Part shown: positions 1 to 63,421 of the stretch, piece by piece
Layout: the number at the start of each line of letters is the position of its first letter
Numbering within the stretch: the first letter of the stretch is position 1
From: Prevotella sp.
GTDB taxonomy: Bacteria; Bacteroidota; Bacteroidia; Bacteroidales; Bacteroidaceae
Assembly: GCA_017449675.1 (NCBI GenBank)
Contig: JAFTFG010000026.1
Span: 1-63,421 of the forward strand
Length of the DNA stretch: 63,421 nucleotides
Reading direction: 5' to 3'
The notes under the pieces: model-generated
Seen by the model: only the letters and a program-made list of their open reading frames with translations
Told to the model about the DNA's origin: nothing
The model's database searches: none
Program-made: the position numbers and the translations under genes

Positions 1-597
1 CCTGGTCATCAGCAAATCATACAGGCTCTTATGCTTTTTCACATATTTGTATTCATCAAACAGGAATTGACGATAATCCGTAATATCATCTGCATCAAAT
101 TCTGATGGAGTGACTTTCAACCTATGCTGGATGGTTAGGAAACGAGTAAGCTCACCTAACGAAACCTTGTAGTGTCTCTGCCTGCCCTCTCCAAAATTAC
201 CATCCCTTAAGCCATCATCAATATACTTTGAAAACCTGTCAATAAGTGTCATCTCCGTTAGGGCCTTTACGCTTTTCTGAGGATGGAGTATCATGGTGAT
301 AGCCTTCTCAAACTCATCGGTTGTTATTCGCGTCTTATCCTTCTGCTCGCACAATTGTTTGTAGGCAGTTTCCATAGCATCAATCTCCGTATCAATGTCA
401 AGCTTTAGCTTTTTGTTATAGACACTGACACGTGGCTTCAGTTCACCAGTATCATCAAACTTATCCAAATCCTTCAAGTCTGCATCAATCTCGCTTTTAT
501 GGTACAGATCAACGCCTCTACCATCACGCAAGCGGAAACGGAGCCGGATAGTTCCTTCAGCCTTATTAGTCCTCTTTACTATCGTTAGTCCTTTCAT
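1..597 (-). CDS. Tyrosine recombinase, N-terminal part (runs off left edge)
   Basis: The frame is open from an ATG at 597 down to base 1 without a stop, giving 199 residues that begin MKGLTIVKRT and end ...SLYDLLMTR. The first 60 residues resemble the arm-binding domain of Bacteroidetes integrases. Residues about 115-195 (TLIDRFSKYIDDGL..., then a helical stretch ending DEYKYV) look like the SAM-like core-binding domain. The catalytic domain with its R-H-R-Y residues would lie outside the window, so activity cannot be judged. It would bind DNA and perform site-specific strand exchange. It stands tail-out next to a type I restriction locus. In Bacteroidales such neighbours often shuffle hsdS target-recognition domains; here that is inference, since any extra hsdS pieces would be to the left. 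It could equally be a genomic-island integrase. Confidence 0.8.
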   Translation of the reverse strand, partial: MKGLTIVKRTNKAEGTIRLRFRLRDGRGVDLYHKSEIDADLKDLDKFDDTGELKPRVSVYNKKLKLDIDTEIDAMETAYKQLCEQKDKTRITTDEFEKAITMILHPQKSVKALTEMTLIDRFSKYIDDGLRDGNFGEGRQRHYKVSLGELTRFLTIQHRLKVTPSEFDADDITDYRQFLFDEYKYVKKHKSLYDLLMTR

Positions 598-634
598 ACC
601 TATTCTATTATTAAAGCGTGTTTCAAACGTGGTG

Positions 635-666
635 CAAAGGTACTAATTTTGCACCACCAAACCAAA
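635..666 (-). promoter_or_regulatory. Promoter of the recombinase gene, with GTGGTGCAAA repeats
   Basis: On the minus strand a -33 TTTG (663-666) is followed after 20 bases by the -7 box TACCTTTG (635-642), a textbook Bacteroidetes promoter about 40 bases before the ATG. The element GTGGTGCAAA occurs at 629-638 on the plus strand and twice inverted (TTTTGCACCAC at 647-657 and 668-678, 21 bases apart). The repeats straddle both promoter boxes, so they could bind a repressor or the recombinase itself. Confidence 0.75.
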
Positions 667-788
667 CTTTTGCACCACATTTTTGAAATGCTTTAATATA
701 TTTAACTTCGTAAATACCTGATTTACAAAGCAAACCGTCTCAAATTTGTTTCACAGCATTTCGAATTTTGAATCCCAACGGAATCACT

Positions 789-819
789 AAAAGGGATTGG
801 CACTGCCAATCCCTTTTTT
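789..819. terminator. Strong bidirectional hairpin
   Basis: A 13-bp perfect stem, AAAAGGGATTGGC with GCCAATCCCTTTT, closes on a 3-base loop and ends in a T run on the plus strand and a shorter one on the minus strand. On the minus strand it would stop transcription leaving hsdR about 390 bases upstream, before the recombinase promoter. Confidence 0.7.
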
Positions 820-883
820 CATGCCACCTTCTTGCCACGAAGCCCGTACCTTTAAGGGCAGGAGGTGCCACCTCCCGGGTTGT

Positions 884-949
884 TCCCCTAGGGGGAACAC
901 TTTGTTCCGTACCGGGGGACAAGTTATTCCGTACGGGGGAACAAGTTGT
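884..949. repeat. 22-bp tandem repeat array, three clear units plus degenerate flanks
   Basis: Three consecutive 22-bp units start at 884, 906 and 928 with consensus TCCGTACGGGGGAACAAGTT plus GT. Each carries an internal dyad of the TTCC...GGAA type, and the first contains GTTCCCC-TAG-GGGGAAC. Diverged units with the same spacing appear to continue on both sides: GGAGGT-GCC-ACCTCC around 861-875, and ATATCTGG recurring near 954, 1009 and 1030. There are no unique spacers, so this is not CRISPR. Function unknown. Confidence 0.75.
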
Positions 950-1202
950 TCCAATATCTGGTTACAATCTTAAAGTGCCATCTCTATCGAGTTTACCTAT
1001 ATCTGGAACGACTCATTCCGATATCTGGAGTCATCACGGCATAAATCAGAGCCGACCTTTTACACCGTTTTTTAAGTCCTTTCGGGTCGATTTTAGCCCC
1101 TATCTTACACATCTGCCACCCATCTGCAACACGTAAACACCTGATTATCAAACAGTGTTGCAGAATGACAGATGTTGCAGAGGATTAAAAATCTGTAGGT
1201 AG
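950..1202. other. Repeat-rich non-coding gap downstream of hsdR
   Basis: I see no convincing gene here. The stretch holds the decaying continuation of the 22-bp array and, nearer hsdR, a 9-bp inverted repeat CTGCAACAC (1124-1132) / GTGTTGCAG (1155-1163) followed by another GTTGCAG at 1174-1180. An open frame across 768-1136 is built from these repeats and has no protein-like composition. Confidence 0.5.
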
Positions 1203-4200
1203 TCAATCCTCTTCTGGAGGCAGTAAGGGACTGGCAGCAGTTAGCATCTGAGTGGACTGCTCGGAGATGGGGAATGATACGATCTGTGTCTCGTCAACCA
1301 GACCAAGGAATTTATTCAGATAATCTTTCAACTTATCAATAACCGTCTGTTTCTTCTCACCACTCTCTGGCAGAAAGGGATTAGAGGGAGGCATGATTTT
1401 CGCAATACCCGTACCCGTCTCTGTGACATAGCCGTCAGCGAAGGCACGTCGCATGAAAGCCTCCGTCTCTTGCGGTTTCAGATGCTCTTCCGCAATGATG
1501 GCATCCAGTTGCTGCCGCTTCTCCTGTTCCACATACCGCTCCCAGTCAGCATCCACATCCTTGTCTTTCTCTGGTGTCATGCGCTCGATGAACTTCTCTA
1601 TCAGTTCCCGCTTGTCACGCATGTCAGGACTTGCCTCTATCTGTTTTCTGATCTGGGTCACGATGGTCTTGTCCTTACAATTCGAGTCATGGTATTTCTG
1701 TACCAGACGAAGGATGTAATTGATATCTATCTGCACCTGCTTCACCAGTTCCATCTCAAAGACGATATCATCATTGATAAGTTCCTTCTCATCATGATGG
1801 GCGGGACGGAAGTCATCATGCAGTCGGTTATACCAGCCCAGATAGTCATCATAGCGCATCTGGTCGATGAGCATTTTCTCCTCCGTGAAGTCATCGAAGG
1901 CATTGAGGATATTCCGCAGTCTTAGTATCTCGCCCATCAGTCGGATAAACGCCTTCTTCTCCTCCTCATCGAAGATGTTGGGGATGTTCTCCACAGGATA
2001 CAGGGTGGTCAGTCTGTCGATGAGCGTCACATACGGCTCGTGCTGTCGTCCCTTCTCATCCTCGTAGCCTGTCTCGTAATACTCTTTGAACGACTTCATG
2101 AACACCAGTCCACTGGCGTTAGGGTCACCAAAGATGGCAAGGCTCTTGTTGGTGGCATCCTCCAGATTGCGGAAACAGATAATATTACCACAGTTCTTGA
2201 CAGCATTCAAGATACGGTTGGTGCGGCTGTATGCTTGCAGCAGTCCGTGCATTTTCAGGTTTTTGTCCACCCATAGCGTGTTCAGTGTCTTGGCATCGAA
2301 ACCAGTCAGGAACATACCCACCACGATCAGGATATCCAACTCCTTCCGTTTCATCTTCTGCGACACGTCCTTGTAGTAGTTCTGGAAACTGTCTCCCTCT
2401 GTCGAGTAGGTCGTGCCGAACATCTGGTTATAGTCGTTGATTGCCTTTTGCAGGGCATCCCTCGACTGCAAGTCCAGCCCTTCCGTGCTCTCTGGGTTCT
2501 CGCCCTCGCTGAAACCCCACTCGTCCTCCTCTTCCTCGTTGGCTGAGTAGGTGAAGATAGTGGCTATCCTCAGACGGGGAGCCCCGGGCTCTTGCAGTTG
2601 CTTTTTGAACTCATGATAATACTTGATGGCAGTCTTCACGCTATCCACGGCAAGGATGCTATTGAACTTATTCTGCTTGGTCTTCTCCGTGAAATGACTG
2701 ATGATATAGTTCGTCACGATACTGATGCGCTTGGGGTTATGCAGTGCCTCGTCCGTATCGATGCCCCACACCTGTTTACGCTCCACGTCGCTCTTCATCT
2801 TCATCGTACTCTCATAGTCGATGTGGAAGCGCAGCACGTTATTGTCACGGATGGCGTTGATAATGGTATAGGTATGCAGTGGCTGTGTGGGTTTCCCGTC
2901 CTTGTCGGGTTCTCCACCAAACAACTGGGCTGTAGTATGGTATTTGCCACCCTGATGGGCATTGACGGCAAAGATAGGAGTACCCGTGAATCCGAACATC
3001 AGGTATTTCTTGAAACGCTTGGCGATAAGTTGTCGCATGTCACCAAACTGACTTCTGTGGCACTCGTCGAAGATCAGCACGATATTCTCTTTCGTCACGA
3101 TGTCACGCAACTGCTCGTCATTATCGAAAATCTTTGGCTTCAGCAGGTTCGACAGTTTCTGTATCGTCGTGATGATGATGGTCGCCTGGTCGTCCTTCAT
3201 CTGCTTGCGCAGAATCTGTGCGGAGGTATTGGAGTTGGCGCAGTTCGGCTCGAAGTTGTCATACTCTCGCATCGTCTGATAGTCCAGGTCCTTACGGTCT
3301 ACGACGAAGAGCACCTTCTTCACACTCTCCATCCTCGATGCCAGTTGCGCTGTCTTAAACGAGGTCAGTGTCTTGCCTGAGCCTGTGGTGTGCCAGATGT
3401 AGCCACCTGCCCGTATCGTTCCCTGCCATTTGTTATAGATTGCCGTCTGTATGCGCTGTAGTATCTTCTCTGTCGCCGCTATCTGGTAAGGGCGCATCAC
3501 CAGCAACTGCTTGTCGACATTGAACACACAGTATTTCGTCAGGATATTCAGGATGGTGTGTTTGGCGAAGAATGTCGTGGTGAAGTCGCGGATATCCGTG
3601 AGCAGCGTGTTCTCCTGGTCTGTCCAGTACGACGTGAACTCGAATGTGTTACCGTCTGTCTTGTGTTTTCGCTGCTTCCTGCTCGTCTCTTCCTCTTTGG
3701 TGAAACGTGTCGTGTTCGAATAGTATTTCGTCTCTGTCCCGTTAGAGATCACAAAGATCTGTACGAAGTCGAACATTGCCCTACCTGCCCAGAAGGAGTC
3801 ACGCTGATAGCGGCTGATCTGGTTGAAGGCTTCCTTGATGCTCACACCCCGCTTTTTCAGTTCCACATGCACCATCGGCAGACCGTTCACCAAGATGGTC
3901 ACGTCATAGCGGTTCTTATAGGCTCCCTCCACCTTATATTGGTTGATGACCTGTAAGCGGTTGTTATAGATATTATGTTTATCCAGCAGTTTGATGTTCT
4001 TCGTCAGTCCGTTGTCCATGGTCAGGGCGAGGATATAGCCTTTGCCTTGAATCATCTCCGTCTTGTTCTGGATGGTCATCTGCTCGTTAGAGATCATAGG
4101 CAGCAGCCGTTCCCATTCCTTATTGCTTAGTTTTACCTCGTTCAGCGCCTCCAACTGTCGGCGCAGGTTATGTAGCAGACTCGTCTCGTCGTTCACATGG

Positions 4201-4358
4201 GCAGCATAGTCATACCCCTGACTGCGAAGTTGTCGGATGAAACTATCCTCCAGTTTCGCCTCACTCTGATGTCCGCCATCCGGCTTCGCCTCTACCTCGT
4301 AGTGCGCCATCACCGTCTGGTGCTCCTGTTCTATAATGATTTTATAGTCGTCTGTCAT
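1203..4358 (-). CDS. hsdR: Type I restriction enzyme, endonuclease/translocase subunit HsdR
   Basis: At 1051 residues this is the usual size for HsdR, the subunit that translocates DNA using ATP and cuts far from the recognition site. The N-terminal PD-(D/E)XK nuclease is visible as D152 followed by E166-L-K168 in HVELKKRG. The motor has Walker A GSGKT at 326-330, the DECH box at 431-434, motif III GFTGTP near 457, and a C-terminal RecA lobe with LTGFDAKTLNTLW and QAYSRTNR. A helical tail follows from about residue 870. All motor and nuclease residues I can check are intact. It is the last gene of the hsd operon, separated from hsdS by the four-helix-bundle gene and its 10-bp arrays. Confidence 0.96.
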   Translation of the reverse strand: MTDDYKIIIEQEHQTVMAHYEVEAKPDGGHQSEAKLEDSFIRQLRSQGYDYAAHVNDETSLLHNLRRQLEALNEVKLSNKEWERLLPMISNEQMTIQNKTEMIQGKGYILALTMDNGLTKNIKLLDKHNIYNNRLQVINQYKVEGAYKNRYDVTILVNGLPMVHVELKKRGVSIKEAFNQISRYQRDSFWAGRAMFDFVQIFVISNGTETKYYSNTTRFTKEEETSRKQRKHKTDGNTFEFTSYWTDQENTLLTDIRDFTTTFFAKHTILNILTKYCVFNVDKQLLVMRPYQIAATEKILQRIQTAIYNKWQGTIRAGGYIWHTTGSGKTLTSFKTAQLASRMESVKKVLFVVDRKDLDYQTMREYDNFEPNCANSNTSAQILRKQMKDDQATIIITTIQKLSNLLKPKIFDNDEQLRDIVTKENIVLIFDECHRSQFGDMRQLIAKRFKKYLMFGFTGTPIFAVNAHQGGKYHTTAQLFGGEPDKDGKPTQPLHTYTIINAIRDNNVLRFHIDYESTMKMKSDVERKQVWGIDTDEALHNPKRISIVTNYIISHFTEKTKQNKFNSILAVDSVKTAIKYYHEFKKQLQEPGAPRLRIATIFTYSANEEEEDEWGFSEGENPESTEGLDLQSRDALQKAINDYNQMFGTTYSTEGDSFQNYYKDVSQKMKRKELDILIVVGMFLTGFDAKTLNTLWVDKNLKMHGLLQAYSRTNRILNAVKNCGNIICFRNLEDATNKSLAIFGDPNASGLVFMKSFKEYYETGYEDEKGRQHEPYVTLIDRLTTLYPVENIPNIFDEEEKKAFIRLMGEILRLRNILNAFDDFTEEKMLIDQMRYDDYLGWYNRLHDDFRPAHHDEKELINDDIVFEMELVKQVQIDINYILRLVQKYHDSNCKDKTIVTQIRKQIEASPDMRDKRELIEKFIERMTPEKDKDVDADWERYVEQEKRQQLDAIIAEEHLKPQETEAFMRRAFADGYVTETGTGIAKIMPPSNPFLPESGEKKQTVIDKLKDYLNKFLGLVDETQIVSFPISEQSTQMLTAASPLLPPEED

Positions 4359-4390
4359 ATCGCTTTAGGTTTTCGTTGTTTTTTCTTTTA

Positions 4391-4440
4391 GTCCTAGGTC
4401 TTCCTAGGATCTCCTAGGATTACCTAGGACCTCCTAGGCT
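4391..4440. repeat. 10-bp period CCTAGG array, downstream side of the four-helix-bundle gene
   Basis: CCTAGG occurs five times at exactly 10-bp steps, starting at 4393, 4403, 4413, 4423 and 4433, with pyrimidine-rich spacers. The last two units encode the C-terminal residues of the four-helix-bundle protein and its stop codon lies inside the array. The array matches the one at 5105-5195 in period, core and orientation. Confidence 0.9.
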
Positions 4441-5091
4441 CTTTAACTCCGCCTCCAGTTCGGCTATCCGCTTCTTCAGAGCGGCATTCTCGGCTTCGAG
4501 GGCTTTCAGTTTGGCATCCTGTTCTTGTCGATAGCCAGTACGGGCTGCGTACATTCGCTCTTTGATACCGCCCTCTGTGACGAAGCGTTCTTCTAATTGC
4601 TTTATATAGCCGCACATCATCTTGTCTGTCTGGTGGCAGAGTGTTAGCATCAGGTTAGCAAATTCCTCATCGTTCATCTTTGAGGCGTATGGTGCGTAGT
4701 CGCCGTAATCGTTGTGTGAACGGCAGAAAGAACGTAGTTTCTGTTGACGGGGACTATCCTTTTCCCATATATTCAGGTGGTGGGTATTGATATAGTCCTC
4801 ATAGTCGGCACGCAACTCCTGAAGACTGCCTCGGGCAACATTCAACAGTTTGATTTCCATCTCGGAACTCGTCTGTCCGTCCTCACTGCCTTCCACGATA
4901 TTCTGTTTACCTGAGCGTGCTGCCTGCACCATCTGGTCAACGGTGCGGTCGCCATAAGGAGGGAGAAAGCGTTGACAGAACTCTACTGTCAACTGGTAGA
5001 TGACATCGCTCTTGCGATAGAAATAGAGGTTTTTCCATACTACCGCTTTCTTCAGCACCTTATATTGTTTCTTGTCGTCCTTTGTCATCAT
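4420..5091 (-). CDS. Four-helix-bundle (23S rRNA intervening-sequence type) protein with coiled-coil suffix
   Basis: The 223-residue product has the signature AARSGKQNIVEGS at residues 57-69, the hallmark of the four-helix-bundle family first known from proteins encoded in 23S rRNA intervening sequences and from Avd of diversity-generating retroelements. A second helical part spans about 110-175. A strongly heptad-patterned coiled coil (LEAENAALKKRIAELEAEL, about 198-216) follows. Family members are basic and can bind nucleic acid; the job of this suffix subgroup is not known to me. It sits between hsdS and hsdR, where no extra gene is normally needed, and both gene ends run into 10-bp CCTAG arrays. 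This looks like an inserted cassette rather than a restriction subunit, though it could be an accessory factor. Confidence 0.85.
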   Translation of the reverse strand: MMTKDDKKQYKVLKKAVVWKNLYFYRKSDVIYQLTVEFCQRFLPPYGDRTVDQMVQAARSGKQNIVEGSEDGQTSSEMEIKLLNVARGSLQELRADYEDYINTHHLNIWEKDSPRQQKLRSFCRSHNDYGDYAPYASKMNDEEFANLMLTLCHQTDKMMCGYIKQLEERFVTEGGIKERMYAARTGYRQEQDAKLKALEAENAALKKRIAELEAELKSLGGPR

Positions 5092-5104
5092 CTTTTAGTT
5101 TTAA

Positions 5105-5195
5105 ATTTCCTAGATTTTCCTAGTTCTTCCTAGGATTTCCTAGTCCTTCCTAGATTCTCCTAGGTCCTCCTAGATTCTCCTAAGTCCTCCCTAGA
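5105..5195. repeat. 10-bp period CCTAG array, between hsdS and the four-helix-bundle gene
   Basis: CCTAG starts at 5109, 5119, 5129, 5139, 5149, 5159 and 5169, with a variant CCTAA at 5179 and a last copy one base out of phase at 5190. Each 10-bp unit is YYTCCTAGNN. The array enters hsdS, encodes its final dozen residues, and supplies its TAG stop at 5160-5162. It ends about 15 bases before the start of the four-helix-bundle gene. Confidence 0.92.
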
Positions 5196-6320
5196 ATCAA
5201 AAGTCAATAGTTTATTCCGATAATACTCATATTGCTTCTCACGCTCCTTCAATTGCGCTTCCAAGTTCTGGATAGATGCCTCGAAAGTATCAAGGATAGA
5301 GACGATGCGGGATTGCTCGGAGAGGGAGGGGACGGGGATTAAGGTACGCCCCAACTCTTTAGCAGAGATAGAGCATATCTTACCATCAACAACTCCCATT
5401 CTTATTTGTTGATGATAATTATTTGAGCGCATAAAATACGAGAGATACTTAGCATTCATATTATGCTCAAAAATATAACAAGCATCATGTACTACAACGT
5501 TTTCTTTACCTAGCCAAGCAACACCGACCCCAATGTCAATATCATTTTCACCAGCACCGACAATTATAACATCACCGTATTTTGCAAAGCGTAATTTTTC
5601 CGATTTCTCTTTCGTCAAATAAGTTGGCGTTTTTTCTGTCCATACACCATAATACGTGTACATATCTCCATAATGAATACATGGGATACCATCTGAAACA
5701 ATGTCTGTCCTAACAAAACGCCTACCTCTTGTAAAAGAACCTACATCATCTAATGTTTTAACTTGAATTAGTCCTCTATTTAAAGCATTAATTAATTCCA
5801 ATTTACTTGAAAAATAGGCTTTATCCAAATACCACTCATACTGCTTACGACGTTGAGCGATTTGCTCTTTCAGGTTCTCTATCGCAGCCGTGAACGTATC
5901 GAGTATCCCCACTATCCGTGTTTGTTCGGAAAGGGAGGGAATGGGGACTACAAAATCAAACAACATAGGCTTTCGAATAGACGCTGCTGTTGACTTATAT
6001 GATTTTTGGTTTATATATTTTCCAAAATTCTCATATAAATAATAATATAAAAATCTTCCTTTCGTTTCGATTGATATAGGATGTACCCTATAGGTTCTTT
6101 GATGTAAGCCATATTTACCTTTCACATAATGAAATATTTCTCCAATACCACCTTCACCTGGTATAAGGATTGCTTCTTCATCATATAAATAAGAATCGAT
6201 TTTCAAAACTTCTTTAGATCTAACATAGAATGGGTAAAGACCATCCTCACTGGCGTCTTCTCTATTATTTGAACCAGTTCCAATCTCGCAAACCTCTCCT
6301 AATTTCTTCCACTCCACCAT
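5160..6320 (-). CDS. hsdS: Type I restriction specificity subunit HsdS
   Basis: HsdS chooses the bipartite DNA target for methylation and cleavage. The 386 residues form two target-recognition domains (about 1-125 and 195-335), each followed by a conserved helical spacer. The two spacers are repeats of each other: PSLSEQTRIVGILDTF near residue 128 and PSLSEQSRIVSILDTF near 338, both leading into a coiled stretch. Such repeats are where domain swapping by recombination happens in other Bacteroidales, which fits the nearby recombinase. The C-terminus (FDSREDLGESRRT) is encoded by the 10-bp CCTAG array, so repeat-number change would alter or extend the tail. The start is one base after the stop of the upstream nuclease gene. 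Confidence 0.95.
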   Translation of the reverse strand: MVEWKKLGEVCEIGTGSNNREDASEDGLYPFYVRSKEVLKIDSYLYDEEAILIPGEGGIGEIFHYVKGKYGLHQRTYRVHPISIETKGRFLYYYLYENFGKYINQKSYKSTAASIRKPMLFDFVVPIPSLSEQTRIVGILDTFTAAIENLKEQIAQRRKQYEWYLDKAYFSSKLELINALNRGLIQVKTLDDVGSFTRGRRFVRTDIVSDGIPCIHYGDMYTYYGVWTEKTPTYLTKEKSEKLRFAKYGDVIIVGAGENDIDIGVGVAWLGKENVVVHDACYIFEHNMNAKYLSYFMRSNNYHQQIRMGVVDGKICSISAKELGRTLIPVPSLSEQSRIVSILDTFEASIQNLEAQLKEREKQYEYYRNKLLTFDSREDLGESRRT

Positions 6321-6321
6321 A

Positions 6322-7374
6322 CTACTCGTCCTCCTTATGTTGCAGTCGGAAGAATTCCTTCTGCTGTTCTATCTCGTGACGTAGTTCCTCCTCGGTTGGC
6401 ATATACGTCATATATTTGGCAGCAAAAAGTTGGTCGCTTTCGTTCAGCACAGAGTAGCGGGCAATCGTATTGTCGGTATCCGTACAAAGCAAGACACCTA
6501 TAGTAGGCTGGTCGTCATCACCTTTTACAAGATCATCATACATACGGACGTACATATCCAGTTGACCTATATCCTGGTGGGTAAGGCGATGCGTCTTCAA
6601 CTCAAAAATGACAAAGCGTTTCATCTTGAAATTGTAAAATACCAGGTCTATGTAGAAGTCGGAGGTCTGTGTCACAATATGCTGTTGGCGTTCTACGAAA
6701 GCAAAACCGCGCCCCAATTCCAAGATGAATTTTTCAAGGTTGTCTATCAAGGCTTGCTCTAATTCTGACTCGGAATAAGCGGAATTACGACGAAATCCCA
6801 TAAACTCAGCCACCACGGGATTCTTGATATATTCCAGTGGGCTTTTATCTGTCGTGGGGTGAAGGTCTTCCGCATTGGCTGGAAGTTGAGCGGCTAAACG
6901 ACGTTCAAAGTATTGGGACGAGATGTTTCGGTCAAGTTCTCGTACACTCCACATACCTTTTGAGGCATTCTCTAAATACCACCATCTGGCTTCTGGACTT
7001 GTGACCGACAGAACACGACGCACATGAGACCATTCAAGATTGTGAACACACGTGTTCACTTTTTCTGCTTCCGGAAAAAGCAGGTAGAACTTTTTGTAAT
7101 AGTCAAGATTCCGTTTGCTATAACTCCTGCCATAAATGGGAATCAGGCCATCAGCGAGATTTTTCATAAGTTTCGTGCCGTAAGATGCTCTCCGCTGTCC
7201 ACCTTGTTCTTCTTCTACGATGCGCCTACCAACATTCCAATATGTGAAAATGGCTATCTGTCCTACGTTTGCATAGGCCTGCTGGCGACCCTGTTCAATG
7301 ATAGAACAGACATCTTGAAACAGCACCTTCTCTTGCTGTTCCACCTTTATTGCTATATTTTTGTTCTCTTCCAT
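6322..7374 (-). CDS. DUF1016/YhcG-type PD-(D/E)XK nuclease domain protein
   Basis: The 350-residue protein has the DUF1016 N-terminal half (W-N-V-G-R-R-I at about 46-52, YGTKLMKNLADGL, then the NLDYYKKFY region) and a C-terminal nuclease fold with the expected D...ExK arrangement in IDLVFYN...FVIFELKTH. Relatives are common beside type I restriction loci and in defence islands; I know of no settled biochemical role. It lies between hsdM and hsdS with gaps of three bases and one base, so it is surely co-expressed. It may be an extra nuclease, a stabilising subunit, or a separate defence gene riding in the operon. Confidence 0.9.
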   Translation of the reverse strand: MEENKNIAIKVEQQEKVLFQDVCSIIEQGRQQAYANVGQIAIFTYWNVGRRIVEEEQGGQRRASYGTKLMKNLADGLIPIYGRSYSKRNLDYYKKFYLLFPEAEKVNTCVHNLEWSHVRRVLSVTSPEARWWYLENASKGMWSVRELDRNISSQYFERRLAAQLPANAEDLHPTTDKSPLEYIKNPVVAEFMGFRRNSAYSESELEQALIDNLEKFILELGRGFAFVERQQHIVTQTSDFYIDLVFYNFKMKRFVIFELKTHRLTHQDIGQLDMYVRMYDDLVKGDDDQPTIGVLLCTDTDNTIARYSVLNESDQLFAAKYMTYMPTEEELRHEIEQQKEFFRLQHKEDE

Positions 7375-7377
7375 CGT

Positions 7378-8937
7378 TTACTCTCCCAACTCCTTAATAA
7401 TCGCCTCTATCTTCTGATTCAGTTCGTTGCCCTCAGCGATGAGGGTTTCAAGTTTGGCATTGACAGCCGTGATGTCAATCACCTCACGGGTATCTTCCTG
7501 CTCCACATAACTGCTGACAGAGAGGTTGCAATCGTTCTCCAGAATATCATCGTTCTTCACCAGTTTGGCAAGATATTGCTCGTCATGGCGGTTCTGGTAT
7601 AGTTTCATGATCTTGTCCTGATGCTCTGGCAGGAGGATGTTCTTATTACCATTCTTCTGGAAGAGTTTGCTGGCATCTATGAAGAGGACACTGCTGTCTC
7701 GCTTGGCACTCTTTTTCAAGACGATGATACAGGTGGCGATGCCTACCCCAAAGAACAGGTTGGCAGGCAACTGGATAACGGTATCCACGAAGTTGTTACG
7801 AATCAGATACTGACGGATGCGCTTCTCGTCACCACCACGATAGAGTACCCCTGGGAACTCTACGATGGCAGCAGTACCCTGCTCGGAGAGATGCCACAGC
7901 ATGTGCATCGTGAAAGCAAGGTCGGCAGCACTCTTAGGAGCCAGCACACCTGCAGGAGCATAACGCTCGTCGTTGATGAGGATGGTGTTATCCTTACCCT
8001 CCCACTTCAACGAATAAGGGGGATTCGAGACGATTGCATCAAAGGGCGCGTCCTGCATGTGCTGGGGCTTCAGCAGCGTGTCCTCCAGACGGATATCGAA
8101 GTTGTCGTAGTTCACATTATGCAGGAACATATTGATGCGACAGAGATTGTAGGTCGTGGGGTTCACCTCCTGTCCGAAGTATTTCAGGTTAGGGTTCTCC
8201 TTGCCGATAGTCTTGGCAAACTTCAAGAGCAGGGAGCCACTGCCACAGGCAGGGTCGTAGACCTTCTGGATATTCGGATTCTGATAGGCGGCAATACGTG
8301 CCAATAGTTCGGATACCTGCTGAGGGGTGAAGAACTCGCCCCCACTCTTACCAGCCTCCGAGGCATACATCTGCATCAGAAACTCATAGGTGTCGCCAAA
8401 CGTGTCATTGTCTGTATCGTTGTATTTAGAGCCAAGATTCATATCTGCCACTGTACGTAGCACTTTTGTCAGCAACTGATTGCGCTTGATGACAGTAGAG
8501 CCCAAAGCCTGACTATCAACAGCAAAGTCACTGAAGAGACCTCGCAAATCATCCTCCGACTCAGTACCCTGCGCAGAAGCCTCGATGGCACGGAACACAG
8601 CAGTCAGATGCTCGTTCAGGTTCTCGTCCTTATCAGCAGTCTTCACTACGTTCTCAAACAGTTGTGAGGGCAGGATGAAGTATCCTTTCTCCTCCACCAT
8701 CTTCTTACGGATATTCTCTGCCATCGTGTCATCAATAGCAGCATAGTTGAAGTCGGGCTGTCCAGCCTCCTCCATCAGTTGGTGGATATAGTCACAGATA
8801 TTCTCTGAGATAAAGCGGTAGAAGATTGAGCCCAGCACGTATGCCTTGAACTCCCAGCCATCGACACTGCCACGCAGTTCGTTAGCGATCTTCCATATCG
8901 TCTTGTGCAGTTCCGCACGCTCCGTTTGGTTTGCCAT
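7378..8937 (-). CDS. hsdM: Type I restriction DNA adenine methyltransferase subunit HsdM
   Basis: This N6-adenine methyltransferase subunit pairs with HsdS to protect host sites. The 519-residue protein opens with the helical HsdM N-terminal domain (ELHKTIWKIANELRG...). The S-adenosylmethionine motif DPACGSGSLLLKF and the catalytic NPPY (SNPPYSLKW) follow in the usual order, and a C-terminal helical tail completes it. It is the first gene of the operon and has its own promoter directly upstream. Length and motifs are complete. Confidence 0.97.
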   Translation of the reverse strand: MANQTERAELHKTIWKIANELRGSVDGWEFKAYVLGSIFYRFISENICDYIHQLMEEAGQPDFNYAAIDDTMAENIRKKMVEEKGYFILPSQLFENVVKTADKDENLNEHLTAVFRAIEASAQGTESEDDLRGLFSDFAVDSQALGSTVIKRNQLLTKVLRTVADMNLGSKYNDTDNDTFGDTYEFLMQMYASEAGKSGGEFFTPQQVSELLARIAAYQNPNIQKVYDPACGSGSLLLKFAKTIGKENPNLKYFGQEVNPTTYNLCRINMFLHNVNYDNFDIRLEDTLLKPQHMQDAPFDAIVSNPPYSLKWEGKDNTILINDERYAPAGVLAPKSAADLAFTMHMLWHLSEQGTAAIVEFPGVLYRGGDEKRIRQYLIRNNFVDTVIQLPANLFFGVGIATCIIVLKKSAKRDSSVLFIDASKLFQKNGNKNILLPEHQDKIMKLYQNRHDEQYLAKLVKNDDILENDCNLSVSSYVEQEDTREVIDITAVNAKLETLIAEGNELNQKIEAIIKELGE

Positions 8938-8970
8938 TCAGTTTCTTTTCGTTTTTTAGTTTATTGCCTA

Positions 8971-8978
8971 CAAAGATA
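8971..8978 (-). promoter_or_regulatory. Probable -7 box for the hsd operon
   Basis: TATCTTTG on the minus strand fits TAnnTTTG and lies 34 bases before the hsdM ATG. No well-spaced TTTG -33 element is present because the upstream bases belong to the palindromic terminator of the next gene. Confidence 0.6.
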
Positions 8979-8980
8979 CT

Positions 8981-9018
8981 AAAAAAGGGGGGATTGTGCG
9001 CACAATCCCCCCTTTTTT
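8981..9018. terminator. Perfect 38-bp palindromic terminator after the sugar mutase gene
   Basis: The 19-base arm AAAAAAGGGGGGATTGTGC is followed immediately by its exact complement, ending in six T on either strand. It lies 17 bases past the stop of the phospho-sugar mutase gene and insulates that gene from the hsd operon. Confidence 0.92.
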
Positions 9019-9034
9019 ATTATCATTTAAATGA

Positions 9035-10780
9035 TTAGTCTAAGTTCAGGCTCTTCTTGATGGCGGCAACCTTCTCCATAGCAGCATTGGTGCAACGCTC
9101 GTAGCAGCCAGCGCACTTGAAGGAAGGATCCTTGATCTCGCAGTAGAACTTAATCTTCGGCTCTGTGCCAGAGGGACGTACACTGATCTTCGTACCATCC
9201 TCGCAGAACCACTGCAGCACGTTAGAGGTGGCTGGCATGTCAATCTTGGAAACGCTGCCGTCGGCATTCTTCTGCTCCAGAGAACGGTAGTCCTTCCATA
9301 CACATACCTTAGAACCGCCAATCTCCGTAGGAGGATTCTTACGGAAGTCCTCCATCATCTGCTTGATCTCGTCGGCACCACTCTTACCTGGCTTCACCAC
9401 ATTGATAGTTGTCTCCTTCGAGAAGCCATACTCAGCGTAGATATCCATCAGGAGGTCGTAGAGGGTCTTGCCCTGATCCTTTGCCCATGCAGCAATCTCA
9501 CAGATCAGACAGATAGAGGCAGGAGCATCCTTATCACGTACCTTATCGAATGGCAGGAAGCCGAAACTCTCCTCACCACCGCCGATGTACTTTTTCTTAC
9601 CCTCGTTCACACGGATGCGGTATGCGATCCACTTAAAGCCCGTGAACTCGTCGAACAACTCCACACCGTTCTTCTTGGCAATCTGCGCGATAACCTCAGA
9701 GGTCACGATGGTCTTCACCAAGAACTCGTTGCCCTTCATCAGACCGAGTTTCTTACGGTTGGTGATGATATACCAGCAGAACATCATCGCTGTCTGGTTA
9801 CCATTGATGATCTCCCACTCACCCTTCGGGTTGCGAACAACGATAGCGAGACGGTCAGCGTCCGGGTCGGAGGCAATCACGAGGTCGGCATTCAGACGAG
9901 TACCGAGTTTCATACCCAGCGTCATCGCCTCAGCATTCTCCGGGTTCGGAGAGACAACCGTTGGGAAGTTGCCGTCAACGACCATCTGCTCTGGTACGAC
10001 ATGGATATTCTGGAAGCCCCATGAGCGGAGTGCCATAGGAACGATATGACGACCGGTGCCGTGCATAGCGGAGTAAACGATGTTCAGGTCTTTCTGGCGG
10101 TTGATGACCTCCTGGTCAATCAATGCCTCATGGACAGCCTGGATATAGTCCCAGTCCATCTCACCACCGATGATCTCGATGAGTTCCTTGTTACCCTCGA
10201 ACTTCACGTCGTTGATGGTCACCTTGTTCACCTCGTCGATGATACCTGTGTCGTGTGGAGACAGCACCTGTGCGCCGTCATCCCAGTATGCCTTGTAACC
10301 ATTGTACTCACGGGGGTTGTGGGAAGCGGTGACGTTCACACCAGCCTGTGCCCCTAACTCACGGATGGCGAAAGAGATCTCTGGAGTAGGACGAAGGCTC
10401 TCGAAGAGATATACCTTGATGCCGTTGGCAGAGAAGATATCGGCAACGGTCTCTGCGAACATACGTCCGTTATTACGGCAGTCGTGACCAACCACTACAG
10501 AGCACTGCTTACCTGGGAACGCCTTCAGGATATAGTTGGCGAAGCCCTGTGTTGCCATACCTACGATATACTTGTTCATACGGTTAGTACCGGCACCCAT
10601 GATACCACGAAGTCCACCCGTACCAAACTCCAGGTTCTGGTAGAAAGCGTCTACCAAAGCGGTCTTGTCGGGGTTGTCCAACATTGCCTGTACTTCCTTA
10701 CGTGTCTCCTCGTCAAAGGCTGGAGAGAGCCATTCTTTCGCCCGTGCCTCACACTGAGCAATAAGTTCGTTATTTTCCAT
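9035..10780 (-). CDS. Phospho-sugar mutase (phosphoglucomutase/phosphomannomutase family)
   Basis: The enzyme interconverts hexose-1- and hexose-6-phosphates through a phosphoserine. The 581-residue alpha-D-phosphohexomutase shows all four blocks: substrate loop GTGGLRGIMG (53-62), catalytic serine S153 in TASHNPREYNG, metal loop DPDADR, sugar loop GGGEESFG, and the phosphate-binding RPSGTEPK near the end. The length and the long first domain fit the bacterial PgcA-like branch, probably phosphoglucomutase. A cysteine cluster CAGCYERC close to the C-terminus is extra to the fold and of unknown use. It appears monocistronic, with its own promoter and a perfect palindromic terminator. Confidence 0.93.
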   Translation of the reverse strand: MENNELIAQCEARAKEWLSPAFDEETRKEVQAMLDNPDKTALVDAFYQNLEFGTGGLRGIMGAGTNRMNKYIVGMATQGFANYILKAFPGKQCSVVVGHDCRNNGRMFAETVADIFSANGIKVYLFESLRPTPEISFAIRELGAQAGVNVTASHNPREYNGYKAYWDDGAQVLSPHDTGIIDEVNKVTINDVKFEGNKELIEIIGGEMDWDYIQAVHEALIDQEVINRQKDLNIVYSAMHGTGRHIVPMALRSWGFQNIHVVPEQMVVDGNFPTVVSPNPENAEAMTLGMKLGTRLNADLVIASDPDADRLAIVVRNPKGEWEIINGNQTAMMFCWYIITNRKKLGLMKGNEFLVKTIVTSEVIAQIAKKNGVELFDEFTGFKWIAYRIRVNEGKKKYIGGGEESFGFLPFDKVRDKDAPASICLICEIAAWAKDQGKTLYDLLMDIYAEYGFSKETTINVVKPGKSGADEIKQMMEDFRKNPPTEIGGSKVCVWKDYRSLEQKNADGSVSKIDMPATSNVLQWFCEDGTKISVRPSGTEPKIKFYCEIKDPSFKCAGCYERCTNAAMEKVAAIKKSLNLD

Positions 10781-10821
10781 AATACTTAAAGTTGTTTTAG
10801 ATTCAATATCGTATTAGTTTA

Positions 10822-10829
10822 CAAAGATA
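10822..10829 (-). promoter_or_regulatory. Probable -7 box of the sugar mutase gene
   Basis: TATCTTTG on the minus strand stands 41 bases upstream of the ATG. A weaker TTG lies 17 bases further upstream, shorter than the usual 19-21 spacing. Confidence 0.55.
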
Positions 10830-10832
10830 AGA

Positions 10833-10879
10833 AAAAAATCGAAAACCAACACGTCATATGTATTAATTTTCGATTTTTT
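10833..10879 (-). terminator. Terminator of the gyrA-TPR-TPR operon
   Basis: A 13-base inverted repeat, AAAAAATCGAAAA with TTTTCGATTTTTT, has a 21-base loop. It begins 4 bases after the stop of the second TPR gene. The minus-strand transcript ends in a T-rich tract. Confidence 0.55.
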
Positions 10880-10883
10880 AGCA

Positions 10884-12098
10884 TTATAGTTTCTTCATCA
10901 CCTTGTCGATCTCCTCAAACTGCCTCCCCATATTCAGGTTAAGATAGATGCGGTAGAGCGACGGGGCCCATTTCCGTTTCTCGTCGGGAGCCAGTTTACG
11001 ATAGGCCTCCATATAAGGACGGGCCTCCATATACAATTGACGGATCTGTTCACGATAGATACGCGGCTGACTCTTCTGCTCCAAGACCAGTGCCTGGTTT
11101 AGTTTGGCCGTCGCAATATTGAAATAAGGTTCTGCCAGTGTGTCATTACGACTGATCAGTTGTTCACTGACATCAATGCACTCGTCATAACGCTCCAGAT
11201 TCAAGAGAGCCACCGATTTCGCCAAGAGGAACAGTTGCTCCTGAGGATATGTCCTCAAGGCCTGGTCGGCATAATAGAGTGCCGAGTCCGGTCGCTCCTG
11301 CGCCTGATAGTAGTCTATGAGTCGTGGGAAGAAATATGGGAAGTCCGGATAACGGTCAAAACCCCGTTTCAGCATTTCCAGATACCGCTGTTCATCTTTT
11401 TGCCAACGATAGGCTTCACAGGCATATTGCATGGCATACCGTGCCTTTGCCGTATCCCTTACAGCCTCATCGAAGTAACGCAGGGTAAGTGTGGCATCCT
11501 GCATCTTATACCCTGCATATTCTGCCCAGTAAGCGACCTCTGGGATGCGAGGGTCTTTCTGAGGATAGTCATATCCTGTGAAAAGCGGTTTCTCACCGGC
11601 TTGCAGATAAGTCTCGAAGAAGTCATAGGCCGTCGCATAATTATCACGTCTCAGATGATATGTGCCACCATAATACAAGTTCAGCCGTAACTGGTCGAGC
11701 AAGCGGGCATGATCTTCCCGATAGTGCATTTTCACCCGTCCTTTCTCATCGGGCAGCGCATCAAGGGTGTCAAGAGCCTCACCGATAGTATAGAGCCGTC
11801 TGGTGAGGTTGAAGAAGGCAGCCGTATCGTACTTCTGTTTCAGATACAGTTTCTCATTGGCTGCCTCGTATTGTTTCGTGACAGCCTGAAACCATATCAG
11901 GTATATCTTCTCATTGGTCCGGTTGGCCGCATCCTTCTCCAACAAGTCGGTCATCAGTTTCTCCGCCTTGTCATAATCTTTGCCACTCTTGATATAAGAC
12001 CGTGCCTGACTGAGCTCTTTCTTTTGAGCCCTCAGGCACGGTGTTATCATGAGTAGCAGGAGAAGAAGGACCATCGTCTGTTGCTTCTTCATCTGCAA
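10884..12098 (-). CDS. Secreted tetratricopeptide-repeat protein (paralogue of next gene)
   Basis: The 404-residue product has a signal peptide (poly-Leu core, cleavage likely after LRA) and helical TPR-like repeats over the rest, for example DSALYYADQALRTYPQEQLFLL and the following EQLISRNDTLAEPYFNIATAKL. It is a divergent paralogue of its neighbour: both share the block ALP-x-x-KG-x-VK near residues 110-120 and the same overall repeat layout. TPR proteins scaffold protein contacts; this one would act in the periplasm. It begins 13 bases after the neighbour's stop, and both follow gyrA without a visible terminator. Specific role unknown. Confidence 0.85.
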   Translation of the reverse strand: MQMKKQQTMVLLLLLLMITPCLRAQKKELSQARSYIKSGKDYDKAEKLMTDLLEKDAANRTNEKIYLIWFQAVTKQYEAANEKLYLKQKYDTAAFFNLTRRLYTIGEALDTLDALPDEKGRVKMHYREDHARLLDQLRLNLYYGGTYHLRRDNYATAYDFFETYLQAGEKPLFTGYDYPQKDPRIPEVAYWAEYAGYKMQDATLTLRYFDEAVRDTAKARYAMQYACEAYRWQKDEQRYLEMLKRGFDRYPDFPYFFPRLIDYYQAQERPDSALYYADQALRTYPQEQLFLLAKSVALLNLERYDECIDVSEQLISRNDTLAEPYFNIATAKLNQALVLEQKSQPRIYREQIRQLYMEARPYMEAYRKLAPDEKRKWAPSLYRIYLNLNMGRQFEEIDKVMKKL

Positions 12099-12111
12099 GA
12101 TTTAAACGGTC

Positions 12112-13323
12112 TTATTTTGAATCCAACTCAGCATCTTTGGTCTTAGGATCATCAGCGCCATAGAGACCATAGTATGCCTGATAGCGGTTGTAGCCCCAGT
12201 TAGCCTGAGCCTTATTGGGATCCAGTTCCTTGGCCTTATCAAGAGCCTGCACAGCCTCCTGATAGAGTTCCTTACGCTTGGCAGTATCCTCTGTATTACC
12301 GGCCTGTACACTCAGACAGGTTCCAAGATATGTCTGCACTACTGCATTCTCAGGACTTGCCACAGCAGCCTTACGCAACCACTTAGCACCTTCCTCCGCA
12401 TTATTGTCGGCAATAGCCATCATACCTTTGTTGGCGAGAGCGGCAAAACTGTTAGGATACTTAGCGAGGTGATTGTCGAGCAGTGCTGTCTGAGCACCCT
12501 TGTCCTGCAAACCATCATACATGGTGAACAACTTATCAAGGATCACGTCATTCTCAGGATCGTCTGCATAAAGAGCCTTCAACTGATCAACATACTTCAA
12601 GGTGTCGGCCTTGCTCTGGAGGTTGCTACCGGCGGCATATAGTTTGAATGTCAGGGCATCCTTCTTCTGCTCAGGATCCTGCATAGCGATATCAAAATAT
12701 CTGTTGGCACGGTCCAACTCCTTGGCATCGAAAGCATAACGACCAGCATAGAAAGCCACCTGGCCGATATAACCCTTCTCTGCCTCATGGTTCTGTGTAG
12801 CAAACAAGGGATCAGCGGCAGAATCCAAGAAAGCACCCCAATACTTCAACACACCGGCATTATTACCCTTTGAAGCCTGCTCCTGACCAATGTTCACCAG
12901 ATGAGCACGGACAGCCCAAACACGCTGGGCATTCTTCTCAGCATACTGAGGCTTTACCTTACCCTTGGCATTGGGCAGTTGGTCATACTTATTACATTCA
13001 ATAGCCGCATCAATAGCATTACAGATACCATCTGCCAAACCCAGTGTATCGTAAGCCTCCTGCTTACCGGAACCCAACTGTGCGGCAGCCTGGTTCTCAG
13101 CCATCGTACCAGTCTCCTTGCTCACCTTATCCATCGCAAGGTCTACCAGTTTATTGTATGCTGTAGCACGCTCCTCATCGTTGGCAAGTTGTGCAGTCTT
13201 CACCAACTGTGCAGCCTCAGCATAGGTCTTACATTTCTTGATAGCCTTCAAAGCATCACTGTCACCGGCAAAAGCCGTAGCACTGGCTACAAGCATCATT
13301 GCCATCATCATTACTTTCTTCAT
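12112..13323 (-). CDS. Secreted tetratricopeptide-repeat protein
   Basis: The 403-residue protein starts with a clean signal peptide (MKKVMMMAMMLVASATAFAG) and continues as TPR-like helical pairs. The clearest repeats are in the C-terminal half, such as FAALANKGMMAIADNNAEEG followed by WLRKAAVASPENAVVQTYLG. It should be periplasmic or outer-membrane associated. It starts 23 bases downstream of gyrA and precedes its paralogue, so duplication within a gyrA operon is the simplest history. I do not recognise a defined function. Confidence 0.87.
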   Translation of the reverse strand: MKKVMMMAMMLVASATAFAGDSDALKAIKKCKTYAEAAQLVKTAQLANDEERATAYNKLVDLAMDKVSKETGTMAENQAAAQLGSGKQEAYDTLGLADGICNAIDAAIECNKYDQLPNAKGKVKPQYAEKNAQRVWAVRAHLVNIGQEQASKGNNAGVLKYWGAFLDSAADPLFATQNHEAEKGYIGQVAFYAGRYAFDAKELDRANRYFDIAMQDPEQKKDALTFKLYAAGSNLQSKADTLKYVDQLKALYADDPENDVILDKLFTMYDGLQDKGAQTALLDNHLAKYPNSFAALANKGMMAIADNNAEEGAKWLRKAAVASPENAVVQTYLGTCLSVQAGNTEDTAKRKELYQEAVQALDKAKELDPNKAQANWGYNRYQAYYGLYGADDPKTKDAELDSK

Positions 13324-13346
13324 AAGTCTTTAATATTGGTTAAACT

Positions 13347-15893
13347 TTAATTTTCATTTGGAGTTTCGATCTGCGGGGTATCGATAGTTTCTTCCGAGAA
13401 CTCCTCATCGACGATCTGTGCCTCCTCAACATCCTCTTCCTGACTGGATGTCACTTTGCAAACACTGGCAATGGTATCGTTCTTCTTCGTCAGGTTAATC
13501 AAACGTACTCCCTGAGTAGCACGACCCATCACACGGACATCAGCCACCTTCAGTCGGATCAGGATACCAGACTTGTTGATAATCATAAGGTCGTTCTCGT
13601 CAGTCACTACCTTGATAGCCACCAGACGTCCCGTTTTCTCTGTCACGGCCAGGGTCTTCACACCCTTCGTACCACGTGATGTCTTACGGTAGTCTTCCAC
13701 CTCGGAGCGCTTACCATAGCCATTCTCACTGACGACCATGATGGTCTCCTGCTGCGGGTCGTTGACACATACCATACCGATGACCTCATCGTCTCCACCG
13801 TCAAGGCGCATACCGATAACACCGGTAGAGACTCGGCCCATCGTACGTACCTGATCCTCGTTGAAGCGGACGGCACGACCGTTACGGTTGGCGAGCAGTA
13901 ACTCGTTCTTGCCGTTGGTCAGACGGACACCTACCACCCTGTCGCCCTCATTGATATTGATGGCGATGACACCATTGGTGCGTGGACGGCTGTATGCCTC
14001 CAGACAGGTCTTCTTGATGATACCGTTCTTCGTGGCGAAGACGACATAGTGGCTGTTCAGGAACTCCGTATCGTTGAAGTTCTTGATACGTAGTACAGCG
14101 TTGACGGCATCATCGGGATCAATGTTCAGCATATTCTGGATGGCACGGCCCTTCGAGTTCTTGTCGCCCTCAGGAATCTCATAGCACTTCTGCCAGTAGC
14201 AGCGTCCCTTCTGGGTGAAGAAGAGCAGCGTGTTATGCATCGTGGCAGGATAGATATATTCCGTGAAGTCGTTGTCACGGTGACGTGCAGCCTTGGCACC
14301 GACACCACCACGACCTTGCTCATGGAACTCATCGAGTCTAGTGCGCTTGATATAACCCATATGTGAGATCGTAATCACTACAGGATCATCAGGATAGAAG
14401 TCCTCGGCATTGAACTCATGATCAAACGGTATAATCTCCGTACGGCGTTCGTCACCATATTTCTCCTTCACCTCCTGCAGTTCATCCTTCATCACCTGCT
14501 TGCAACGCTCGGGATTATCCAGAATCTCCTGCAAGTCGGCAATCAGTTTCTGCAAGTCGTCAAACTCCTGGTGCAACTGGTCGACACGCAGACCCGTCAA
14601 CTGGGCCAGACGCATATCTACGATAGCCTTCGACTGGAGTTCATCCAGATTGAAGCGTACCTCCAGATTATGCTGGGCATCACTGGGAGTCTTACTATTT
14701 CTAATAATGTGTACGACCTCATCAATATTGTTTACAGCAATGATTAAACCTTCCAAGATATGAGCACGCTCCTGTGCTTTCTTCAAGTCGAACTTCGTGC
14801 GACGGATGGTCACATCATGACGGTGCTCCACGAAATACTTGACACATTCCTTGAGGTTCAACAGACGAGGACGACCATTGACCAATGCAATATTATTCAC
14901 AGAGAAAGAACTCTGCAATGCTGTCATCTTAAAGAGTTTGTTGAGGAGGACGTTTGCATTACAGTCGCGCTTACAGTCAACGACAATTCGCATACCCTGA
15001 CGTCCAGACTCGTCATTGACATTAGCGACACCCTCAATCTTGTGCTGGTTAGCCAGATCAGCAATATAGGCAACAAGGTCGGCTTTATTGACACCATACG
15101 GGATTTCCGTCACGACAATCTTGTCGTGTGTCTCACCACTCTCAATCTCGGCCTTGGCACGCATCACGATACGGCCACGACCTGTCTCATAGGCATCCTT
15201 CACACCCTGCAAACCATAAATATAGGCTCCTGTGGGGAAGTCAGGACCTGGGATATACCGCATCAGTCCATCGGTATCAATGTCAGGATTGTCAATATAG
15301 GCACAACAACCATCAATCACCTCACCGAGGTTGTGGGTCGGCATGTTCGTTGCCATACCAACGGCAATACCGTTACCGCCATTCACCAACAAGTTAGGGA
15401 TCTTAGTAGGCATTACGGTCGGCTCCTGCAGCGAGTCGTCGAAGTTATTCATCATATCAACGGTGTCCTTCTCCAGGTCATCCATGATATGCTCACCCAT
15501 TTTCGAGAGGCGGCACTCCGTATAACGCATGGCGGCAGGAGAGTCGCCATCCACCGAGCCGAAGTTACCCTGCCCGTCAACCAAGGTATAACGCAGGTTC
15601 CAGTCCTGTGCCATACGCACCAATGCACCGTATACAGAGGAGTCACCATGAGGGTGATACTTACCGAGCACCTCACCGACTACGCGGGCACATTTCTTAT
15701 AAGGTTGGGTGGAAACATTGTTGATATTCATCATACCGTACAGGATACGGCGGTGTACCGGTTTGAAACCGTCACGAACATCAGGGAGAGCACGAGCCAC
15801 AATCACCGACATGGAGTAGTCGATATAAGAAGACTTCATCTCTTCCTCAATGTTGATTTTGATAATTCTGTCGTTGTCGAATGTCTGATCCAT
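13347..15893 (-). CDS. gyrA: DNA gyrase subunit A
   Basis: GyrA breaks and rejoins DNA and, with GyrB, introduces negative supercoils. The 848-residue chain has the conserved start [20 protein letters not shown], the catalytic tyrosine Y124 in AAMRYTE, and the quinolone-determining stretch [21 protein letters not shown]85, equivalent to E. coli S83, is unchanged, and the position equivalent to D87 is Gly. The C-terminal pinwheel contains a GyrA-box variant QGRGGVG near residue 560, which marks it as gyrase rather than topoisomerase IV. An acidic tail rich in Glu ends the protein. A strong promoter lies upstream and two TPR genes follow. Confidence 0.97.
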
Positions 15894-15988
15894 TTATCTC
15901 AATTTTATTTTATCACTTTGAGTTAATTTTGCGTTTAAGGCACTTTTAAAGCCCGCTGACGCGTTTTACCTGTTTTCCAATTAGCGTA

Positions 15989-16020
15989 CAAAGGTACGAA
16001 TAAGTGAGTAGAAAAACAAA
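15989..16020 (-). promoter_or_regulatory. gyrA promoter (cassette copy A)
   Basis: TTTG (16017-16020), a 20-base spacer, then TACCTTTG (15989-15996). The spacer contains CTCACTTATTCG, shared with two other copies in the window. The transcript would start about 90 bases before the gyrA ATG. Confidence 0.8.
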
Positions 16021-16062
16021 TAATATTTGATTTTTTTCGAACGAGAGTACCTTAAACTTCGT

Positions 16063-16094
16063 TAAAGGTACGCATAAGTGAGTAAAATACCAAA
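16063..16094 (-). promoter_or_regulatory. Second gyrA-facing promoter-like cassette (copy B)
   Basis: TTTG (16091-16094), a 20-base spacer with CTCACTTATGCG, then TACCTTTA (16063-16070). It points toward gyrA from within the clpC leader. The -7 box is off consensus in its last base. It is joined to an inverted repeat, GTACCTTAA...TTAAAGGTAC (16047-16071). Confidence 0.5.
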
Positions 16095-16173
16095 TAAATT
16101 AAGATTTATTTCATCTTCCATTCATCAAGTCACGGATTTTCTTTTGGCACGATGTTTGCAAGGAGACAGGTGT

Positions 16174-18690
16174 ATGACAAGTCAATTTTCACCAAAGGTA
16201 TCAGAGATACTCGCCTACTCGCGTGAAGAAGCCGCTCGGCTCGCCAGTAGAAGCGTAGGACCAGAGCACCTGCTACTGGGTATTATGCGCATGAAAGAAG
16301 GCCCCGTCACCAACGTGTTCCGCCGTCTGGACATCAACCTGTCGTCCGTAAAAACAGAATTAGAGTCACGGGTACGGGAGGATGAGATCGGCATGCCCAT
16401 CAATACCAATGAGTTGGTGCTTAACGAGAAAGCCAGCAACATACTTAAATTAGCCGTACTGGAGGCACGTATCCAACATACTACCCGTGTGGACGAACAG
16501 CACCTGTTGCTTGCCATCCTGCACGACCAAGTGGAAAACGGAGCGAAACAAGTATTAGAAATGAACAACATGAATTACGAAGACACACTAACATTACTAA
16601 GTGTGAAAAACGGTATAGGATTACCTGACGAGGACTATGAGGAAGAGGAAGAAGCCCCAACCGACAAGCACCAGTCATCCAGTAATCAGACAACCACGCA
16701 AACCAAACAGACCAAGTCTAAGACACCTGTTCTGGATAATTTCTCAACGGACCTGACCCAACAAGCGCATGACAACAAACTTGACCCTGTTGTCGGCCGC
16801 GAGCGGGAGATGCAGCGTGTCATAGAGATCTTAGGCAGAAGGAAAAAGAACAACCCCATACTCATCGGTGAGCCTGGTGTCGGCAAGAGTGCCATTGTAG
16901 AAGGCCTGGCCCAAATGATTGCCCGTCGTGACTGTTCCCCCATCCTCTATGGCAAGCGACTGGTCACCCTGGATCTGACCGGCGTGGTAGCAGGTACGAA
17001 ATACAGAGGACAGTTTGAGGAGCGTATCCGACAACTCATCAAAGAGTTAGAACAAAATCAGGATGTTATTGTATTTATTGACGAGATACACACCTTGATA
17101 GGAGCAGGCTCCACACCAGGCTCGATGGATGCTGCCAATATCCTGAAACCCGCTCTCGCAAGAGGTACCATACAGTGTATCGGAGCCACAACACTTGACG
17201 AATACCGCAACTCTATCGAGAAAGACGGTGCATTGGAGCGCCGTTTCCAGAAAGTACTGATCGAGCCGACCAGTTCAGAAGAGACGTTACAGATCCTGCA
17301 TAATATCAAAGGACACTACGAACGCCATCATCATGTTAACTACACTGACGACGCACTCGCTGCATGTGTCAAATTGACAGACCGCTACATCAGCGACCGT
17401 CAACAGCCCGACAAGGCGATTGACGCCCTCGACGAGGTTGGCTCGCGCGTACATTTAAATAATGTACAAGTTCCACCGGAGATTGCCGATTTAGAGAAGG
17501 AACTGAAAGAGATCGTGACAAAGAAGCAGTTGGCGGTAAAGAATCAGAACTTTGAACTGGCAGCAGGTTTCCGTGACCGACAGACGGTTGTGGAAAGTCA
17601 ACTGGCCGAGATGAACAAGAAATGGCAGGACGGTGACATTGACAACCGCCAAGTTGTGACGGAGAAAGAGGTACAGGATGTTGTTTCAATGATGACTGGT
17701 GTACCCGTGCAACGCATGGCACAAGAGGAAGGTATCCGACTGAAGGGTATGGCTGACGAGTTGAAGCAGCATGTCATTGCACAAGACAAGGCAATCGAGA
17801 AGATGGTACATGCCATCCAGCGCAACCGTGTGGGACTGAAAGACCCCAACCACCCCATCGGTGCCTTTATGTTCCTTGGTCCTACTGGCGTGGGCAAGAC
17901 CTATCTCGCCAAGAAACTCGCCGAGTTTATGTTTGGCAGCAGTGATGCACTCATCCGGGTAGACATGAGCGAATATACCGAGTCGTTCAACGTCAGTCGT
18001 CTGATTGGTGCCCCTCCGGGATATGTGGGATATGAAGAAGGCGGACAACTGACTGAGCGTGTGCGCCGTCACCCCTACTCCATCGTCTTGCTCGACGAGA
18101 TAGAGAAGGCACATGGCAACGTGTTCAACCTGTTACTGCAAGTGCTTGACGAGGGACGACTGACCGACGGTAACGGACGCTTCGTGGACTTCCGCAACAC
18201 GGTGATCATTATGACCTCGAACGCCGGCACCCGCCAGTTGAAGGACTTCGGGCGCGGCGTGGGATTCACCAGTGCCGGCTCAGGCTCCCTGATGCTCAAC
18301 GAGCAGGACAAGGAGCATGCCCGCAGCATCGTGCAGAAGGCACTGTCGAAGCAGTTCTCACCTGAGTTCCTCAACCGCTTGGACGAGATCATCACCTTCG
18401 ACCAACTCGACCTCGATGCCATCAAGCAGATCATCGATGTGGAACTGCAAGGACTCTACAAGCGCATCGGCGACCTTGGTTACACCATCGACCTGAGCGA
18501 CGAGGCGAAACAGTTCGTCGCAGAGAAGGGCTATGACGTACAGTTTGGTGCCCGCCCCCTGAAACGAGCCATCCAGTCGTATATCGAGGACGGCATCTCG
18601 GAACTCATCGTCAACGGAGACCTGCAAAATGGTGACACCATCCATATTAATAAGGTAGAGGGGAAAGAGGAACTGTCGTTCACCCATTAG
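16174..18690 (+). CDS. clpC: ATP-dependent Clp protease ATPase subunit ClpC
   Basis: ClpC unfolds proteins and feeds them to ClpP. The product has a double Clp N-domain ([13 protein letters not shown]... with HLLLGIM and HLLLAIL), AAA+ module 1 with GEPGVGKS near residue 232, a UVR-like middle insert ([20 protein letters not shown]) that separates ClpC from ClpA/B, and AAA+ module 2 with GPTGVGKT near 569. I place the start at ATG 16174: an AGGAGA ribosome-binding site lies just upstream and family proteins begin at this point. A longer frame from a GTG at 16078 would add 32 residues with no family character and would run across copy B of the promoter cassette. From 16174 the protein is 838 residues. 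Confidence 0.95.
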
Positions 18691-18717
18691 ACCCCCCCAT
18701 CCTTATCCAACACCTGT

Positions 18718-18754
18718 CAAAGTCTGTCCACCAAAGGGCAGACTTTGTTGTTTT
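18718..18754 (+). terminator. clpC terminator
   Basis: A 12-bp stem, CAAAGTCTGTCC with GGGCAGACTTTG (one G-T pair), has loop ACCAAA and is followed by TTGTTTT. It starts 28 bases after the clpC stop. Confidence 0.85.
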
Positions 18755-18851
18755 CGCACACATAGAAACTGCATATTATTGTCATTTTTCGATTGATTTG
18801 AGTCAATTCGTGACAAAAAGAAACTTTTTTCGTTATTTTTTTGATAAAATG

Positions 18852-18882
18852 TTTGGTAATTCAAATTTTTGATGTAATTTTG
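18852..18882 (+). promoter_or_regulatory. gdhA promoter
   Basis: TTTG (18852-18855), 19 bases, then TAATTTTG (18875-18882). The transcript would start around 18889 and leave a leader of about 55 bases. The bases over the start, TTTGCATCCG, recur at three other promoters in this window. Confidence 0.82.
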
Positions 18883-18944
18883 CATCCGAAATAAAACAAA
18901 GCATATAATTTCAATAGTATAATAACCAAAAAAGGAAAAAGATT

Positions 18945-20282
18945 ATGAATGCAGCACAAGTTGTTGAGAATCTGAAGCAACGCTTCCCCAATGAGCCGGA
19001 GTACATCCAGGCAGTAAGTCAAGTTCTTCCCACGATCGAAGAAGAGTACAACAAGCACCCCGAGTTTGAGAAGGCCAACCTCATCGAGCGCCTTTGCATC
19101 CCCGATCGTGTTTGCGAGTTCCGTATCACATGGGTGGACGACCAAGGTAAGGTACAGACCAACATGGGTTACCGTATCCAGCACAACAACGCCATTGGTC
19201 CGTACAAAGGCGGTCTCCGTTATCACAAGAGCGTAAACCTCGGTATCCTGAAGTTCCTCGCCTTCGAGCAGACCTTCAAGAACTCACTGACTACCCTTCC
19301 TATGGGTGGTGCCAAGGGTGGATCAGACTTCTCTCCACGTGGCAAGAGCGACGCAGAGGTGATGCGTTTCTGCCAGGCATTCATGAATGAACTATATCGT
19401 GTCATCGGTCCTGACGAGGACGTTCCCGCTGGTGACATCGGTGTCGGCGGCCGTGAGGTTGGTTACCTCTTCGGACAGTACAAGAAACTCACCCACCAGT
19501 TCCAGGGTGTGCTCACTGGTAAGGGAATCCCCTTCGGTGGCTCACTGATCCGTCCTGAGGCTACGGGTTACGGTTGCGTATACTTCCTGACCTCTATGCT
19601 GAAGACCCGTAATATCGACATCAAGGGTAAGAAGGTGCTGATCTCCGGCTCTGGTAATGTTGCCCAGTATGCCACAGAGAAGTGCATCCAACTCGGTGCC
19701 ATCCCCTTGACCCTGTCTGACTCTGACGGTTACATCTACGACCCAGACGGCATCACCGCCGAAAAACTGGAGTACGTCAAGGAGTTGAAGAACGTAGAGC
19801 GCGGACGTATCAAGGAGTATGCCGAGGAGTATCCTAACGCAGTATACCACGCTGGCGAGCGTCCTTGGCACGAGAAGGCTGATATCGCCCTGCCTTGCGC
19901 TACCCAGAACGAGATCAACGGCGAGCAGGCTCAGGCTCTCGTAGACAACGGTGTCATCGCTGTTGCTGAGGGTGCCAACATGCCTTCACTGCCTGAGGCA
20001 ATCAAGATCTTCCAGGACAACAAACTGCTGTATGCTCCCGGTAAGGCATCCAACGCCGGTGGTGTGTCAGTATCCGGTCTGGAGATGTCACAGAACTCTG
20101 AGCGTCTGTCATGGACTGCCGAGGAGGTTGACAACTACCTGAAGCGCATCATGAACGATATTCACGAGAACTGCGTGAAGTACGGCACACAGGCTGACGG
20201 CTACATCAACTACGTGAAGGGTGCCAACGTGGCAGGCTTCATGAAGGTTGCCTCCGCTATGATGAGCCAGGGTATTGTATAA
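18945..20282 (+). CDS. gdhA: Glutamate dehydrogenase (hexameric, probably NADP-dependent)
   Basis: The enzyme aminates 2-oxoglutarate to glutamate, the main ammonium-assimilation route in Prevotella. At 445 residues it is the compact hexameric type. The glutamate-binding GPYKGGLRYH (85-94), catalytic K124 in PMGGAKGGSDF, GDIGVGGREVG, and the dinucleotide fold GSGNVAQYA are all present. I infer the NADP-preferring class from overall resemblance, not from a proven cofactor residue. It is a single-gene unit with its own promoter and a clear terminator. Confidence 0.96.
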   Translation: MNAAQVVENLKQRFPNEPEYIQAVSQVLPTIEEEYNKHPEFEKANLIERLCIPDRVCEFRITWVDDQGKVQTNMGYRIQHNNAIGPYKGGLRYHKSVNLGILKFLAFEQTFKNSLTTLPMGGAKGGSDFSPRGKSDAEVMRFCQAFMNELYRVIGPDEDVPAGDIGVGGREVGYLFGQYKKLTHQFQGVLTGKGIPFGGSLIRPEATGYGCVYFLTSMLKTRNIDIKGKKVLISGSGNVAQYATEKCIQLGAIPLTLSDSDGYIYDPDGITAEKLEYVKELKNVERGRIKEYAEEYPNAVYHAGERPWHEKADIALPCATQNEINGEQAQALVDNGVIAVAEGANMPSLPEAIKIFQDNKLLYAPGKASNAGGVSVSGLEMSQNSERLSWTAEEVDNYLKRIMNDIHENCVKYGTQADGYINYVKGANVAGFMKVASAMMSQGIV

Positions 20283-20315
20283 GCGCAAAGACAAACAATC
20301 TTTTACCTCATAATG

Positions 20316-20350
20316 ATTACGACACCTCGTCACGGGGTGTCGTAATTTCT
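20316..20350 (+). terminator. gdhA terminator
   Basis: An 11-bp perfect stem, ATTACGACACC with GGTGTCGTAAT, has a 9-base loop and is followed by TTCTTTCC. It lies 34 bases after the gdhA stop. Confidence 0.85.
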
Positions 20351-20384
20351 TTCCTATAGTATTTCTTTTGACGACACGTTACGA

Positions 20385-20513
20385 TTAGTTGCCGATTAGT
20401 TGCTCGTCACGGGTCAGCAGGTCGATTTCCAAAAGGTCAATGGTACGTTTCTCCGTCAGTGTCAGATAACGCTTGTCGTCCGACAGACGGACATTCACGA
20501 CGTGAACGGTCGC
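20385..20513 (-). pseudogene. Remnant of a C-terminal coding fragment
   Basis: One minus-strand frame reads ATVHVVNVRLSDDKRYLTLT and then EKRTIDLLEIDLLTRDEQLIGN before a TAA at 20385-20387. It has protein-like composition and no start codon. Upstream of it the frame meets LLNYL and then a stop at 20529-20531, in purine-rich sequence that looks non-coding. I read it as the surviving 3' end of a lost gene between gdhA and the small membrane ORFs. I do not recognise the family. Confidence 0.4.
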
Positions 20514-20557
20514 TAAATAGTTGAGGAGTTAGGGAGTTAAAGGAGGTAGGAAAACAA

Positions 20558-20591
20558 AGTCCCCCGATTGAACATTATCAATCGGGGGACT
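20558..20591 (-). terminator. Terminator after the small membrane ORFs
   Basis: A 13-bp perfect stem, AGTCCCCCGATTG with CAATCGGGGGACT, closes on an 8-base loop. On the minus strand it is followed by TTGTTTTCC. It lies 25 bases past the stop of the 32-residue ORF. Confidence 0.8.
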
Positions 20592-20615
20592 AAAGTGAGG
20601 GGATTCTTTATGTGA

Positions 20616-20714
20616 CTACCAATCGTATTGGTGTTTACGGTCGTACCACATGATTCCTATGAATGCTATCAAAGCAACTATCCCTGTCGCAATTAAGAAG
20701 TAAATGAAATCCAT
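20616..20714 (-). CDS. 32-residue single-span membrane protein, or 3' part of a frameshifted two-span protein
   Basis: The frame starts MDFIYFLIATGIVALIAFIG, continues IMWYDRKHQYDW, and stops. One hydrophobic span fills residues 3-23, followed by a basic/aromatic tail. Its ATG overlaps the end of the preceding small ORF by 22 bases, in a different frame. The pair together would form a two-span protein of a size common in Bacteroidales (the DUF6722-like small proteins I recall have a Leu-Gly-Lys-Tyr N-terminus and two spans). It could therefore be translationally coupled, joined by frameshifting, or the product of a single-base mutation. Confidence 0.55.
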   Translation of the reverse strand: MDFIYFLIATGIVALIAFIGIMWYDRKHQYDW

Positions 20715-20842
20715 AGTCTATCTTGATTTTGAATAATAATGCTAGCAAGAATCACACCGCCAAATATTAGTTTAGACATGTCCAGACTATACTTGCCTAG
20801 TTCTTGCATCATCAATTCACGTTTCTTCTGCTTCATACACAT
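20693..20842 (-). CDS. Small membrane protein (49 residues, or shorter from an internal ATG)
   Basis: From the ATG at 20842 the product is MCMKQKKRELMMQELGKYSL followed by DMSKLIFGGVILASIIIQNQ and a short tail. It has one hydrophobic span (about residues 23-37). The promoter just upstream predicts a transcript start near 20851, so any longer reading of the frame is excluded. Internal ATGs at 20836, 20812 and 20809 are alternatives; MQELGKY resembles the usual family start. The last 22 bases overlap the next ORF. Confidence 0.6.
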   Translation of the reverse strand: MCMKQKKRELMMQELGKYSLDMSKLIFGGVILASIIIQNQDRLWISFTS

Positions 20843-20857
20843 ACGTATTTCTAATTG

Positions 20858-20889
20858 CAAAGTTACGATATTTCTTCTTTTCCACCAAA
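20858..20889 (-). promoter_or_regulatory. Promoter of the small membrane ORF pair
   Basis: TTTG (20886-20889), 20 bases, TAACTTTG (20858-20865): a consensus promoter. It fixes the 5' limit of the small gene. Confidence 0.8.
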
Positions 20890-20969
20890 TTTTACTTAGA
20901 AAATATGGATGTCTGGGCGTTAGGATTCCCCACAGAAGGGGTGTTTTCTTGTATCGGGAGAGGGTAAAG

Positions 20970-21001
20970 AACAGAGGCGACCCCGCAAGGTCGCCTCTGT
21001 T
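20970..21001 (-). terminator. rprX-rprY terminator
   Basis: A 13-bp perfect GC-rich stem, AACAGAGGCGACC with GGTCGCCTCTGTT, has a 6-base loop and is followed on the minus strand by CTTTACCC. It lies 21 bases after the rprY stop. Confidence 0.82.
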
Positions 21002-21021
21002 CATATACAGGTCATGTGTAA

Positions 21022-21720
21022 TTACTCCTCCTCTGGTGAGATCAGTTTATAGCCCTTACCGTGGATATTGATGATTTCTATTTGATCATCATCCTTCAGA
21101 TGCTTACGTAACTTCGTAATATACACATCCATTGAGCGGGCGTTGAAATAGTTGTCGTCAATCCAGATGGTCTTCAGGGCGAAGTCACGCTGTAGAATCT
21201 CATTGGCATGCGAGCAAAGCAGAGCCAGCAACTCATTCTCCTTCGTCGTCAACTTAGTCTGCTTGTCACCAATCGTCAATAACTGTTTCTGGGTATCGAA
21301 GGTAAAACGTCCTATACGATACACAGAACTTTCTTTATTTTTCTTACCACGTACCCGACGCAGGATGGCTTCTACACGGAACACCAGTTCCTCCATGGAG
21401 AAAGGTTTGGTAATATAGTCATCGGCACCGATTTTGAAACCTTCGAGGATATCCTCTTTCAGAGTCTTCGCCGTCAGGAAGATGATTGGAATCTCCGCAT
21501 TGGCACTACGAATCTCCTGGGCCAACGTAAAACCGTCTTTTTTCGGCATCATCACATCGAGGATACAGATGTCGAACTTGGTCTTCAAAAAGGCCTTATA
21601 ACCAGCCTCACCATCAGGACAGAGTTCTGCCATATAACCTTTTGCAGCCAGATACTCACGTAACAGCATACCGAGATTCTCATCGTCTTCGCAAAGAAGA
21701 ATTTTAAGTTTTTCGTCCAT
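21022..21720 (-). CDS. rprY: RprY-type OmpR/PhoB response regulator
   Basis: The 232-residue regulator has a receiver domain with acidic pocket E11-D12-D13, phospho-acceptor D55 (CILDVMMPKKDG), T83 and K105. A winged-helix DNA-binding domain (about 130-228) ends with the typical YITKLRKHLKDDD and NIHGKGYKLI. It would bind DNA as a dimer when phosphorylated by the adjacent kinase. The sequence reads as an orthologue of RprY of Bacteroides and Porphyromonas, linked there to stress and ion-transport control. It lies 33 bases downstream of the kinase gene. Confidence 0.92.
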   Translation of the reverse strand: MDEKLKILLCEDDENLGMLLREYLAAKGYMAELCPDGEAGYKAFLKTKFDICILDVMMPKKDGFTLAQEIRSANAEIPIIFLTAKTLKEDILEGFKIGADDYITKPFSMEELVFRVEAILRRVRGKKNKESSVYRIGRFTFDTQKQLLTIGDKQTKLTTKENELLALLCSHANEILQRDFALKTIWIDDNYFNARSMDVYITKLRKHLKDDDQIEIINIHGKGYKLISPEEE

Positions 21721-21753
21721 AATTGTATTTTTTAATGTGTTAATATAATTATC

Positions 21754-23316
21754 TTACCCTTGTTTATCAGTCAGAACCGGAAGAGATATCGTAAACTTAG
21801 TCCCTTTCCCTAATTCACTCTCGCATTTTATCTCCCCCTGATGGAGGTCTATAACCTTCTTCACATAGGCCAAGCCAAGCCCAAATCCTTTGACATCGTG
21901 CTTATTACCTGTATGCACCCGATAAAACTTATCGAAGATTTTCTTCAGATTCTCTTTCTTCATACCCAATCCTGTATCACGGATACTCAGCAACAAGCGA
22001 TCATGATCATTCCACGTACGTATATAGATATCAAGAGGTTCCTCCGGTTTCCGATATTTCACAGCATTGTCCATCAGATTAGTGATAGCATTCTGGAAAT
22101 GTACCTCGTCAACATAGACACCCGAGTCTACAGCCTCTATCTCCGTATAGATCTTACCACCCGTATGCTCTACACGAAGCGTGAATGTCGATGCAACATT
22201 CTCCACCATCTCGTTGAGGTCAAGTTCCTTCTTCTTAAATACCACACTCTTCTTATCGAACATGGACATCTGAAGCACTTTCTCCACCAGGAAGCGCAGG
22301 CGTTTCGACTCATCCGCAATAACCCCACCGAGATGTTTTGTCATCTGCTCACTCTTCGTCACACTGTCATCATTCATCATCTGTGCAGCCAACGAGATGG
22401 AAGCAATCGGAGTCTTCAACTCATGAGTCATATTATTAATGAAGTCATTCTTGATTTCGGTATATCGCTTCTGCCGGAAGACCAATACAATCGTGACGAT
22501 AAATGTAATCAGCAACACCATCGTGAAAATCAAGGAAGGGATCATAAAACGTACTGAGGAGAAGATGTAACTGCTCATTTCGGGGAAATGCACCTTCACT
22601 ACCCCCCTCTTTGACTGCGGGTCATTACGGAACAGCACCTGTGAGTAGGCATACTTCTCGCCCTCCTCTGTATAGTCTGGGCAACGATAAACCTCACGAC
22701 CGTCAGCGGTTGACACGGTAAGATGATACGGGATGTTGACACCGTTATTCTGTAACTCATTACGGATATCATTGTCAAGCATGCGGAAATTGACACGTTC
22801 TTTCAACGGCTTTTCGTTGGCAGTATAAAGGATATTATACACCACCTCGTCGAGCAAGGCCTTTTGGTAGACATAACGGTTGTGTATGATTTCCTGCATG
22901 GTCTTTGCGGCATCAGCAATAGAACTCTTATCCTTACGCAGAATCATTGCTTTGGGAACAGAGGCCGGCTTCATCTCAAAAGTCTTCAACTGGAAGGAGG
23001 AATACACCGTACCATCATCAGCAGAGACCGCAAACTGGTGTGACTGTTTGATCGTACCATCCAATCCGTCAACCATCAAAGAATCCTGACTGAAAGAACG
23101 ACGCTCTGTGGCCAGCACATCCTTCTCCAGATATCGTTGCGTCTCATCCACTTCCAGATTATGAGATGCCTGATAAAGACTACGGCTCACACTCTCATCA
23201 AACTGTTCTTTCTTCATCTTCACCATCTCCTCAACATAGGAGAACTGGAGATAAAGCAAGCCCAGAAAGGCAAAGCCCATGACAATTGCTATAATCCAAA
23301 TAGTAGACTTCTTCAT
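21754..23316 (-). CDS. rprX: RprX-type sensor histidine kinase
   Basis: The 520-residue membrane kinase has a first span at about 5-25, a periplasmic sensor of roughly 230 residues, and a second span at 257-280. The dimerisation helix carries H298 (NNMTHELKTPIAS), and the ATP-binding domain has the N box (NLMDNAVKY, 413-421), DTGLGM and GFGLGLAYVKK. There is no HAMP or PAS domain. The partner is the response regulator immediately downstream. Its promoter lies almost on top of the start codon and is flanked by two TATCGATA palindromes. Confidence 0.92.
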   Translation of the reverse strand: MKKSTIWIIAIVMGFAFLGLLYLQFSYVEEMVKMKKEQFDESVSRSLYQASHNLEVDETQRYLEKDVLATERRSFSQDSLMVDGLDGTIKQSHQFAVSADDGTVYSSFQLKTFEMKPASVPKAMILRKDKSSIADAAKTMQEIIHNRYVYQKALLDEVVYNILYTANEKPLKERVNFRMLDNDIRNELQNNGVNIPYHLTVSTADGREVYRCPDYTEEGEKYAYSQVLFRNDPQSKRGVVKVHFPEMSSYIFSSVRFMIPSLIFTMVLLITFIVTIVLVFRQKRYTEIKNDFINNMTHELKTPIASISLAAQMMNDDSVTKSEQMTKHLGGVIADESKRLRFLVEKVLQMSMFDKKSVVFKKKELDLNEMVENVASTFTLRVEHTGGKIYTEIEAVDSGVYVDEVHFQNAITNLMDNAVKYRKPEEPLDIYIRTWNDHDRLLLSIRDTGLGMKKENLKKIFDKFYRVHTGNKHDVKGFGLGLAYVKKVIDLHQGEIKCESELGKGTKFTISLPVLTDKQG

Positions 23317-23347
23317 ATCGATAGCAAAGTTACTGCTTTTATCGATA
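23316..23347 (-). promoter_or_regulatory. rprX promoter flanked by two TATCGATA palindromes
   Basis: The -7 box TAACTTTG is at 23325-23332. An 8-base palindrome TATCGATA occurs at 23316-23323 and 23340-23347, 24 bases apart and symmetrical about the -7 box. With the ATG at 23316 the leader would be about zero to three bases. A -33 TTTG is missing, which fits an activator- or repressor-controlled promoter. Confidence 0.5.
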
Positions 23348-23428
23348 CGAAGAAGTCTTTTAGTTAATTATTTCCGTTAATTTTAACGTTATTAACAACT
23401 TAACTTATATTTAGTTTCGCATTTATCA

Positions 23429-25825
23429 TTAAAAATGGAAATTAATATCCACGCCCATCTGGAAAGGATTGCCCAATTGTGCATAGAATTTCTCTTGTCC
23501 CGTGGCTTTGCTTGTAAAGGCAAATGTCTGATATTCAACATCTCCGATATTACGAGTCCAAAGATTGACTTTACAGAGTCCGAGATCTGCACATACATGT
23601 GCTCCAAACAACACATAGCCATCACGCTTATACTGGTTCGCCTCGTCCCAATAGAGTCTGCCCTGTCCGTTCATATTCACACCGAAGGTGACACTGCGGA
23701 AATATTTACGGGCACCATCCAACCGATAGTCGATGGCTGCGGAATAGGTGTGAGCAGGAACAAAAGGAACTTTATTGTCCTTATAACTGATTATCTCCTC
23801 ACTACCAGCCTTGACGCTGGTCTCATACTCTTTAAAGACAGCATGAGTATAGCCATATCCGACACTCCACGTCAGATGGTCGTTCAACATACTACCACGT
23901 AATGCTGCCTCTATACCACAACTGTAACTTTTCCCCGCATTCACCATCCTACGTCCAAAACCGTACTCGGCAGTAAACACAGAAAGTTGTTGGTTACGAA
24001 TCTGCATATAGTAGGCAGAGAGGTCTGCCTGCAGAGTATGATCAAAAAGGGTCAGGTGTGTTCCGAACTCATAATTCCAACTCTCCTCGGGCTTGAATTT
24101 CACGCCCTCCAATAAAGCGGCATATTCCTCATCAGTATGCTCTATGACAGAATTGACATCCTGATGCGTCTGCATCGCCTCCATCATCACTCCTTGCAAG
24201 TTCTTCTGTACGTCGTTCTGGATAATATCACCAAACATCTGCACATTGAAGCCACCTGCACGATAGCCCTTAGTCACTGTGGCATAGAGATTACTCCCAT
24301 TATCAAACCTATATGTCAGTCCTAATTTGGGAAGCAACTGACTAAAGGTTGCCTTCTCCTCCCGATCGTAAAGGGAGAGCACATTGGCATTGGCAGCAGC
24401 ACCCATGATATTGAAATTCAACTTAGAGTCACCACTGGTCACATAATGGATCTTTGAATGCGTCACGTCATAGCGCAATCCCAAAGTTGCCGTCAGGTGA
24501 TCAGTAATATCGATGTTAGACTCATGGAAGATACCAAGATTCGCTTGTGGCGTATGGAAATTACAAGGAACGAAGAGCGTCATACCGACATTCACGCCAC
24601 CTGCACGTTCAATAGCAGCAGCGGCAGCCTCTTCACCCATACGCACAGCCATCGAGTTGAGCATCTGTTGATAGATCATGCCACCTATCTGCTGACTCAT
24701 CATCCCACTAAAAGCGGTACCGAAAGTATTGGGAGCCACAGTCTTTAACCACTGGTAAGATCCGAAGACACCCGTAGTCCAGTGCCAGATACTCTTGTTA
24801 TGACTCTTGAAGGAGAACTCCTGTGTCAGCACATTACTCAACTGATATTGGTCAACGACAATAAAGTCGATGTCTGAATAATCATTGTCCATCAGCAAGT
24901 TGTCACGTAGCAACTGCCAAGAGGTATTAGAATGAAAATCAAAACCTTTCCCCTCATACTTGACACCCAGTCCAATATTCAACATATTACGCTTGTAATT
25001 ACTCTGGGTATCCTGATTGGGCTCAATCATCAAACCTGTTGTCGCATCAAGCGAATAATATGGATAAGCCTTCTGTTTCACATACTGATAGTCGGTAATA
25101 AAGTCAAAGGACAAACGACGGGAAGGGCGATACATCAACCGAAGTCGCGCACCTACCTCGTCCATATTATCCGCATCATCATTGGTCAATGTGTTTTTAA
25201 AGAATCCATTTGTACCGTCATAGAAAGCGGCCAGAGAGAAGGCAAACTTGTCGTTCACCTTTTGATAATGCGCTACTTCCACGTTACGATAGAAATGAGA
25301 ACCAACACCTATATTGACATCAGTACCTTGATAACTAAAGGGGTTGCGGGTGTACATACGTACCATACCCCCCTCTGTGTTCAGACCGTAAAGTGTTCCC
25401 TGTGGTCCACGGAGGACATCGACACGATCCGTCTGGTACAAGTGGCTATTGAATGCCGTCTTATTCACCAACGGTATGTCATCCACATAAACACCCATGG
25501 AGGGACTGTTCACACGAGAGCCAATACCTCGCACATAGATAGAGGATGTGAAACGTGAGCCATAGTTAGGCATCACGAAAGACGGAACGAAGTCGGACAC
25601 CTCACGGATATCACGGACACCCAGTGAGAATAAATTATCGCCTGACATCACAGTAGAACTTAAAGGTTGTTGACGGAGACGATAAAACTCTTTTGCCTGA
25701 GAGACAACCACGACCTCATCAAGGTCGTAGACACGAGAAGAATCAGCCAATGAGGGTGTAATGACTGCCCCGACGGGCAATACCGTCATCAGCGCCAAGG
25801 CTGATATGATAAATTCTTTCTTCAT
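23429..25825 (-). CDS. TonB-dependent outer-membrane receptor
   Basis: This is a 798-residue ligand-gated porin powered by TonB. A signal peptide (cleavage near TPSLA) precedes a TonB-box-like YDLDEVVVVS at about 33-42, the plug (SSTVMSGDNLFSLGV... to VLRGPQGTLYG), and a 22-strand barrel ending in the aromatic residues DINFHF. It has no N-terminal carboxypeptidase-like domain and no SusD partner, so it is not a glycan-uptake SusC. Its ATG shares one base with the stop of the protoporphyrinogen oxidase gene (TAATG). I therefore infer that it imports haem or a porphyrin precursor. A metal-chelate substrate is the alternative. Confidence 0.9.
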   Translation of the reverse strand: MKKEFIISALALMTVLPVGAVITPSLADSSRVYDLDEVVVVSQAKEFYRLRQQPLSSTVMSGDNLFSLGVRDIREVSDFVPSFVMPNYGSRFTSSIYVRGIGSRVNSPSMGVYVDDIPLVNKTAFNSHLYQTDRVDVLRGPQGTLYGLNTEGGMVRMYTRNPFSYQGTDVNIGVGSHFYRNVEVAHYQKVNDKFAFSLAAFYDGTNGFFKNTLTNDDADNMDEVGARLRLMYRPSRRLSFDFITDYQYVKQKAYPYYSLDATTGLMIEPNQDTQSNYKRNMLNIGLGVKYEGKGFDFHSNTSWQLLRDNLLMDNDYSDIDFIVVDQYQLSNVLTQEFSFKSHNKSIWHWTTGVFGSYQWLKTVAPNTFGTAFSGMMSQQIGGMIYQQMLNSMAVRMGEEAAAAAIERAGGVNVGMTLFVPCNFHTPQANLGIFHESNIDITDHLTATLGLRYDVTHSKIHYVTSGDSKLNFNIMGAAANANVLSLYDREEKATFSQLLPKLGLTYRFDNGSNLYATVTKGYRAGGFNVQMFGDIIQNDVQKNLQGVMMEAMQTHQDVNSVIEHTDEEYAALLEGVKFKPEESWNYEFGTHLTLFDHTLQADLSAYYMQIRNQQLSVFTAEYGFGRRMVNAGKSYSCGIEAALRGSMLNDHLTWSVGYGYTHAVFKEYETSVKAGSEEIISYKDNKVPFVPAHTYSAAIDYRLDGARKYFRSVTFGVNMNGQGRLYWDEANQYKRDGYVLFGAHVCADLGLCKVNLWTRNIGDVEYQTFAFTSKATGQEKFYAQLGNPFQMGVDINFHF

Positions 25826-27240
25826 TATTTTTTATTTTGATGTATTTTAATTATTTCATTTGCTATATCCGTAGCCTGAGTAATACGGTGTGCCATACCG
25901 ATACCGTCACGAAGGTTGCCACCCAGAATGAGTCCTTGATACTGACTTTCCAGACTTGCTACAGCCTCCATGCGGCGACCGCTGTCAATACCATATTGTG
26001 GTATCGCTTTCCGATGGCGGGATATATGGATAAAATTAGGCTTTGCCTCCATAGGGAATTTCAGCATCTCATACAGACAACCTGTCACCAGTTGCTCTAT
26101 CTGCTCATCTGGGAGGTCAAGCATCTCTGGATGTCTCATGCCACCGATAAAGAAAGAGAACAACACCCCACCCTTCGGTGCACGTTGTGTGAAACATGCA
26201 GACGGGAACAATATACCAAGGATGCGCCTCCGCTCCACTGTGGGAACCAGTCCCCCAAAAGCGATATAGTCACCTCCGAACGTGTCGGGCATTCCCACAT
26301 TGACTTCCATCACCGGGGCGTATGTCAAACTGGCAATGGCACCCATGCGCTGTTCGTCAACGAAAGGTAATAATACTGGCAGGTTATAAGCACCACAGGT
26401 TGTTACCACAAAACGACTACGAATCACTTTCTGCTGTCCATCAGCAGAGAGGAAGGATGTCTGCCATCCACCATCGACGGGAGTCACTCTTACCTTAGAA
26501 ACTCCTAGCGAGATATTCTCCTCTCCGATATAATCTGCCTCCGCTTGCGGAATATGACTCAGTCCCCCTTGCGCCGAGAACACTTTCTTGGTGGCAAGGC
26601 GATCACGGTCAGTCTTGGGCTCTTTCATCTTAGCGATGGAGCCACGGATAAAACTGCCATAGTTCTGCTCTAAGTGATAGAGTTTGGGAAGGGCGTAACG
26701 GGTAATGAGTGTATCCGGATTGCCCGCATATACTCCAGAGATAAAAGGGTCTACCGCATAGTCGACAAAAGACTTTCCCAAGCGACGGCGAGCCAAAGAG
26801 CCAACACTCTCATCCGGGTCTGTTCCTTTTCTACGCCATGGTTCTCCTAAGATACGTAGTTTGTCTGTCCAACGAAACAAGGGAGTGGTCAATCCACTCA
26901 AGGGACCAGATGGTAAATCGTGAAAACGGTCATCTTTCCATATCAAACGACGTTTCGAAGAGTCAGGCGCAGTCTCCAACACACAATTACCACCTGAAGT
27001 GATAGCCAAGTCATTCATCAACTCGGCTACCTCAGGTGTCGAGACAGAACCGGTCGTAGGACCTGTCTCAAAGATATAGTCATTTTTGTGGTTGGTCTGT
27101 ATCTGTCCACCAATACGTGTGTCAGTCTCCACAATATGAACACCGACCCCCTTTCTCGATAACCAATAGGCGGTGGTAAGACCTGTCAGTCCCGCACCTA
27201 TTACCACTACTGGAATTTCTATTTCATTGTCTATTTGCAC
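25825..27240 (-). CDS. hemG: Protoporphyrinogen/coproporphyrinogen oxidase (HemY/HemG family)
   Basis: This FAD enzyme oxidises porphyrinogen in late haem synthesis. The Rossmann motif GAGLTG is at residues 15-20, followed by an FAD-ribose Glu in VHIVETD, the family block SGVYAGNPDTL, and the C-terminal LGGNLRDGIGMAHRI. I start it at GTG 27240 (471 residues). The longest frame begins at 27291, but a promoter TTG-N20-TACCTTTG lies inside that extension, so transcription starts after it. It is coupled to the receptor gene. Many Prevotella lack early haem steps and keep the last ones, so a paired importer would make sense (inference). Confidence 0.88.
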   Translation of the reverse strand: MQIDNEIEIPVVVIGAGLTGLTTAYWLSRKGVGVHIVETDTRIGGQIQTNHKNDYIFETGPTTGSVSTPEVAELMNDLAITSGGNCVLETAPDSSKRRLIWKDDRFHDLPSGPLSGLTTPLFRWTDKLRILGEPWRRKGTDPDESVGSLARRRLGKSFVDYAVDPFISGVYAGNPDTLITRYALPKLYHLEQNYGSFIRGSIAKMKEPKTDRDRLATKKVFSAQGGLSHIPQAEADYIGEENISLGVSKVRVTPVDGGWQTSFLSADGQQKVIRSRFVVTTCGAYNLPVLLPFVDEQRMGAIASLTYAPVMEVNVGMPDTFGGDYIAFGGLVPTVERRRILGILFPSACFTQRAPKGGVLFSFFIGGMRHPEMLDLPDEQIEQLVTGCLYEMLKFPMEAKPNFIHISRHRKAIPQYGIDSGRRMEAVASLESQYQGLILGGNLRDGIGMAHRITQATDIANEIIKIHQNKK

Positions 27241-27260
27241 CTTTTCAATCTTTACGGATG

Positions 27261-27291
27261 CAAAGGTACGAAGGATTAGCCAAACATGCAA
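27261..27291 (-). promoter_or_regulatory. hemG-receptor promoter
   Basis: TTG (27289-27291), 20 bases, TACCTTTG (27261-27268), then CATCCG as at gdhA. It forces the start of the oxidase downstream to GTG 27240. Confidence 0.72.
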
Positions 27292-27310
27292 TCCACATTT
27301 ATATGGATTT

Positions 27311-28288
27311 TCAAGTATTCAGTGCTCCACAGTTCGGACAACGGCCTTTTTTCGATAAAGGTGCACCACACTTTCCACAGAGATAACGACTATGAGTGGT
27401 ATGAATATAGCATCGCAAGGCAAAGGTGACGTAGACAATGAGTAATGGATAACCTATATAATATAAGGTGGAAACACTAAATACCACATAGTCGATAGCA
27501 CATACTCCCGCCAAACCACCAAGATACAACAAAGCGTCTGCCCCTGACAGATGACGCAGCACATCGTCAAAAGCAGCAACAGCCACAATAATAATTGCCC
27601 ATACGGATGCGACAAACATAGCCAGATGCAGTGGAAGCGTAAAAGGATTAAGTGAGGGATGATAATAGAAATGACGCCACGACTCGGCACCAAAGAGTTG
27701 GATTGACGCATAGAGGGTGGCAGATGAAGCAACCAAAAGACAAAGAAGTGTGGGATAAAAAGAGTCTATGTCATTGAAATGTACTATCGGCGCATTATGC
27801 CGGTTCAAGAGATAGAGTCCGTATGCCACCAGCATGACCACTAGAAAGGCAAGGAATACAAGTAGGTGAGTGTTAGAGAAATAGTCAATAAACTGTGAGA
27901 TGGGATCATCGGGAGACACCCCTTCCAACATCTCGCTCTCACGAATCCATCCCTGTGTCATCTGGTCACGTGCCACTTTCACCCATACCGAATCGACAGA
28001 ATCAGTAGGAATGGTCTGTATATCGGCTACGACAAGTCTTTCCCCCTCCGCCACGTAAAGTGTGTCAAAAGCCATCTCACCGGGCTGGTCCGATAAAGGA
28101 AGACTCTCTGCATTAACCACAAAATTATAGTTTTGAGTATAGTGATGAGTGGTAAAGAAGGAAATGCTGTCCAGTTGTCTCTCCGTCAGATCCCATGCAT
28201 CAGAAGTCAGAGGACCACGATTATAGCAAGCCGTCACTAACATGACGACAATGATCATGAGGAAATATTCAATCTGTCGCATACACAT
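27311..28288 (-). CDS. Membrane lipoprotein with C-terminal zinc ribbon
   Basis: The 325-residue protein begins with a lipoprotein signal (MLVTAC, Cys about residue 21). It has an extracytoplasmic region of about 120 residues containing an SH3-like stretch (VKVARDQMTQGWIRESE) and then about five hydrophobic spans from residue 145 to 285. It ends in a zinc ribbon C-x2-C...C-x2-C (CGKCGAPLSKKGRCPNCGA). The ribbon would be cytoplasmic if the spans are odd in number. It is the last gene of the long signalling operon and its start overlaps the U32 gene by 20 bases. The zinc ribbon links it in style to the first genes of the operon. Function not known to me. Confidence 0.75.
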   Translation of the reverse strand: MCMRQIEYFLMIIVVMLVTACYNRGPLTSDAWDLTERQLDSISFFTTHHYTQNYNFVVNAESLPLSDQPGEMAFDTLYVAEGERLVVADIQTIPTDSVDSVWVKVARDQMTQGWIRESEMLEGVSPDDPISQFIDYFSNTHLLVFLAFLVVMLVAYGLYLLNRHNAPIVHFNDIDSFYPTLLCLLVASSATLYASIQLFGAESWRHFYYHPSLNPFTLPLHLAMFVASVWAIIIVAVAAFDDVLRHLSGADALLYLGGLAGVCAIDYVVFSVSTLYYIGYPLLIVYVTFALRCYIHTTHSRYLCGKCGAPLSKKGRCPNCGALNT

Positions 28289-30098
28289 TCATCTGACAAT
28301 TCTTACAATCAAACTCCAAACGGAAACGTCTTCCATCACCCATACGAAGGAAAAGAGGTTCCTTCCATTGTGGTTTCCTGCCTCCATGACGTACACACAT
28401 ACCAAGGGAGTAGCGCAGACAATGACGGCACTGCATCAACAGCCCTTCTTTCTCTGGCTCCAATTCATAGGCAGATGCCATATCATGCAACCCTTGATCC
28501 TGATAGAAAGCACGAGCAAGACGGTTGGAAATATTATATAGATAAGGAAGGCGGTACCTTCGGCCCTCGAAGGCGGCACCTTCGACCCTCGAAGGCGGCA
28601 CCTTCGACCCTCGGAGGCGGCACCTTCGACCCTCGGAGGCGGCACCTTCTAAAAAGCGATGCCTTAACTCCGCCAACAGACTGCTTGGAATGAAGTAGTT
28701 GAAGCCTTCCGGCAACTCCACTCTACTACACGCATAGGGGGTACCTCCCAGTCGTGACAACTGACGGACGATATTCTCACGCTGTGGCTTCTCAGCCTGC
28801 TGATGCTCACAGGAGATACTTACCTCTATATCCATATCACTCACGGACAGTGCGAAGCCATCGGCAGTAGCCTCCAAACGCATCACCAATGGAATCTTAC
28901 GCTCACTGCTCTTATGCGACAGGATACGCTCGAACTCCTGGTCGTTGTTCCGATAGAGTGCCATCCCCGCACGCAGATTTCGCGGCATCTCATGCGGATA
29001 GAGCCGATTACCCTCCGCACGGTTCACACGGAAACCTTCTAACTCACGGTTCTGATTGATAAAACAGAGTCCGTCACCATTAGCAAAGGATGCCGTTCCT
29101 GCCACATTGAAAGAGTCACGGCGTGTTTCCTTGACATAACCCACATACTCCCCCATCGCTTTAGGTGTATCCGGTGAGCAAATATCCGGTTGACGCCCAT
29201 GCAGAAAGTATGTCGTAAACCCACGGTTGAAAGTCTTGTTCAAATTGGGCGTAAACGTATAGGCGCAATGTCCCAATGAAGCCCTACAATATTGATTAGG
29301 ATATCGGTCTATCAAGGCATCCAAACGTTGACGATAAGCACTTACTACATTCTTCACATAGTTGATATCTTTCAGTCGACCTTCTATTTTGAAAGAGGTT
29401 GCGCCTGCACGTACCAGTTCCTCCAGGTGGTCACTCTGATTCAGGTCCTTCAAAGACAGCAGATACCGTTGGTGCTCCAGTTCCTGACCATCGGCATCCA
29501 CCAAATCAAATCTCATGCGACAGAATTGAGCACATGCCCCACGATTGGCAGAACGTCCAAAACAATACTGGGACGCATAACATAATCCGCTATAACTAAC
29601 ACAAAGAGCACCATGCACGAAAACCTCCAGAGCCATATCCGGTACCTCTTGATGAATCTTCGTAATCTCCTCGACAGACAACTCCCGGGCAAGAACCGCA
29701 CGTTGGAAACCGACATGCTGCAGCCAACGTACTTTTTCTACAGTCCGATTGTCCGTCTGTGTAGAGGCATGTAATGCAATAGGAGGCAGTTCCATGGTAA
29801 GAATTGCCATATCCTGTACCAGAATAGCGTCTACCCCAATCTCATAAAGTTGGCAGATCAGTTGCCTCGTTGCCTCCAGTTCATGGTCATAAAGAATGGT
29901 GTTCACCGTGACATACACTTTCACCCCATACGGGTGTGCATAGTCACATAGTTGACGGATATCTTCCACACTGTTTCCCGCAGCCGCCCTTGCACCAAAA
30001 CGCTGCGCCCCTATATAGACAGCATCAGCGCCATGGTCAACCGCTGCCATTCCACAGGCAAGGTCTTTGGCGGGTGCAAGCAGTTCCAGCGGTGTCAT
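28269..30098 (-). CDS. U32 peptidase-family protein (RlhA-like) with a repeat-derived insertion
   Basis: The 609-residue protein starts with the U32 hallmark LLAPAKDLACGMAAVDHGADAVY. It carries the cysteine motif region YSGLCYASQYCFGRSANRGACAQFC and a C-terminal collagenase-associated region with more cysteines (CRHCLRYSLGMC). Relatives such as RlhA hydroxylate C2501 of 23S rRNA using a prephenate pathway and iron-sulphur chemistry; that role is likely but not proven here. Residues about 483-517 (EGAASEGRRCRLRGSKVPPS and onward) are encoded by an in-frame 22-bp tandem repeat and look foreign to the fold. The ATG overlaps the metA stop by four bases. Confidence 0.85.
   Translation of the reverse strand: MTPLELLAPAKDLACGMAAVDHGADAVYIGAQRFGARAAAGNSVEDIRQLCDYAHPYGVKVYVTVNTILYDHELEATRQLICQLYEIGVDAILVQDMAILTMELPPIALHASTQTDNRTVEKVRWLQHVGFQRAVLARELSVEEITKIHQEVPDMALEVFVHGALCVSYSGLCYASQYCFGRSANRGACAQFCRMRFDLVDADGQELEHQRYLLSLKDLNQSDHLEELVRAGATSFKIEGRLKDINYVKNVVSAYRQRLDALIDRYPNQYCRASLGHCAYTFTPNLNKTFNRGFTTYFLHGRQPDICSPDTPKAMGEYVGYVKETRRDSFNVAGTASFANGDGLCFINQNRELEGFRVNRAEGNRLYPHEMPRNLRAGMALYRNNDQEFERILSHKSSERKIPLVMRLEATADGFALSVSDMDIEVSISCEHQQAEKPQRENIVRQLSRLGGTPYACSRVELPEGFNYFIPSSLLAELRHRFLEGAASEGRRCRLRGSKVPPSRVEGAAFEGRRYRLPYLYNISNRLARAFYQDQGLHDMASAYELEPEKEGLLMQCRHCLRYSLGMCVRHGGRKPQWKEPLFLRMGDGRRFRLEFDCKNCQMNVYATD
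28548..28649. repeat. 22-bp tandem repeat inside the U32 gene, about 4.6 units
   Basis: Units of 22 bp start at 28548, 28570, 28592, 28614 and 28636 (last one 14 bases). The plus-strand consensus is RAGGCGGCACCTTCGACCCT plus CG, with GAAGGTGCCGCC-type dyads. Because 22 is not a multiple of three, the frame rotates and the protein repeats every 22 residues (three units) without a stop. Only single-base differences separate units, so the array is recent. Confidence 0.95.
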
Positions 30099-31012
30099 CG
30101 TATCTGGTTGATATCGTAAGGTGTCTCTTGGTAGACGTAATAGTTAATCCAATTGCTATAAAACAAATTGGCATGTGCGCGCCATGTCACCAATGGTCCT
30201 TTCGACGGGTCATTGTCACGATAGTAATTCTTAGGCAAGTCGACATCGTCACGGATATCTTTGTCACGCAGATACTCTTTGTCAAGGGTATCTGGAGCGT
30301 ACTCCAGATGACCAGTAACGAAGAGTTCCCTACCACCACGAGCCATGACGATACTCACCCCGCTTTCGGGCGACTCGGCGAGGAGTGTCAGTTCACGATT
30401 GGCAAGGATATCCTCCCTATGTATCTCGGTATGGCGACTATGAGGCATGTGGAACATATCATCAAAACCACGGAAGATTGGAAGTTGCGGCTGTAGGATA
30501 TCCTGTGGGAAGATACCGAACATCTTCTTGGCCAGCGGGTATTTAGGAATATCATAATGATAGTAGAGACCCGCCTGGGCTGCCCAACAAATATATAATG
30601 TACTCGTTACATGTGTTCGAGCCCATGAGAAAATCTCTTTCATCTCGTCCCAGTAAGACACTTTCTCGAAATCAAGTGTCTCTACGGGTGCTCCTGTGAT
30701 AATCATTCCGTCATACTTCTCATAGCGCATCTGCGCAAAGTCACGGTAAAACATCATCATGTGCTCTATTGGGGTGTTCTTCGGCGTATGACTACGCAGT
30801 TTCATGAAACTGATCTCCAACTGCAAGGGGGTGTTCGACAACAAGCGGATGAGGTCTGTCTCCGTCGTAATCTTCAACGGCATGAGGTTGAGGATGACAA
30901 TCTTCAATGGACGGATATCCTGCATATGAGCACGGGAGTCATCCATCACAAAGATATTCTCCTGTTTCAACAGGTCAATGGCAGGAAGTTTGTCTGGTAA
31001 TCTTAACGGCAT
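30095..31012 (-). CDS. metA: Homoserine O-acetyltransferase, MetA type
   Basis: This is the first committed step of methionine synthesis. With the start at ATG 31012 (AAGGAT ribosome-binding site, MPLRLPDKLPA) the protein has 305 residues, the normal MetA length. C142 (YICWAAQ), H235 and E237 (VTGHLEY) then fall exactly on the classical numbering. Position 111 is Glu (TGAPVETLDFE). In the family, Glu111 goes with acetyl-CoA use and Gly111 with succinyl-CoA use, so I call it the acetyl enzyme. A frame opening at 31042 overlaps the phosphatase gene and adds residues with no match. It sits inside the signalling operon, 8 bases after the PP2C stop. Confidence 0.94.
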   Translation of the reverse strand: MPLRLPDKLPAIDLLKQENIFVMDDSRAHMQDIRPLKIVILNLMPLKITTETDLIRLLSNTPLQLEISFMKLRSHTPKNTPIEHMMMFYRDFAQMRYEKYDGMIITGAPVETLDFEKVSYWDEMKEIFSWARTHVTSTLYICWAAQAGLYYHYDIPKYPLAKKMFGIFPQDILQPQLPIFRGFDDMFHMPHSRHTEIHREDILANRELTLLAESPESGVSIVMARGGRELFVTGHLEYAPDTLDKEYLRDKDIRDDVDLPKNYYRDNDPSKGPLVTWRAHANLFYSNWINYYVYQETPYDINQIR

Positions 31013-31020
31013 AATCCTTA

Positions 31021-31767
31021 TTACATAACAGAAATAACACAAGCAGAGACATTATCATAGCCACCGGCAATGATGGCGGCTTCACAGAGTCTGTTGGCAG
31101 AGGCCTCTTCCCCCAACAATCTTTCAATATCCTCATCAGGCACCATATCGTTCAGACCGTCTGAGCAGATCAAATAGATGTCTCCTTGTAGGAAATCATC
31201 CGTAAACTCATATAAATCCAAATAGGAATTCTTACAGCCTGCACCAATACAATTAGTTATCACATTGGAATGACGCTTTTCTCCCTTAACCACATTCAAA
31301 GAGTGATCGGTTGATAACTGTGTCAGACGACCGTCACGCAGACGATACAGGCGACTGTCACCACAACTCATCCAATAATACTTCTGGCCGTAATAAACAA
31401 TACCCACGAGTGTTGTCCCCATTTCTGCCAAGGAGGGATCGACATGTCCTTTAGAAGCAATCATCTTATTGACAGAGTCAAGCCACTCCATCATCATCTC
31501 ATTAAACTCACCGATAGAGAGTCCTTTGGGCAGGTCATTAACAAAAAACTGCAGATTAGCCAAGACATCGGCACTGGCCACCTCACCCGCTTTATGTCCA
31601 CCCATTCCGTCTGCTAGAGCGATAACGAAACGGTCTATATTCTCTGACATAAACTCCGTATGATATGCCTCACTACGCACAAACTTGTCGTAGGCCAGCA
31701 CCATATCCTCATTATTACTTCTCACACATCCCACACGGCTAGCAGCCGTTAAGACTATTCTACTCAT
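31021..31767 (-). CDS. PP2C-family Ser/Thr protein phosphatase
   Basis: This is a 248-residue single-domain, soluble phosphatase of the PP2C/PPM fold. The metal ligands are visible: D21 in SNNED, D53-G54 in ADGMGGHKAGE, the acidic motif CSDGLND, and DN in GGYDNVSA. It should remove phosphate from targets of the kinase encoded four genes upstream. It has no membrane segment or extra domain. It lies 37 bases after the FHA gene. Confidence 0.93.
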   Translation of the reverse strand: MSRIVLTAASRVGCVRSNNEDMVLAYDKFVRSEAYHTEFMSENIDRFVIALADGMGGHKAGEVASADVLANLQFFVNDLPKGLSIGEFNEMMMEWLDSVNKMIASKGHVDPSLAEMGTTLVGIVYYGQKYYWMSCGDSRLYRLRDGRLTQLSTDHSLNVVKGEKRHSNVITNCIGAGCKNSYLDLYEFTDDFLQGDIYLICSDGLNDMVPDEDIERLLGEEASANRLCEAAIIAGGYDNVSACVISVM

Positions 31768-31804
31768 AAAAACTAATACAATCTTAATTTATAAACTAGT
31801 GATG

Positions 31805-32374
31805 TCAACTGACACTCACCTGCAAGTTGATATTTGCCAAGGACACGATATCACCACTCTTGATGGACATCGGAATATCAGGCAACAAATCACGCTCATT
31901 CAATTTCGTACCATTAGAAGAATGCTTATCGATGATACACCATCCTGTATCCGGCTTATAAATCAGTTGCGCATGAACACTGGACACATACATATTACCG
32001 TCGAACAACTGTTGGTACGGACCTTGTTTACGACCTATAATAGCACCATTGATGCCCACCATCCGGATATTCAAAGACGGATTGTATAGGGTCAGTGTAG
32101 GAATTCCCTGTATCTGTACATCCGGAGGCGACATGGTATTATTCGCTTCCCTTGCCGTCGCAAAGGTACGACTGATATCGGCAGCGGTGGCATGTGTGTT
32201 GGACTGGCTGGGCTGTTCCTCACCCGGTGCAGCCATCAGGCCTCCACAATGAGTACAGCGCCGTCCCGTACCGACACGACCGCAATTCGAGCAATACTGT
32301 AATGCCTGACCACACTGATCACAATAACAAGACTGTTCTTCTATCTCTTCTCTACAACTCGGACATATTATCAT
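31805..32374 (-). CDS. Zinc-ribbon and FHA-domain protein
   Basis: The 189-residue protein has a double zinc ribbon in its first 45 residues (four CxxC pairs: CPSC, CDQC, CSNC, CTHC), a low-complexity linker, and a C-terminal FHA domain (about 95-185). The phosphothreonine-binding signature is present: G-R-K after the second strand, S-S-V-H-A, and SSNG. FHA domains read phosphorylated threonine, so this is the likely reader of the kinase in the same operon. The ATG overlaps the stop of the AAA+ gene by four bases. Confidence 0.92.
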   Translation of the reverse strand: MIICPSCREEIEEQSCYCDQCGQALQYCSNCGRVGTGRRCTHCGGLMAAPGEEQPSQSNTHATAADISRTFATAREANNTMSPPDVQIQGIPTLTLYNPSLNIRMVGINGAIIGRKQGPYQQLFDGNMYVSSVHAQLIYKPDTGWCIIDKHSSNGTKLNERDLLPDIPMSIKSGDIVSLANINLQVSVS

Positions 32375-35300
32375 AACTCATCCTTTATATCTTCTGGCAG
32401 TATCAACTGGTAAGTTTCCTGTGTGACCTCATTCTGAGGCATACCACTTACACGGACAGACAACTGCTGTATCGTTTCATCTAACATGTTACGCATCTCA
32501 CGGGCATTACCGAAAGAGTCAGTCTTACTGACTACCTTACGACAGATAAGATCCATGAGTTTGAACTCTGCCGCAGGTGACAAGGTGTAATTATCCTTGG
32601 CAGCCATCTTCTTGTAGATAGCCAACAACTCATCCTCGTTATAGTCTTCGATATGCATCTTATGCGTGAAGCGACTAGCAAGACCTGGATTGACATTCAT
32701 GAATGTCTCCATCTCATCCTTGTAGCCCGCCGCTATCACAACGAACTTACCACGATCATCCTCCATACGCTTCATCAACGTATCAATAGCCTCCTTACCA
32801 TACTGGTCGTTCTCCGATGATAACGTATATGCCTCGTCAATAAACAAGATACCACCCATTGCCTTGTCACACATATTATTGACAATCTTCGGGGTCTCAC
32901 CCATATACTTGCCAACCAATGTAGCACGACTAGCCTCCACCACACGGCTGGTTGGTAATATCTCCATACTCTGGAGAACCTCACCCATCTTACGGGCGAT
33001 AGAGGTTTTTCCAGTACCGGGATTACCCGTTAAGATGAAATTCATTGCCATCTGCTGTACCTTACCAGCCCCCATTGCCGCACGCTGTTTCATAAACATG
33101 CTCTGTACGGCCAAGCGACGAATCATATTCTTGACAGTACGCATACCAATAAACTCGTCGAGTTCGTTGAGGACCTCGTCCAATGGACGTACCTTCTCAC
33201 TCTGCGGAACAGCGAGATCTGCCTCTGTGATACGATACATATCCTCGTCCTTGAAGTCGGGATTGTTCACTTCCTGCATCAAGCGCTGACTCTGCTTCTC
33301 GACTGCGGCATCAAATATACGACGTGCCTCACGAGCATTACCGAAGTTCTTATCACGACGAAGATACAACTGTTCAAACTGGCGATGGATAGCCTCACGG
33401 GTTGCATCATCAACAGTGAAGTTCTTCCCTTTAGCAAGATTGATGAATATCTGTGTCAGTTCATCAGGTGTGTAATCATCGAAATGAATAGTCTGCGTGA
33501 AACGACTCTTCAGTCCGGGGTTCGTGTCGATAAAGTCGTGCATCTGATCAGTATAGCCTGCCACGATACATATAAACTTACCACGGTCATCCTCCAAACG
33601 CTTGAGTAACGTATCAATAGCCTCACTACCGAAAGAGTCCTGATCACTGGACTTCAGGGTATAGGCCTCATCAATAAACAGCACACCACCCATCGCCGAG
33701 TCGATCAACTGGTTCGTCTTGATAGCCGTCTGACCAGAATAGCCAGACACCAATTTACTTCTATCTGCCTCCACCAACTGACCACGAGACAAGACACCCA
33801 GAGTACGGAACACATCTGCCATAATTCGTGCCACGGTCGTCTTACCTGTACCGGGGTTTCCCGTAAAGACATAATGCTTACCTTGGAAGGTATTGGTCTC
33901 ACCGCGACGTATCTGCAGATTGAGGAAGGCGGCAAGGTTGGAAATCTCCTGTTTGACAGCCGCTAATCCAACCATACCATTCAGTTTTTCCAGACACTCT
34001 GTATAGTCAACAGCCTTTGGTGCCTCATACGGGATATCCTCTTGCGTAATGGTCATCAGTTCCTCATTGGTCTTCGTCGACATATCCTCTTTCTGAAGAC
34101 GCTCTGCCTGCTTGGCGCATATCTTATCAAACAACTGACGCATAGTACGACCATTGGCGAAATCCTTATCACGGGATTCATATTTCTCCGTAATCATCTT
34201 ACGGGCCAACTCTTCTGCATCAGGTGCGAATACGTATTTCTTCGACTTGGCGAATACCTGCATGATCTGATAGAGTTCATCAGGATTATAGTCTTCGATA
34301 TTGAGGAAATAACTAAAACGACTTCGTACACCAGGATTGATACGGAACAGATTCTCCATCTCCGTACGGTAGCCGGCAGCAATAACCACGAACTTACCAC
34401 GGTCGTCCTCCATACGCTTCATCAACTGCTCCAGAGCCTGTGCTCCCTGATTATCACGATCACCACCTTGACTGACAGGTGCTAACGTATAAGCCTCGTC
34501 AACAAAGAGGATACCGCCCATTGCCTTGTCGCATAAACGGTCAACGACTTTCGGAGTCTCACCTTGATAGGGACTAACCATCTTAGCACGGTCACACTCT
34601 ACGACATGTCCACTGTCAAGATAACCGATAGCCTCAAGAATCTCACCCAACTTACGGGCTATTGTCGTTTTACCCGTACCGGGATTACCCGTGAGTACAA
34701 TATGGATGCCAGCCTTCTGCTGCTCGCCCAATCCACGTTGGGCACGTTGTACACTATTCTGGACACTATAGGCGATCTCGCGAACCGCCTTCTTCACCTC
34801 GTCCATTCCAATATACTGGTCGAGGTCACTGAGAATATCATCCAAGGAACGCTCTTCGGGAACATAGCCGCGAATATCCCCCTCCTCTATCACCGTGGCA
34901 TCTGCACCCCTACTGATAAACGATGTGAAAATATCCTCTGCTGTCTTGACCGCCAGATGACAATAGCCAAACGTGTCATCTTTGATCTTAACCTGGTATT
35001 GGAAATAACGCTCTAACTTATGCTCCGCCTCCGGCGTATAAGCAGAGATACCATACTTAACCCGGAGTTCTTGCTTACAGACCTCACACAATTCAGCATA
35101 ACCGGGGGTCGGTAAACGGAAAATATATTTGAAACGGTTCTGAGCAGCCGGATTGTTGACCAAGAAATCATCAAGTCCCTTGGGAAGGCCCGAGATAATG
35201 ACTATAGGGTTGTCGTCCCATTTATCCATTTCGACAAACAGTTTGTCAAGGGGATTCACCTGATTGGAATAACGGTCTGGCAACAGTTTCTGTACGTTGT

Positions 35301-35688
35301 CGAAGAAAAGGATTCCGTCTTTTGCCTTCTTGATATTATCATCCCACTTGTCGACAAAGCGTTGGTAGTCTACTGCGTCAACCATCGTCAACTTCGGCTT
35401 GTCGATAATCTTATGCTGATAGAAATAATCACGGATGATCTCAGCAAGAGCCGTCTTACCGGTACCTGTCTCACCTATAATAATCGCATTCACACTCAAG
35501 CGAACCTTCATGATATCCTTACGTGAATGGAGATAAGTATAGGTGTCTACAACGGTCTTCAACTGCTTCTTGACATCATCGAGGCCCACCAACTGATCGA
35601 GTACGTTCTGCGAAATGAGTGGTTTTCCACACCATTTACAGAATTTCGCTATCGAGCGGTTTTCTTTATGACAATGCTCACATACCAT
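32371..35688 (-). CDS. Zinc-ribbon protein with four SpoVK/CbbX-type AAA+ modules
   Basis: The 1105-residue protein starts with a zinc ribbon (C3, C6, C17, C20) followed by four AAA+ ATPase modules. Walker A motifs are at 72-79 (GETGTGKT), 334-341, 610-617 and 888-895 (all GNPGTGKT). Walker B motifs are at 126-131 (ILFFDN), 393-398, 669-674 and 947-952 (all ending FIDE or FVDE). The first module has Asn where the catalytic Glu should be and is divergent, so it probably binds but does not hydrolyse ATP. Modules 2-4 are close copies of the CbbX/SpoVK/EccA class, which normally works as hexamers of one or two modules. A four-module chain is unusual. Flanked by kinase and FHA genes, it is the probable effector or remodeller of the system. 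Confidence 0.92.
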   Translation of the reverse strand: MVCEHCHKENRSIAKFCKWCGKPLISQNVLDQLVGLDDVKKQLKTVVDTYTYLHSRKDIMKVRLSVNAIIIGETGTGKTALAEIIRDYFYQHKIIDKPKLTMVDAVDYQRFVDKWDDNIKKAKDGILFFDNVQKLLPDRYSNQVNPLDKLFVEMDKWDDNPIVIISGLPKGLDDFLVNNPAAQNRFKYIFRLPTPGYAELCEVCKQELRVKYGISAYTPEAEHKLERYFQYQVKIKDDTFGYCHLAVKTAEDIFTSFISRGADATVIEEGDIRGYVPEERSLDDILSDLDQYIGMDEVKKAVREIAYSVQNSVQRAQRGLGEQQKAGIHIVLTGNPGTGKTTIARKLGEILEAIGYLDSGHVVECDRAKMVSPYQGETPKVVDRLCDKAMGGILFVDEAYTLAPVSQGGDRDNQGAQALEQLMKRMEDDRGKFVVIAAGYRTEMENLFRINPGVRSRFSYFLNIEDYNPDELYQIMQVFAKSKKYVFAPDAEELARKMITEKYESRDKDFANGRTMRQLFDKICAKQAERLQKEDMSTKTNEELMTITQEDIPYEAPKAVDYTECLEKLNGMVGLAAVKQEISNLAAFLNLQIRRGETNTFQGKHYVFTGNPGTGKTTVARIMADVFRTLGVLSRGQLVEADRSKLVSGYSGQTAIKTNQLIDSAMGGVLFIDEAYTLKSSDQDSFGSEAIDTLLKRLEDDRGKFICIVAGYTDQMHDFIDTNPGLKSRFTQTIHFDDYTPDELTQIFINLAKGKNFTVDDATREAIHRQFEQLYLRRDKNFGNAREARRIFDAAVEKQSQRLMQEVNNPDFKDEDMYRITEADLAVPQSEKVRPLDEVLNELDEFIGMRTVKNMIRRLAVQSMFMKQRAAMGAGKVQQMAMNFILTGNPGTGKTSIARKMGEVLQSMEILPTSRVVEASRATLVGKYMGETPKIVNNMCDKAMGGILFIDEAYTLSSENDQYGKEAIDTLMKRMEDDRGKFVVIAAGYKDEMETFMNVNPGLASRFTHKMHIEDYNEDELLAIYKKMAAKDNYTLSPAAEFKLMDLICRKVVSKTDSFGNAREMRNMLDETIQQLSVRVSGMPQNEVTQETYQLILPEDIKDEL

Positions 35689-35689
35689 A

Positions 35690-38638
35690 TTATTCCACGT
35701 CCTTTTGTAATTGTTTAACGACTGCCGAGGGGTTTAACTTCCAACTATCCAGATTAGGATTTCCCACATTCAACAGTTTAGGGCTGAATACTATCAATTC
35801 CATCAACAGGATTCCAACCAGTGCTGACCATAATATATAATGTAGGACAGACTCACCACTCAATGAGCGTACCTGATTGGTCACGTCATCAAGCAAACCG
35901 AAATTAGAACCCTTGAACTTAAATTTCCTTTCCTTAAAGGTATAATACAGAGGTTCCAACAAGGTTGACTTGACATCGTCCTCCATCACCTCTGAGATGA
36001 GAAGATTCTCACTATTGGTATCCGAACGGAAATCCGTAAAATGACAAACTGCCATGTATACCAAGGTCAACAAGATAATCGCCAAGACGAATAATCCTGG
36101 AGAGGAACTATTGACGTACTTCAGAACCATAACAGGAATATAAGAGGAAAGGACACCCAACAGTCCCCACAGACAAGAAAGGATAAAACCATATCCTTTA
36201 AAGAAGGCCCGTGTACCGATAATTAGAGCCGTCATACCACCTAACGGTAGTACGATTGTCATACCGGCATGTTGTAAGAGATAGTCACGTCCGCTCACTC
36301 CGCATACTAACAAGAGTAATGCCCATAAGCCACAAAGAGAATAGAATACCATACGCCAGGTTTTCTCTTTACTCTTCGCTCTATAGAAGCGTTTCCGTAC
36401 TTCAGTATATTTCGCAGAGGTCTCCTCTTTAGCATTTCCAAACCGTTTGAAATGTGACTGATTAGGATCAATCTCACCTAACATCAGTATCCAACTCTCC
36501 AAACTACGCTCATAGGAATATGTCTCGCTGAAATCTTTCTCCGGATCTTCATGATAGAAAATGGAAAGCCACTGACTCAAGGAGCCACGTCTCAGTTCCG
36601 CTGTCAACTGAGGACGCCTACCTATCTGATCAATAGTCAGTCCATCCGTCAGTCTCATACCATCATCCAACAGATAAGCCGGTCTTGCACCGAGGATACG
36701 ACAGAAACGATATGCAGCCGTACGCAGGTCGTAGGCACCCAAGCGTTCCGTATTTTCCTCACTCTTCATATTAAAACAGGCTCGTGCCTGGTTAAGTTGT
36801 TCAAACCATCCATGCAACTGAGCGAAATATGCAAAACGTCCGTTCGTATCTGAGAAATCCTTGATCTGCTCATTAAATTCCTTTTCACTCAGATGTTGCC
36901 ATTCCTCCATCTGCTGCCCTAACAACACACCAACCCTATATGGAGTATCTGCCTCCTGAAGGTCATAGGCTGCATCACGGTCAATATTATACAACACCTT
37001 ATAACCTAACGAACGTGTTGGTGTCTGCCCATTAGTCAGAATGCGTAACGCCTCACACGCCATCCGGTCTTCATGACAATACATCCACGAGAGCAACCTA
37101 CCGTCACTCAATGACAACCATGCGTCATCAGAGCATTCCTCGTAGCCAAAGGAGTGAACAATCTCTGACAAAGAGGATGATGGATATTGTGTCAGGAAAG
37201 GAATCTCCTTGTCAACCTCATAGACCAAACGCATAATAGCAACACGGCCATCAAACTGCTCTTCTGAGAAATAACTGCGCAACCTATTGATATCCGCCTT
37301 GGAATGAGACTCCAGATACAAGAAAAGGGTATCATTGGGATTCCGCAACGCCATTGCATACTCCTCTTGATAACTAAGAACAGAGATACTTACACTATGA
37401 ACATCATCACACTGGTTCCCATGGAGGTCTTTATAGGGATAGGTGGGTTCCATAACATACACGGCAGCCATCAATCCTGCATGCTGATCCACAGGATATC
37501 GATTGACAACGATATCCTTAACCACAGAACTGAGTTTGACATTACCACATTGTTCCAGCCAACCGGCTATCCTCCCATTATACAAATAATTAATAGCCAG
37601 ACGCTCATTATCTAACAATAGTGGTATCAACTCATGGACATTGTCTGCAACAAGGTTCTTTTCCGGGTCTACAATAAAACTGCGGTATTTCAGAATCGGA
37701 GATGAGATATCCACTTCAACATCCTCACCCAAGAACCAGCGCTCCACCTGTTCATATTTCCATCGATTCTGAGGATTGACCGCTGTCAGACCCTGAATCA
37801 ACATCTTCACACGGTCAGGCAAATCATTGATACGAGGCAGACGACCTTCATTCTTCTTTCGCATCATGACACGCTCGTTCTGACTCATCGGATTCTCACC
37901 AAGCCAGAGAGTCATCAAGGTAATACCCAAAGAATAGAAGTCTACAGAGGAAGTAATCTCCACCTCACCGTCTATCACGTCGTTATACATCTCGGGAGCG
38001 GCATAGACCGGTGTACGAGCCTGAGTAGTCTTATGGACACGCTCGTCACCCTCCAGAACACTGGAGATACCAAAGTCTCCTAATACCACTTCCTGATGCT
38101 TCTCATCACGGAAGAAGAAATTACTGGGTTTGATATCCTTATGAATGATATTGCTGTTATGACAATAAGCCAGTGCCGCCGCAGCCTGTAATGCTATACG
38201 GCGAAATTGGTTGAAGTCACCATCCAGATCATACTCACCAAGCGTACCACCCCGCAGATACTCCATCAACTCATAGTCACGATTCTTACCATCGACATAA
38301 GTCTTGCCATAGTCATATATCTTGACAATGGTCTCCATTCCGAAACTCTGGATGATACGCAACAGCGTCTTCTTGATAGAGAAATTCGGATAATAGATTT
38401 TCAGCACCATCTCTTCGCCGCCACACTCCACCAGAAAGACCTGCGCCTCACCGGAATTATCGCTTAGGCATTTGATGCAATGGTAAACTTTTCCTTTGAT
38501 GATAAAATCACTGGCGACACTCGACTGTACCGGTTCACTGCTGCCCGGTCTGAATGTTCTATCCCCAGCAGCATTCGCCTGAGGGGCGACCCTGATGGTC
38601 GCACTATTTTGCTCCGGAGTTCTTATGGTTTGATCCAT
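35690..38638 (-). CDS. Ser/Thr protein kinase with C-terminal membrane segments
   Basis: The 982-residue protein has a eukaryotic-type kinase domain at about 48-300: K80 in VLKIYY, catalytic loop H166-K-D168-I-K170-PSN, DFG at 188-190 and APE at 214-216, all intact. The activation segment is rich in Thr (KTTQARTP). A long alpha-helical middle region (300-770) follows. Four or more hydrophobic spans lie between about 785 and 900 and another near 955, so the kinase domain is cytoplasmic and membrane-tethered from its C-terminal side. No PASTA domain is present. It starts directly after the stop of the zinc-ribbon gene and ends two bases before the AAA+ gene. Confidence 0.93.
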   Translation of the reverse strand: MDQTIRTPEQNSATIRVAPQANAAGDRTFRPGSSEPVQSSVASDFIIKGKVYHCIKCLSDNSGEAQVFLVECGGEEMVLKIYYPNFSIKKTLLRIIQSFGMETIVKIYDYGKTYVDGKNRDYELMEYLRGGTLGEYDLDGDFNQFRRIALQAAAALAYCHNSNIIHKDIKPSNFFFRDEKHQEVVLGDFGISSVLEGDERVHKTTQARTPVYAAPEMYNDVIDGEVEITSSVDFYSLGITLMTLWLGENPMSQNERVMMRKKNEGRLPRINDLPDRVKMLIQGLTAVNPQNRWKYEQVERWFLGEDVEVDISSPILKYRSFIVDPEKNLVADNVHELIPLLLDNERLAINYLYNGRIAGWLEQCGNVKLSSVVKDIVVNRYPVDQHAGLMAAVYVMEPTYPYKDLHGNQCDDVHSVSISVLSYQEEYAMALRNPNDTLFLYLESHSKADINRLRSYFSEEQFDGRVAIMRLVYEVDKEIPFLTQYPSSSLSEIVHSFGYEECSDDAWLSLSDGRLLSWMYCHEDRMACEALRILTNGQTPTRSLGYKVLYNIDRDAAYDLQEADTPYRVGVLLGQQMEEWQHLSEKEFNEQIKDFSDTNGRFAYFAQLHGWFEQLNQARACFNMKSEENTERLGAYDLRTAAYRFCRILGARPAYLLDDGMRLTDGLTIDQIGRRPQLTAELRRGSLSQWLSIFYHEDPEKDFSETYSYERSLESWILMLGEIDPNQSHFKRFGNAKEETSAKYTEVRKRFYRAKSKEKTWRMVFYSLCGLWALLLLVCGVSGRDYLLQHAGMTIVLPLGGMTALIIGTRAFFKGYGFILSCLWGLLGVLSSYIPVMVLKYVNSSSPGLFVLAIILLTLVYMAVCHFTDFRSDTNSENLLISEVMEDDVKSTLLEPLYYTFKERKFKFKGSNFGLLDDVTNQVRSLSGESVLHYILWSALVGILLMELIVFSPKLLNVGNPNLDSWKLNPSAVVKQLQKDVE

Positions 38639-39589
38639 TTATTTGTCGTCTTTTATTTCTGCTGTACTGTTTTTCCCTAACACTACCCACTTACCGCCCA
38701 GGTGAGGCTTGGCACAACCGCACGGACTACTATGCAATGCATGTTTGAAATTGCACACCCATGCTAAGCGAACACCCATCGGCTTACTGGCCATCGCATA
38801 ATTACGAGCCTGTACTGGTGAGGATGTAGGCGGAACAGCCAACTTATCGAGAATAGCGGACAGTTTTTTGATCTTCTCAGACTTCTTCTCCTCCAAGTCT
38901 TCCTTTGTCAGACGCTTGGTCTCTACCTTGGGAATCACAGGATTCTCAACCCCGGCATCTTTTGCCAACAGGGTCAAGACCCGTTCACGTAGTTTCATAT
39001 TAGCCTGCTCACGAACGATATCACGCTCAGAATTGTAAGGGAGTGAACTTTCCAATCGGGAATACTCCTGTACGACATCCATCAGTTCCTTGTAATCCGG
39101 ATTCATCTGTAGTTCCCTCACCAACTCCTTGGCCTCTGCGGTCAGGGCGGTGCCGCACTGCTTGCAGAAAGCGAAATCGTTCAAGGCATGACATGTGGGA
39201 CACACCAATCCGCCTCTGGGACTTCCGCACTCAGGGCAATAAGCCTCATTTCCCGTCAGTTTGGCACCACAATAAGAGCACACATCCTTACGGATATAAT
39301 GATGGCACGCCTCGCAGAAGTCAGCATCGGGATCGACTTCCGAGGAACAATAGGGACAGTGTGCCTTGCTAATGGGTTGTCCGCATTGTGCACAGAACAT
39401 CGCCTCTGGATCGTTGATAGCACCACAGAACGGACAAGTCTTACCACCAGCCTGCTGTTGCAACTGTTGCTGTTGCATGACGGGCTGCTGTACCTCATCC
39501 TCTCTCACCAACTCACGTTCACGAACAAATTCCTGAGGACGTATAGTCCTCTGTGTCCTCTCTGTATTTGGAGAATTATCGTTTATCAT
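38639..39589 (-). CDS. Multi-zinc-ribbon protein, first gene of the kinase operon
   Basis: The 316-residue protein has a charged and Gln-rich head (1-48) and a chain of about six zinc ribbons at 50-150 (CPFC, CAQC, CPYC, CEAC, CSYC, CPEC, CPTC, CKQC). A basic helical region (155-250) and a C-terminal part with a further Cys/His cluster (CNFKHALHSSPCGC) follow. It has no catalytic signature, so an adaptor or substrate-recruitment role is likely. The same ribbon type recurs in the AAA+ protein, the FHA protein and the last operon member, which suggests shared interaction surfaces. Promoter directly upstream. Confidence 0.85.
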   Translation of the reverse strand: MINDNSPNTERTQRTIRPQEFVRERELVREDEVQQPVMQQQQLQQQAGGKTCPFCGAINDPEAMFCAQCGQPISKAHCPYCSSEVDPDADFCEACHHYIRKDVCSYCGAKLTGNEAYCPECGSPRGGLVCPTCHALNDFAFCKQCGTALTAEAKELVRELQMNPDYKELMDVVQEYSRLESSLPYNSERDIVREQANMKLRERVLTLLAKDAGVENPVIPKVETKRLTKEDLEEKKSEKIKKLSAILDKLAVPPTSSPVQARNYAMASKPMGVRLAWVCNFKHALHSSPCGCAKPHLGGKWVVLGKNSTAEIKDDK

Positions 39590-39614
39590 TTTTAGGATAG
39601 CGTTAAGTTAGTTG

Positions 39615-39647
39615 CAAAGATAAGCATAAATTTTTAAAACAAACAAA
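39615..39647 (-). promoter_or_regulatory. Promoter of the kinase/AAA+/FHA/PP2C operon
   Basis: TTTG (39644-39647), 21 bases, TATCTTTG (39615-39622), 25 bases before the first ATG. The -33 element lies in the T tract of the upstream gene's terminator. Confidence 0.75.
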
Positions 39648-39650
39648 AAA

Positions 39651-39676
39651 CCGCCGTAAATTTATATTTACGACGG
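39651..39676 (-). terminator. pepO terminator
   Basis: An 11-bp stem with one G-T pair (CCGTCGTAAAT with ATTTACGGCGG on the minus strand) has loop ATAA and is followed by TTTTTTG. It lies 25 bases after the pepO stop. Confidence 0.8.
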
Positions 39677-39701
39677 CATTTTTCGTTATTTTGGCGATAT
39701 T

Positions 39702-41750
39702 TTACCACAAAGAGAGACGTTTTTCTTTGGGAATAAACATCTTATCACCGTCTCTCACGTCAAAAGCATCATACCACATGTCGATATGCGGCAAGGCACC
39801 GTTTACACGCCAGCGGCCCAAGGAGTGAGGATCACTCTTGGTACGATTACGGATCTCGGCCTCTGTGATATTCCCCGCCCATACCCCGGCATAAGCCAGG
39901 AAGAAACGCTGGTCAGCCGTCAGTCCGTCAACAACAGGCAACGGACTGTTCTTGGTAGCATTCTTATACGCATACCAAGCCACTTGCAGGCCACCGTGAT
40001 CGGCCAGGTTCTCACCCAATGTCAGACGCCCGTTCGCATTCAAGTCGGGCAGCACCTTAATACCTGAGAAGAAATCCGCATACCTATCCGTTCTTTCTGT
40101 AAAGTTTTTTCCATCAGATTCCGTCCACCAGTCATGCATATTACCATCCTTATCATATCGACGGCCTTGGTCATCAAACCCGTGCGTCATCTCATGACCG
40201 ATCACCACACCAATGGCACCATAGTTAAAGGCATCATCCGCCGTAGGATCAAAGAAGGGCACCTGAAGAATACCAGCAGGAAAACAAATCTCATTAGTCG
40301 TCGGATTATAATAGGCATTCACCGTTTGCGGAGTCATATACCACTCATCACGGTCTACAGGTTTACCTGCGGTGTGCTCTATACGCCATTTCGTCCAGAA
40401 CCGGCTACACTCCTGCACATTCTCATAGTAAGATTTTTTCGCATCAATCTTCAAGTCTGACATATCCGTCCATTTATCCGGATAGCCAATCTTTACATAG
40501 AACGTATTGAGTTTCAACAAAGCATTCACCTTCGTTGAATCATCCATCCAGTCCTGTGCGGCAATACGTTCCCCAAGGGCAATACGCAGGTTCTCTACCA
40601 ATGTCTTCATCCGCTCTTTAGAGGAGGCCGGGAAGTATTTCTCCACGTAGATCTTACCCAAGGCCTCACCCATCACACCCTGTACCTGGTTAGTAGCACG
40701 ACGCCACAAGGGGTGGTCTTCTTTTCTGCCCGACATCACCTTTCCAAAAAAGTCAAAACTTGCAGCACGCACCTCATCTGTCAGCATTCCTGCTGCTGAA
40801 TTGATGACGCCCCACTCCATGTAATCACGATATTCTGCTGCCGTGATATTGGCAAATATCCGATCAGCCCCCGCCATAAAAGCAGGTTGTCCGACAATCA
40901 TTTCCTGGATATACTGACTGGCAATCCCCTTGGCATTCATCTGTTTCTCCATCTGGAAATGCGGATACTTCGTCTCAACCTCCTGTAACGTCATCTTATT
41001 ATAGTTGGCAATAGGGTCTCGCAATTCCGTACGCGACTTAGAGATCTTTGCCAACTCCAACTCGATCTTGAAGATACGCTCCATTTTCTTTTGGGCCACA
41101 GCCTTCTTGAAGCCAAAGAGTTGGAACATACGGACAATATGAGACTTATATTCTTCACGGATCTTCGTCGTCGCCTCATCGGTCTCCAGATAATAGTCTT
41201 TCTGTCCCAATGTCAAACCTCCCTGACTGACATTCAGGATATTCTGGGTGGCATTCTTCTCGTCTGCCCCTATATAGGCATGAAAGAACTCCGCATCACC
41301 ATAAGGCATCATTTCCAACTGGATATCAAAAAGTTGAGACACGGTCTTGGCCGTTTCCATCTTCTTGATGATTCCCATGGCAGGAGCCAGTCCTTCTTGC
41401 TCTCGACGGGCAGAGTCCATCGCAAGTTTATACAGGTCGCTCAATTTCTGTTCCACACTTCCCTCGGGATAGGTATTCTCCTGCAACTCTTTCAAGATGC
41501 CGTTGATACGTTTGTTATTATCCTCCGCCAGACGGTCGAAACTACCATAACGCGAATACGCAGCAGGCAGCGGATTATTCTTCATCCAGCCGCCACAGGC
41601 ATACTCATAAAAGTCATCTCCTGCTTTCGCCTGTTGATTCAGATTAGCCAGGTCAATACCTGACTTCAGCGACGGTTGCGCCATTAATGCCACCGACATC
41701 GATGATAATGCCATCATCATACATACTCCTTTAATTTTCATATCTGTCAT
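39702..41750 (-). CDS. pepO: M13-family zinc metallopeptidase (PepO-like)
   Basis: This is an exported neprilysin-type endopeptidase of 682 residues. A signal peptide (MMALSSMSVALMA-Q) is followed by the propeptide-free M13 fold. HEMTH with GFDDQGR (around residues 519-530) provides the two His ligands and the catalytic Glu, and ENLADHGGLQ downstream provides the third ligand. The usual end block SDPHSLGRWRVNGAL is present. The start may be the first ATG at 41750, which follows the ABC-F stop directly, or ATG 41741 (MKIKGVC). It likely trims peptides in the periplasm, which suits a peptide-fermenting Prevotella. Confidence 0.94.
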   Translation of the reverse strand: MTDMKIKGVCMMMALSSMSVALMAQPSLKSGIDLANLNQQAKAGDDFYEYACGGWMKNNPLPAAYSRYGSFDRLAEDNNKRINGILKELQENTYPEGSVEQKLSDLYKLAMDSARREQEGLAPAMGIIKKMETAKTVSQLFDIQLEMMPYGDAEFFHAYIGADEKNATQNILNVSQGGLTLGQKDYYLETDEATTKIREEYKSHIVRMFQLFGFKKAVAQKKMERIFKIELELAKISKSRTELRDPIANYNKMTLQEVETKYPHFQMEKQMNAKGIASQYIQEMIVGQPAFMAGADRIFANITAAEYRDYMEWGVINSAAGMLTDEVRAASFDFFGKVMSGRKEDHPLWRRATNQVQGVMGEALGKIYVEKYFPASSKERMKTLVENLRIALGERIAAQDWMDDSTKVNALLKLNTFYVKIGYPDKWTDMSDLKIDAKKSYYENVQECSRFWTKWRIEHTAGKPVDRDEWYMTPQTVNAYYNPTTNEICFPAGILQVPFFDPTADDAFNYGAIGVVIGHEMTHGFDDQGRRYDKDGNMHDWWTESDGKNFTERTDRYADFFSGIKVLPDLNANGRLTLGENLADHGGLQVAWYAYKNATKNSPLPVVDGLTADQRFFLAYAGVWAGNITEAEIRNRTKSDPHSLGRWRVNGALPHIDMWYDAFDVRDGDKMFIPKEKRLSLW

Positions 41751-43682
41751 TTATATTAGTTGTTCTAATTCTTCCGATAGTTTCTCCCATCGGCCCATCT
41801 CTTCATCCAGCAATTTCTTGATAGAGGTATATTCCGTGACCAGTTCCATGTTCGATGCATTCTCTGGAACCATCAGGAGATTGTCTAGTTCTTTGATACG
41901 CCGCTCCATCTCATTAATCTTGCGTTCCGACTCTTCCACCGCACGCTCAGCCTTACGGAGTCTCTTCTGCTGCTCCTTCCGCTCGGCATAATTCTGACTC
42001 TTCGGAGTATTCGGAATATTCTGAGTATCCGGATTACTTGGAATACTCATAGAACTTTGCAACTCGTTCAGTTCACTGATATGTTTCGCCTCCAAGAAGT
42101 CATAGATACCGCCCAGATGCTCTCTGACCTTACCGTCTCCGAACTCATAGACCTTCGTCACCAGACCGTCTAAGAACTCTCGGTCGTGGCTGACAATGAT
42201 AGCGGTTCCGTCGAATGCCTTAATGGCCTCCTTGAGCACATCCTTAGAAGGCATATCCAGATGATTGGTGGGCTCATCGAGTATCAACAGATTGACAGGT
42301 TCCAGCAACAGACGAATCATGGCAAGACGACTCCGTTCACCGCCACTGAGCACCTTCACCTTTTTATCAGAAGCCTCACCTCCAAACATAAAAGCCCCCA
42401 GAATATCATTGATGCGCAGGCGAACATCCCCCTTTGCCACATAGTCTATCGTCTGATATACCGTCAACGACTCGTCCAGTAACTGTGCTTGGTTCTGGGC
42501 GAAATAACCAATCTGTATGTTATGTCCTATCCTCAGGTTGCCGTCGAAAGGAATCTCCCCCATGATACATTTCACCAGCGTCGACTTACCCTCTCCGTTC
42601 TTTCCGACAAACGCCACTTTCTCACCCCGCTTGATGGTCATATTCACCTGTGCGAACACCGTGTGCTCACCATAAGCCTTCCGCACGTCCTCGCAAATCA
42701 CAGGATAGTCACCGCTACGCAGACAGGGCGGGAACTTCAGATGCATAGCGGCATGATCAACCTCGTCAACCTCGATAGGCACGATTTTCTCCAGTTGCTT
42801 GATCTTCTGCTGCACCTGTACCGCCTTGGTCGCCTGATAGCGGAAGCGCTCGATAAACTGACGCATGTCAGCAATCTCCTTCTGCTGATTCTCGTAGGCA
42901 CGCAACTGTTGCTCACGGCGTTCCTTACGAAGCACCACATACTCATCGTATTTCACTTTATAGTCGATGATATGACCACACGAGATCTCCAAAGTACGAT
43001 TGGACACATGATTGATAAACGCACGGTCGTGGCTGACCAACACGACGGCTTTGGCACTCTGCGCCAAAAACTGTTCCAGCCATTGTATCGATTCGATATC
43101 AAGGTGGTTGGTAGGCTCATCGAGCAATAGCACATCGGGTTTCTGCAACAGGATCTTTGCTAGTTCGATACGCATGCGCCATCCTCCCGAGAACTCACTG
43201 GTAGGGCGTTCAAAGTCCGTACGTAGGAAACCCAGACCGACAAGTGTCCGCTCTAGTTCCGCCTCATAGTTATCCGCTCCCATCATCATATAGCGCTCAT
43301 GCTCTTGGGTAAACTGTTCCACCAAGGCGAGATAGTCGTCACTCTCATAGTCCGTACGTTCCGCCAGTTGTTGGTTCATCCGGTCGATATGCGCTTTCAT
43401 CTCATGGACATGGGAGAAAGCCTTCTGCGTCTCTTCCCGCACAGTAGTATCGTCTTGCAGGTTCATCACCTGTGGCAAGTATCCGATTGTTGTCTCTCCT
43501 GGGATACTGACCACCCCACTGGTGGGGCTTTGCATACCACATAGTATTTTAAGCAGTGTGGACTTCCCCGCCCCGTTCTTACCCACAAGGGCAATACGGT
43601 CACGATCGTTCACCACGAAACTCGCATTGGTAAACAACGGTTTAGCACTGAATTCCACACATAATCCTTCTACAGAAATCAT
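41751..43682 (-). CDS. ABC-F family ATPase
   Basis: The 643-residue cytoplasmic protein has two ABC ATPase domains and no membrane segment. Walker A is GKNGAGKS at 34-41 and GKNGEGKS in the second half. The signatures are EFSGGWRMR and LSGGERSR, and LLLDEPTNHLD / LILDEPTNHLD each have the catalytic Glu. The linker between domains (about 245-300) is highly charged, as in ABC-F proteins that act on the ribosome. The C-terminal coiled coil (ERKEQQKRLRKAERAVEESE and on) resembles Uup/YdiF. It may be a translation factor; antibiotic protection is possible but not indicated. Confidence 0.92.
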   Translation of the reverse strand: MISVEGLCVEFSAKPLFTNASFVVNDRDRIALVGKNGAGKSTLLKILCGMQSPTSGVVSIPGETTIGYLPQVMNLQDDTTVREETQKAFSHVHEMKAHIDRMNQQLAERTDYESDDYLALVEQFTQEHERYMMMGADNYEAELERTLVGLGFLRTDFERPTSEFSGGWRMRIELAKILLQKPDVLLLDEPTNHLDIESIQWLEQFLAQSAKAVVLVSHDRAFINHVSNRTLEISCGHIIDYKVKYDEYVVLRKERREQQLRAYENQQKEIADMRQFIERFRYQATKAVQVQQKIKQLEKIVPIEVDEVDHAAMHLKFPPCLRSGDYPVICEDVRKAYGEHTVFAQVNMTIKRGEKVAFVGKNGEGKSTLVKCIMGEIPFDGNLRIGHNIQIGYFAQNQAQLLDESLTVYQTIDYVAKGDVRLRINDILGAFMFGGEASDKKVKVLSGGERSRLAMIRLLLEPVNLLILDEPTNHLDMPSKDVLKEAIKAFDGTAIIVSHDREFLDGLVTKVYEFGDGKVREHLGGIYDFLEAKHISELNELQSSMSIPSNPDTQNIPNTPKSQNYAERKEQQKRLRKAERAVEESERKINEMERRIKELDNLLMVPENASNMELVTEYTSIKKLLDEEMGRWEKLSEELEQLI

Positions 43683-43702
43683 CCTATATCAAATATGAAA
43701 TG

Positions 43703-43733
43703 CAAAGTTAGTACAAATCTGTCTAAATGCAAA
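43703..43733 (-). promoter_or_regulatory. ABC-F/pepO promoter
   Basis: TTTG (43730-43733), 19 bases, TAACTTTG (43703-43710), 20 bases before the ATG. Confidence 0.8.
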
Positions 43734-43786
43734 AAAAATTAATAATTATTAGAGAGTACAGACTGGTGTTTCTCCTATTTTTTATG

Positions 43787-43794
43787 TACTTTTG
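43787..43794 (+). promoter_or_regulatory. tex -7 box
   Basis: TACTTTTG fits TAnnTTTG. The predicted transcript start (about 43800) falls on ATG 43802, leaving a 20-base leader for ATG 43820. The -33 position reads CTGG, off consensus. Confidence 0.55.
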
Positions 43795-43819
43795 TAGCGT
43801 CATGAATAAAGAAACAGAC

Positions 43820-46003
43820 ATGGAACAGATAAAGATATTCACCCAACTCATCGCCAATGAACTGCATCTGTCTGAGCATGCGGTGGAGAATACACTCAAA
43901 CTATTGGGCGAGGGTTGCACGATTCCATTTATCTCCCGTTATCGTAAAGAACGGACGGGAGGACTGGACGAGGTACAGATTACTGCTATCAGTGATCGTA
44001 ACGAGCGACTGCAAGAGATAGCGAAGCGGAAAGAGACCATCACCAAGACGATAACAGAACTGGGTAAGATGACACCGGAACTCGACAAACGCATCAACGA
44101 CTGTTGGGAGGCCACGACTCTAGAGGACATCTACCTGCCCTACAAACCCAAACGGCGTACCCGTGCCCAAGTGGCCAGAGAGCAAGGATTGGAGCCACTT
44201 GCCCAACTGTTGCTTCTCCAGCATGAGCCTCACCCCGAGCAGGCTGCCAGACGTTATGTATGCGGCGACATTATCGACACAAAAACGGCCCTCCAAGGTG
44301 CCAAGGACATCATCGCTGAACAGGTGAGCGAGGAGGAGCGTTCCCGTAATCTTGTCAGGGCTGCCTTCCGTCGTGAGGCCTTCATCATCTCCAAGGTGAT
44401 CAAGGCAAAGAAAGACACAGATGAAGCCGCCAAGTATGCTGATTATTTTGACTGGGAGGAACCGCTGAAGCGTTGTTCGTCCCACCGTCTGCTAGCCATG
44501 CGACGAGGAGAGAATGAGGGGTTTCTACGGGTGAGCATTACTATCGATGACGACGAGACCGTTCGTCGCTTGCAACATAACTACCTCCGGGGTAGCGGAG
44601 CCTGTCAACGACTGGTCGCCGAGGCGATAGAAGACGGTTACAAGCGTCTGCTATGCCCATCTATAGAGACAGAGTTCGCCCATCTCAGTAAGGAACGGGC
44701 CGACGAGGAAGCCATCAAGGTCTTCACGGAGAACCTGCGCCAACTGTTACTCAGTGCTCCCCTAGGTCAGAAGCGGGTGATGGGCATCGATCCGGGGTTC
44801 CGCACAGGATGTAAAGTGGTATGTCTCGATGCCCAAGGTAACCTGCTGCATCATGAGGCTATCTTCCCCCATCCGCCTGTCAACCACCGTATGCAGGCCA
44901 CGATACATATCCAGCAGATGGTCAAAGACTATGATATTGAGGCGATAGCCATTGGCAACGGCACCGCCAGTCGTGAGACGAAAGATTTCGTGGAAGAAAC
45001 CATTGGCAATTGGCCATTCACTGCTGGTCAAATGCCAGATGCTAACAGCCAAAAGCCCAAAGTCTTCGTCGTCAGTGAAGACGGTGCATCTGTCTACTCT
45101 GCTTCCGCTATAGCCCGTGAGGAGTTTCCTGAGGAGGACGTGACGGTACGTGGTGCTGTCAGTATCGGCCGCCGGCTCATGGACCCGTTGGCAGAACTGG
45201 TGAAGATCGACCCGAAGAGTATTGGTGTAGGACAATACCAGCATGATGTCGACCAGTCACAACTGAAGCACTCCCTCGACCAGACAGTAGAGAGTTGCGT
45301 CAATCAGGTGGGGGTCAACCTCAATACGGCCTCACAGCATCTGCTGATGTACGTCAGCGGACTGGGCCCTGTCCTCGCTAAGAATATTGTAGACTATCGC
45401 AGGGAGAACGGTGCGTTTACCAGTCGCAGTCAATTGAAGAAAGTACCTCGTCTGGGACCTGCCGCCTATCAGCAGTGTGCCGGTTTCCTCCGTATCCCGC
45501 AAGCCAAGAACCCACTCGACAACTCTGCGGTTCATCCGGAGAGTTACGGTATTGTGGAACAGATGGCAAAAGACTGTCACTGTACGGTCAGCGACCTCAT
45601 CAACGACAAGGAGAAACGGGCACAGATAGATGTGAAGCAGTATGTCACTGACACCATCGGACTACCTACACTGACGGATATCATGAAGGAATTGGAGAAA
45701 CCCGGACGGGACCCTCGTGAACAGATTGAGGAGTTTGAGTTCGACGCAAACGTCCAGACTATCGAAGACCTGCATGAGGGTATGGAACTGCCGGGTATCG
45801 TGACCAATATCACTAACTTCGGTGCATTCGTAGATATCGGCGTACATCAGGACGGCCTGGTACATATCTCCCAACTGGCAGACAAATATGTAAGCGACCC
45901 CACACAGGTGGTACACCTCCACCAGCATGTCCATGTCCGTATCATCGGCATCGACCTGCGGCGCAACCGTATCTCTCTCAGTATGAAGGGCAGGAAAAAG
46001 TAA
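43820..46003 (+). CDS. tex: Tex-family RNA-binding transcription/translation factor
   Basis: This is a 727-residue cytoplasmic nucleic-acid-binding protein. It contains the N-terminal helical Tex domain (ISRYRKERTGGLDEVQ), an RNase-H-like YqgF domain (MGIDPGFRTGCK), helix-hairpin-helix repeats (LNTASQHLLMYVSGLGP), and a C-terminal S1 domain (GMELPGIVTNITNFGAFVDI). I start at ATG 43820 (MEQIKIF), which fits family N-termini. ATG 43802 adds six residues, and the longer frame from 43727 runs through the promoter. About 15 residues between FVEE and KVFVVSED (GNWPFTAGQMPDANSQ) look like an insertion relative to the family. The last 26 bases overlap the convergent S66 gene. Confidence 0.95.
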   Translation: MEQIKIFTQLIANELHLSEHAVENTLKLLGEGCTIPFISRYRKERTGGLDEVQITAISDRNERLQEIAKRKETITKTITELGKMTPELDKRINDCWEATTLEDIYLPYKPKRRTRAQVAREQGLEPLAQLLLLQHEPHPEQAARRYVCGDIIDTKTALQGAKDIIAEQVSEEERSRNLVRAAFRREAFIISKVIKAKKDTDEAAKYADYFDWEEPLKRCSSHRLLAMRRGENEGFLRVSITIDDDETVRRLQHNYLRGSGACQRLVAEAIEDGYKRLLCPSIETEFAHLSKERADEEAIKVFTENLRQLLLSAPLGQKRVMGIDPGFRTGCKVVCLDAQGNLLHHEAIFPHPPVNHRMQATIHIQQMVKDYDIEAIAIGNGTASRETKDFVEETIGNWPFTAGQMPDANSQKPKVFVVSEDGASVYSASAIAREEFPEEDVTVRGAVSIGRRLMDPLAELVKIDPKSIGVGQYQHDVDQSQLKHSLDQTVESCVNQVGVNLNTASQHLLMYVSGLGPVLAKNIVDYRRENGAFTSRSQLKKVPRLGPAAYQQCAGFLRIPQAKNPLDNSAVHPESYGIVEQMAKDCHCTVSDLINDKEKRAQIDVKQYVTDTIGLPTLTDIMKELEKPGRDPREQIEEFEFDANVQTIEDLHEGMELPGIVTNITNFGAFVDIGVHQDGLVHISQLADKYVSDPTQVVHLHQHVHVRIIGIDLRRNRISLSMKGRKK

Positions 46004-46940
46004 GCGTCGTTCCCTCCCCATTGACCTCCAAGGTCACCAGACTGCCTACCAGCATCGGATAATTGCGCAGGTGTTTGTGACCTACGGGGAAATCGTAGCA
46101 CACGGGAATATTGTATCTCCGCAGATACTCAAAGAACATATGGTTCATATCTGGGAAGGTATTCGCCACCTTCTTATAGTTGGTAAACTGCCCGATGATA
46201 ACACCTCTCACATGCGACATCAGTCCACGTACCTCTATGTTATGCAACATACGGTCGACTTTCGTCATACTCTCTCCCGTATCCTCCAGGAAGAGGATGA
46301 TATCAGGTAGTGTCAGCGGATCATAGTCAGAGCCAGCCAGTCCATGCATCACAGACATATTACCACCAACCAGGATTCCCGTTGCCTTTCCTGAATGATC
46401 CAACGGATGATGCGGCAGTCGATAGACCGGTAGGTCTCCCGTCATCATACGACGCAGTACCTGACTCACCGTGTCGTTACCTTCATAAGCACCTATGGCA
46501 TGACACATCGAACCGTGAATTCCTAGTTGACCCGCACAAGCCTTCGCACAGAGCAGTGCGGTGATGTCACTAAAACCAATGAGGAGTTTGGGGTATTTCC
46601 TGAACACGCCCAAAGGCAACTCACACAGCAGATGGACAGCACCATCACCACCACGTGAACACATAATCGCCTTCACTGTGGGATTCCGCAAGGCCCACAA
46701 CAAATCAGCCCTCCGCTCTTCTATCTTACCGGCGAACCCCCGATAGTCATTCAGGGCATGGGGACCTACCACCGTATGAAAGCCCCATTGTTCCAACGTA
46801 CGGATACCCCCATTGATGGTTGCCGTGTCCGTAGCACTCGACGGGGAGATAATAGCAATGGTATCACCCTCATGCAACCACTGGGCCGATACTGGTATCA
46901 GCATCAGCAGCAGTGTCCATAACAAGACGAATCGTTTCAT
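45978..46940 (-). CDS. Exported S66 (LD-carboxypeptidase family) peptidase
   Basis: Family S66 enzymes remove the terminal D-Ala from murein tetrapeptides or cleave related amide bonds. The product has a signal peptide (MKRFVLLWTLLLMLIPVSAQ), the nucleophile serine in GFSDITALL, and a likely oxyanion stretch SRGGDGA. The catalytic Glu is in EDTGES and the His in FPVGHKHL. I start at ATG 46940 (320 residues), because the longer frame to 46976 crosses the -7 box. Most LdcA proteins are cytoplasmic, whereas this one is exported, as in several Bacteroidales. It converges on tex with a 26-base overlap. Confidence 0.9.
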   Translation of the reverse strand: MKRFVLLWTLLLMLIPVSAQWLHEGDTIAIISPSSATDTATINGGIRTLEQWGFHTVVGPHALNDYRGFAGKIEERRADLLWALRNPTVKAIMCSRGGDGAVHLLCELPLGVFRKYPKLLIGFSDITALLCAKACAGQLGIHGSMCHAIGAYEGNDTVSQVLRRMMTGDLPVYRLPHHPLDHSGKATGILVGGNMSVMHGLAGSDYDPLTLPDIILFLEDTGESMTKVDRMLHNIEVRGLMSHVRGVIIGQFTNYKKVANTFPDMNHMFFEYLRRYNIPVCYDFPVGHKHLRNYPMLVGSLVTLEVNGEGTTLTFSCPSY

Positions 46941-46945
46941 GCATG

Positions 46946-46953
46946 CAAAGATA
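46946..46953 (-). promoter_or_regulatory. -7 box of the S66 peptidase gene
   Basis: TATCTTTG ends five bases before the ATG at 46940. Since Bacteroidetes transcripts start about 5-8 bases after this box, the message would be leaderless or nearly so. Confidence 0.55.
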
Positions 46954-46976
46954 CGAATAATCTTCGAGGAAACCAT

Positions 46977-47010
46977 AAAAAAAGTCGCAACTCCATAGAG
47001 TCACGACATT
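46977..47010 (-). terminator. infC-rpmI-rplT terminator
   Basis: A 10-bp stem with two G-T pairs (GTCGTGACTC with GAGTTGCGAC on the minus strand) and a 4-base loop is followed by seven T. It lies 25 bases after the rplT stop. Confidence 0.8.
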
Positions 47011-47034
47011 TTTCTCTCAATTCGCTTGTGGTTC

Positions 47035-47379
47035 TTACTTCACCTTGGCAACGATAGCCTTGAAAGCCTCAGGGTTGTTGACAGCGAGGTCAGCGAGCAC
47101 CTTACGGTTGATCTCGATACCTGCCTTGGCGAGTTTACCCATCAGTACGGAGTAACTCATACCCTCCAGACGGGCAGCAGCGTTAATACGCTGGATCCAC
47201 AGGGCGCGGAAAGTGCGTTTCTTGTTCTTACGATCGCGATAAGCGTAGGTAAGACCCTTCTCCCAAGTGTTCTTGGCTACTGTCCAAACATTCTTGCGGG
47301 CACCAAAGTAACCGCGAGTGAGTTTCAGAATTCTTTTACGTTTTGCTCTTGATGCAACGTGATTTACTGATCTTGGCAT
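47035..47379 (-). CDS. rplT: 50S ribosomal protein L20
   Basis: The 114-residue protein matches L20: [20 protein letters not shown] start, the basic [14 protein letters not shown] helix that threads into 23S rRNA, and the globular end with [15 protein letters not shown]. It binds rRNA early in 50S assembly. It is the last gene of the infC operon, 37 bases after rpmI. In many bacteria L20 represses this operon; I cannot identify the operator here. Confidence 0.98.
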
Positions 47380-47416
47380 AGTTTCTTCTTACTTTTAATG
47401 TTTGACAATAGGTGAA

Positions 47417-47614
47417 TTAACGGAGACACAACAGGTCACGAACCTGCTTCATGTTCGATACATCAACGATGGTGGAACCTACCAAGTTGCGCTTCTGCTT
47501 CTTGGTCTTCTTCGTCAGAATGTGACTGTGGTAAGCGTGGTGTCTCTTGACCTTACCTGTACCGGTGAACGAGAATCTCTTCTTTGCGCCGGAATTTGTC
47601 TTTACTTTTGGCAT
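47417..47614 (-). CDS. rpmI: 50S ribosomal protein L35
   Basis: The 65-residue protein is MPKVKTNSGAKKRFSFTGTG with the lysine-rich continuation and HAYHSHILTKKTKKQKRNL, diagnostic for L35. The start is the ATG at 47614. The frame is open further upstream to 47659, but those 15 codons (MRSRRLLITIL...) have no family match. Confidence 0.98.
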   Translation of the reverse strand: MPKVKTNSGAKKRFSFTGTGKVKRHHAYHSHILTKKTKKQKRNLVGSTIVDVSNMKQVRDLLCLR

Positions 47615-47688
47615 TGTTTTAAAATTTAAAATTGTTATTAATAATCGGCGACTACGCATATACCGGGCGCGCCACCTTCTTTCTTTAC

Positions 47689-48381
47689 TTATTCGTCCTC
47701 ACTCTCCGTCAACTTCTTCAGCGCATCGGCACTGATCTTCGCATTGGCGAACAGGCCACCGTTAGCAGGTGCCTGTGTCTCCTGCTCTTGCTTGGCAGTC
47801 TCCTTGGCCTCAGCCTCCAAAGCCTCTCGGTCACGAGCCTGCTGGCTCTTCTTTGCCACGCCAGCCTTCTTGGGAGCGAGATAGAGGAACATCTTCTTTC
47901 CTTCCAGCGAGGGCATGCCCTCCACCTTTCCTACTTCCTCCAAGTCATTGGCGAAACGGAGCAACAGCACCTCGCCCTGCTCTTTGAAGAGGATGGAGCG
48001 ACCACGGAAGAACACATACGCACGTACCTTATTACCTTCTTCCAGGAACTCCTTGGCATGCTTCAGTTTAAATTGGTAGTCATGCTCATCGGTCTGGGGT
48101 CCGAAGCGAATCTCCTTCACCTCCACCTTGACTTGCTTCGCCTTCATCTCCTTCTGGCGCTTCTTCTGCTGGTAGAGGAACTTCGAGTAGTCAATCAGGC
48201 GACAAACAGGAGGATTAGCGTTTGGCGAGATCTCCACAAGGTCAACCCCCTGCTCACGCGCCATATCCAATGCTTGACGAGTAGGAACGACAGTGCTGCC
48301 ACCCTCGCCTACAATTCGTACCTCACGCACACGAATCTGCTCGTTGACGCGGTACTGATTCTTCATGTTGTCATTCTTCAT
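47689..48381 (-). CDS. infC: Translation initiation factor IF-3
   Basis: IF-3 keeps ribosomal subunits apart and checks the start codon. The N-domain ([20 protein letters not shown]), basic linker ([17 protein letters not shown]) and C-domain ([20 protein letters not shown]) are complete. At 230 residues it is longer than the usual 175-205 because of an Ala/Glu/Gln-rich tail ([15 protein letters not shown]), common in Bacteroidales. It uses an ATG start instead of the rare AUU of enteric infC; ATG 48366 ([10 protein letters not shown]) is an alternative. Confidence 0.97.
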
Positions 48382-48419
48382 CGACTATCTTTCTCGACTC
48401 TAATTTCTCAAATTGGGTG

Positions 48420-48450
48420 CAAAGATAGTGCAAAATTTTGAATAAGCAAA
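48420..48450 (-). promoter_or_regulatory. infC operon promoter
   Basis: TTTG (48447-48450), 19 bases, TATCTTTG (48420-48427), giving a leader of about 30 bases. Confidence 0.82.
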
Positions 48451-48534
48451 GAGAAAGCGAATAAATTTGCTTCCTTGAGCGTGAAAATTTTATTCAAATC
48501 GAACAAAAAACCAAATATTATTCAAAATTTTTAT

Positions 48535-48542
48535 TACCTTTG
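48535..48542 (+). promoter_or_regulatory. -7 box of the CotH-family gene
   Basis: TACCTTTG followed by CATCCGAAATAA, the same start-region sequence as gdhA. No TTTG at -33. The leader would be about 62 bases. Confidence 0.65.
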
Positions 48543-48610
48543 CATCCGAAATAAGAAACAAAGACAACAATGACTGAATAACCAAACGATAATTTTAAAT
48601 AACAACTATT

Positions 48611-50977
48611 ATGAATTTAAGATCAACTATTACAGTATGCTGTCTGCTGGCATCTACCGGCATGACACAGGCGCAAGTGATTATCAACGAACTCATGCAA
48701 TCCAACATCGACTGCATCATGGACGATTTGAATGATTTTCCTGACTCCTGGGTGGAACTCTATAACAGTGGTAATACTGCCGTCAACCTTAACAATTATA
48801 AATTAGGGAAGGACGACCAGGAGACAACAGCCTATCAACTACCCGATCAGACGATTGGTGCCAAGCAGTATGCCATTATCTACTGCGACAAAGTGGGAAA
48901 CGGTCTGCACACTGATTTCCGCCTAGAGTCCGGTAAGGGATGTGCGGTATATCTCTTCCAAGGAGGAGCCGTCGTCGATAAGATCACGGACTTGAAGAAA
49001 CAACCTGCTCCGAATATTGCCTACGGCAGAAAGACGGACGGTAATGATACCTGGGGCTATCAGGCCGATCCGACACCAGGAGCCGCCAACTGTGGGACAC
49101 TCGTGACAAAAATTCTGGGGGAACCGGTATTCAGCACACCAGGTGCGGTATTCACCACAGCAGGTACCAGACAGGTGGCCCTCTCCCTTCCCGAGGGGGC
49201 ACCGGCAGGAACGGAAATCCGTTATACACTAACTGGAGCAGAGCCCACCAAGACGAGTCTGCGCTATATGACTCCCTTCAATATCAGCGGCAATCGTATC
49301 ATACGGGCCAAACTGTTCTGCGAGGGGTATATGTCTCCCCGCTCCACCGTGCAGTCGTATATCTTCTTCACGGACCACACGCTCACACTTCCCGTCGTCT
49401 CCATCACGACAGACAATAAATACCTGAACGACAACAAAATAGGTATCTATGTAGACGGAACGTATCAAAGCGGTAAGAAAAACTATGAGTTCGACTGGCG
49501 ACGTCCCATCACCTTCGAGTATTTTGAGAACGGTAATGAAGCCAGTAAACTGAACCAACTCTGTGAGACACGTATCATGGGGGGAGCCACACGCAATAAT
49601 ATGTTCAAGTCACTGGCCGTCTATGCCAACAAGCGCTTTGGTACCAAACGACTGGAATATGAGTTTTTCTCCGACCAGCGGCCTAGTGTCACTGACTTCA
49701 AGTCAATAGCCCTTCGTAATGCCGGTAACGACTTCGACTACCTCTATATGCGCGATGCCATCATCCAGCGCTCCGTAGCAGAGAAGGTTGACCTCGACTG
49801 GCAGTCATGGCGACCCGTCATCATTTATATCAATGGGGTATATAAGGGAATCCTGAATATCCGAGACCGTTCCAACGAGGATAATATCTACACCTATTAT
49901 GACGGATTGGAGGATATCGATATGTTTGAGAACTGGAACGAACTGAAAGAGGGCGACTGGGACAACTATAACGCCTTCAAGACGTTCTATGCGGAACACG
50001 GACATACCCTTGCGGAATACGAGCAGTGGATGGACTGCGGGGAGTTCGCCAACCTCATGATCATGAACCTCTATTACAACAACCAGGACTTCCCTGGTAA
50101 TAATATCGTCATGTGGCGACCAAAGACAGAGGGTGGTCGCTGGCGCTGGATAGCCAAGGATACTGACTTCGGCATCGGACTATATGGCTCATCGGCATCT
50201 TACAAAACCTTGGAATGGCTTCACAACCCCAACTATGACAGCAATCGCAACTGGGGGGCCAACAGTTATGAAGCGACACGACTGTTCCGCCGTCTGATGG
50301 AGAATACTGACTTCTTTAATATGTTCATCAGCCGCTGTGCCGTCTACATGGGCGACTTCCTCAACTACAACGCAATAAAACCGCTATGGGATGGGATGTA
50401 CGACCTGATCAAGACAGAATACCCCTATCATCGTAAACTGATCAACCAGTGGTGGCCTAACTACAGTAGTGAACTGTCCACGGCCCGCAACTGGCTTACA
50501 CAACGTACGGATATTTTCTACCATCAGTTGGCTGACTACTATAGTCTTGGGACACCGACGAAACTCTCAATCAACAAAGAGGTCACGACTCTGGGGAATA
50601 TCCAGGTGAGTGTCAATGATGTCCCGCTCACCCAGGGGGTCTTCGACGGCAAATTCTTTGCAGGAAGAAGTGTCACCCTGCATGCGACACCCGCCGATGG
50701 CCAACAGGTGACGGGATGGGACATCACCATCACGCCGACGACAGGAACGTCCACCAACTCACATGTTGATGGGGACACCTATACCTTTACCATGCCCACT
50801 TGTTCGAAGATGGTCATCAATGCCGTTCTTGGTGCGACAGCCATCAATACCATCAAGCAAGGCAAAGTCCAAAATGCCCAATACTATAGCATCGACGGCA
50901 AAAGCCTCAGCCAACCTCAACATGGCATAAACATCATCCGCATGAGTGATGGTACGACCAAAAAGGTGATAAAATAA
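48611..50977 (+). CDS. Secreted CotH-kinase-family protein with lamin-tail domain
   Basis: The 788-residue exported protein has, in order, a signal peptide ending TQAQ, a lamin-tail domain (about 23-160, with WVELYNSGNTAVNLNNYKL), a chitobiase/beta-hexosaminidase-like C-terminal-type domain (ATGTEIRYTL-like, 170-250), a CotH domain (260-630, with the kinase-like WRWIAKDTDFGIGL), and an InlB-like beta repeat (ATPADGQQVTGW, 690-710). The tail YYSIDGKSLSQPQHGINIIR resembles sorting signals of Prevotella surface proteins. CotH domains phosphorylate proteins in spore coats, but the substrate here is unknown. I infer surface attachment. Confidence 0.88.
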   Translation: MNLRSTITVCCLLASTGMTQAQVIINELMQSNIDCIMDDLNDFPDSWVELYNSGNTAVNLNNYKLGKDDQETTAYQLPDQTIGAKQYAIIYCDKVGNGLHTDFRLESGKGCAVYLFQGGAVVDKITDLKKQPAPNIAYGRKTDGNDTWGYQADPTPGAANCGTLVTKILGEPVFSTPGAVFTTAGTRQVALSLPEGAPAGTEIRYTLTGAEPTKTSLRYMTPFNISGNRIIRAKLFCEGYMSPRSTVQSYIFFTDHTLTLPVVSITTDNKYLNDNKIGIYVDGTYQSGKKNYEFDWRRPITFEYFENGNEASKLNQLCETRIMGGATRNNMFKSLAVYANKRFGTKRLEYEFFSDQRPSVTDFKSIALRNAGNDFDYLYMRDAIIQRSVAEKVDLDWQSWRPVIIYINGVYKGILNIRDRSNEDNIYTYYDGLEDIDMFENWNELKEGDWDNYNAFKTFYAEHGHTLAEYEQWMDCGEFANLMIMNLYYNNQDFPGNNIVMWRPKTEGGRWRWIAKDTDFGIGLYGSSASYKTLEWLHNPNYDSNRNWGANSYEATRLFRRLMENTDFFNMFISRCAVYMGDFLNYNAIKPLWDGMYDLIKTEYPYHRKLINQWWPNYSSELSTARNWLTQRTDIFYHQLADYYSLGTPTKLSINKEVTTLGNIQVSVNDVPLTQGVFDGKFFAGRSVTLHATPADGQQVTGWDITITPTTGTSTNSHVDGDTYTFTMPTCSKMVINAVLGATAINTIKQGKVQNAQYYSIDGKSLSQPQHGINIIRMSDGTTKKVIK

Positions 50978-50997
50978 AAAGTAACGATAAATAAAGA

Positions 50998-51025
50998 GAA
51001 AGGCATCCTCATCGGATGCCTTTTC
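50998..51025. terminator. Bidirectional terminator between the CotH gene and tRNA-Ser
   Basis: An 11-bp stem, GAAAGGCATCC with GGATGCCTTTT, has a 5-base loop and T-rich flanks on both strands. It serves the CotH gene (+) and the tRNA (-). Confidence 0.85.
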
Positions 51026-51032
51026 TTTCTTG

Positions 51033-51120
51033 CGGAAGGTGAGGGATTCAAACCCCCGATACCCGAAAGGGGTATACCGGATTTCGAGTCCAGCGCATTC
51101 GGTCACTCTGCCAACCTTCC
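51033..51120 (-). tRNA. tRNA-Ser, anticodon CGA
   Basis: This 88-base class II tRNA has acceptor GGAAGGT/ACCTTCC, an anticodon arm CTGGA-CTCGAAA-TCCGG giving anticodon CGA for UCG codons, and a long variable arm (TACCC-TTTC-GGGTA). The T arm is CGGGGGTTTGAATCCCT and the discriminator base is G. CCA is not encoded (CAA follows). Confidence 0.95.
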
Positions 51121-51163
51121 GATTAAGTGAGCGTAAACGAGTTTACTCATTTTGCCGAACATG

Positions 51164-51193
51164 AGGAAGGTGCAGGAACTGAACCTTCCTTTC
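51164..51193 (-). other. Pseudo-acceptor hairpin in the tRNA-Ser leader
   Basis: In the 5' leader of tRNA-Ser the minus strand reads AGGAAGGTTCAGTTCCTGCA followed by CCTTCCT. It repeats both acceptor strands of the tRNA (GGAAGGT and ACCTTCC) around a short insert. It may be the wreck of a second tRNA-Ser end, or a leader hairpin guiding processing. Confidence 0.4.
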
Positions 51194-51206
51194 GCTTTAG
51201 CGGATG

Positions 51207-51238
51207 CAAAGATAGCGCAAATATTTGAATCCACCAAA
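51207..51238 (-). promoter_or_regulatory. tRNA-Ser promoter
   Basis: TTTG (51235-51238), 20 bases, TATCTTTG (51207-51214), followed by CATCCG. The predicted start is about 80 bases before the mature tRNA. Confidence 0.78.
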
Positions 51239-51263
51239 TTTATTCCAGACAAATACTTCAGTC

Positions 51264-51842
51264 TCAAAGAAGTTTACCAAGCCTGTTGCGCAACTCCTCT
51301 GCCTCACTCTGACGGATAGACAACTTGATCTCACAAGTATTATCGAAAGTCTGGGAGAGAATACGAGGACTCATCTCCTTCACTATCCGCATCACGTCAT
51401 TCATCTGCTGATAGGCAAAGGTATAGGTGATGACCTCCTCTACCTGTCGTGTCTCAATGGTGGCATGGGCGATGGCATCAGCGGCAGCCTCCCGATAGGC
51501 AACAATCAATCCGCTTGTACCAAGGTTCACACCTCCATAATAGCGCACCACGACGATCAGTATATCAGTCAGTTCATTGGAGTTAATCTGTCCAAGGATC
51601 GGCTTGCCTGCCGTCGACGACGGTTCTCCATCATCATTGGCACGGAACTCTTCCCTACCCGTCCCCAGCATATAAGCGTAACAGACATGGCGGGCATCGT
51701 AATATTTCTTACGATAGCCCGCCAATATTTCTTTGACCTCATCGACCGTCTCGACATGATGGGCAAATGCGAGAAACTTACTACGCTTCTCGGTATAGTA
51801 GCCCTCAGCCACTTCCTTGATGGTCTTGAACTCGTCAGTCAT
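51264..51842 (-). CDS. YigZ/IMPACT-family protein
   Basis: The 192-residue protein has the UPF0029 N-terminal domain with the family block RHVCYAYMLGTG...ANDDGEPSSTAGKPIL and RYYGGVNLGTSGLIVAYREA. A C-terminal DUF1949-type ferredoxin-like domain follows from about residue 135. The eukaryotic relative IMPACT regulates Gcn2; the bacterial role is unclear, though nucleic-acid or ribosome binding has been suggested. It starts 31 bases after the DUF1015 gene, so the two are probably co-transcribed. Confidence 0.92.
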   Translation of the reverse strand: MTDEFKTIKEVAEGYYTEKRSKFLAFAHHVETVDEVKEILAGYRKKYYDARHVCYAYMLGTGREEFRANDDGEPSSTAGKPILGQINSNELTDILIVVVRYYGGVNLGTSGLIVAYREAAADAIAHATIETRQVEEVITYTFAYQQMNDVMRIVKEMSPRILSQTFDNTCEIKLSIRQSEAEELRNRLGKLL

Positions 51843-51873
51843 TATCTCGATTTTCGATAAACGAGAAACGATA

Positions 51874-53121
51874 TTACGACAGTTTATGAATCACCAGTCC
51901 TGAACGCAGTTTCGGCTCAAACCAGGTAGCCTTGGGAGGCATGATCTTACCACTGTCGGCAATATCCATGATCTGCTGCATGGTGACAGGATAGAGGGCA
52001 AGGGCGGCACGCATCTCACCAGAGTCCACACGACGTTTCAACTCACCCAAGCCACGCAGTCCGCCAACGAAGTCGATACGCTTCGAAGAGCGCAGGTCGC
52101 CAATGTTCAGTATCTCATCGAGAATCAGACGACTGCTGATATCCACGTCGAGCACACCAATCGGATCGGTATTGTCGTAAGTACCCTCTTTAGCCGTCAG
52201 GCTATACCAGTGCTGGTCAAGATAGAGAGAGAACTCATGGAGTTTTGCGGGTTTATAGATCTCCGTCCCCTTATCCTCTACGATGAAGTTCACCTGCAAG
52301 GCAGCCAGGAACTCCTCCGACGACATACCGTTCAGGTCTTTCACCACACGGTTGTAGTCGAGAATCGTCAGTTGACTTGCTTGGAAGCATACTGCCATGA
52401 AGTAGTTATATTCCTCCGTACCTGTATGGTTAGGATTCTGCTTCTGTTTCTCGGCCCCTACCAGAGCGGCGGCGGCAGAGCGATGGTGACCATCAGCAAT
52501 ATAGAGACTAGGCATCTTAGCAAACTCCTCTGTGATGGTCTGCATATCCTGCTCGTCGCTGATAATCCAGAACTGATGGCGGAAACCGTCAATAGGAGCG
52601 ATGAAGTCATACTCTGGCTCAGTAGCGGCATAGCGCTTGATCAATGCATCGAGCATCTGGTTGTCAGGATAAGCGAAGAAGACAGGCTCGATATTCGCAT
52701 TGTTCACACGGACATGCTTCATGCGGTCTTCCTCCTTGTCACGACGGGTGAGTTCATGCTTCTTGATATTACCCTTCTGGTAGTCATCCGTATGAGCACC
52801 GACCACCAGACCATATTGCGTCTTGCCGTTCATGGTCTGAGCATATATATAATAATGTTCGCGCGAGTCCTGAATGAGCCAGCCCTTATCCTGGAACTTC
52901 TGGAAGTTCTCCGCAGCCTTCTCATAGACACGAGGGTCATACTCGGAAGTGCCAACGGGGAAATCAATCTCTGGTTTGATGATATGATACAGACTCTTCT
53001 CGTTATCGCCTGCCTCGGCACGTGCCTCCTCTGAGTCGAGCACGTCATAGGGGCGGCTCTCCACTTGTTCCACCAACTCTTTTGGGGGACGTATTCCCTT
53101 AAATGGTTTTACGATTGCCAT
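51874..53121 (-). CDS. DUF1015 family protein
   Basis: The 415-residue cytoplasmic protein has the DUF1015 start (KPFKGIRPPKELVEQVESRPYDV), the region YYIYAQTMNGKTQYGLVVG, the conserved ADGHHRSAAA near residue 215, and the end block DIADSGKIMPPKATWFEPKL. The family is uncharacterised but repeatedly sits with serA and serC in Bacteroidales, as here, which hints at serine metabolism (inference). The start MAIVKPFKG follows the HIT gene by 37 bases. Confidence 0.92.
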   Translation of the reverse strand: MAIVKPFKGIRPPKELVEQVESRPYDVLDSEEARAEAGDNEKSLYHIIKPEIDFPVGTSEYDPRVYEKAAENFQKFQDKGWLIQDSREHYYIYAQTMNGKTQYGLVVGAHTDDYQKGNIKKHELTRRDKEEDRMKHVRVNNANIEPVFFAYPDNQMLDALIKRYAATEPEYDFIAPIDGFRHQFWIISDEQDMQTITEEFAKMPSLYIADGHHRSAAAALVGAEKQKQNPNHTGTEEYNYFMAVCFQASQLTILDYNRVVKDLNGMSSEEFLAALQVNFIVEDKGTEIYKPAKLHEFSLYLDQHWYSLTAKEGTYDNTDPIGVLDVDISSRLILDEILNIGDLRSSKRIDFVGGLRGLGELKRRVDSGEMRAALALYPVTMQQIMDIADSGKIMPPKATWFEPKLRSGLVIHKLS

Positions 53122-53158
53122 TGTCGAAGATTAAAAATTAAACATTAAACATCGACCA

Positions 53159-53584
53159 TTAAAGATTGGCCTTAATCTTCTCAATCATCTCCTGATACTC
53201 GGCATCCGACAGGTACACCTTACCCGGGTTCATCTGGAACGTGCCACCATAGTCAGGACCGTCCACATACTTCGGAGCCAGATGGAAGTGCAGGTGTGAG
53301 AGTTTGTCACTATAGGCACCATAGTTGATCTTCTCGGGATTGAAAGCCTTCTGCATGGCACGGGTCACCTGTGCCACATCAGCCATAAAAGCATTACGAT
53401 CGTCATCGCTCAGTTCGTTAAGGTCGTTCACATGGTCTTTATAAGCCACGAGGCAACGGCCGCGATAGGTCTGCTCCTTGAAAAGGAAGGCACGGGATAC
53501 ACGCAGTTGTGCAAACTCAATCATCAGATTGTGTAATGTCTCATTGTTGGTGCAGTACAGACACTGCTTAGGGTCACTTTGCAT
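53159..53584 (-). CDS. HIT-family nucleotide-binding protein
   Basis: The 141-residue protein starts MQSDPKQCLYCTNNETLHNL and carries the HIT triad as HLHFHLAPK near residue 104, with the N-terminal CxxC typical of zinc-binding HIT proteins. HIT proteins hydrolyse or transfer nucleotidyl groups. The ORF can be read upstream to 53647, but the promoter at 53617-53624 lies inside that extension, so ATG 53584 is the start. Confidence 0.92.
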   Translation of the reverse strand: MQSDPKQCLYCTNNETLHNLMIEFAQLRVSRAFLFKEQTYRGRCLVAYKDHVNDLNELSDDDRNAFMADVAQVTRAMQKAFNPEKINYGAYSDKLSHLHFHLAPKYVDGPDYGGTFQMNPGKVYLSDAEYQEMIEKIKANL

Positions 53585-53616
53585 AGTCTTTTTCGTTTTA
53601 GAATTAAATATGATGG

Positions 53617-53649
53617 CAAAGTTACAAATAAAAAGTGAGTCAACCAAAT
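53617..53649 (-). promoter_or_regulatory. HIT-DUF1015-yigZ promoter
   Basis: TTTG (53646-53649), 21 bases, TAACTTTG (53617-53624), 32 bases before the HIT ATG. It overlaps the serA terminator. Confidence 0.72.
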
Positions 53650-53664
53650 GGTCAACTCACTTTC
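53632..53664 (-). terminator. serC-serA terminator
   Basis: A stem of AAAGTGAGT with ACTCACTTT plus three inner pairs and a 2-bp mismatch is followed on the minus strand by TTTATTTG. It lies 20 bases after the serA stop. Confidence 0.72.
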
Positions 53665-53683
53665 TTTTTGTATGATAATCAAA

Positions 53684-54601
53684 TTACTTGTTCACCTGGA
53701 ACTTGGTGTCACCGTCCTTGAAGAAGGCGTTGATCTGCTTGGCAGCGGCAATACCAGCATTGATGTTAGCCTCAGCAGTCTGGGCACCCATCTTCTTAGG
53801 AGTAGAGAAATAACGTCCCTCGAACTTCTGGAACTCGTCGTTGGCATCGGGCATGATGTCCGTCACGAACTTCAGGTCCTCACGCTCCTGCATCAGTTTA
53901 ATCAACTCAGGCTCGTTGATAACCTCCTTACGAGCAGTATTCACGAGGACACCACCCTTCTTCAGTTTACCCACCAGCGCATAGTTGATGCTCTGCTTGG
54001 TCTCAGGAGTAGCGGGGATATGGAGAGATACCACATCACAGGTCTCGAAGAGCGCATCCTGGTTAGCGACAGCATGTACACCAGCCTTCTCGATGACCTC
54101 TGCGGGGCAGAAAGCATCGTAAGCATAGACATCCATACCAAAGCCCTTGGCGATACGAGCCACGTTACGACCTACATTACCGAAAGCGAGAATACCCAGT
54201 TTCTTACCCAGTAACTCAGAGCCGCTCTTACCGTTATAGAAACCACGGACAGCCATCACCAACAGACCGAATACCAATTCGGCTACGGCATTAGCGTTCT
54301 GACCTGGGGTGTTCTCTGCGACTACGTTATGAGCGGTAGCAGCGGCAAGGTCGATGTTATCATAACCGGCACCTGCACGAACCACGATCTTCAACTGCTT
54401 AGCGGCATCGAGCACCTCAGCATCCACCTTATCCGAGCGGATAATCATTGCGTCGGCATCTTTCACGGCATCCAACAACTGTGCCTTCTCCGTATATTTC
54501 TCCAGCAGCACCAACTCATTGCCTGCTGCCTCTATTTCTGCTTTGATACCATTGACAGCGGCAACTGCGAATGGCTTCTCTGTTGCAACAAGAACCTTCA
54601 T
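53684..54601 (-). CDS. serA: D-3-phosphoglycerate dehydrogenase, short Lys-type
   Basis: This is the first enzyme of serine synthesis. The 305-residue protein lacks the C-terminal ACT domain, so feedback by serine through that domain is not possible. The NAD fold is GILAFGNVGRNVA and the catalytic Arg is in NTARKEVIN. Where most D-2-hydroxyacid dehydrogenases have TPH with the catalytic His, this one reads STPKKMGAQTAEAN, with Lys in that place. That substitution is typical of the Bacteroides/Entamoeba branch. It follows serC by 30 bases. Confidence 0.94.
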   Translation of the reverse strand: MKVLVATEKPFAVAAVNGIKAEIEAAGNELVLLEKYTEKAQLLDAVKDADAMIIRSDKVDAEVLDAAKQLKIVVRAGAGYDNIDLAAATAHNVVAENTPGQNANAVAELVFGLLVMAVRGFYNGKSGSELLGKKLGILAFGNVGRNVARIAKGFGMDVYAYDAFCPAEVIEKAGVHAVANQDALFETCDVVSLHIPATPETKQSINYALVGKLKKGGVLVNTARKEVINEPELIKLMQEREDLKFVTDIMPDANDEFQKFEGRYFSTPKKMGAQTAEANINAGIAAAKQINAFFKDGDTKFQVNK

Positions 54602-54631
54602 CTCAATGTTTAATCTTTAATGTTTAATGTA

Positions 54632-55699
54632 TTAATGATTAGCCTCAAATTCCTTCATACAAGCCACGAGTGCATTGCAGCCCTCGATGGTTTGGGCATT
54701 GTAGCAAGAAGCACGGAAACCACCTACGGAGCGGTGACCCTTCACGCCTACCATACCCTTAGAGGTAGCGAAGTCGAGGAAGTCTTTCTCCAACTCCTTA
54801 TACTCGTCGGCCATCACGAAGCAGAGGTTCATGACTGAACGGTCGGCAACCTCAGCAGTACCACGGAACAGTTTGTTACGATCAATCTCGCCATAGACAA
54901 TCTCGGCACGCTGCTGAGCCAACTTATCCATAGCCTCTACACCACCATTCTTCTTGATCCAACGCAGTGTCTCAAGGGCTGAGTAGATGGGTACCACAGG
55001 AGGTGTATTGAACATAGAGCCCTTGTCGACATGAGTACGATAGTCGAGCATGGTAGGAATCTCACGAGGAGCCTTACCCAGTTTCTCATCCTTCACGATG
55101 ACGATAGTCACACCGGCCATAGCGAGGTTCTTCTGGGCACCGGCATAGATAGCATCGTATTTCTTCACGTCGATAGGACGAGAGAAGATATCTGATGACA
55201 TATCAGCGATCAAGGGAACGTTCACGTCGAGGTCTTTACGGATCTCAGTACCATAGATAGTATTATTAGTCGTGATGTGCAGATAGTCTGCGTCAGCAGG
55301 TACTGTCCAGTCCTTGGGGATAAATGTATAATTGGCATCAGCGGAAGAAGCCACCTCAACCACCTCACCAAACAGTTTTGCTTCCTTCATGGCTTTCTTG
55401 GCCCATACACCAGTATTCAAGTAGGCAGCCTTCTTGATCAGGAAGTTATAAGGGATCATGCAGAACTCCAGAGAGGCACCGCCACCGAGGAAGATGACAG
55501 AATAGCCCTCAGGGATATCGAGCAGTTCCTTCACAAGAGCCACTGCTTCGTCTACTACGGGCTGGAAGTCCTTGGCACGGTGGCTAATCTCCATCAGAGA
55601 GAGACCAGAGCCATTGAAATCAAGACACTGTTGAGCGGTTTTCTCAATGACCTCACGGGGAAGCATTGAGGGTCCGGCATTAAAGTTGTACTTCTTCAT
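54632..55699 (-). CDS. serC: Phosphoserine aminotransferase
   Basis: This PLP enzyme of class V makes 3-phosphoserine from 3-phosphohydroxypyruvate and glutamate. The 355-residue chain starts [13 protein letters not shown] (the SerC N-terminal signature). It has [18 protein letters not shown] and the PLP lysine in YAGAQKNLA, and ends with the SerC block [17 protein letters not shown]. It is first in the serC-serA unit, with a promoter upstream. Confidence 0.97.
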
Positions 55700-55758
55700 T
55701 TTGTTTGCGAATTAAATTATTTATGATACTATTCTTTATCTGTTTTTGAAAAACGATG

Positions 55759-55790
55759 CGAAATTACACTTTTTATTTCAATTAGGCAAA
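55759..55790 (-). promoter_or_regulatory. serC-serA promoter
   Basis: TTTG (55787-55790), 20 bases, TAATTTCG (55759-55766). The -7 box has C in place of T at the seventh base, so it may be weaker. Leader about 55 bases. Confidence 0.65.
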
Positions 55791-55859
55791 TATTTGAGCA
55801 AGAATTAAGTATTTTAGGCAATTTTCTTACGTTTTGCAAAGCCCGCATGGCAAAATCCT

Positions 55860-57185
55860 TTACCGTACCGGCTCAACAATCGTCTTGATGCCCTTAATCT
55901 TCTCACCTTGTATCTCCCTGAGCAACTGTTGGAGTTTCTCACGACGGACTGCCACATAGGCATAGCGGTCATTCACATCGATACGCCCCAGGTCAGAAGC
56001 CTCCAAGCCTCCCTTCTTACAGAGGAAACCCACGATATCACCCTTGCTCACCTTGTCTTTCTTCCCCTTCCCTATATAGAGAGTCACCATCTTAGGGGCA
56101 GAAGGTTGATCTTCCTGTGACAACGTCACTGCAAAGGGAACAACCTCTCCCTCCACATAGTCAGGGATATGCTCCTCAGGACCTGTGATGAAGAACGCCT
56201 TACCTTGTTTATCCCAACGAGCGGTACGCCCTACCCGATGGATATACCCCTCCTCACTCTCCGGCATATGATAGTGGATGATATTGGCAATATCGGGAAT
56301 ATCCAAGCCACGAGAGGCCAGGTCTGTACTCACCATCACATTGACAGAACCATTAGAGAAACGATAAAGTGCTGCCTCACGCTGACGCTGTTCCATACCG
56401 CCATGGAAGAAACTGGTGGTGAAGCCCTGTTCCGTCAGGTAGTTATTCACACGTTCTACCGAGTCACGATAGTTCAGAAATACGATACTACTCGAATCAC
56501 CGACACTCAACAGCAGGTTGCGTAAGGTCTCCAACTTGTCTTTCACTGGACTCTTCACCTCATAAAGGGTCACCCGATCAGAAGTCTGTTCATCTTCCGG
56601 GAGGAAATCCACCACCGTCCCCTTCTTCGCCATGTTCACGAATTGGGGTATCTGCTCTGCCCTGGTGGCAGAAAGCAGGATACGGCGTTTCAGACCTGGC
56701 AGTCCTTTGATCAACTTCGCCATCTCAGCCTGGAATCCCATCTCGAGACATTTGTCAAACTCATCAATGACCAGAAAACGAATCCCATAGCGGGAGATAT
56801 TCTCCTTGTCAAGATGATCGTTCAGTCGACCGGGGGTTCCAAAGACAATCTGCGGTTTTATATCTCTCAGTTTACGATGCTCATCCATGGTCGCACGTCC
56901 TCCATAGCAACTGGCAGAACGAATACCAGAACCCATATTACGGAGCACCGTATCCGTTTGAAGTGCTAGTTCTCTTCCCGGCACGACCACCAAAGCCTGC
57001 ACCTCCTCAGAGGAGGCATCCAATAATTGTATCAAAGGCAACAGGTAAGCCAATGTTTTTCCTGTACCTGTCGGAGAGAGTAAAACAACATCACCGTCGG
57101 AGCGTAGGATGGCTTCGGCGGCGTGTTGCTGCATCTCATTCAATTGGTCGATGCGTAATTTCTGTAGTATCTTTTGGATATCCAC
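55860..57185 (-). CDS. DbpA-like DEAD-box RNA helicase
   Basis: This 441-residue ATP-dependent RNA helicase has motif I SPTGTGKT, motif Ib TPGR, motif II DEFD (Phe in place of Ala of DEAD), motif III SAT and motif VI HRVGRTAR. The C-terminal 75 residues (MVTLYIGKGKKDKVSKGDIV and on, with GRIDVNDRYAYVAV) form a DbpA-type RNA-binding domain, which in E. coli targets hairpin 92 of 23S rRNA. A role in 50S assembly is likely. It follows the OmpH-like gene by six bases. Confidence 0.92.
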   Translation of the reverse strand: MDIQKILQKLRIDQLNEMQQHAAEAILRSDGDVVLLSPTGTGKTLAYLLPLIQLLDASSEEVQALVVVPGRELALQTDTVLRNMGSGIRSASCYGGRATMDEHRKLRDIKPQIVFGTPGRLNDHLDKENISRYGIRFLVIDEFDKCLEMGFQAEMAKLIKGLPGLKRRILLSATRAEQIPQFVNMAKKGTVVDFLPEDEQTSDRVTLYEVKSPVKDKLETLRNLLLSVGDSSSIVFLNYRDSVERVNNYLTEQGFTTSFFHGGMEQRQREAALYRFSNGSVNVMVSTDLASRGLDIPDIANIIHYHMPESEEGYIHRVGRTARWDKQGKAFFITGPEEHIPDYVEGEVVPFAVTLSQEDQPSAPKMVTLYIGKGKKDKVSKGDIVGFLCKKGGLEASDLGRIDVNDRYAYVAVRREKLQQLLREIQGEKIKGIKTIVEPVR

Positions 57186-57191
57186 TCCTAT

Positions 57192-57815
57192 TTATTTCTT
57201 CTCTTCCTTCTTTTCAGCAGCAGGTTTGTTGAAGGTAGACTTATAACGCTTGTTCAAGCCATTGATGATATCGTCAGTGATGTCAAAGCGCTTAGCAGCA
57301 TACAGGATATTATCCCCCTGCTTAGTCAGAATGATATCATACTTCTTATCCTTGTTATAGTCTGCCAGGAAATGCTGTAAACTGTCACGCAGGCCCTCGT
57401 TATAGGTTGCCGTCTCGTTGGCCAGTTCGTTCTCAAGACGTGCCTGCAACTGCTGCAAGTCGTTCTGCTGACGCTGAATGGCAGCCTGCTGGCTCTCAGC
57501 CTGTTCACGGCTGGTGAAACCGTTATTGTTCAGTTTTTGCTGGAAATTATTCATAGCATTCTGCAACTGCTGGCCTTTCTGGTTCAGCGTATTACGAGCA
57601 TTGTTGCTCTTCTTCTGGAGCACGAGTGTGAAGTCCTTGCAATACTCATACTGTGTCATCAGCGAGTCAACCTCAACATAAGCGATTTTCAGTCCACCGC
57701 CATTGGCAGAGTCTGCGGAAGCCGGCTGATCGTCCATCTTAGGACTAGCGTTATTACACGATGCGAGTGCTACGATGGCGGCAACAGCCATAGTGCCAAT
57801 AATGTACTTTTTCAT
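57192..57815 (-). CDS. OmpH/Skp-like periplasmic lipoprotein
   Basis: The 207-residue protein has a lipoprotein signal (AIVALASC, Cys about 20). A Ser/Ala-rich linker leads to an OmpH/Skp-like domain: IAYVEVDSLMTQYEYCKDF, a long Gln/Asn-rich coiled coil (about 65-150), and the return strand YDIILTKQGDNILYA. Skp proteins hold unfolded outer-membrane proteins in the periplasm. The lipid anchor is unlike E. coli Skp but common in Bacteroidetes. Confidence 0.88.
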   Translation of the reverse strand: MKKYIIGTMAVAAIVALASCNNASPKMDDQPASADSANGGGLKIAYVEVDSLMTQYEYCKDFTLVLQKKSNNARNTLNQKGQQLQNAMNNFQQKLNNNGFTSREQAESQQAAIQRQQNDLQQLQARLENELANETATYNEGLRDSLQHFLADYNKDKKYDIILTKQGDNILYAAKRFDITDDIINGLNKRYKSTFNKPAAEKKEEKK

Positions 57816-57830
57816 TGTTTTGATATGTTT

Positions 57831-58046
57831 TTAATTCTTCAATTTTTCTTCTACTGCAAATCTACTCTTTCTTCGCATTTCACGATCCTGATCCATCACA
57901 CAGTGAATTCCTCTCTCCCGCATCGCCTGACTGTCATGAATATGCTGCGATGAGAAGGTTCCATTCTTGCCGGAAAGAACTTTTATTAAGAAAAAAGCCA
58001 TCCCTATAGCAATTATTAACGTGCTTAATAGCAGGATTTTCATCAT
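57831..58046 (-). CDS. Small membrane-anchored protein, 71 residues
   Basis: One hydrophobic span (MMKILLLSTLIIAIGMAFFL) is followed by a polar tail with SSQHIHDSQAMRERGIHCVM and a basic end. The sequence is strongly patterned and I recall similar short Bacteroidales proteins with the HIHD...RGIHC block, but no function. It is the first of three genes with the OmpH-like protein (15 bases downstream) and the helicase. Confidence 0.75.
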   Translation of the reverse strand: MMKILLLSTLIIAIGMAFFLIKVLSGKNGTFSSQHIHDSQAMRERGIHCVMDQDREMRRKSRFAVEEKLKN

Positions 58047-58053
58047 AAATGAT

Positions 58054-58061
58054 TACTTTTG
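58054..58061 (+). promoter_or_regulatory. pepD -7 box
   Basis: TACTTTTG fits TAnnTTTG. No clear TTTG at -33. Leader about 58 bases. Confidence 0.5.
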
Positions 58062-58078
58062 CGTTTGCAAATCGACTG

Positions 58079-58086
58079 CAAAGTTA
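58079..58086 (-). promoter_or_regulatory. -7 box for the small membrane protein operon
   Basis: TAACTTTG on the minus strand, 32 bases before the ATG at 58046. It faces away from the pepD promoter and lies within its leader, so the two transcripts share about 25 bases. The -33 position is not consensus. Confidence 0.55.
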
Positions 58087-58125
58087 AACAATTAATTTAG
58101 AAAACCGATAAAATAAACATTAATA

Positions 58126-59589
58126 ATGAATAAAAGAGAGTTAAAACCTGCCGTTGTCTTTGAACAATTTGCGAAGATCAACGAAATTCCACGCCCTTCC
58201 AAGCGTGAAGAGAAAATGATTGAGTATCTGAGAAACTTCGGTGAGAGTCATGGTCTTGAGACAAAAGTGGACGAGACAGGCAACGTCATCATCCGCAAGT
58301 CTGCCACCCCAGGTATGGAGAACCGCAAGACCGTTATCCTACAGAGTCACATGGATATGGTATGCGACAAGTTGGTAGACTATGAGATAGACTTTGACAA
58401 CGATCCCATCAAGACCTATATTGACGGTGAGTGGTTGACCGCCGAGGGTACAACACTGGGAGCAGACGACGGTATCGGCTGTGCCATGGAACTGGCATTA
58501 TTGGAGAGCAACGATATCGCACATGGTCCCATTGAATGTGTTTTCACTCGCGATGAGGAAACGGGACTGACAGGTGCCGAGGGCATGAAAGCCGGTTTTA
58601 TGACAGGTGACTACCTCATCAATCTAGACTCAGAGGACGAGGGTGAGATTTTTGTCTCCTGCGCCGGAGGACGTAACACCACAGCCAAATTCACCTTCAA
58701 GCGTGAAGAGGCTCCTGCAGGCTCTTTCTTCCTGCGGGCCCAGTTGAAAGGACTCGTGGGAGGACACTCTGGAGATGACATCAACAAGCAACGTGCCAAT
58801 GCCATCAAATTACTGGGACGTTTCCTCTATCAAGAGATATTGCGCTATGAGGGTATCCGCCTGGCTCAGTTTAATAGCGGTAAGATGCACAATGCCATTC
58901 CTCGTGACGGTATGTTCGTCATTGCCGTTCCTAATGCCATCAAAGAGAACATCAAGGCAGACTGGAATATCTTCGCCTCTGACGTGGAAGAAGAGTTCCA
59001 TGTGACAGATTCCAATATGATATGGACGATGGAGAGTACGGATGCGGAACCCGTCATCGAAACACAAGTGGCCCACAACTTCATCTACGCCATTCAGGCT
59101 GTAGACAACGGCATCTATGCTATCTGCCAAGACCCTGAACTAAACGGCATGGTAGAGACTTCAAGTAATATAGCCAGCATCGAGACAACAGAGCATGCCA
59201 TCAACATCGTTTCGTCGCAGCGCAGTAATGTCATGTCCAACCTTGACAATATGTGTGCCACTGTTGGTGCCTGCTTCCGCCTGGCTGGAGCAGAGGTCGT
59301 TCACGGCGACGGCTATCCGGCTTGGAAGATGCGGGCTCATAGTGAATTACAGAAAATCGTAAAAGACTCCTACGTGAAACTTTTCGGCAAAGAGCCTGTG
59401 GTACGGGGTATCCATGCAGGATTGGAGTGCGGTCTCTTCTCTGAGCGTTATCCTAATCTGGACATGGTAAGTTTCGGTCCCACACTGCGTTTTGTCCATA
59501 CACCCGAGGAACGTCTGCTCATACCTACCGTACAGATGGTATGGGATCATCTTCTGGATGTCCTCAAGAATATCCCCCAGAAGTCATGA
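58126..59589 (+). CDS. pepD: Aminoacyl-histidine dipeptidase (PepD, M20C)
   Basis: The 487-residue cytosolic zinc dipeptidase cleaves Xaa-His and other dipeptides. The metal ligands are clear: H in QSHMDMV, bridging D in LGADDGIGC, catalytic/ligand EE in TRDEETGLTGAEG, D in LINLDSEDEGE, and a late H in GIHAGLECG. The lid domain lies between about 200 and 400. The start ATG follows purine-rich sequence. It supports peptide catabolism together with the M13 peptidase. Its stop overlaps the next gene (ATGA). Confidence 0.95.
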   Translation: MNKRELKPAVVFEQFAKINEIPRPSKREEKMIEYLRNFGESHGLETKVDETGNVIIRKSATPGMENRKTVILQSHMDMVCDKLVDYEIDFDNDPIKTYIDGEWLTAEGTTLGADDGIGCAMELALLESNDIAHGPIECVFTRDEETGLTGAEGMKAGFMTGDYLINLDSEDEGEIFVSCAGGRNTTAKFTFKREEAPAGSFFLRAQLKGLVGGHSGDDINKQRANAIKLLGRFLYQEILRYEGIRLAQFNSGKMHNAIPRDGMFVIAVPNAIKENIKADWNIFASDVEEEFHVTDSNMIWTMESTDAEPVIETQVAHNFIYAIQAVDNGIYAICQDPELNGMVETSSNIASIETTEHAINIVSSQRSNVMSNLDNMCATVGACFRLAGAEVVHGDGYPAWKMRAHSELQKIVKDSYVKLFGKEPVVRGIHAGLECGLFSERYPNLDMVSFGPTLRFVHTPEERLLIPTVQMVWDHLLDVLKNIPQKS

Positions 59590-59957
59590 GACACCTTATT
59601 TATATATTAACGAGTTTGCCTCTCCTGCTGTTTGCCTCATGCGGACCGCAGGCAGAGGCAGAACAACTCGTAGAGCAGTTTATGGAGCAGAACATGCGTG
59701 AAGACCTGAAACCATCATCTGTTCACTTTACAGATATCGATTCCACACACGCCATTACCGACTCCATCATCATCAGTCTCCGTCAAACAGCCCGTCAGGC
59801 AAAACGTTATCAGCCAAAAATCCAGTATGCCCCGGACGAGCCTTTCCGCAAACTCATCATTACCCGTGTCAGATACGATCTGGGGGATGAGGAATGCAGT
59901 GACACCTATTATCTTGACATGGAACTGACCCGTGTCGTCGCCTTCAAGGAAAACTAG
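59586..59957 (+). CDS. Small lipoprotein downstream of pepD
   Basis: The 123-residue protein is MRHLIYILTSLPLLLFASCG followed by PQAEAEQLVEQFMEQNM. The lipobox FASC places the anchor Cys at 19. The rest is a compact alpha/beta domain ending DTYYLDMELTRVV. The ATG overlaps the pepD stop by four bases, so it is co-translated. The frame can be read from 59541, but that lies inside pepD. No family recognised. It ends three bases from the convergent relA gene. Confidence 0.82.
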   Translation: MRHLIYILTSLPLLLFASCGPQAEAEQLVEQFMEQNMREDLKPSSVHFTDIDSTHAITDSIIISLRQTARQAKRYQPKIQYAPDEPFRKLIITRVRYDLGDEECSDTYYLDMELTRVVAFKEN

Positions 59958-59960
59958 TGT

Positions 59961-62174
59961 TCAGATCCTGTTGACTTGTTTGACACCCCTGACCGTACGG
60001 AGTTTCTTCATCAGAGACTCCAGACGGGTATTGTCATCTATCATGATTTCCAGATTCCCACTGAACAGACCGTCGTGTGAGTCAATATTAATACTACGCA
60101 GCAAGAGTTTCTCGTTGGAGATGATACTGGTGAGATTGTTGACGATACCGATATCATCATTACCGATGATTCGTAAGGTAATGGCATACTGCGAAGACCC
60201 TTTACCACTCCACCGTGCCTTGACAACACGGTAACCGAACCGTTTCTTTAACTCTGGAGCATTCGGGCAGTCCTCACGATGTATCTTGATACCGCCACTC
60301 ACCGTGACAAAACCAAACACCTTGTCGCCATAGATAGGTTGACAACAGCGTGCCAACTGGTAGTCTACACCTTTCAGGTTACGGTCGATGACAAGGACAT
60401 CATCTGAGAGTTGAGCATTGAAAGAAGACAACTGAGAATTATCCAGGACAAAATTAGAGGCACTCTCCGCCACATTATTACCCGTGACAGGTTGCTCCCC
60501 CTGTTGTATCTCCACATACTTGTCGATGACCTGGTTGACATCGAGGGTGCCATCCGCTATCTGCTTGTAGAAATCACTCGTCTCCTTGAACCCCATCTTC
60601 TTGATGACGTGCTGCATGGTGGCCTCCTCCATCTCCACCTTCCGATTCTTGAACTTACGCTCCAAGGTCTCTTTCGCAAAAAGCGCCTCCTTCACCTGTG
60701 TCTCCTTGAGAGCCAGACGCACCTTCGACTTGGCACGGGAGGTCTTGACGATATTCAGCCACTCCTGTCGGGGCTTCTGCGTGGAGGATGTCATGATTTC
60801 CACCTGGTCACCACTCTGCAAGACCTGACGGAGGGGCACTACCTTATTATTAATACGGGCACCTGTACAGGCATTACCTATCTTTGAATGGATATGATAG
60901 GCGAAGTCGAGGACGGTGGCTCCTTTGGGGAATTTATAGAGGTCGCCCTTGGGGGTGAAGACAAAGACTTCATCCTCATAGAGATCCATCTTAAACTGAT
61001 CCATCGCCTCCAAGCCATCAGAGGTTTCCAGCATCGAGCGGATATTCGTCAACCATTCGTCCAAGCCGGACTCTCCTTTGACACCCTTATAACGCCAATG
61101 CGCAGCGACACCACGCTCGGCCACTTCATCCATCCGCTCCGTACGGATCTGTACCTCCACCCATTTCTGCTCAGGTCCCAAGACGGTGATGTGCAGACTC
61201 TCATAGCCGTTCGACTTCGGCACGCTCAGCCAGTCACGTAGTCGCTTGGGGTTCGGCTGGTACATATCCGTCACGATGGAATACACCTGCCAGCAGTGCA
61301 TCTTCTCCTTCTCAATCGGTGAGTCTAGGATGACACGGATGGCGAAGAGGTCATAGACACCCTCGAAGTCGCATTTCTGCTTCTTCATCTTCTGCCAGAT
61401 GGAGTGTATCGACTTGGTGCGCCCTTTGATATGGAAACTGAGACCTGCCGCCTTCAGATGCTCACTGATCGGTTGGATGAAACGCTCGATATAGGCATCA
61501 CGGCTCTTCTTCGTCTCACTCAGTTTCTCCTTGATATGGTAGTAGGCATCATGCTCCAAATATTTCAGGGAGAGGTCCTCCAACTCACTCTTCAACTTAT
61601 AGAGTCCCAGTTTATGGGCAAGGGGTGCGTAGAGATAGGCGGCTTCCTCACTGACCTCCCGTTGCGCCTCCATCTGCCTGGTGTCACGGATCTGGCGCAT
61701 CAGGTTCACACGGTCGGCAATCATGATGAGGATGACACGCATGTCTTCCGCAAAGGAGAGCAGCAGGTTACGGAAGTTCTCTGTCTCGATGACAGGGTTC
61801 TTCTGATAGAGTTCCTGGATGCGCTGCAGACCGTGCAGGATGCGAGCCACCGACTCACCGAACTGCTGTCGGATGGCATCGACGGTGAGGTAGCCGTCTT
61901 CAATACAAGGATGTAACAACACGGCCAGCACTGCGTCACGCTTCAGCCCAATCTCCTCTACCACAAGGGATGCCGTCTGGAACGCCAGCAGCATAGGATT
62001 CAGTCCAAAGACATCACGACGTATCTGGTTCTGCTCGATATAGCCACTCAGATACTGACGCATCTTCTCCTCGTCACCCGCCAAGAGCGACGAACCGATC
62101 TCCTGCTTCACCTTATTATACAATAAGAGCAGTTGCTCCCTTTCCTTCGATGTAAATTCAAATCTTGCCGTCAT
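59961..62174 (-). CDS. relA: RelA-type (p)ppGpp synthetase with degenerate hydrolase domain
   Basis: The 737-residue RelA/SpoT homologue is made of an HD hydrolase-like domain (about 25-185), a synthetase domain (PKSNGYESLHITVLGP and VEVQIRT with the catalytic Glu), TGS (VFVFTPKGDLYKFPKGATVLD), a helical/zinc-finger region and a C-terminal ACT domain. In the HD domain the first metal His is missing (FGLNPMLLAFQTA where YxxHP is expected) and HD reads HP (LLHPCIED); the later Asp in ADRVNLMR remains. Hydrolysis should therefore be lost while synthesis is intact, as in RelA. A SpoT-like partner would be needed elsewhere. Confidence 0.93.
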   Translation of the reverse strand: MTARFEFTSKEREQLLLLYNKVKQEIGSSLLAGDEEKMRQYLSGYIEQNQIRRDVFGLNPMLLAFQTASLVVEEIGLKRDAVLAVLLHPCIEDGYLTVDAIRQQFGESVARILHGLQRIQELYQKNPVIETENFRNLLLSFAEDMRVILIMIADRVNLMRQIRDTRQMEAQREVSEEAAYLYAPLAHKLGLYKLKSELEDLSLKYLEHDAYYHIKEKLSETKKSRDAYIERFIQPISEHLKAAGLSFHIKGRTKSIHSIWQKMKKQKCDFEGVYDLFAIRVILDSPIEKEKMHCWQVYSIVTDMYQPNPKRLRDWLSVPKSNGYESLHITVLGPEQKWVEVQIRTERMDEVAERGVAAHWRYKGVKGESGLDEWLTNIRSMLETSDGLEAMDQFKMDLYEDEVFVFTPKGDLYKFPKGATVLDFAYHIHSKIGNACTGARINNKVVPLRQVLQSGDQVEIMTSSTQKPRQEWLNIVKTSRAKSKVRLALKETQVKEALFAKETLERKFKNRKVEMEEATMQHVIKKMGFKETSDFYKQIADGTLDVNQVIDKYVEIQQGEQPVTGNNVAESASNFVLDNSQLSSFNAQLSDDVLVIDRNLKGVDYQLARCCQPIYGDKVFGFVTVSGGIKIHREDCPNAPELKKRFGYRVVKARWSGKGSSQYAITLRIIGNDDIGIVNNLTSIISNEKLLLRSINIDSHDGLFSGNLEIMIDDNTRLESLMKKLRTVRGVKQVNRI

Positions 62175-62182
62175 ACGAAAGA

Positions 62183-62845
62183 TTAATGCTCACTAAATTT
62201 CACCTCCAACAATTTCTTCTTGATGTACTCCTGAATATCCATCGCAGAGACATCATATACAGGATTAAGTTGCATGAAGGCTTGGTCTTTTCTAAATCGT
62301 TCACCATCTATCAAGAAAGCCAAAAGATTCTTTCTTTTCAGTAGATGCCCAGAATGCTCTAATGCCATTTCTATCATATCCTGAATATCAACACCTTCAT
62401 TCAAGATGGAATAGATATCATAATAATCACGAAATTTGCTACGACGAAGCATGGCTTCCATCTTCATTGCCCCAATAGACTTGATGTCTGCTAATTGCAG
62501 ATTGTTCTTAAATGGTATAACCTGCATAGAGGGTATTCGTTTTCTCGGTGCTGCATAAAAAGACAACTTCACGCCCTCAACCACGAACTCCACAAAACTA
62601 AAACTGCCTATTTCCATTGAATCTATTCTGGCAACAGATTCTATTTCTCTCTTGATGGCAGAGATTGGTACTTCCGATTTGTCTTTGGCGGATTTCTTCC
62701 AACACATAAAATCCAAGTCCTCACTCTGACGCTTATTCAATTGCAAGGACAATGCTGTGCCTCCTACCAAGACAAAAGGCTTAATACATTCCAAACAGGT
62801 AATCCGTTCGAAAACTTCTGAAGTCTGGGGCGCTAATCCATTCAT
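62183..62845 (-). CDS. AbiEii/AbiGii-type nucleotidyltransferase (toxin-like)
   Basis: The 220-residue protein has the nucleotidyltransferase core LVGGTALSLQLNKRQSEDLD, with GG-x9..12-(E/D)DLD, then the family lysine/aspartate block KMEAMLRRSKFRDYYDIY. AbiEii-type enzymes add nucleotides to tRNA or other targets and act as toxins of type IV toxin-antitoxin or abortive-infection systems. The gene starts on the stop of the upstream small gene (TAATG), the normal arrangement with an antitoxin. It stands eight bases before relA. Housekeeping use cannot be excluded. Confidence 0.88.
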   Translation of the reverse strand: MNGLAPQTSEVFERITCLECIKPFVLVGGTALSLQLNKRQSEDLDFMCWKKSAKDKSEVPISAIKREIESVARIDSMEIGSFSFVEFVVEGVKLSFYAAPRKRIPSMQVIPFKNNLQLADIKSIGAMKMEAMLRRSKFRDYYDIYSILNEGVDIQDMIEMALEHSGHLLKRKNLLAFLIDGERFRKDQAFMQLNPVYDVSAMDIQEYIKKKLLEVKFSEH

Positions 62846-63180
62846 TATGCTGCCATTATTTTATTGATATGACGAGTTTCCATCGATTTCACATATGCTC
62901 CAGGTTTCTTCGCATGAAAGTAATACCATGCAAAGAACTTGTTGAGAACAAAATAGCGGTCTCCCAAGGGAGCCACATTTTGCATCCAAGTTTTCTTAAT
63001 AAACTTGCTTGAATAAATCTCGAAAAGTCTGTCTATATCGTCCAAATCGAGATGCAGAAAGACAAGTTCTACCAGAATGTTATCAGGAACATCCTTGATA
63101 GCATCTACGCTATACGACCAAAACGCATTCTCCTGTTTGAGTCGTTTTATCAGATATGGTTTTATTTTCTCTTTTTGCAT
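62845..63180 (-). CDS. Putative antitoxin partner of the AbiEii-type protein
   Basis: The 111-residue protein begins MQKEKIKPYLIKRLKQENAF and has the region YSVDAIKDVPDNILVELVFLHLDLDDIDRLF, a pattern I associate with DUF6922-like partners of AbiEii genes in Bacteroidales. It has no obvious helix-turn-helix. ATG 63180 is preferred over a TTG two codons upstream. The single-base overlap with the nucleotidyltransferase gene and the shared promoter make it the likely antitoxin or regulator. Confidence 0.75.
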   Translation of the reverse strand: MQKEKIKPYLIKRLKQENAFWSYSVDAIKDVPDNILVELVFLHLDLDDIDRLFEIYSSKFIKKTWMQNVAPLGDRYFVLNKFFAWYYFHAKKPGAYVKSMETRHINKIMAA

Positions 63181-63202
63181 AACCAATATCTTTAATCATT
63201 TG

Positions 63203-63234
63203 CAAAGATACAAATAAGTGAGCAAAATGCCAAA
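63203..63234 (-). promoter_or_regulatory. Promoter of the AbiE-like pair (cassette copy C)
   Basis: TTTG (63231-63234), a 20-base spacer containing CTCACTTATTTG, then TATCTTTG (63203-63210). It is the same cassette as upstream of gyrA. Confidence 0.78.
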
Positions 63235-63421
63235 TTTTGGAGCATCGAAAACAAAGAAATGCTCGTATTTCCATACGGGGAAACTGCTTGTTTCTTGTAA
63301 CTTTTTGATTTTCAAAAGCAAAAAAGAACGATTTTTGAGAGGGGTAACGAATTAGAGACTCAAGGGCTTCGACATTCTTCTGAGGTTTGCGTAGAGCCAC
63401 ATAACTCCTTATTGGCTTTCA
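63235..63421. other. Non-coding right edge, possible dispersed repeat
   Basis: I see no convincing gene between the promoter cassette and the window edge. A minus-strand open frame (MALRKPQKNVEALESLIRYP and onward through the promoter) resembles short hypothetical ORFs I recall from many Prevotella genomes, which suggests a repeated DNA element instead of a protein. It contains the imperfect hairpin CGTATTTCC-ATACGGGGAAA. Confidence 0.4.

Follow-up and report, generated by a model that had tools for sequence, protein, structure and literature searches.

Short-period CCTAG arrays around a four-helix-bundle gene in a Prevotella hsd operon suggest a probable, little-known type of insertion element

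Between the hsdS and hsdR genes of a type I restriction operon in Prevotella sp. lies a single small gene that stands between two arrays of a CCTAG-containing repeat, which raises the question of what such a gene has to do with its arrays and with the restriction system around it. The window, by which we mean the whole stretch of 63,421 nucleotides that was analyzed, carries the locus on its minus strand, outside any rRNA gene, in the order hsdM, YhcG/DUF1016, hsdS, array, four-helix-bundle (4HB) gene, array, hsdR. The features are as follows.

1203 to 4358, minus strand: hsdR, the downstream neighbor of the 4HB unit.
4392 to 4443, no strand: array on the downstream side of the 4HB gene, five CCTAGG cores in 10-bp steps (4393-4438), which writes the C terminus and the stop codon of the 4HB protein.
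4420 to 5091, minus strand: 4HB suffix-domain protein of 223 aa (TIGR04258 and TIGR02436), with a coiled-coil-like C-terminal stretch.
5105 to 5194, no strand: array on the upstream side of the 4HB gene, seven exact CCTAG cores plus degenerate units, reaching into the 3' end of hsdS.
5160 to 6320, minus strand: hsdS, type I specificity subunit, whose final codons and stop come from the array.
6322 to 7374, minus strand: YhcG/DUF1016 nuclease-family protein, within the hsd operon.
7378 to 8937, minus strand: hsdM.

The array cores described in the first-pass annotation were re-located exactly, namely, five CCTAGG at 4393, 4403, 4413, 4423, and 4433 and seven CCTAG at 5109, 5119, 5129, 5139, 5149, 5159, and 5169, all at exact 10-bp steps and the latter followed by degenerate units to 5194. 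Exact CCTAG triples at 10-bp spacing number eight in the window versus none in 100 first-order Markov windows, and CTAG is scarce in the window outside the arrays (27 seen, whereas base composition predicts 244 and a Markov estimate 84). As that annotation had it, the arrays enter the coding ends of both hsdS and the 4HB gene, whose stop codons (5160 and 4420, respectively) lie within them. Its family assignment and its hsdS/hsdR setting were likewise recovered, since the protein passes TIGR04258 (77.3 bits, cut-off 40) and TIGR02436 (35.9 bits, cut-off 24) and the gene order was found again; the score against PF05635 (30.1) is slightly under the cut-off (33.8). The 4HB gene is the sole gene between the two arrays, and its product has no catalytic family match. 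A profile search of solved structures with the suffix protein gave weak matches only, the top one being the S23-like 2gsc (E 0.011). No phage match was found for the suffix protein, and one plasmid record carried it. A CRISPR-like array was rejected, since the period here is 10 bp, unlike the combination of spacers of tens of bases with cas genes, and no cas match occurred among five scanned locus proteins.

To what extent do arrays and gene belong together beyond this locus? TIGR04258 genes from 61 of 149 relatives' genomes and from the best 80 of 552 confirmed GTDB loci yielded 186 distinct suffix genes, of which the analysis covered 163 of the main type and 14 of the zinc-ribbon type, leaving aside 9 fragments or odd fusions; the redundancy filter removed identical protein interiors only, and close relatives stay in the set. 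By a fixed score, an array with a period of 7 to 11 bp stood on at least one side of 122 of the 155 suffix genes with both flanks readable and on both sides of 38, compared with 2.4% of random windows taken from these loci (53 of 2173), so that the proposal of arrays and gene as one unit extends to the family. Homologs lacking arrays, which the first-pass annotation had named as an argument against this proposal, do exist, as 33 of the 155 genes show no clear array at that threshold. Counted by side, array flanks occur upstream in 74 of 157 and downstream in 85 of 161 suffix genes, versus 48 of 584 and 72 of 586 for other genes of the same loci, i.e., 8 to 12%. In loci that were long enough, array groups of the CTAG, CTATAG, and CCGG kinds numbered 57 in the 1-kb bin preceding the gene and 22 in the one following it, and every other kilobase bin contained at most 6.

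The repeat words vary from gene to gene (CCTAGG, TCTAGA, ACTAGT, CTATAG, TCCGGA, and ATAAG- and TGGGAG-type words), and zinc-ribbon-type genes have 8-bp TCGATATA or ATAACG words. A second suffix gene in the window's own genome (L012 720-2035, C6:27166), the end of which resembles a four-cysteine zinc ribbon, has similar 32-, 17-, and 8-bp tandem repeats on either side. The earlier suggestion that the 10-bp period serves cooperative binding by placing every core on the same face of the helix fails, because periods of 7, 8, and 9 bp also occur in related elements, and we rejected it as the cause of the 10 bp. Word and period mostly agree between the two sides of a gene and go with the protein: among suffix genes with arrays called on both sides, the period was the same on the two sides in 34 of 38, and the word class agreed in 35 of 44 suffix genes. 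On a protein tree of a quick, single-matrix kind, the word class changed 33 times, versus a minimum of 69 and a mean of 75 in 200 shuffles, and the period changed 16 times, versus a shuffled minimum of 33. These few changes bear out the pairing of array type with protein type, a pattern that would fit recognition of the word by the protein and that co-inheritance of gene and arrays would also give.

As for the structure of the unit, a 6-bp palindrome was present in 86 of 179 arrays versus 24.3 expected from letter shuffling, 59 of 62 arrays kept the CTAG core better than the spacer, and only 11.9% of spacer pairs within 9-bp CTAG arrays were identical. With the 95th percentile of permuted pairs as threshold, the two flanks of suffix genes match each other directly in 49 of 157 cases and in inverted orientation in 36 of 157; with palindromic cores, a direct match amounts to both.

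The hsdS-hsdR junction itself is not always occupied. The 4HB-array unit is found there in 2 of 13 hsdR-related loci, i.e., in the window and in a second genome (G001, L286) that carries a different word, 9-bp CTAG. In 3 of the 13 (L282, L283, and L284), the junction is directly closed, so that the empty hsd loci anticipated by the first-pass annotation were found at the level of gene order, and in at least 5 (L280, L281, L285, L287, and L289) it holds other sequence or genes; 10 of the 13 loci could be read. In the relatives, hsdS was recognized by eye from its C terminus, and the loci are divergent, which makes this a comparison of gene order. The hsdS-hsdR gap is a general accessory slot, of which the element is one occupant. 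A cassette private to hsd loci was rejected in view of the many other contexts: suffix genes lie near a tRNA-like gene (L041, by eye), beside a GuaA-like gene (L294, by eye), and, in P. nigrescens, between peptidase and methionine sulfoxide reductase genes, and ordinary 4HB genes, i.e., those without the suffix, are found with cas genes or ribonucleotide reductase genes on either side, or within conjugation operons.

Clean pairs of filled and empty sites come from this nonsuffix branch. Ordinary 4HB genes are widespread, with TIGR02436 in 114 of 148 Bacteroidota genomes. Among 70 ordinary loci drawn from the best matches, 7- to 8-bp arrays with a score of at least 20 stood upstream in 31 and downstream in 31, versus 2 of 28 and 8 of 25 for other genes at score 20, a small control with a high downstream background. 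Their flanks match mostly as inverted copies, with 37 of 70 loci exceeding the 95th percentile of permuted pairs, versus 10 for direct orientation. Plasmid records containing an ordinary 4HB gene numbered 40, of which 20 were taken. Of the 18 cyanobacterial ones with annotation, 9 had inverted flank matches that exceeded the 95th percentile of permutations, with GGGAGTA and GGGAACA among the heptamers, and 2 (L397 and L423) showed direct matches; no array was seen in the flanks of the gene in L407. A Nostoc plasmid conjugation operon exists in filled (L401 and L437) and empty (L431) forms and, in L432, with both inverted arrays and no annotated gene between them. In a second Nostoc operon, L433 and L434 are empty at two junctions, L406 and L436 are filled at one of them, and L428 is filled at the next. 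Both Pseudanabaena galeata and Anabaena sp. 90 have the element at the cas6-cas4 junction, and in Pseudanabaena ABRG5-3 this junction is without the gene, with a short degenerate repeat left. From these filled, empty, and gene-less sites, it follows that gene and arrays insert as a unit and that arrays occur without the gene.

One ordinary member ties the family to ribosomal RNA. The 4HB gene of Azospirillum lipoferum plasmid p2 (L426) lies inside large-subunit rRNA, RF02541 spans the whole locus, and the complementary ends are, by eye, inverted 7-bp arrays; this is a true 23S intervening sequence (IVS). When the energy of an RNA duplex between the two flanks was compared with permuted pairs, it fell under the 5th percentile for 20 of 70 ordinary 4HB genes and for 20 of 157 suffix genes, the latter a weak excess over the approximately 8 expected. 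In the window, the arrays can either pair with each other, calculated at -55.3 kcal/mol, or fold locally, at -27.7 and -30.1 kcal/mol. The analogy to an RNA stem in the suffix branch draws on palindromic cores and on weak duplex statistics, because the arrays of this branch are direct.

Arrays of the same words also occur far from the gene. Among the 149 relatives' genomes, exact 10-bp CCTAG triples were present in 15, four-unit 9-bp CTAG arrays in 48, with a near-empty backward control, and CTATAG triples in 19. Of 90 genomes of the genus Prevotella, 53 have a TIGR04258 gene and 37 lack it; at least one of the three array words was present in 39 of the former and also in 15 of the latter. We found 9-bp CTAG arrays in 12 genomes without a suffix gene, and a profile search of 25 gene-less genomes, including these 12, gave one weak match; arrays thus often stand without the gene. 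One of these genomes (G010) is 99% complete, has 9-bp CTAG arrays, and is without a detectable suffix gene. On its contig 3 (L292-L293, about 1599600-1631700), 24 of the 26 CTAG matches listed lie within ~22 kb, and the clustered arrays are set among what look like housekeeping genes. In another genome (G084), contig 2 (708 kb) carries all ten 9-bp CTAG matches together with the 4HB-suffix gene, and the copy of P. nigrescens lies on a 568-kb replicon.

At the genome level, dispersed arrays were compared with the word class at the gene. When at least five matches were required, such arrays were present in 14 of 17 versus 23 of 73 genomes for 9-bp CTAG (Fisher P = 0.0002), in 3 of 4 versus 8 of 86 for 10-bp CCTAG (P = 0.005), and in 3 of 5 versus 9 of 85 for CTATAG (P = 0.016), in tests that ignore species kinship; restricted to gene-bearing genomes, the corresponding P values were 0.008, 0.013, and 0.02. 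At the one-match level, the comparison is partly circular because the gene's own flanks are counted. The window's own genome (1.8 Mb, 54% complete) has 9- or 10-bp CTAG arrays at 18 places, 16 of them beyond the window's two. Mechanical calling of open reading frames (ORFs) places 7 of the 16 between genes and the other 9 in frame within ORFs, several of the latter with only three units. Best matches of protein pieces, N-terminal ones in the case of the operon genes, place arrays at murD-ftsW, rplL-rpoB, nrdD-nrdG, purC-ubiE, and MetH, and a further one lies in the rpsI-rpsB gap (genes named by eye). The first-pass annotation had held that arrays common far from such genes would speak against it; taken literally, they are common (16 places), yet their strong concentration at the gene stands. 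These distant arrays look like gene-less offspring of the element.

Two of these places could be compared among species. The rpsI-rpsB gap contains a conserved hairpin-like leader (by eye), the loop of which carries CTAG arrays in 5 of 29 species; the remaining ones show a short loop or different sequence there. The sample consisted of 30 loci, 29 of them parsed, from 81 genomes with a match. A scan of three loci for the hairpin returned no Rfam family at gathering score. By RpsB, the genome closest to that of the window (G035) has the loop array, and the next closest (G037) is without it. In MetH, 9 of 16 loci were parsed, and an in-frame CTAG array was present in the interdomain linker of 4 species and absent in 5; inserts of this kind stay in frame because the period is 9 bp. 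The rpsI-rpsB leader loop or its surroundings hold ACTATCC-like repeats and inverted CTCTCA/TGAGAG arrays in L306, L308, and L323. Given such differing short-period repeats, the loop looks like a landing site for repeats.

Taken together, these observations lead us to consider it likely that the unit in the hsd operon is a little-known S23/IVP-type, IVS-like insertion element, with the arrays as its ends and gene-less arrays as its offspring. Inserted between hsdS and hsdR, the element would consist of the 4HB gene with an array at either end, and the encoded protein most likely recognizes its own repeat word, here the palindromic CCTAGG, one per 10 bp. The protein would let the element, or the arrays alone, settle at new sites that tolerate insertion, such as gaps between operon genes, loops of structured RNAs, and protein linkers, and arrays without the gene would derive from it. 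In ordinary members, inverted arrays may let the transcript form a stem whose loop contains the gene. At the level of sequence, the comparisons demonstrate bracketing, matching of the arrays, covariation with the protein, insertion at tolerant places, and gene-less copies. We infer that the protein binds the array, and movement could proceed through RNA, as 23S rRNA intervening sequences suggest.

Could the arrays instead be operators? A global DNA- or RNA-binding regulator, with the dispersed arrays as its operators, the flanking arrays as autoregulatory sites, and no mobile element at all, would account for a core kept in 59 of 62 arrays while spacers vary and for arrays directly between key operon genes such as murD-ftsW, rplL-rpoB, nrdD-nrdG, purC-ubiE, and rpsI-rpsB. 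It sits poorly with the 9 of 16 further arrays of the window's own genome that lie within ORFs, an odd place for operators even if several have only three units, with the variable presence of arrays at the same site in related species, with the filled and empty sites of the gene itself, and with genomes that have arrays and no gene. We therefore regard a purely regulatory network as rather unlikely, and the insertion element as the better reading.

That the repeats arose passively, by replication slippage in tolerant gaps that the gene merely favors, appears very improbable. Slippage duplicates whole units, whereas here the spacers differ and the core is kept (11.9% identical spacer pairs in 9-bp CTAG arrays), and simple slippage was rejected on this ground of variable spacers and a constant core. 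Although arrays far from the gene and array-like flanks at 8 to 12% of the other genes in the same loci are what slippage might leave, it does not predict that word and period track the protein tree, that 122 of 155 genes carry arrays versus 2.4% per random window, or that the two flanks match in inverted orientation. Hardly credible to us is a role of the 4HB protein and its arrays as part of the type I system, for example, in HsdR expression or CTAG protection, which the position between hsdS and hsdR in both the window and G001 (L286) might suggest; the family also occurs elsewhere (the tRNA-like and GuaA-like neighborhoods and the P. nigrescens peptidase/methionine sulfoxide reductase site), and ordinary members occupy cas, conjugation, and ribonucleotide reductase gene settings. 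We thus retain the S23/IVP-type insertion element as our working hypothesis.

How would such an element compare with known systems? In REPIN/RAYT systems, a gene is flanked by a repeat whose copies disperse through the genome, and RAYT is a Y1 (HUH) transposase; the window differs in that only a 4HB protein without a catalytic family match stands between the repeats. The 4HB protein shares its superfamily with DGR Avd, to which PF05635 is related according to the accessible part of PMC10053308. The closest parallel is the 23S IVS with an S23/IVP ORF, which has a protein of the same 4HB superfamily (TIGR02436) and short arrays around the gene, the IVS ends of A. lipoferum p2 being inverted 7-bp arrays. 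Such sequences replace tetraloops (PMC4990558, in the part available), as CTAG arrays likewise stand in the rpsI-rpsB leader loop. The window unit differs from them in lying in an mRNA operon and in encoding a protein with a suffix domain plus a tail that resembles a coiled coil; in place of inverted heptamers, it has direct arrays of palindromic 10-bp units. The same part of PMC4990558 describes tandem GACAGAT heptamers ahead of the S23 start in the Coxiella IVS, excision of 23S intervening sequences by RNase III, and an older theory of the IVS as a mobile element whose frame serves mobility; its authors consider production of the S23 protein by Coxiella in vivo improbable and regard the RNA as more relevant.

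Dispersed short repeats offer a second parallel, since STRR heptamers, TAACTGA, and the Xanthomonas GGGAATC repeats, like CTAG, form short tandem arrays scattered between genes. STRR-type units are 7 bp long compared with 8 to 10 bp in the suffix branch, and the 10-bp unit of the window falls outside a 7-bp definition. In the portion of PMC4692102 at hand, GGGAATC forms paired inverted arrays of unknown role, the Xanthomonas heptamers are generally not associated with mobile elements, 83% of them stand in the same gene context in two species, and few GGGGA(C/T)T pairs of Nostoc PCC 7120 are inverted. The repeat-binding protein is described as unknown in the accessible text of PMC4679880, with S1, cold-shock, and CsrA proteins as candidates, and the sections available of this paper and of PMC4692102 name no 4HB partner for the STRR, TAACTGA, or GGGAATC repeats.

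It is tempting, if distinctly speculative, to suppose that the short tandem repeats scattered through bacterial genomes (cyanobacterial heptamers, TAACTGA, Xanthomonas GGGAATC, and Prevotella CTAG) derive, as ends and as gene-less offspring, from a single superfamily of minimal mobile elements, the links to TAACTGA and Xanthomonas being drawn by analogy. The sole protein of these elements would be an S23/Avd-like 4HB protein that recognizes its own word and spreads it without a transposase, perhaps via a host reverse transcriptase, and rRNA intervening sequences would be members residing in rRNA loops. The element may explain scattered short repeats, and the link between protein clade and repeat word makes both the role of S23/IVP and the origin of the repeats, which PMC4990558, PMC4692102, and PMC4679880 leave open in their accessible parts, directly testable. 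Insertion between cas genes is a reason that we offer for the listing of 4HB proteins among CRISPR-linked genes; the 23S rRNA IVP is named in a figure legend on such genes in PMC10910872, seen in part. Titles and beginnings of abstracts in an open-licence library gave no account of short arrays bracketing 4HB genes. Of note, the window also contains a 22-bp tandem repeat (GAAGGCGGCACCTTCGACCCTC) at 28547-28649, and a unit like it occurs at L012 620-690, beside the own genome's second 4HB-suffix gene, which hints at another dispersed repeat family in this genome.
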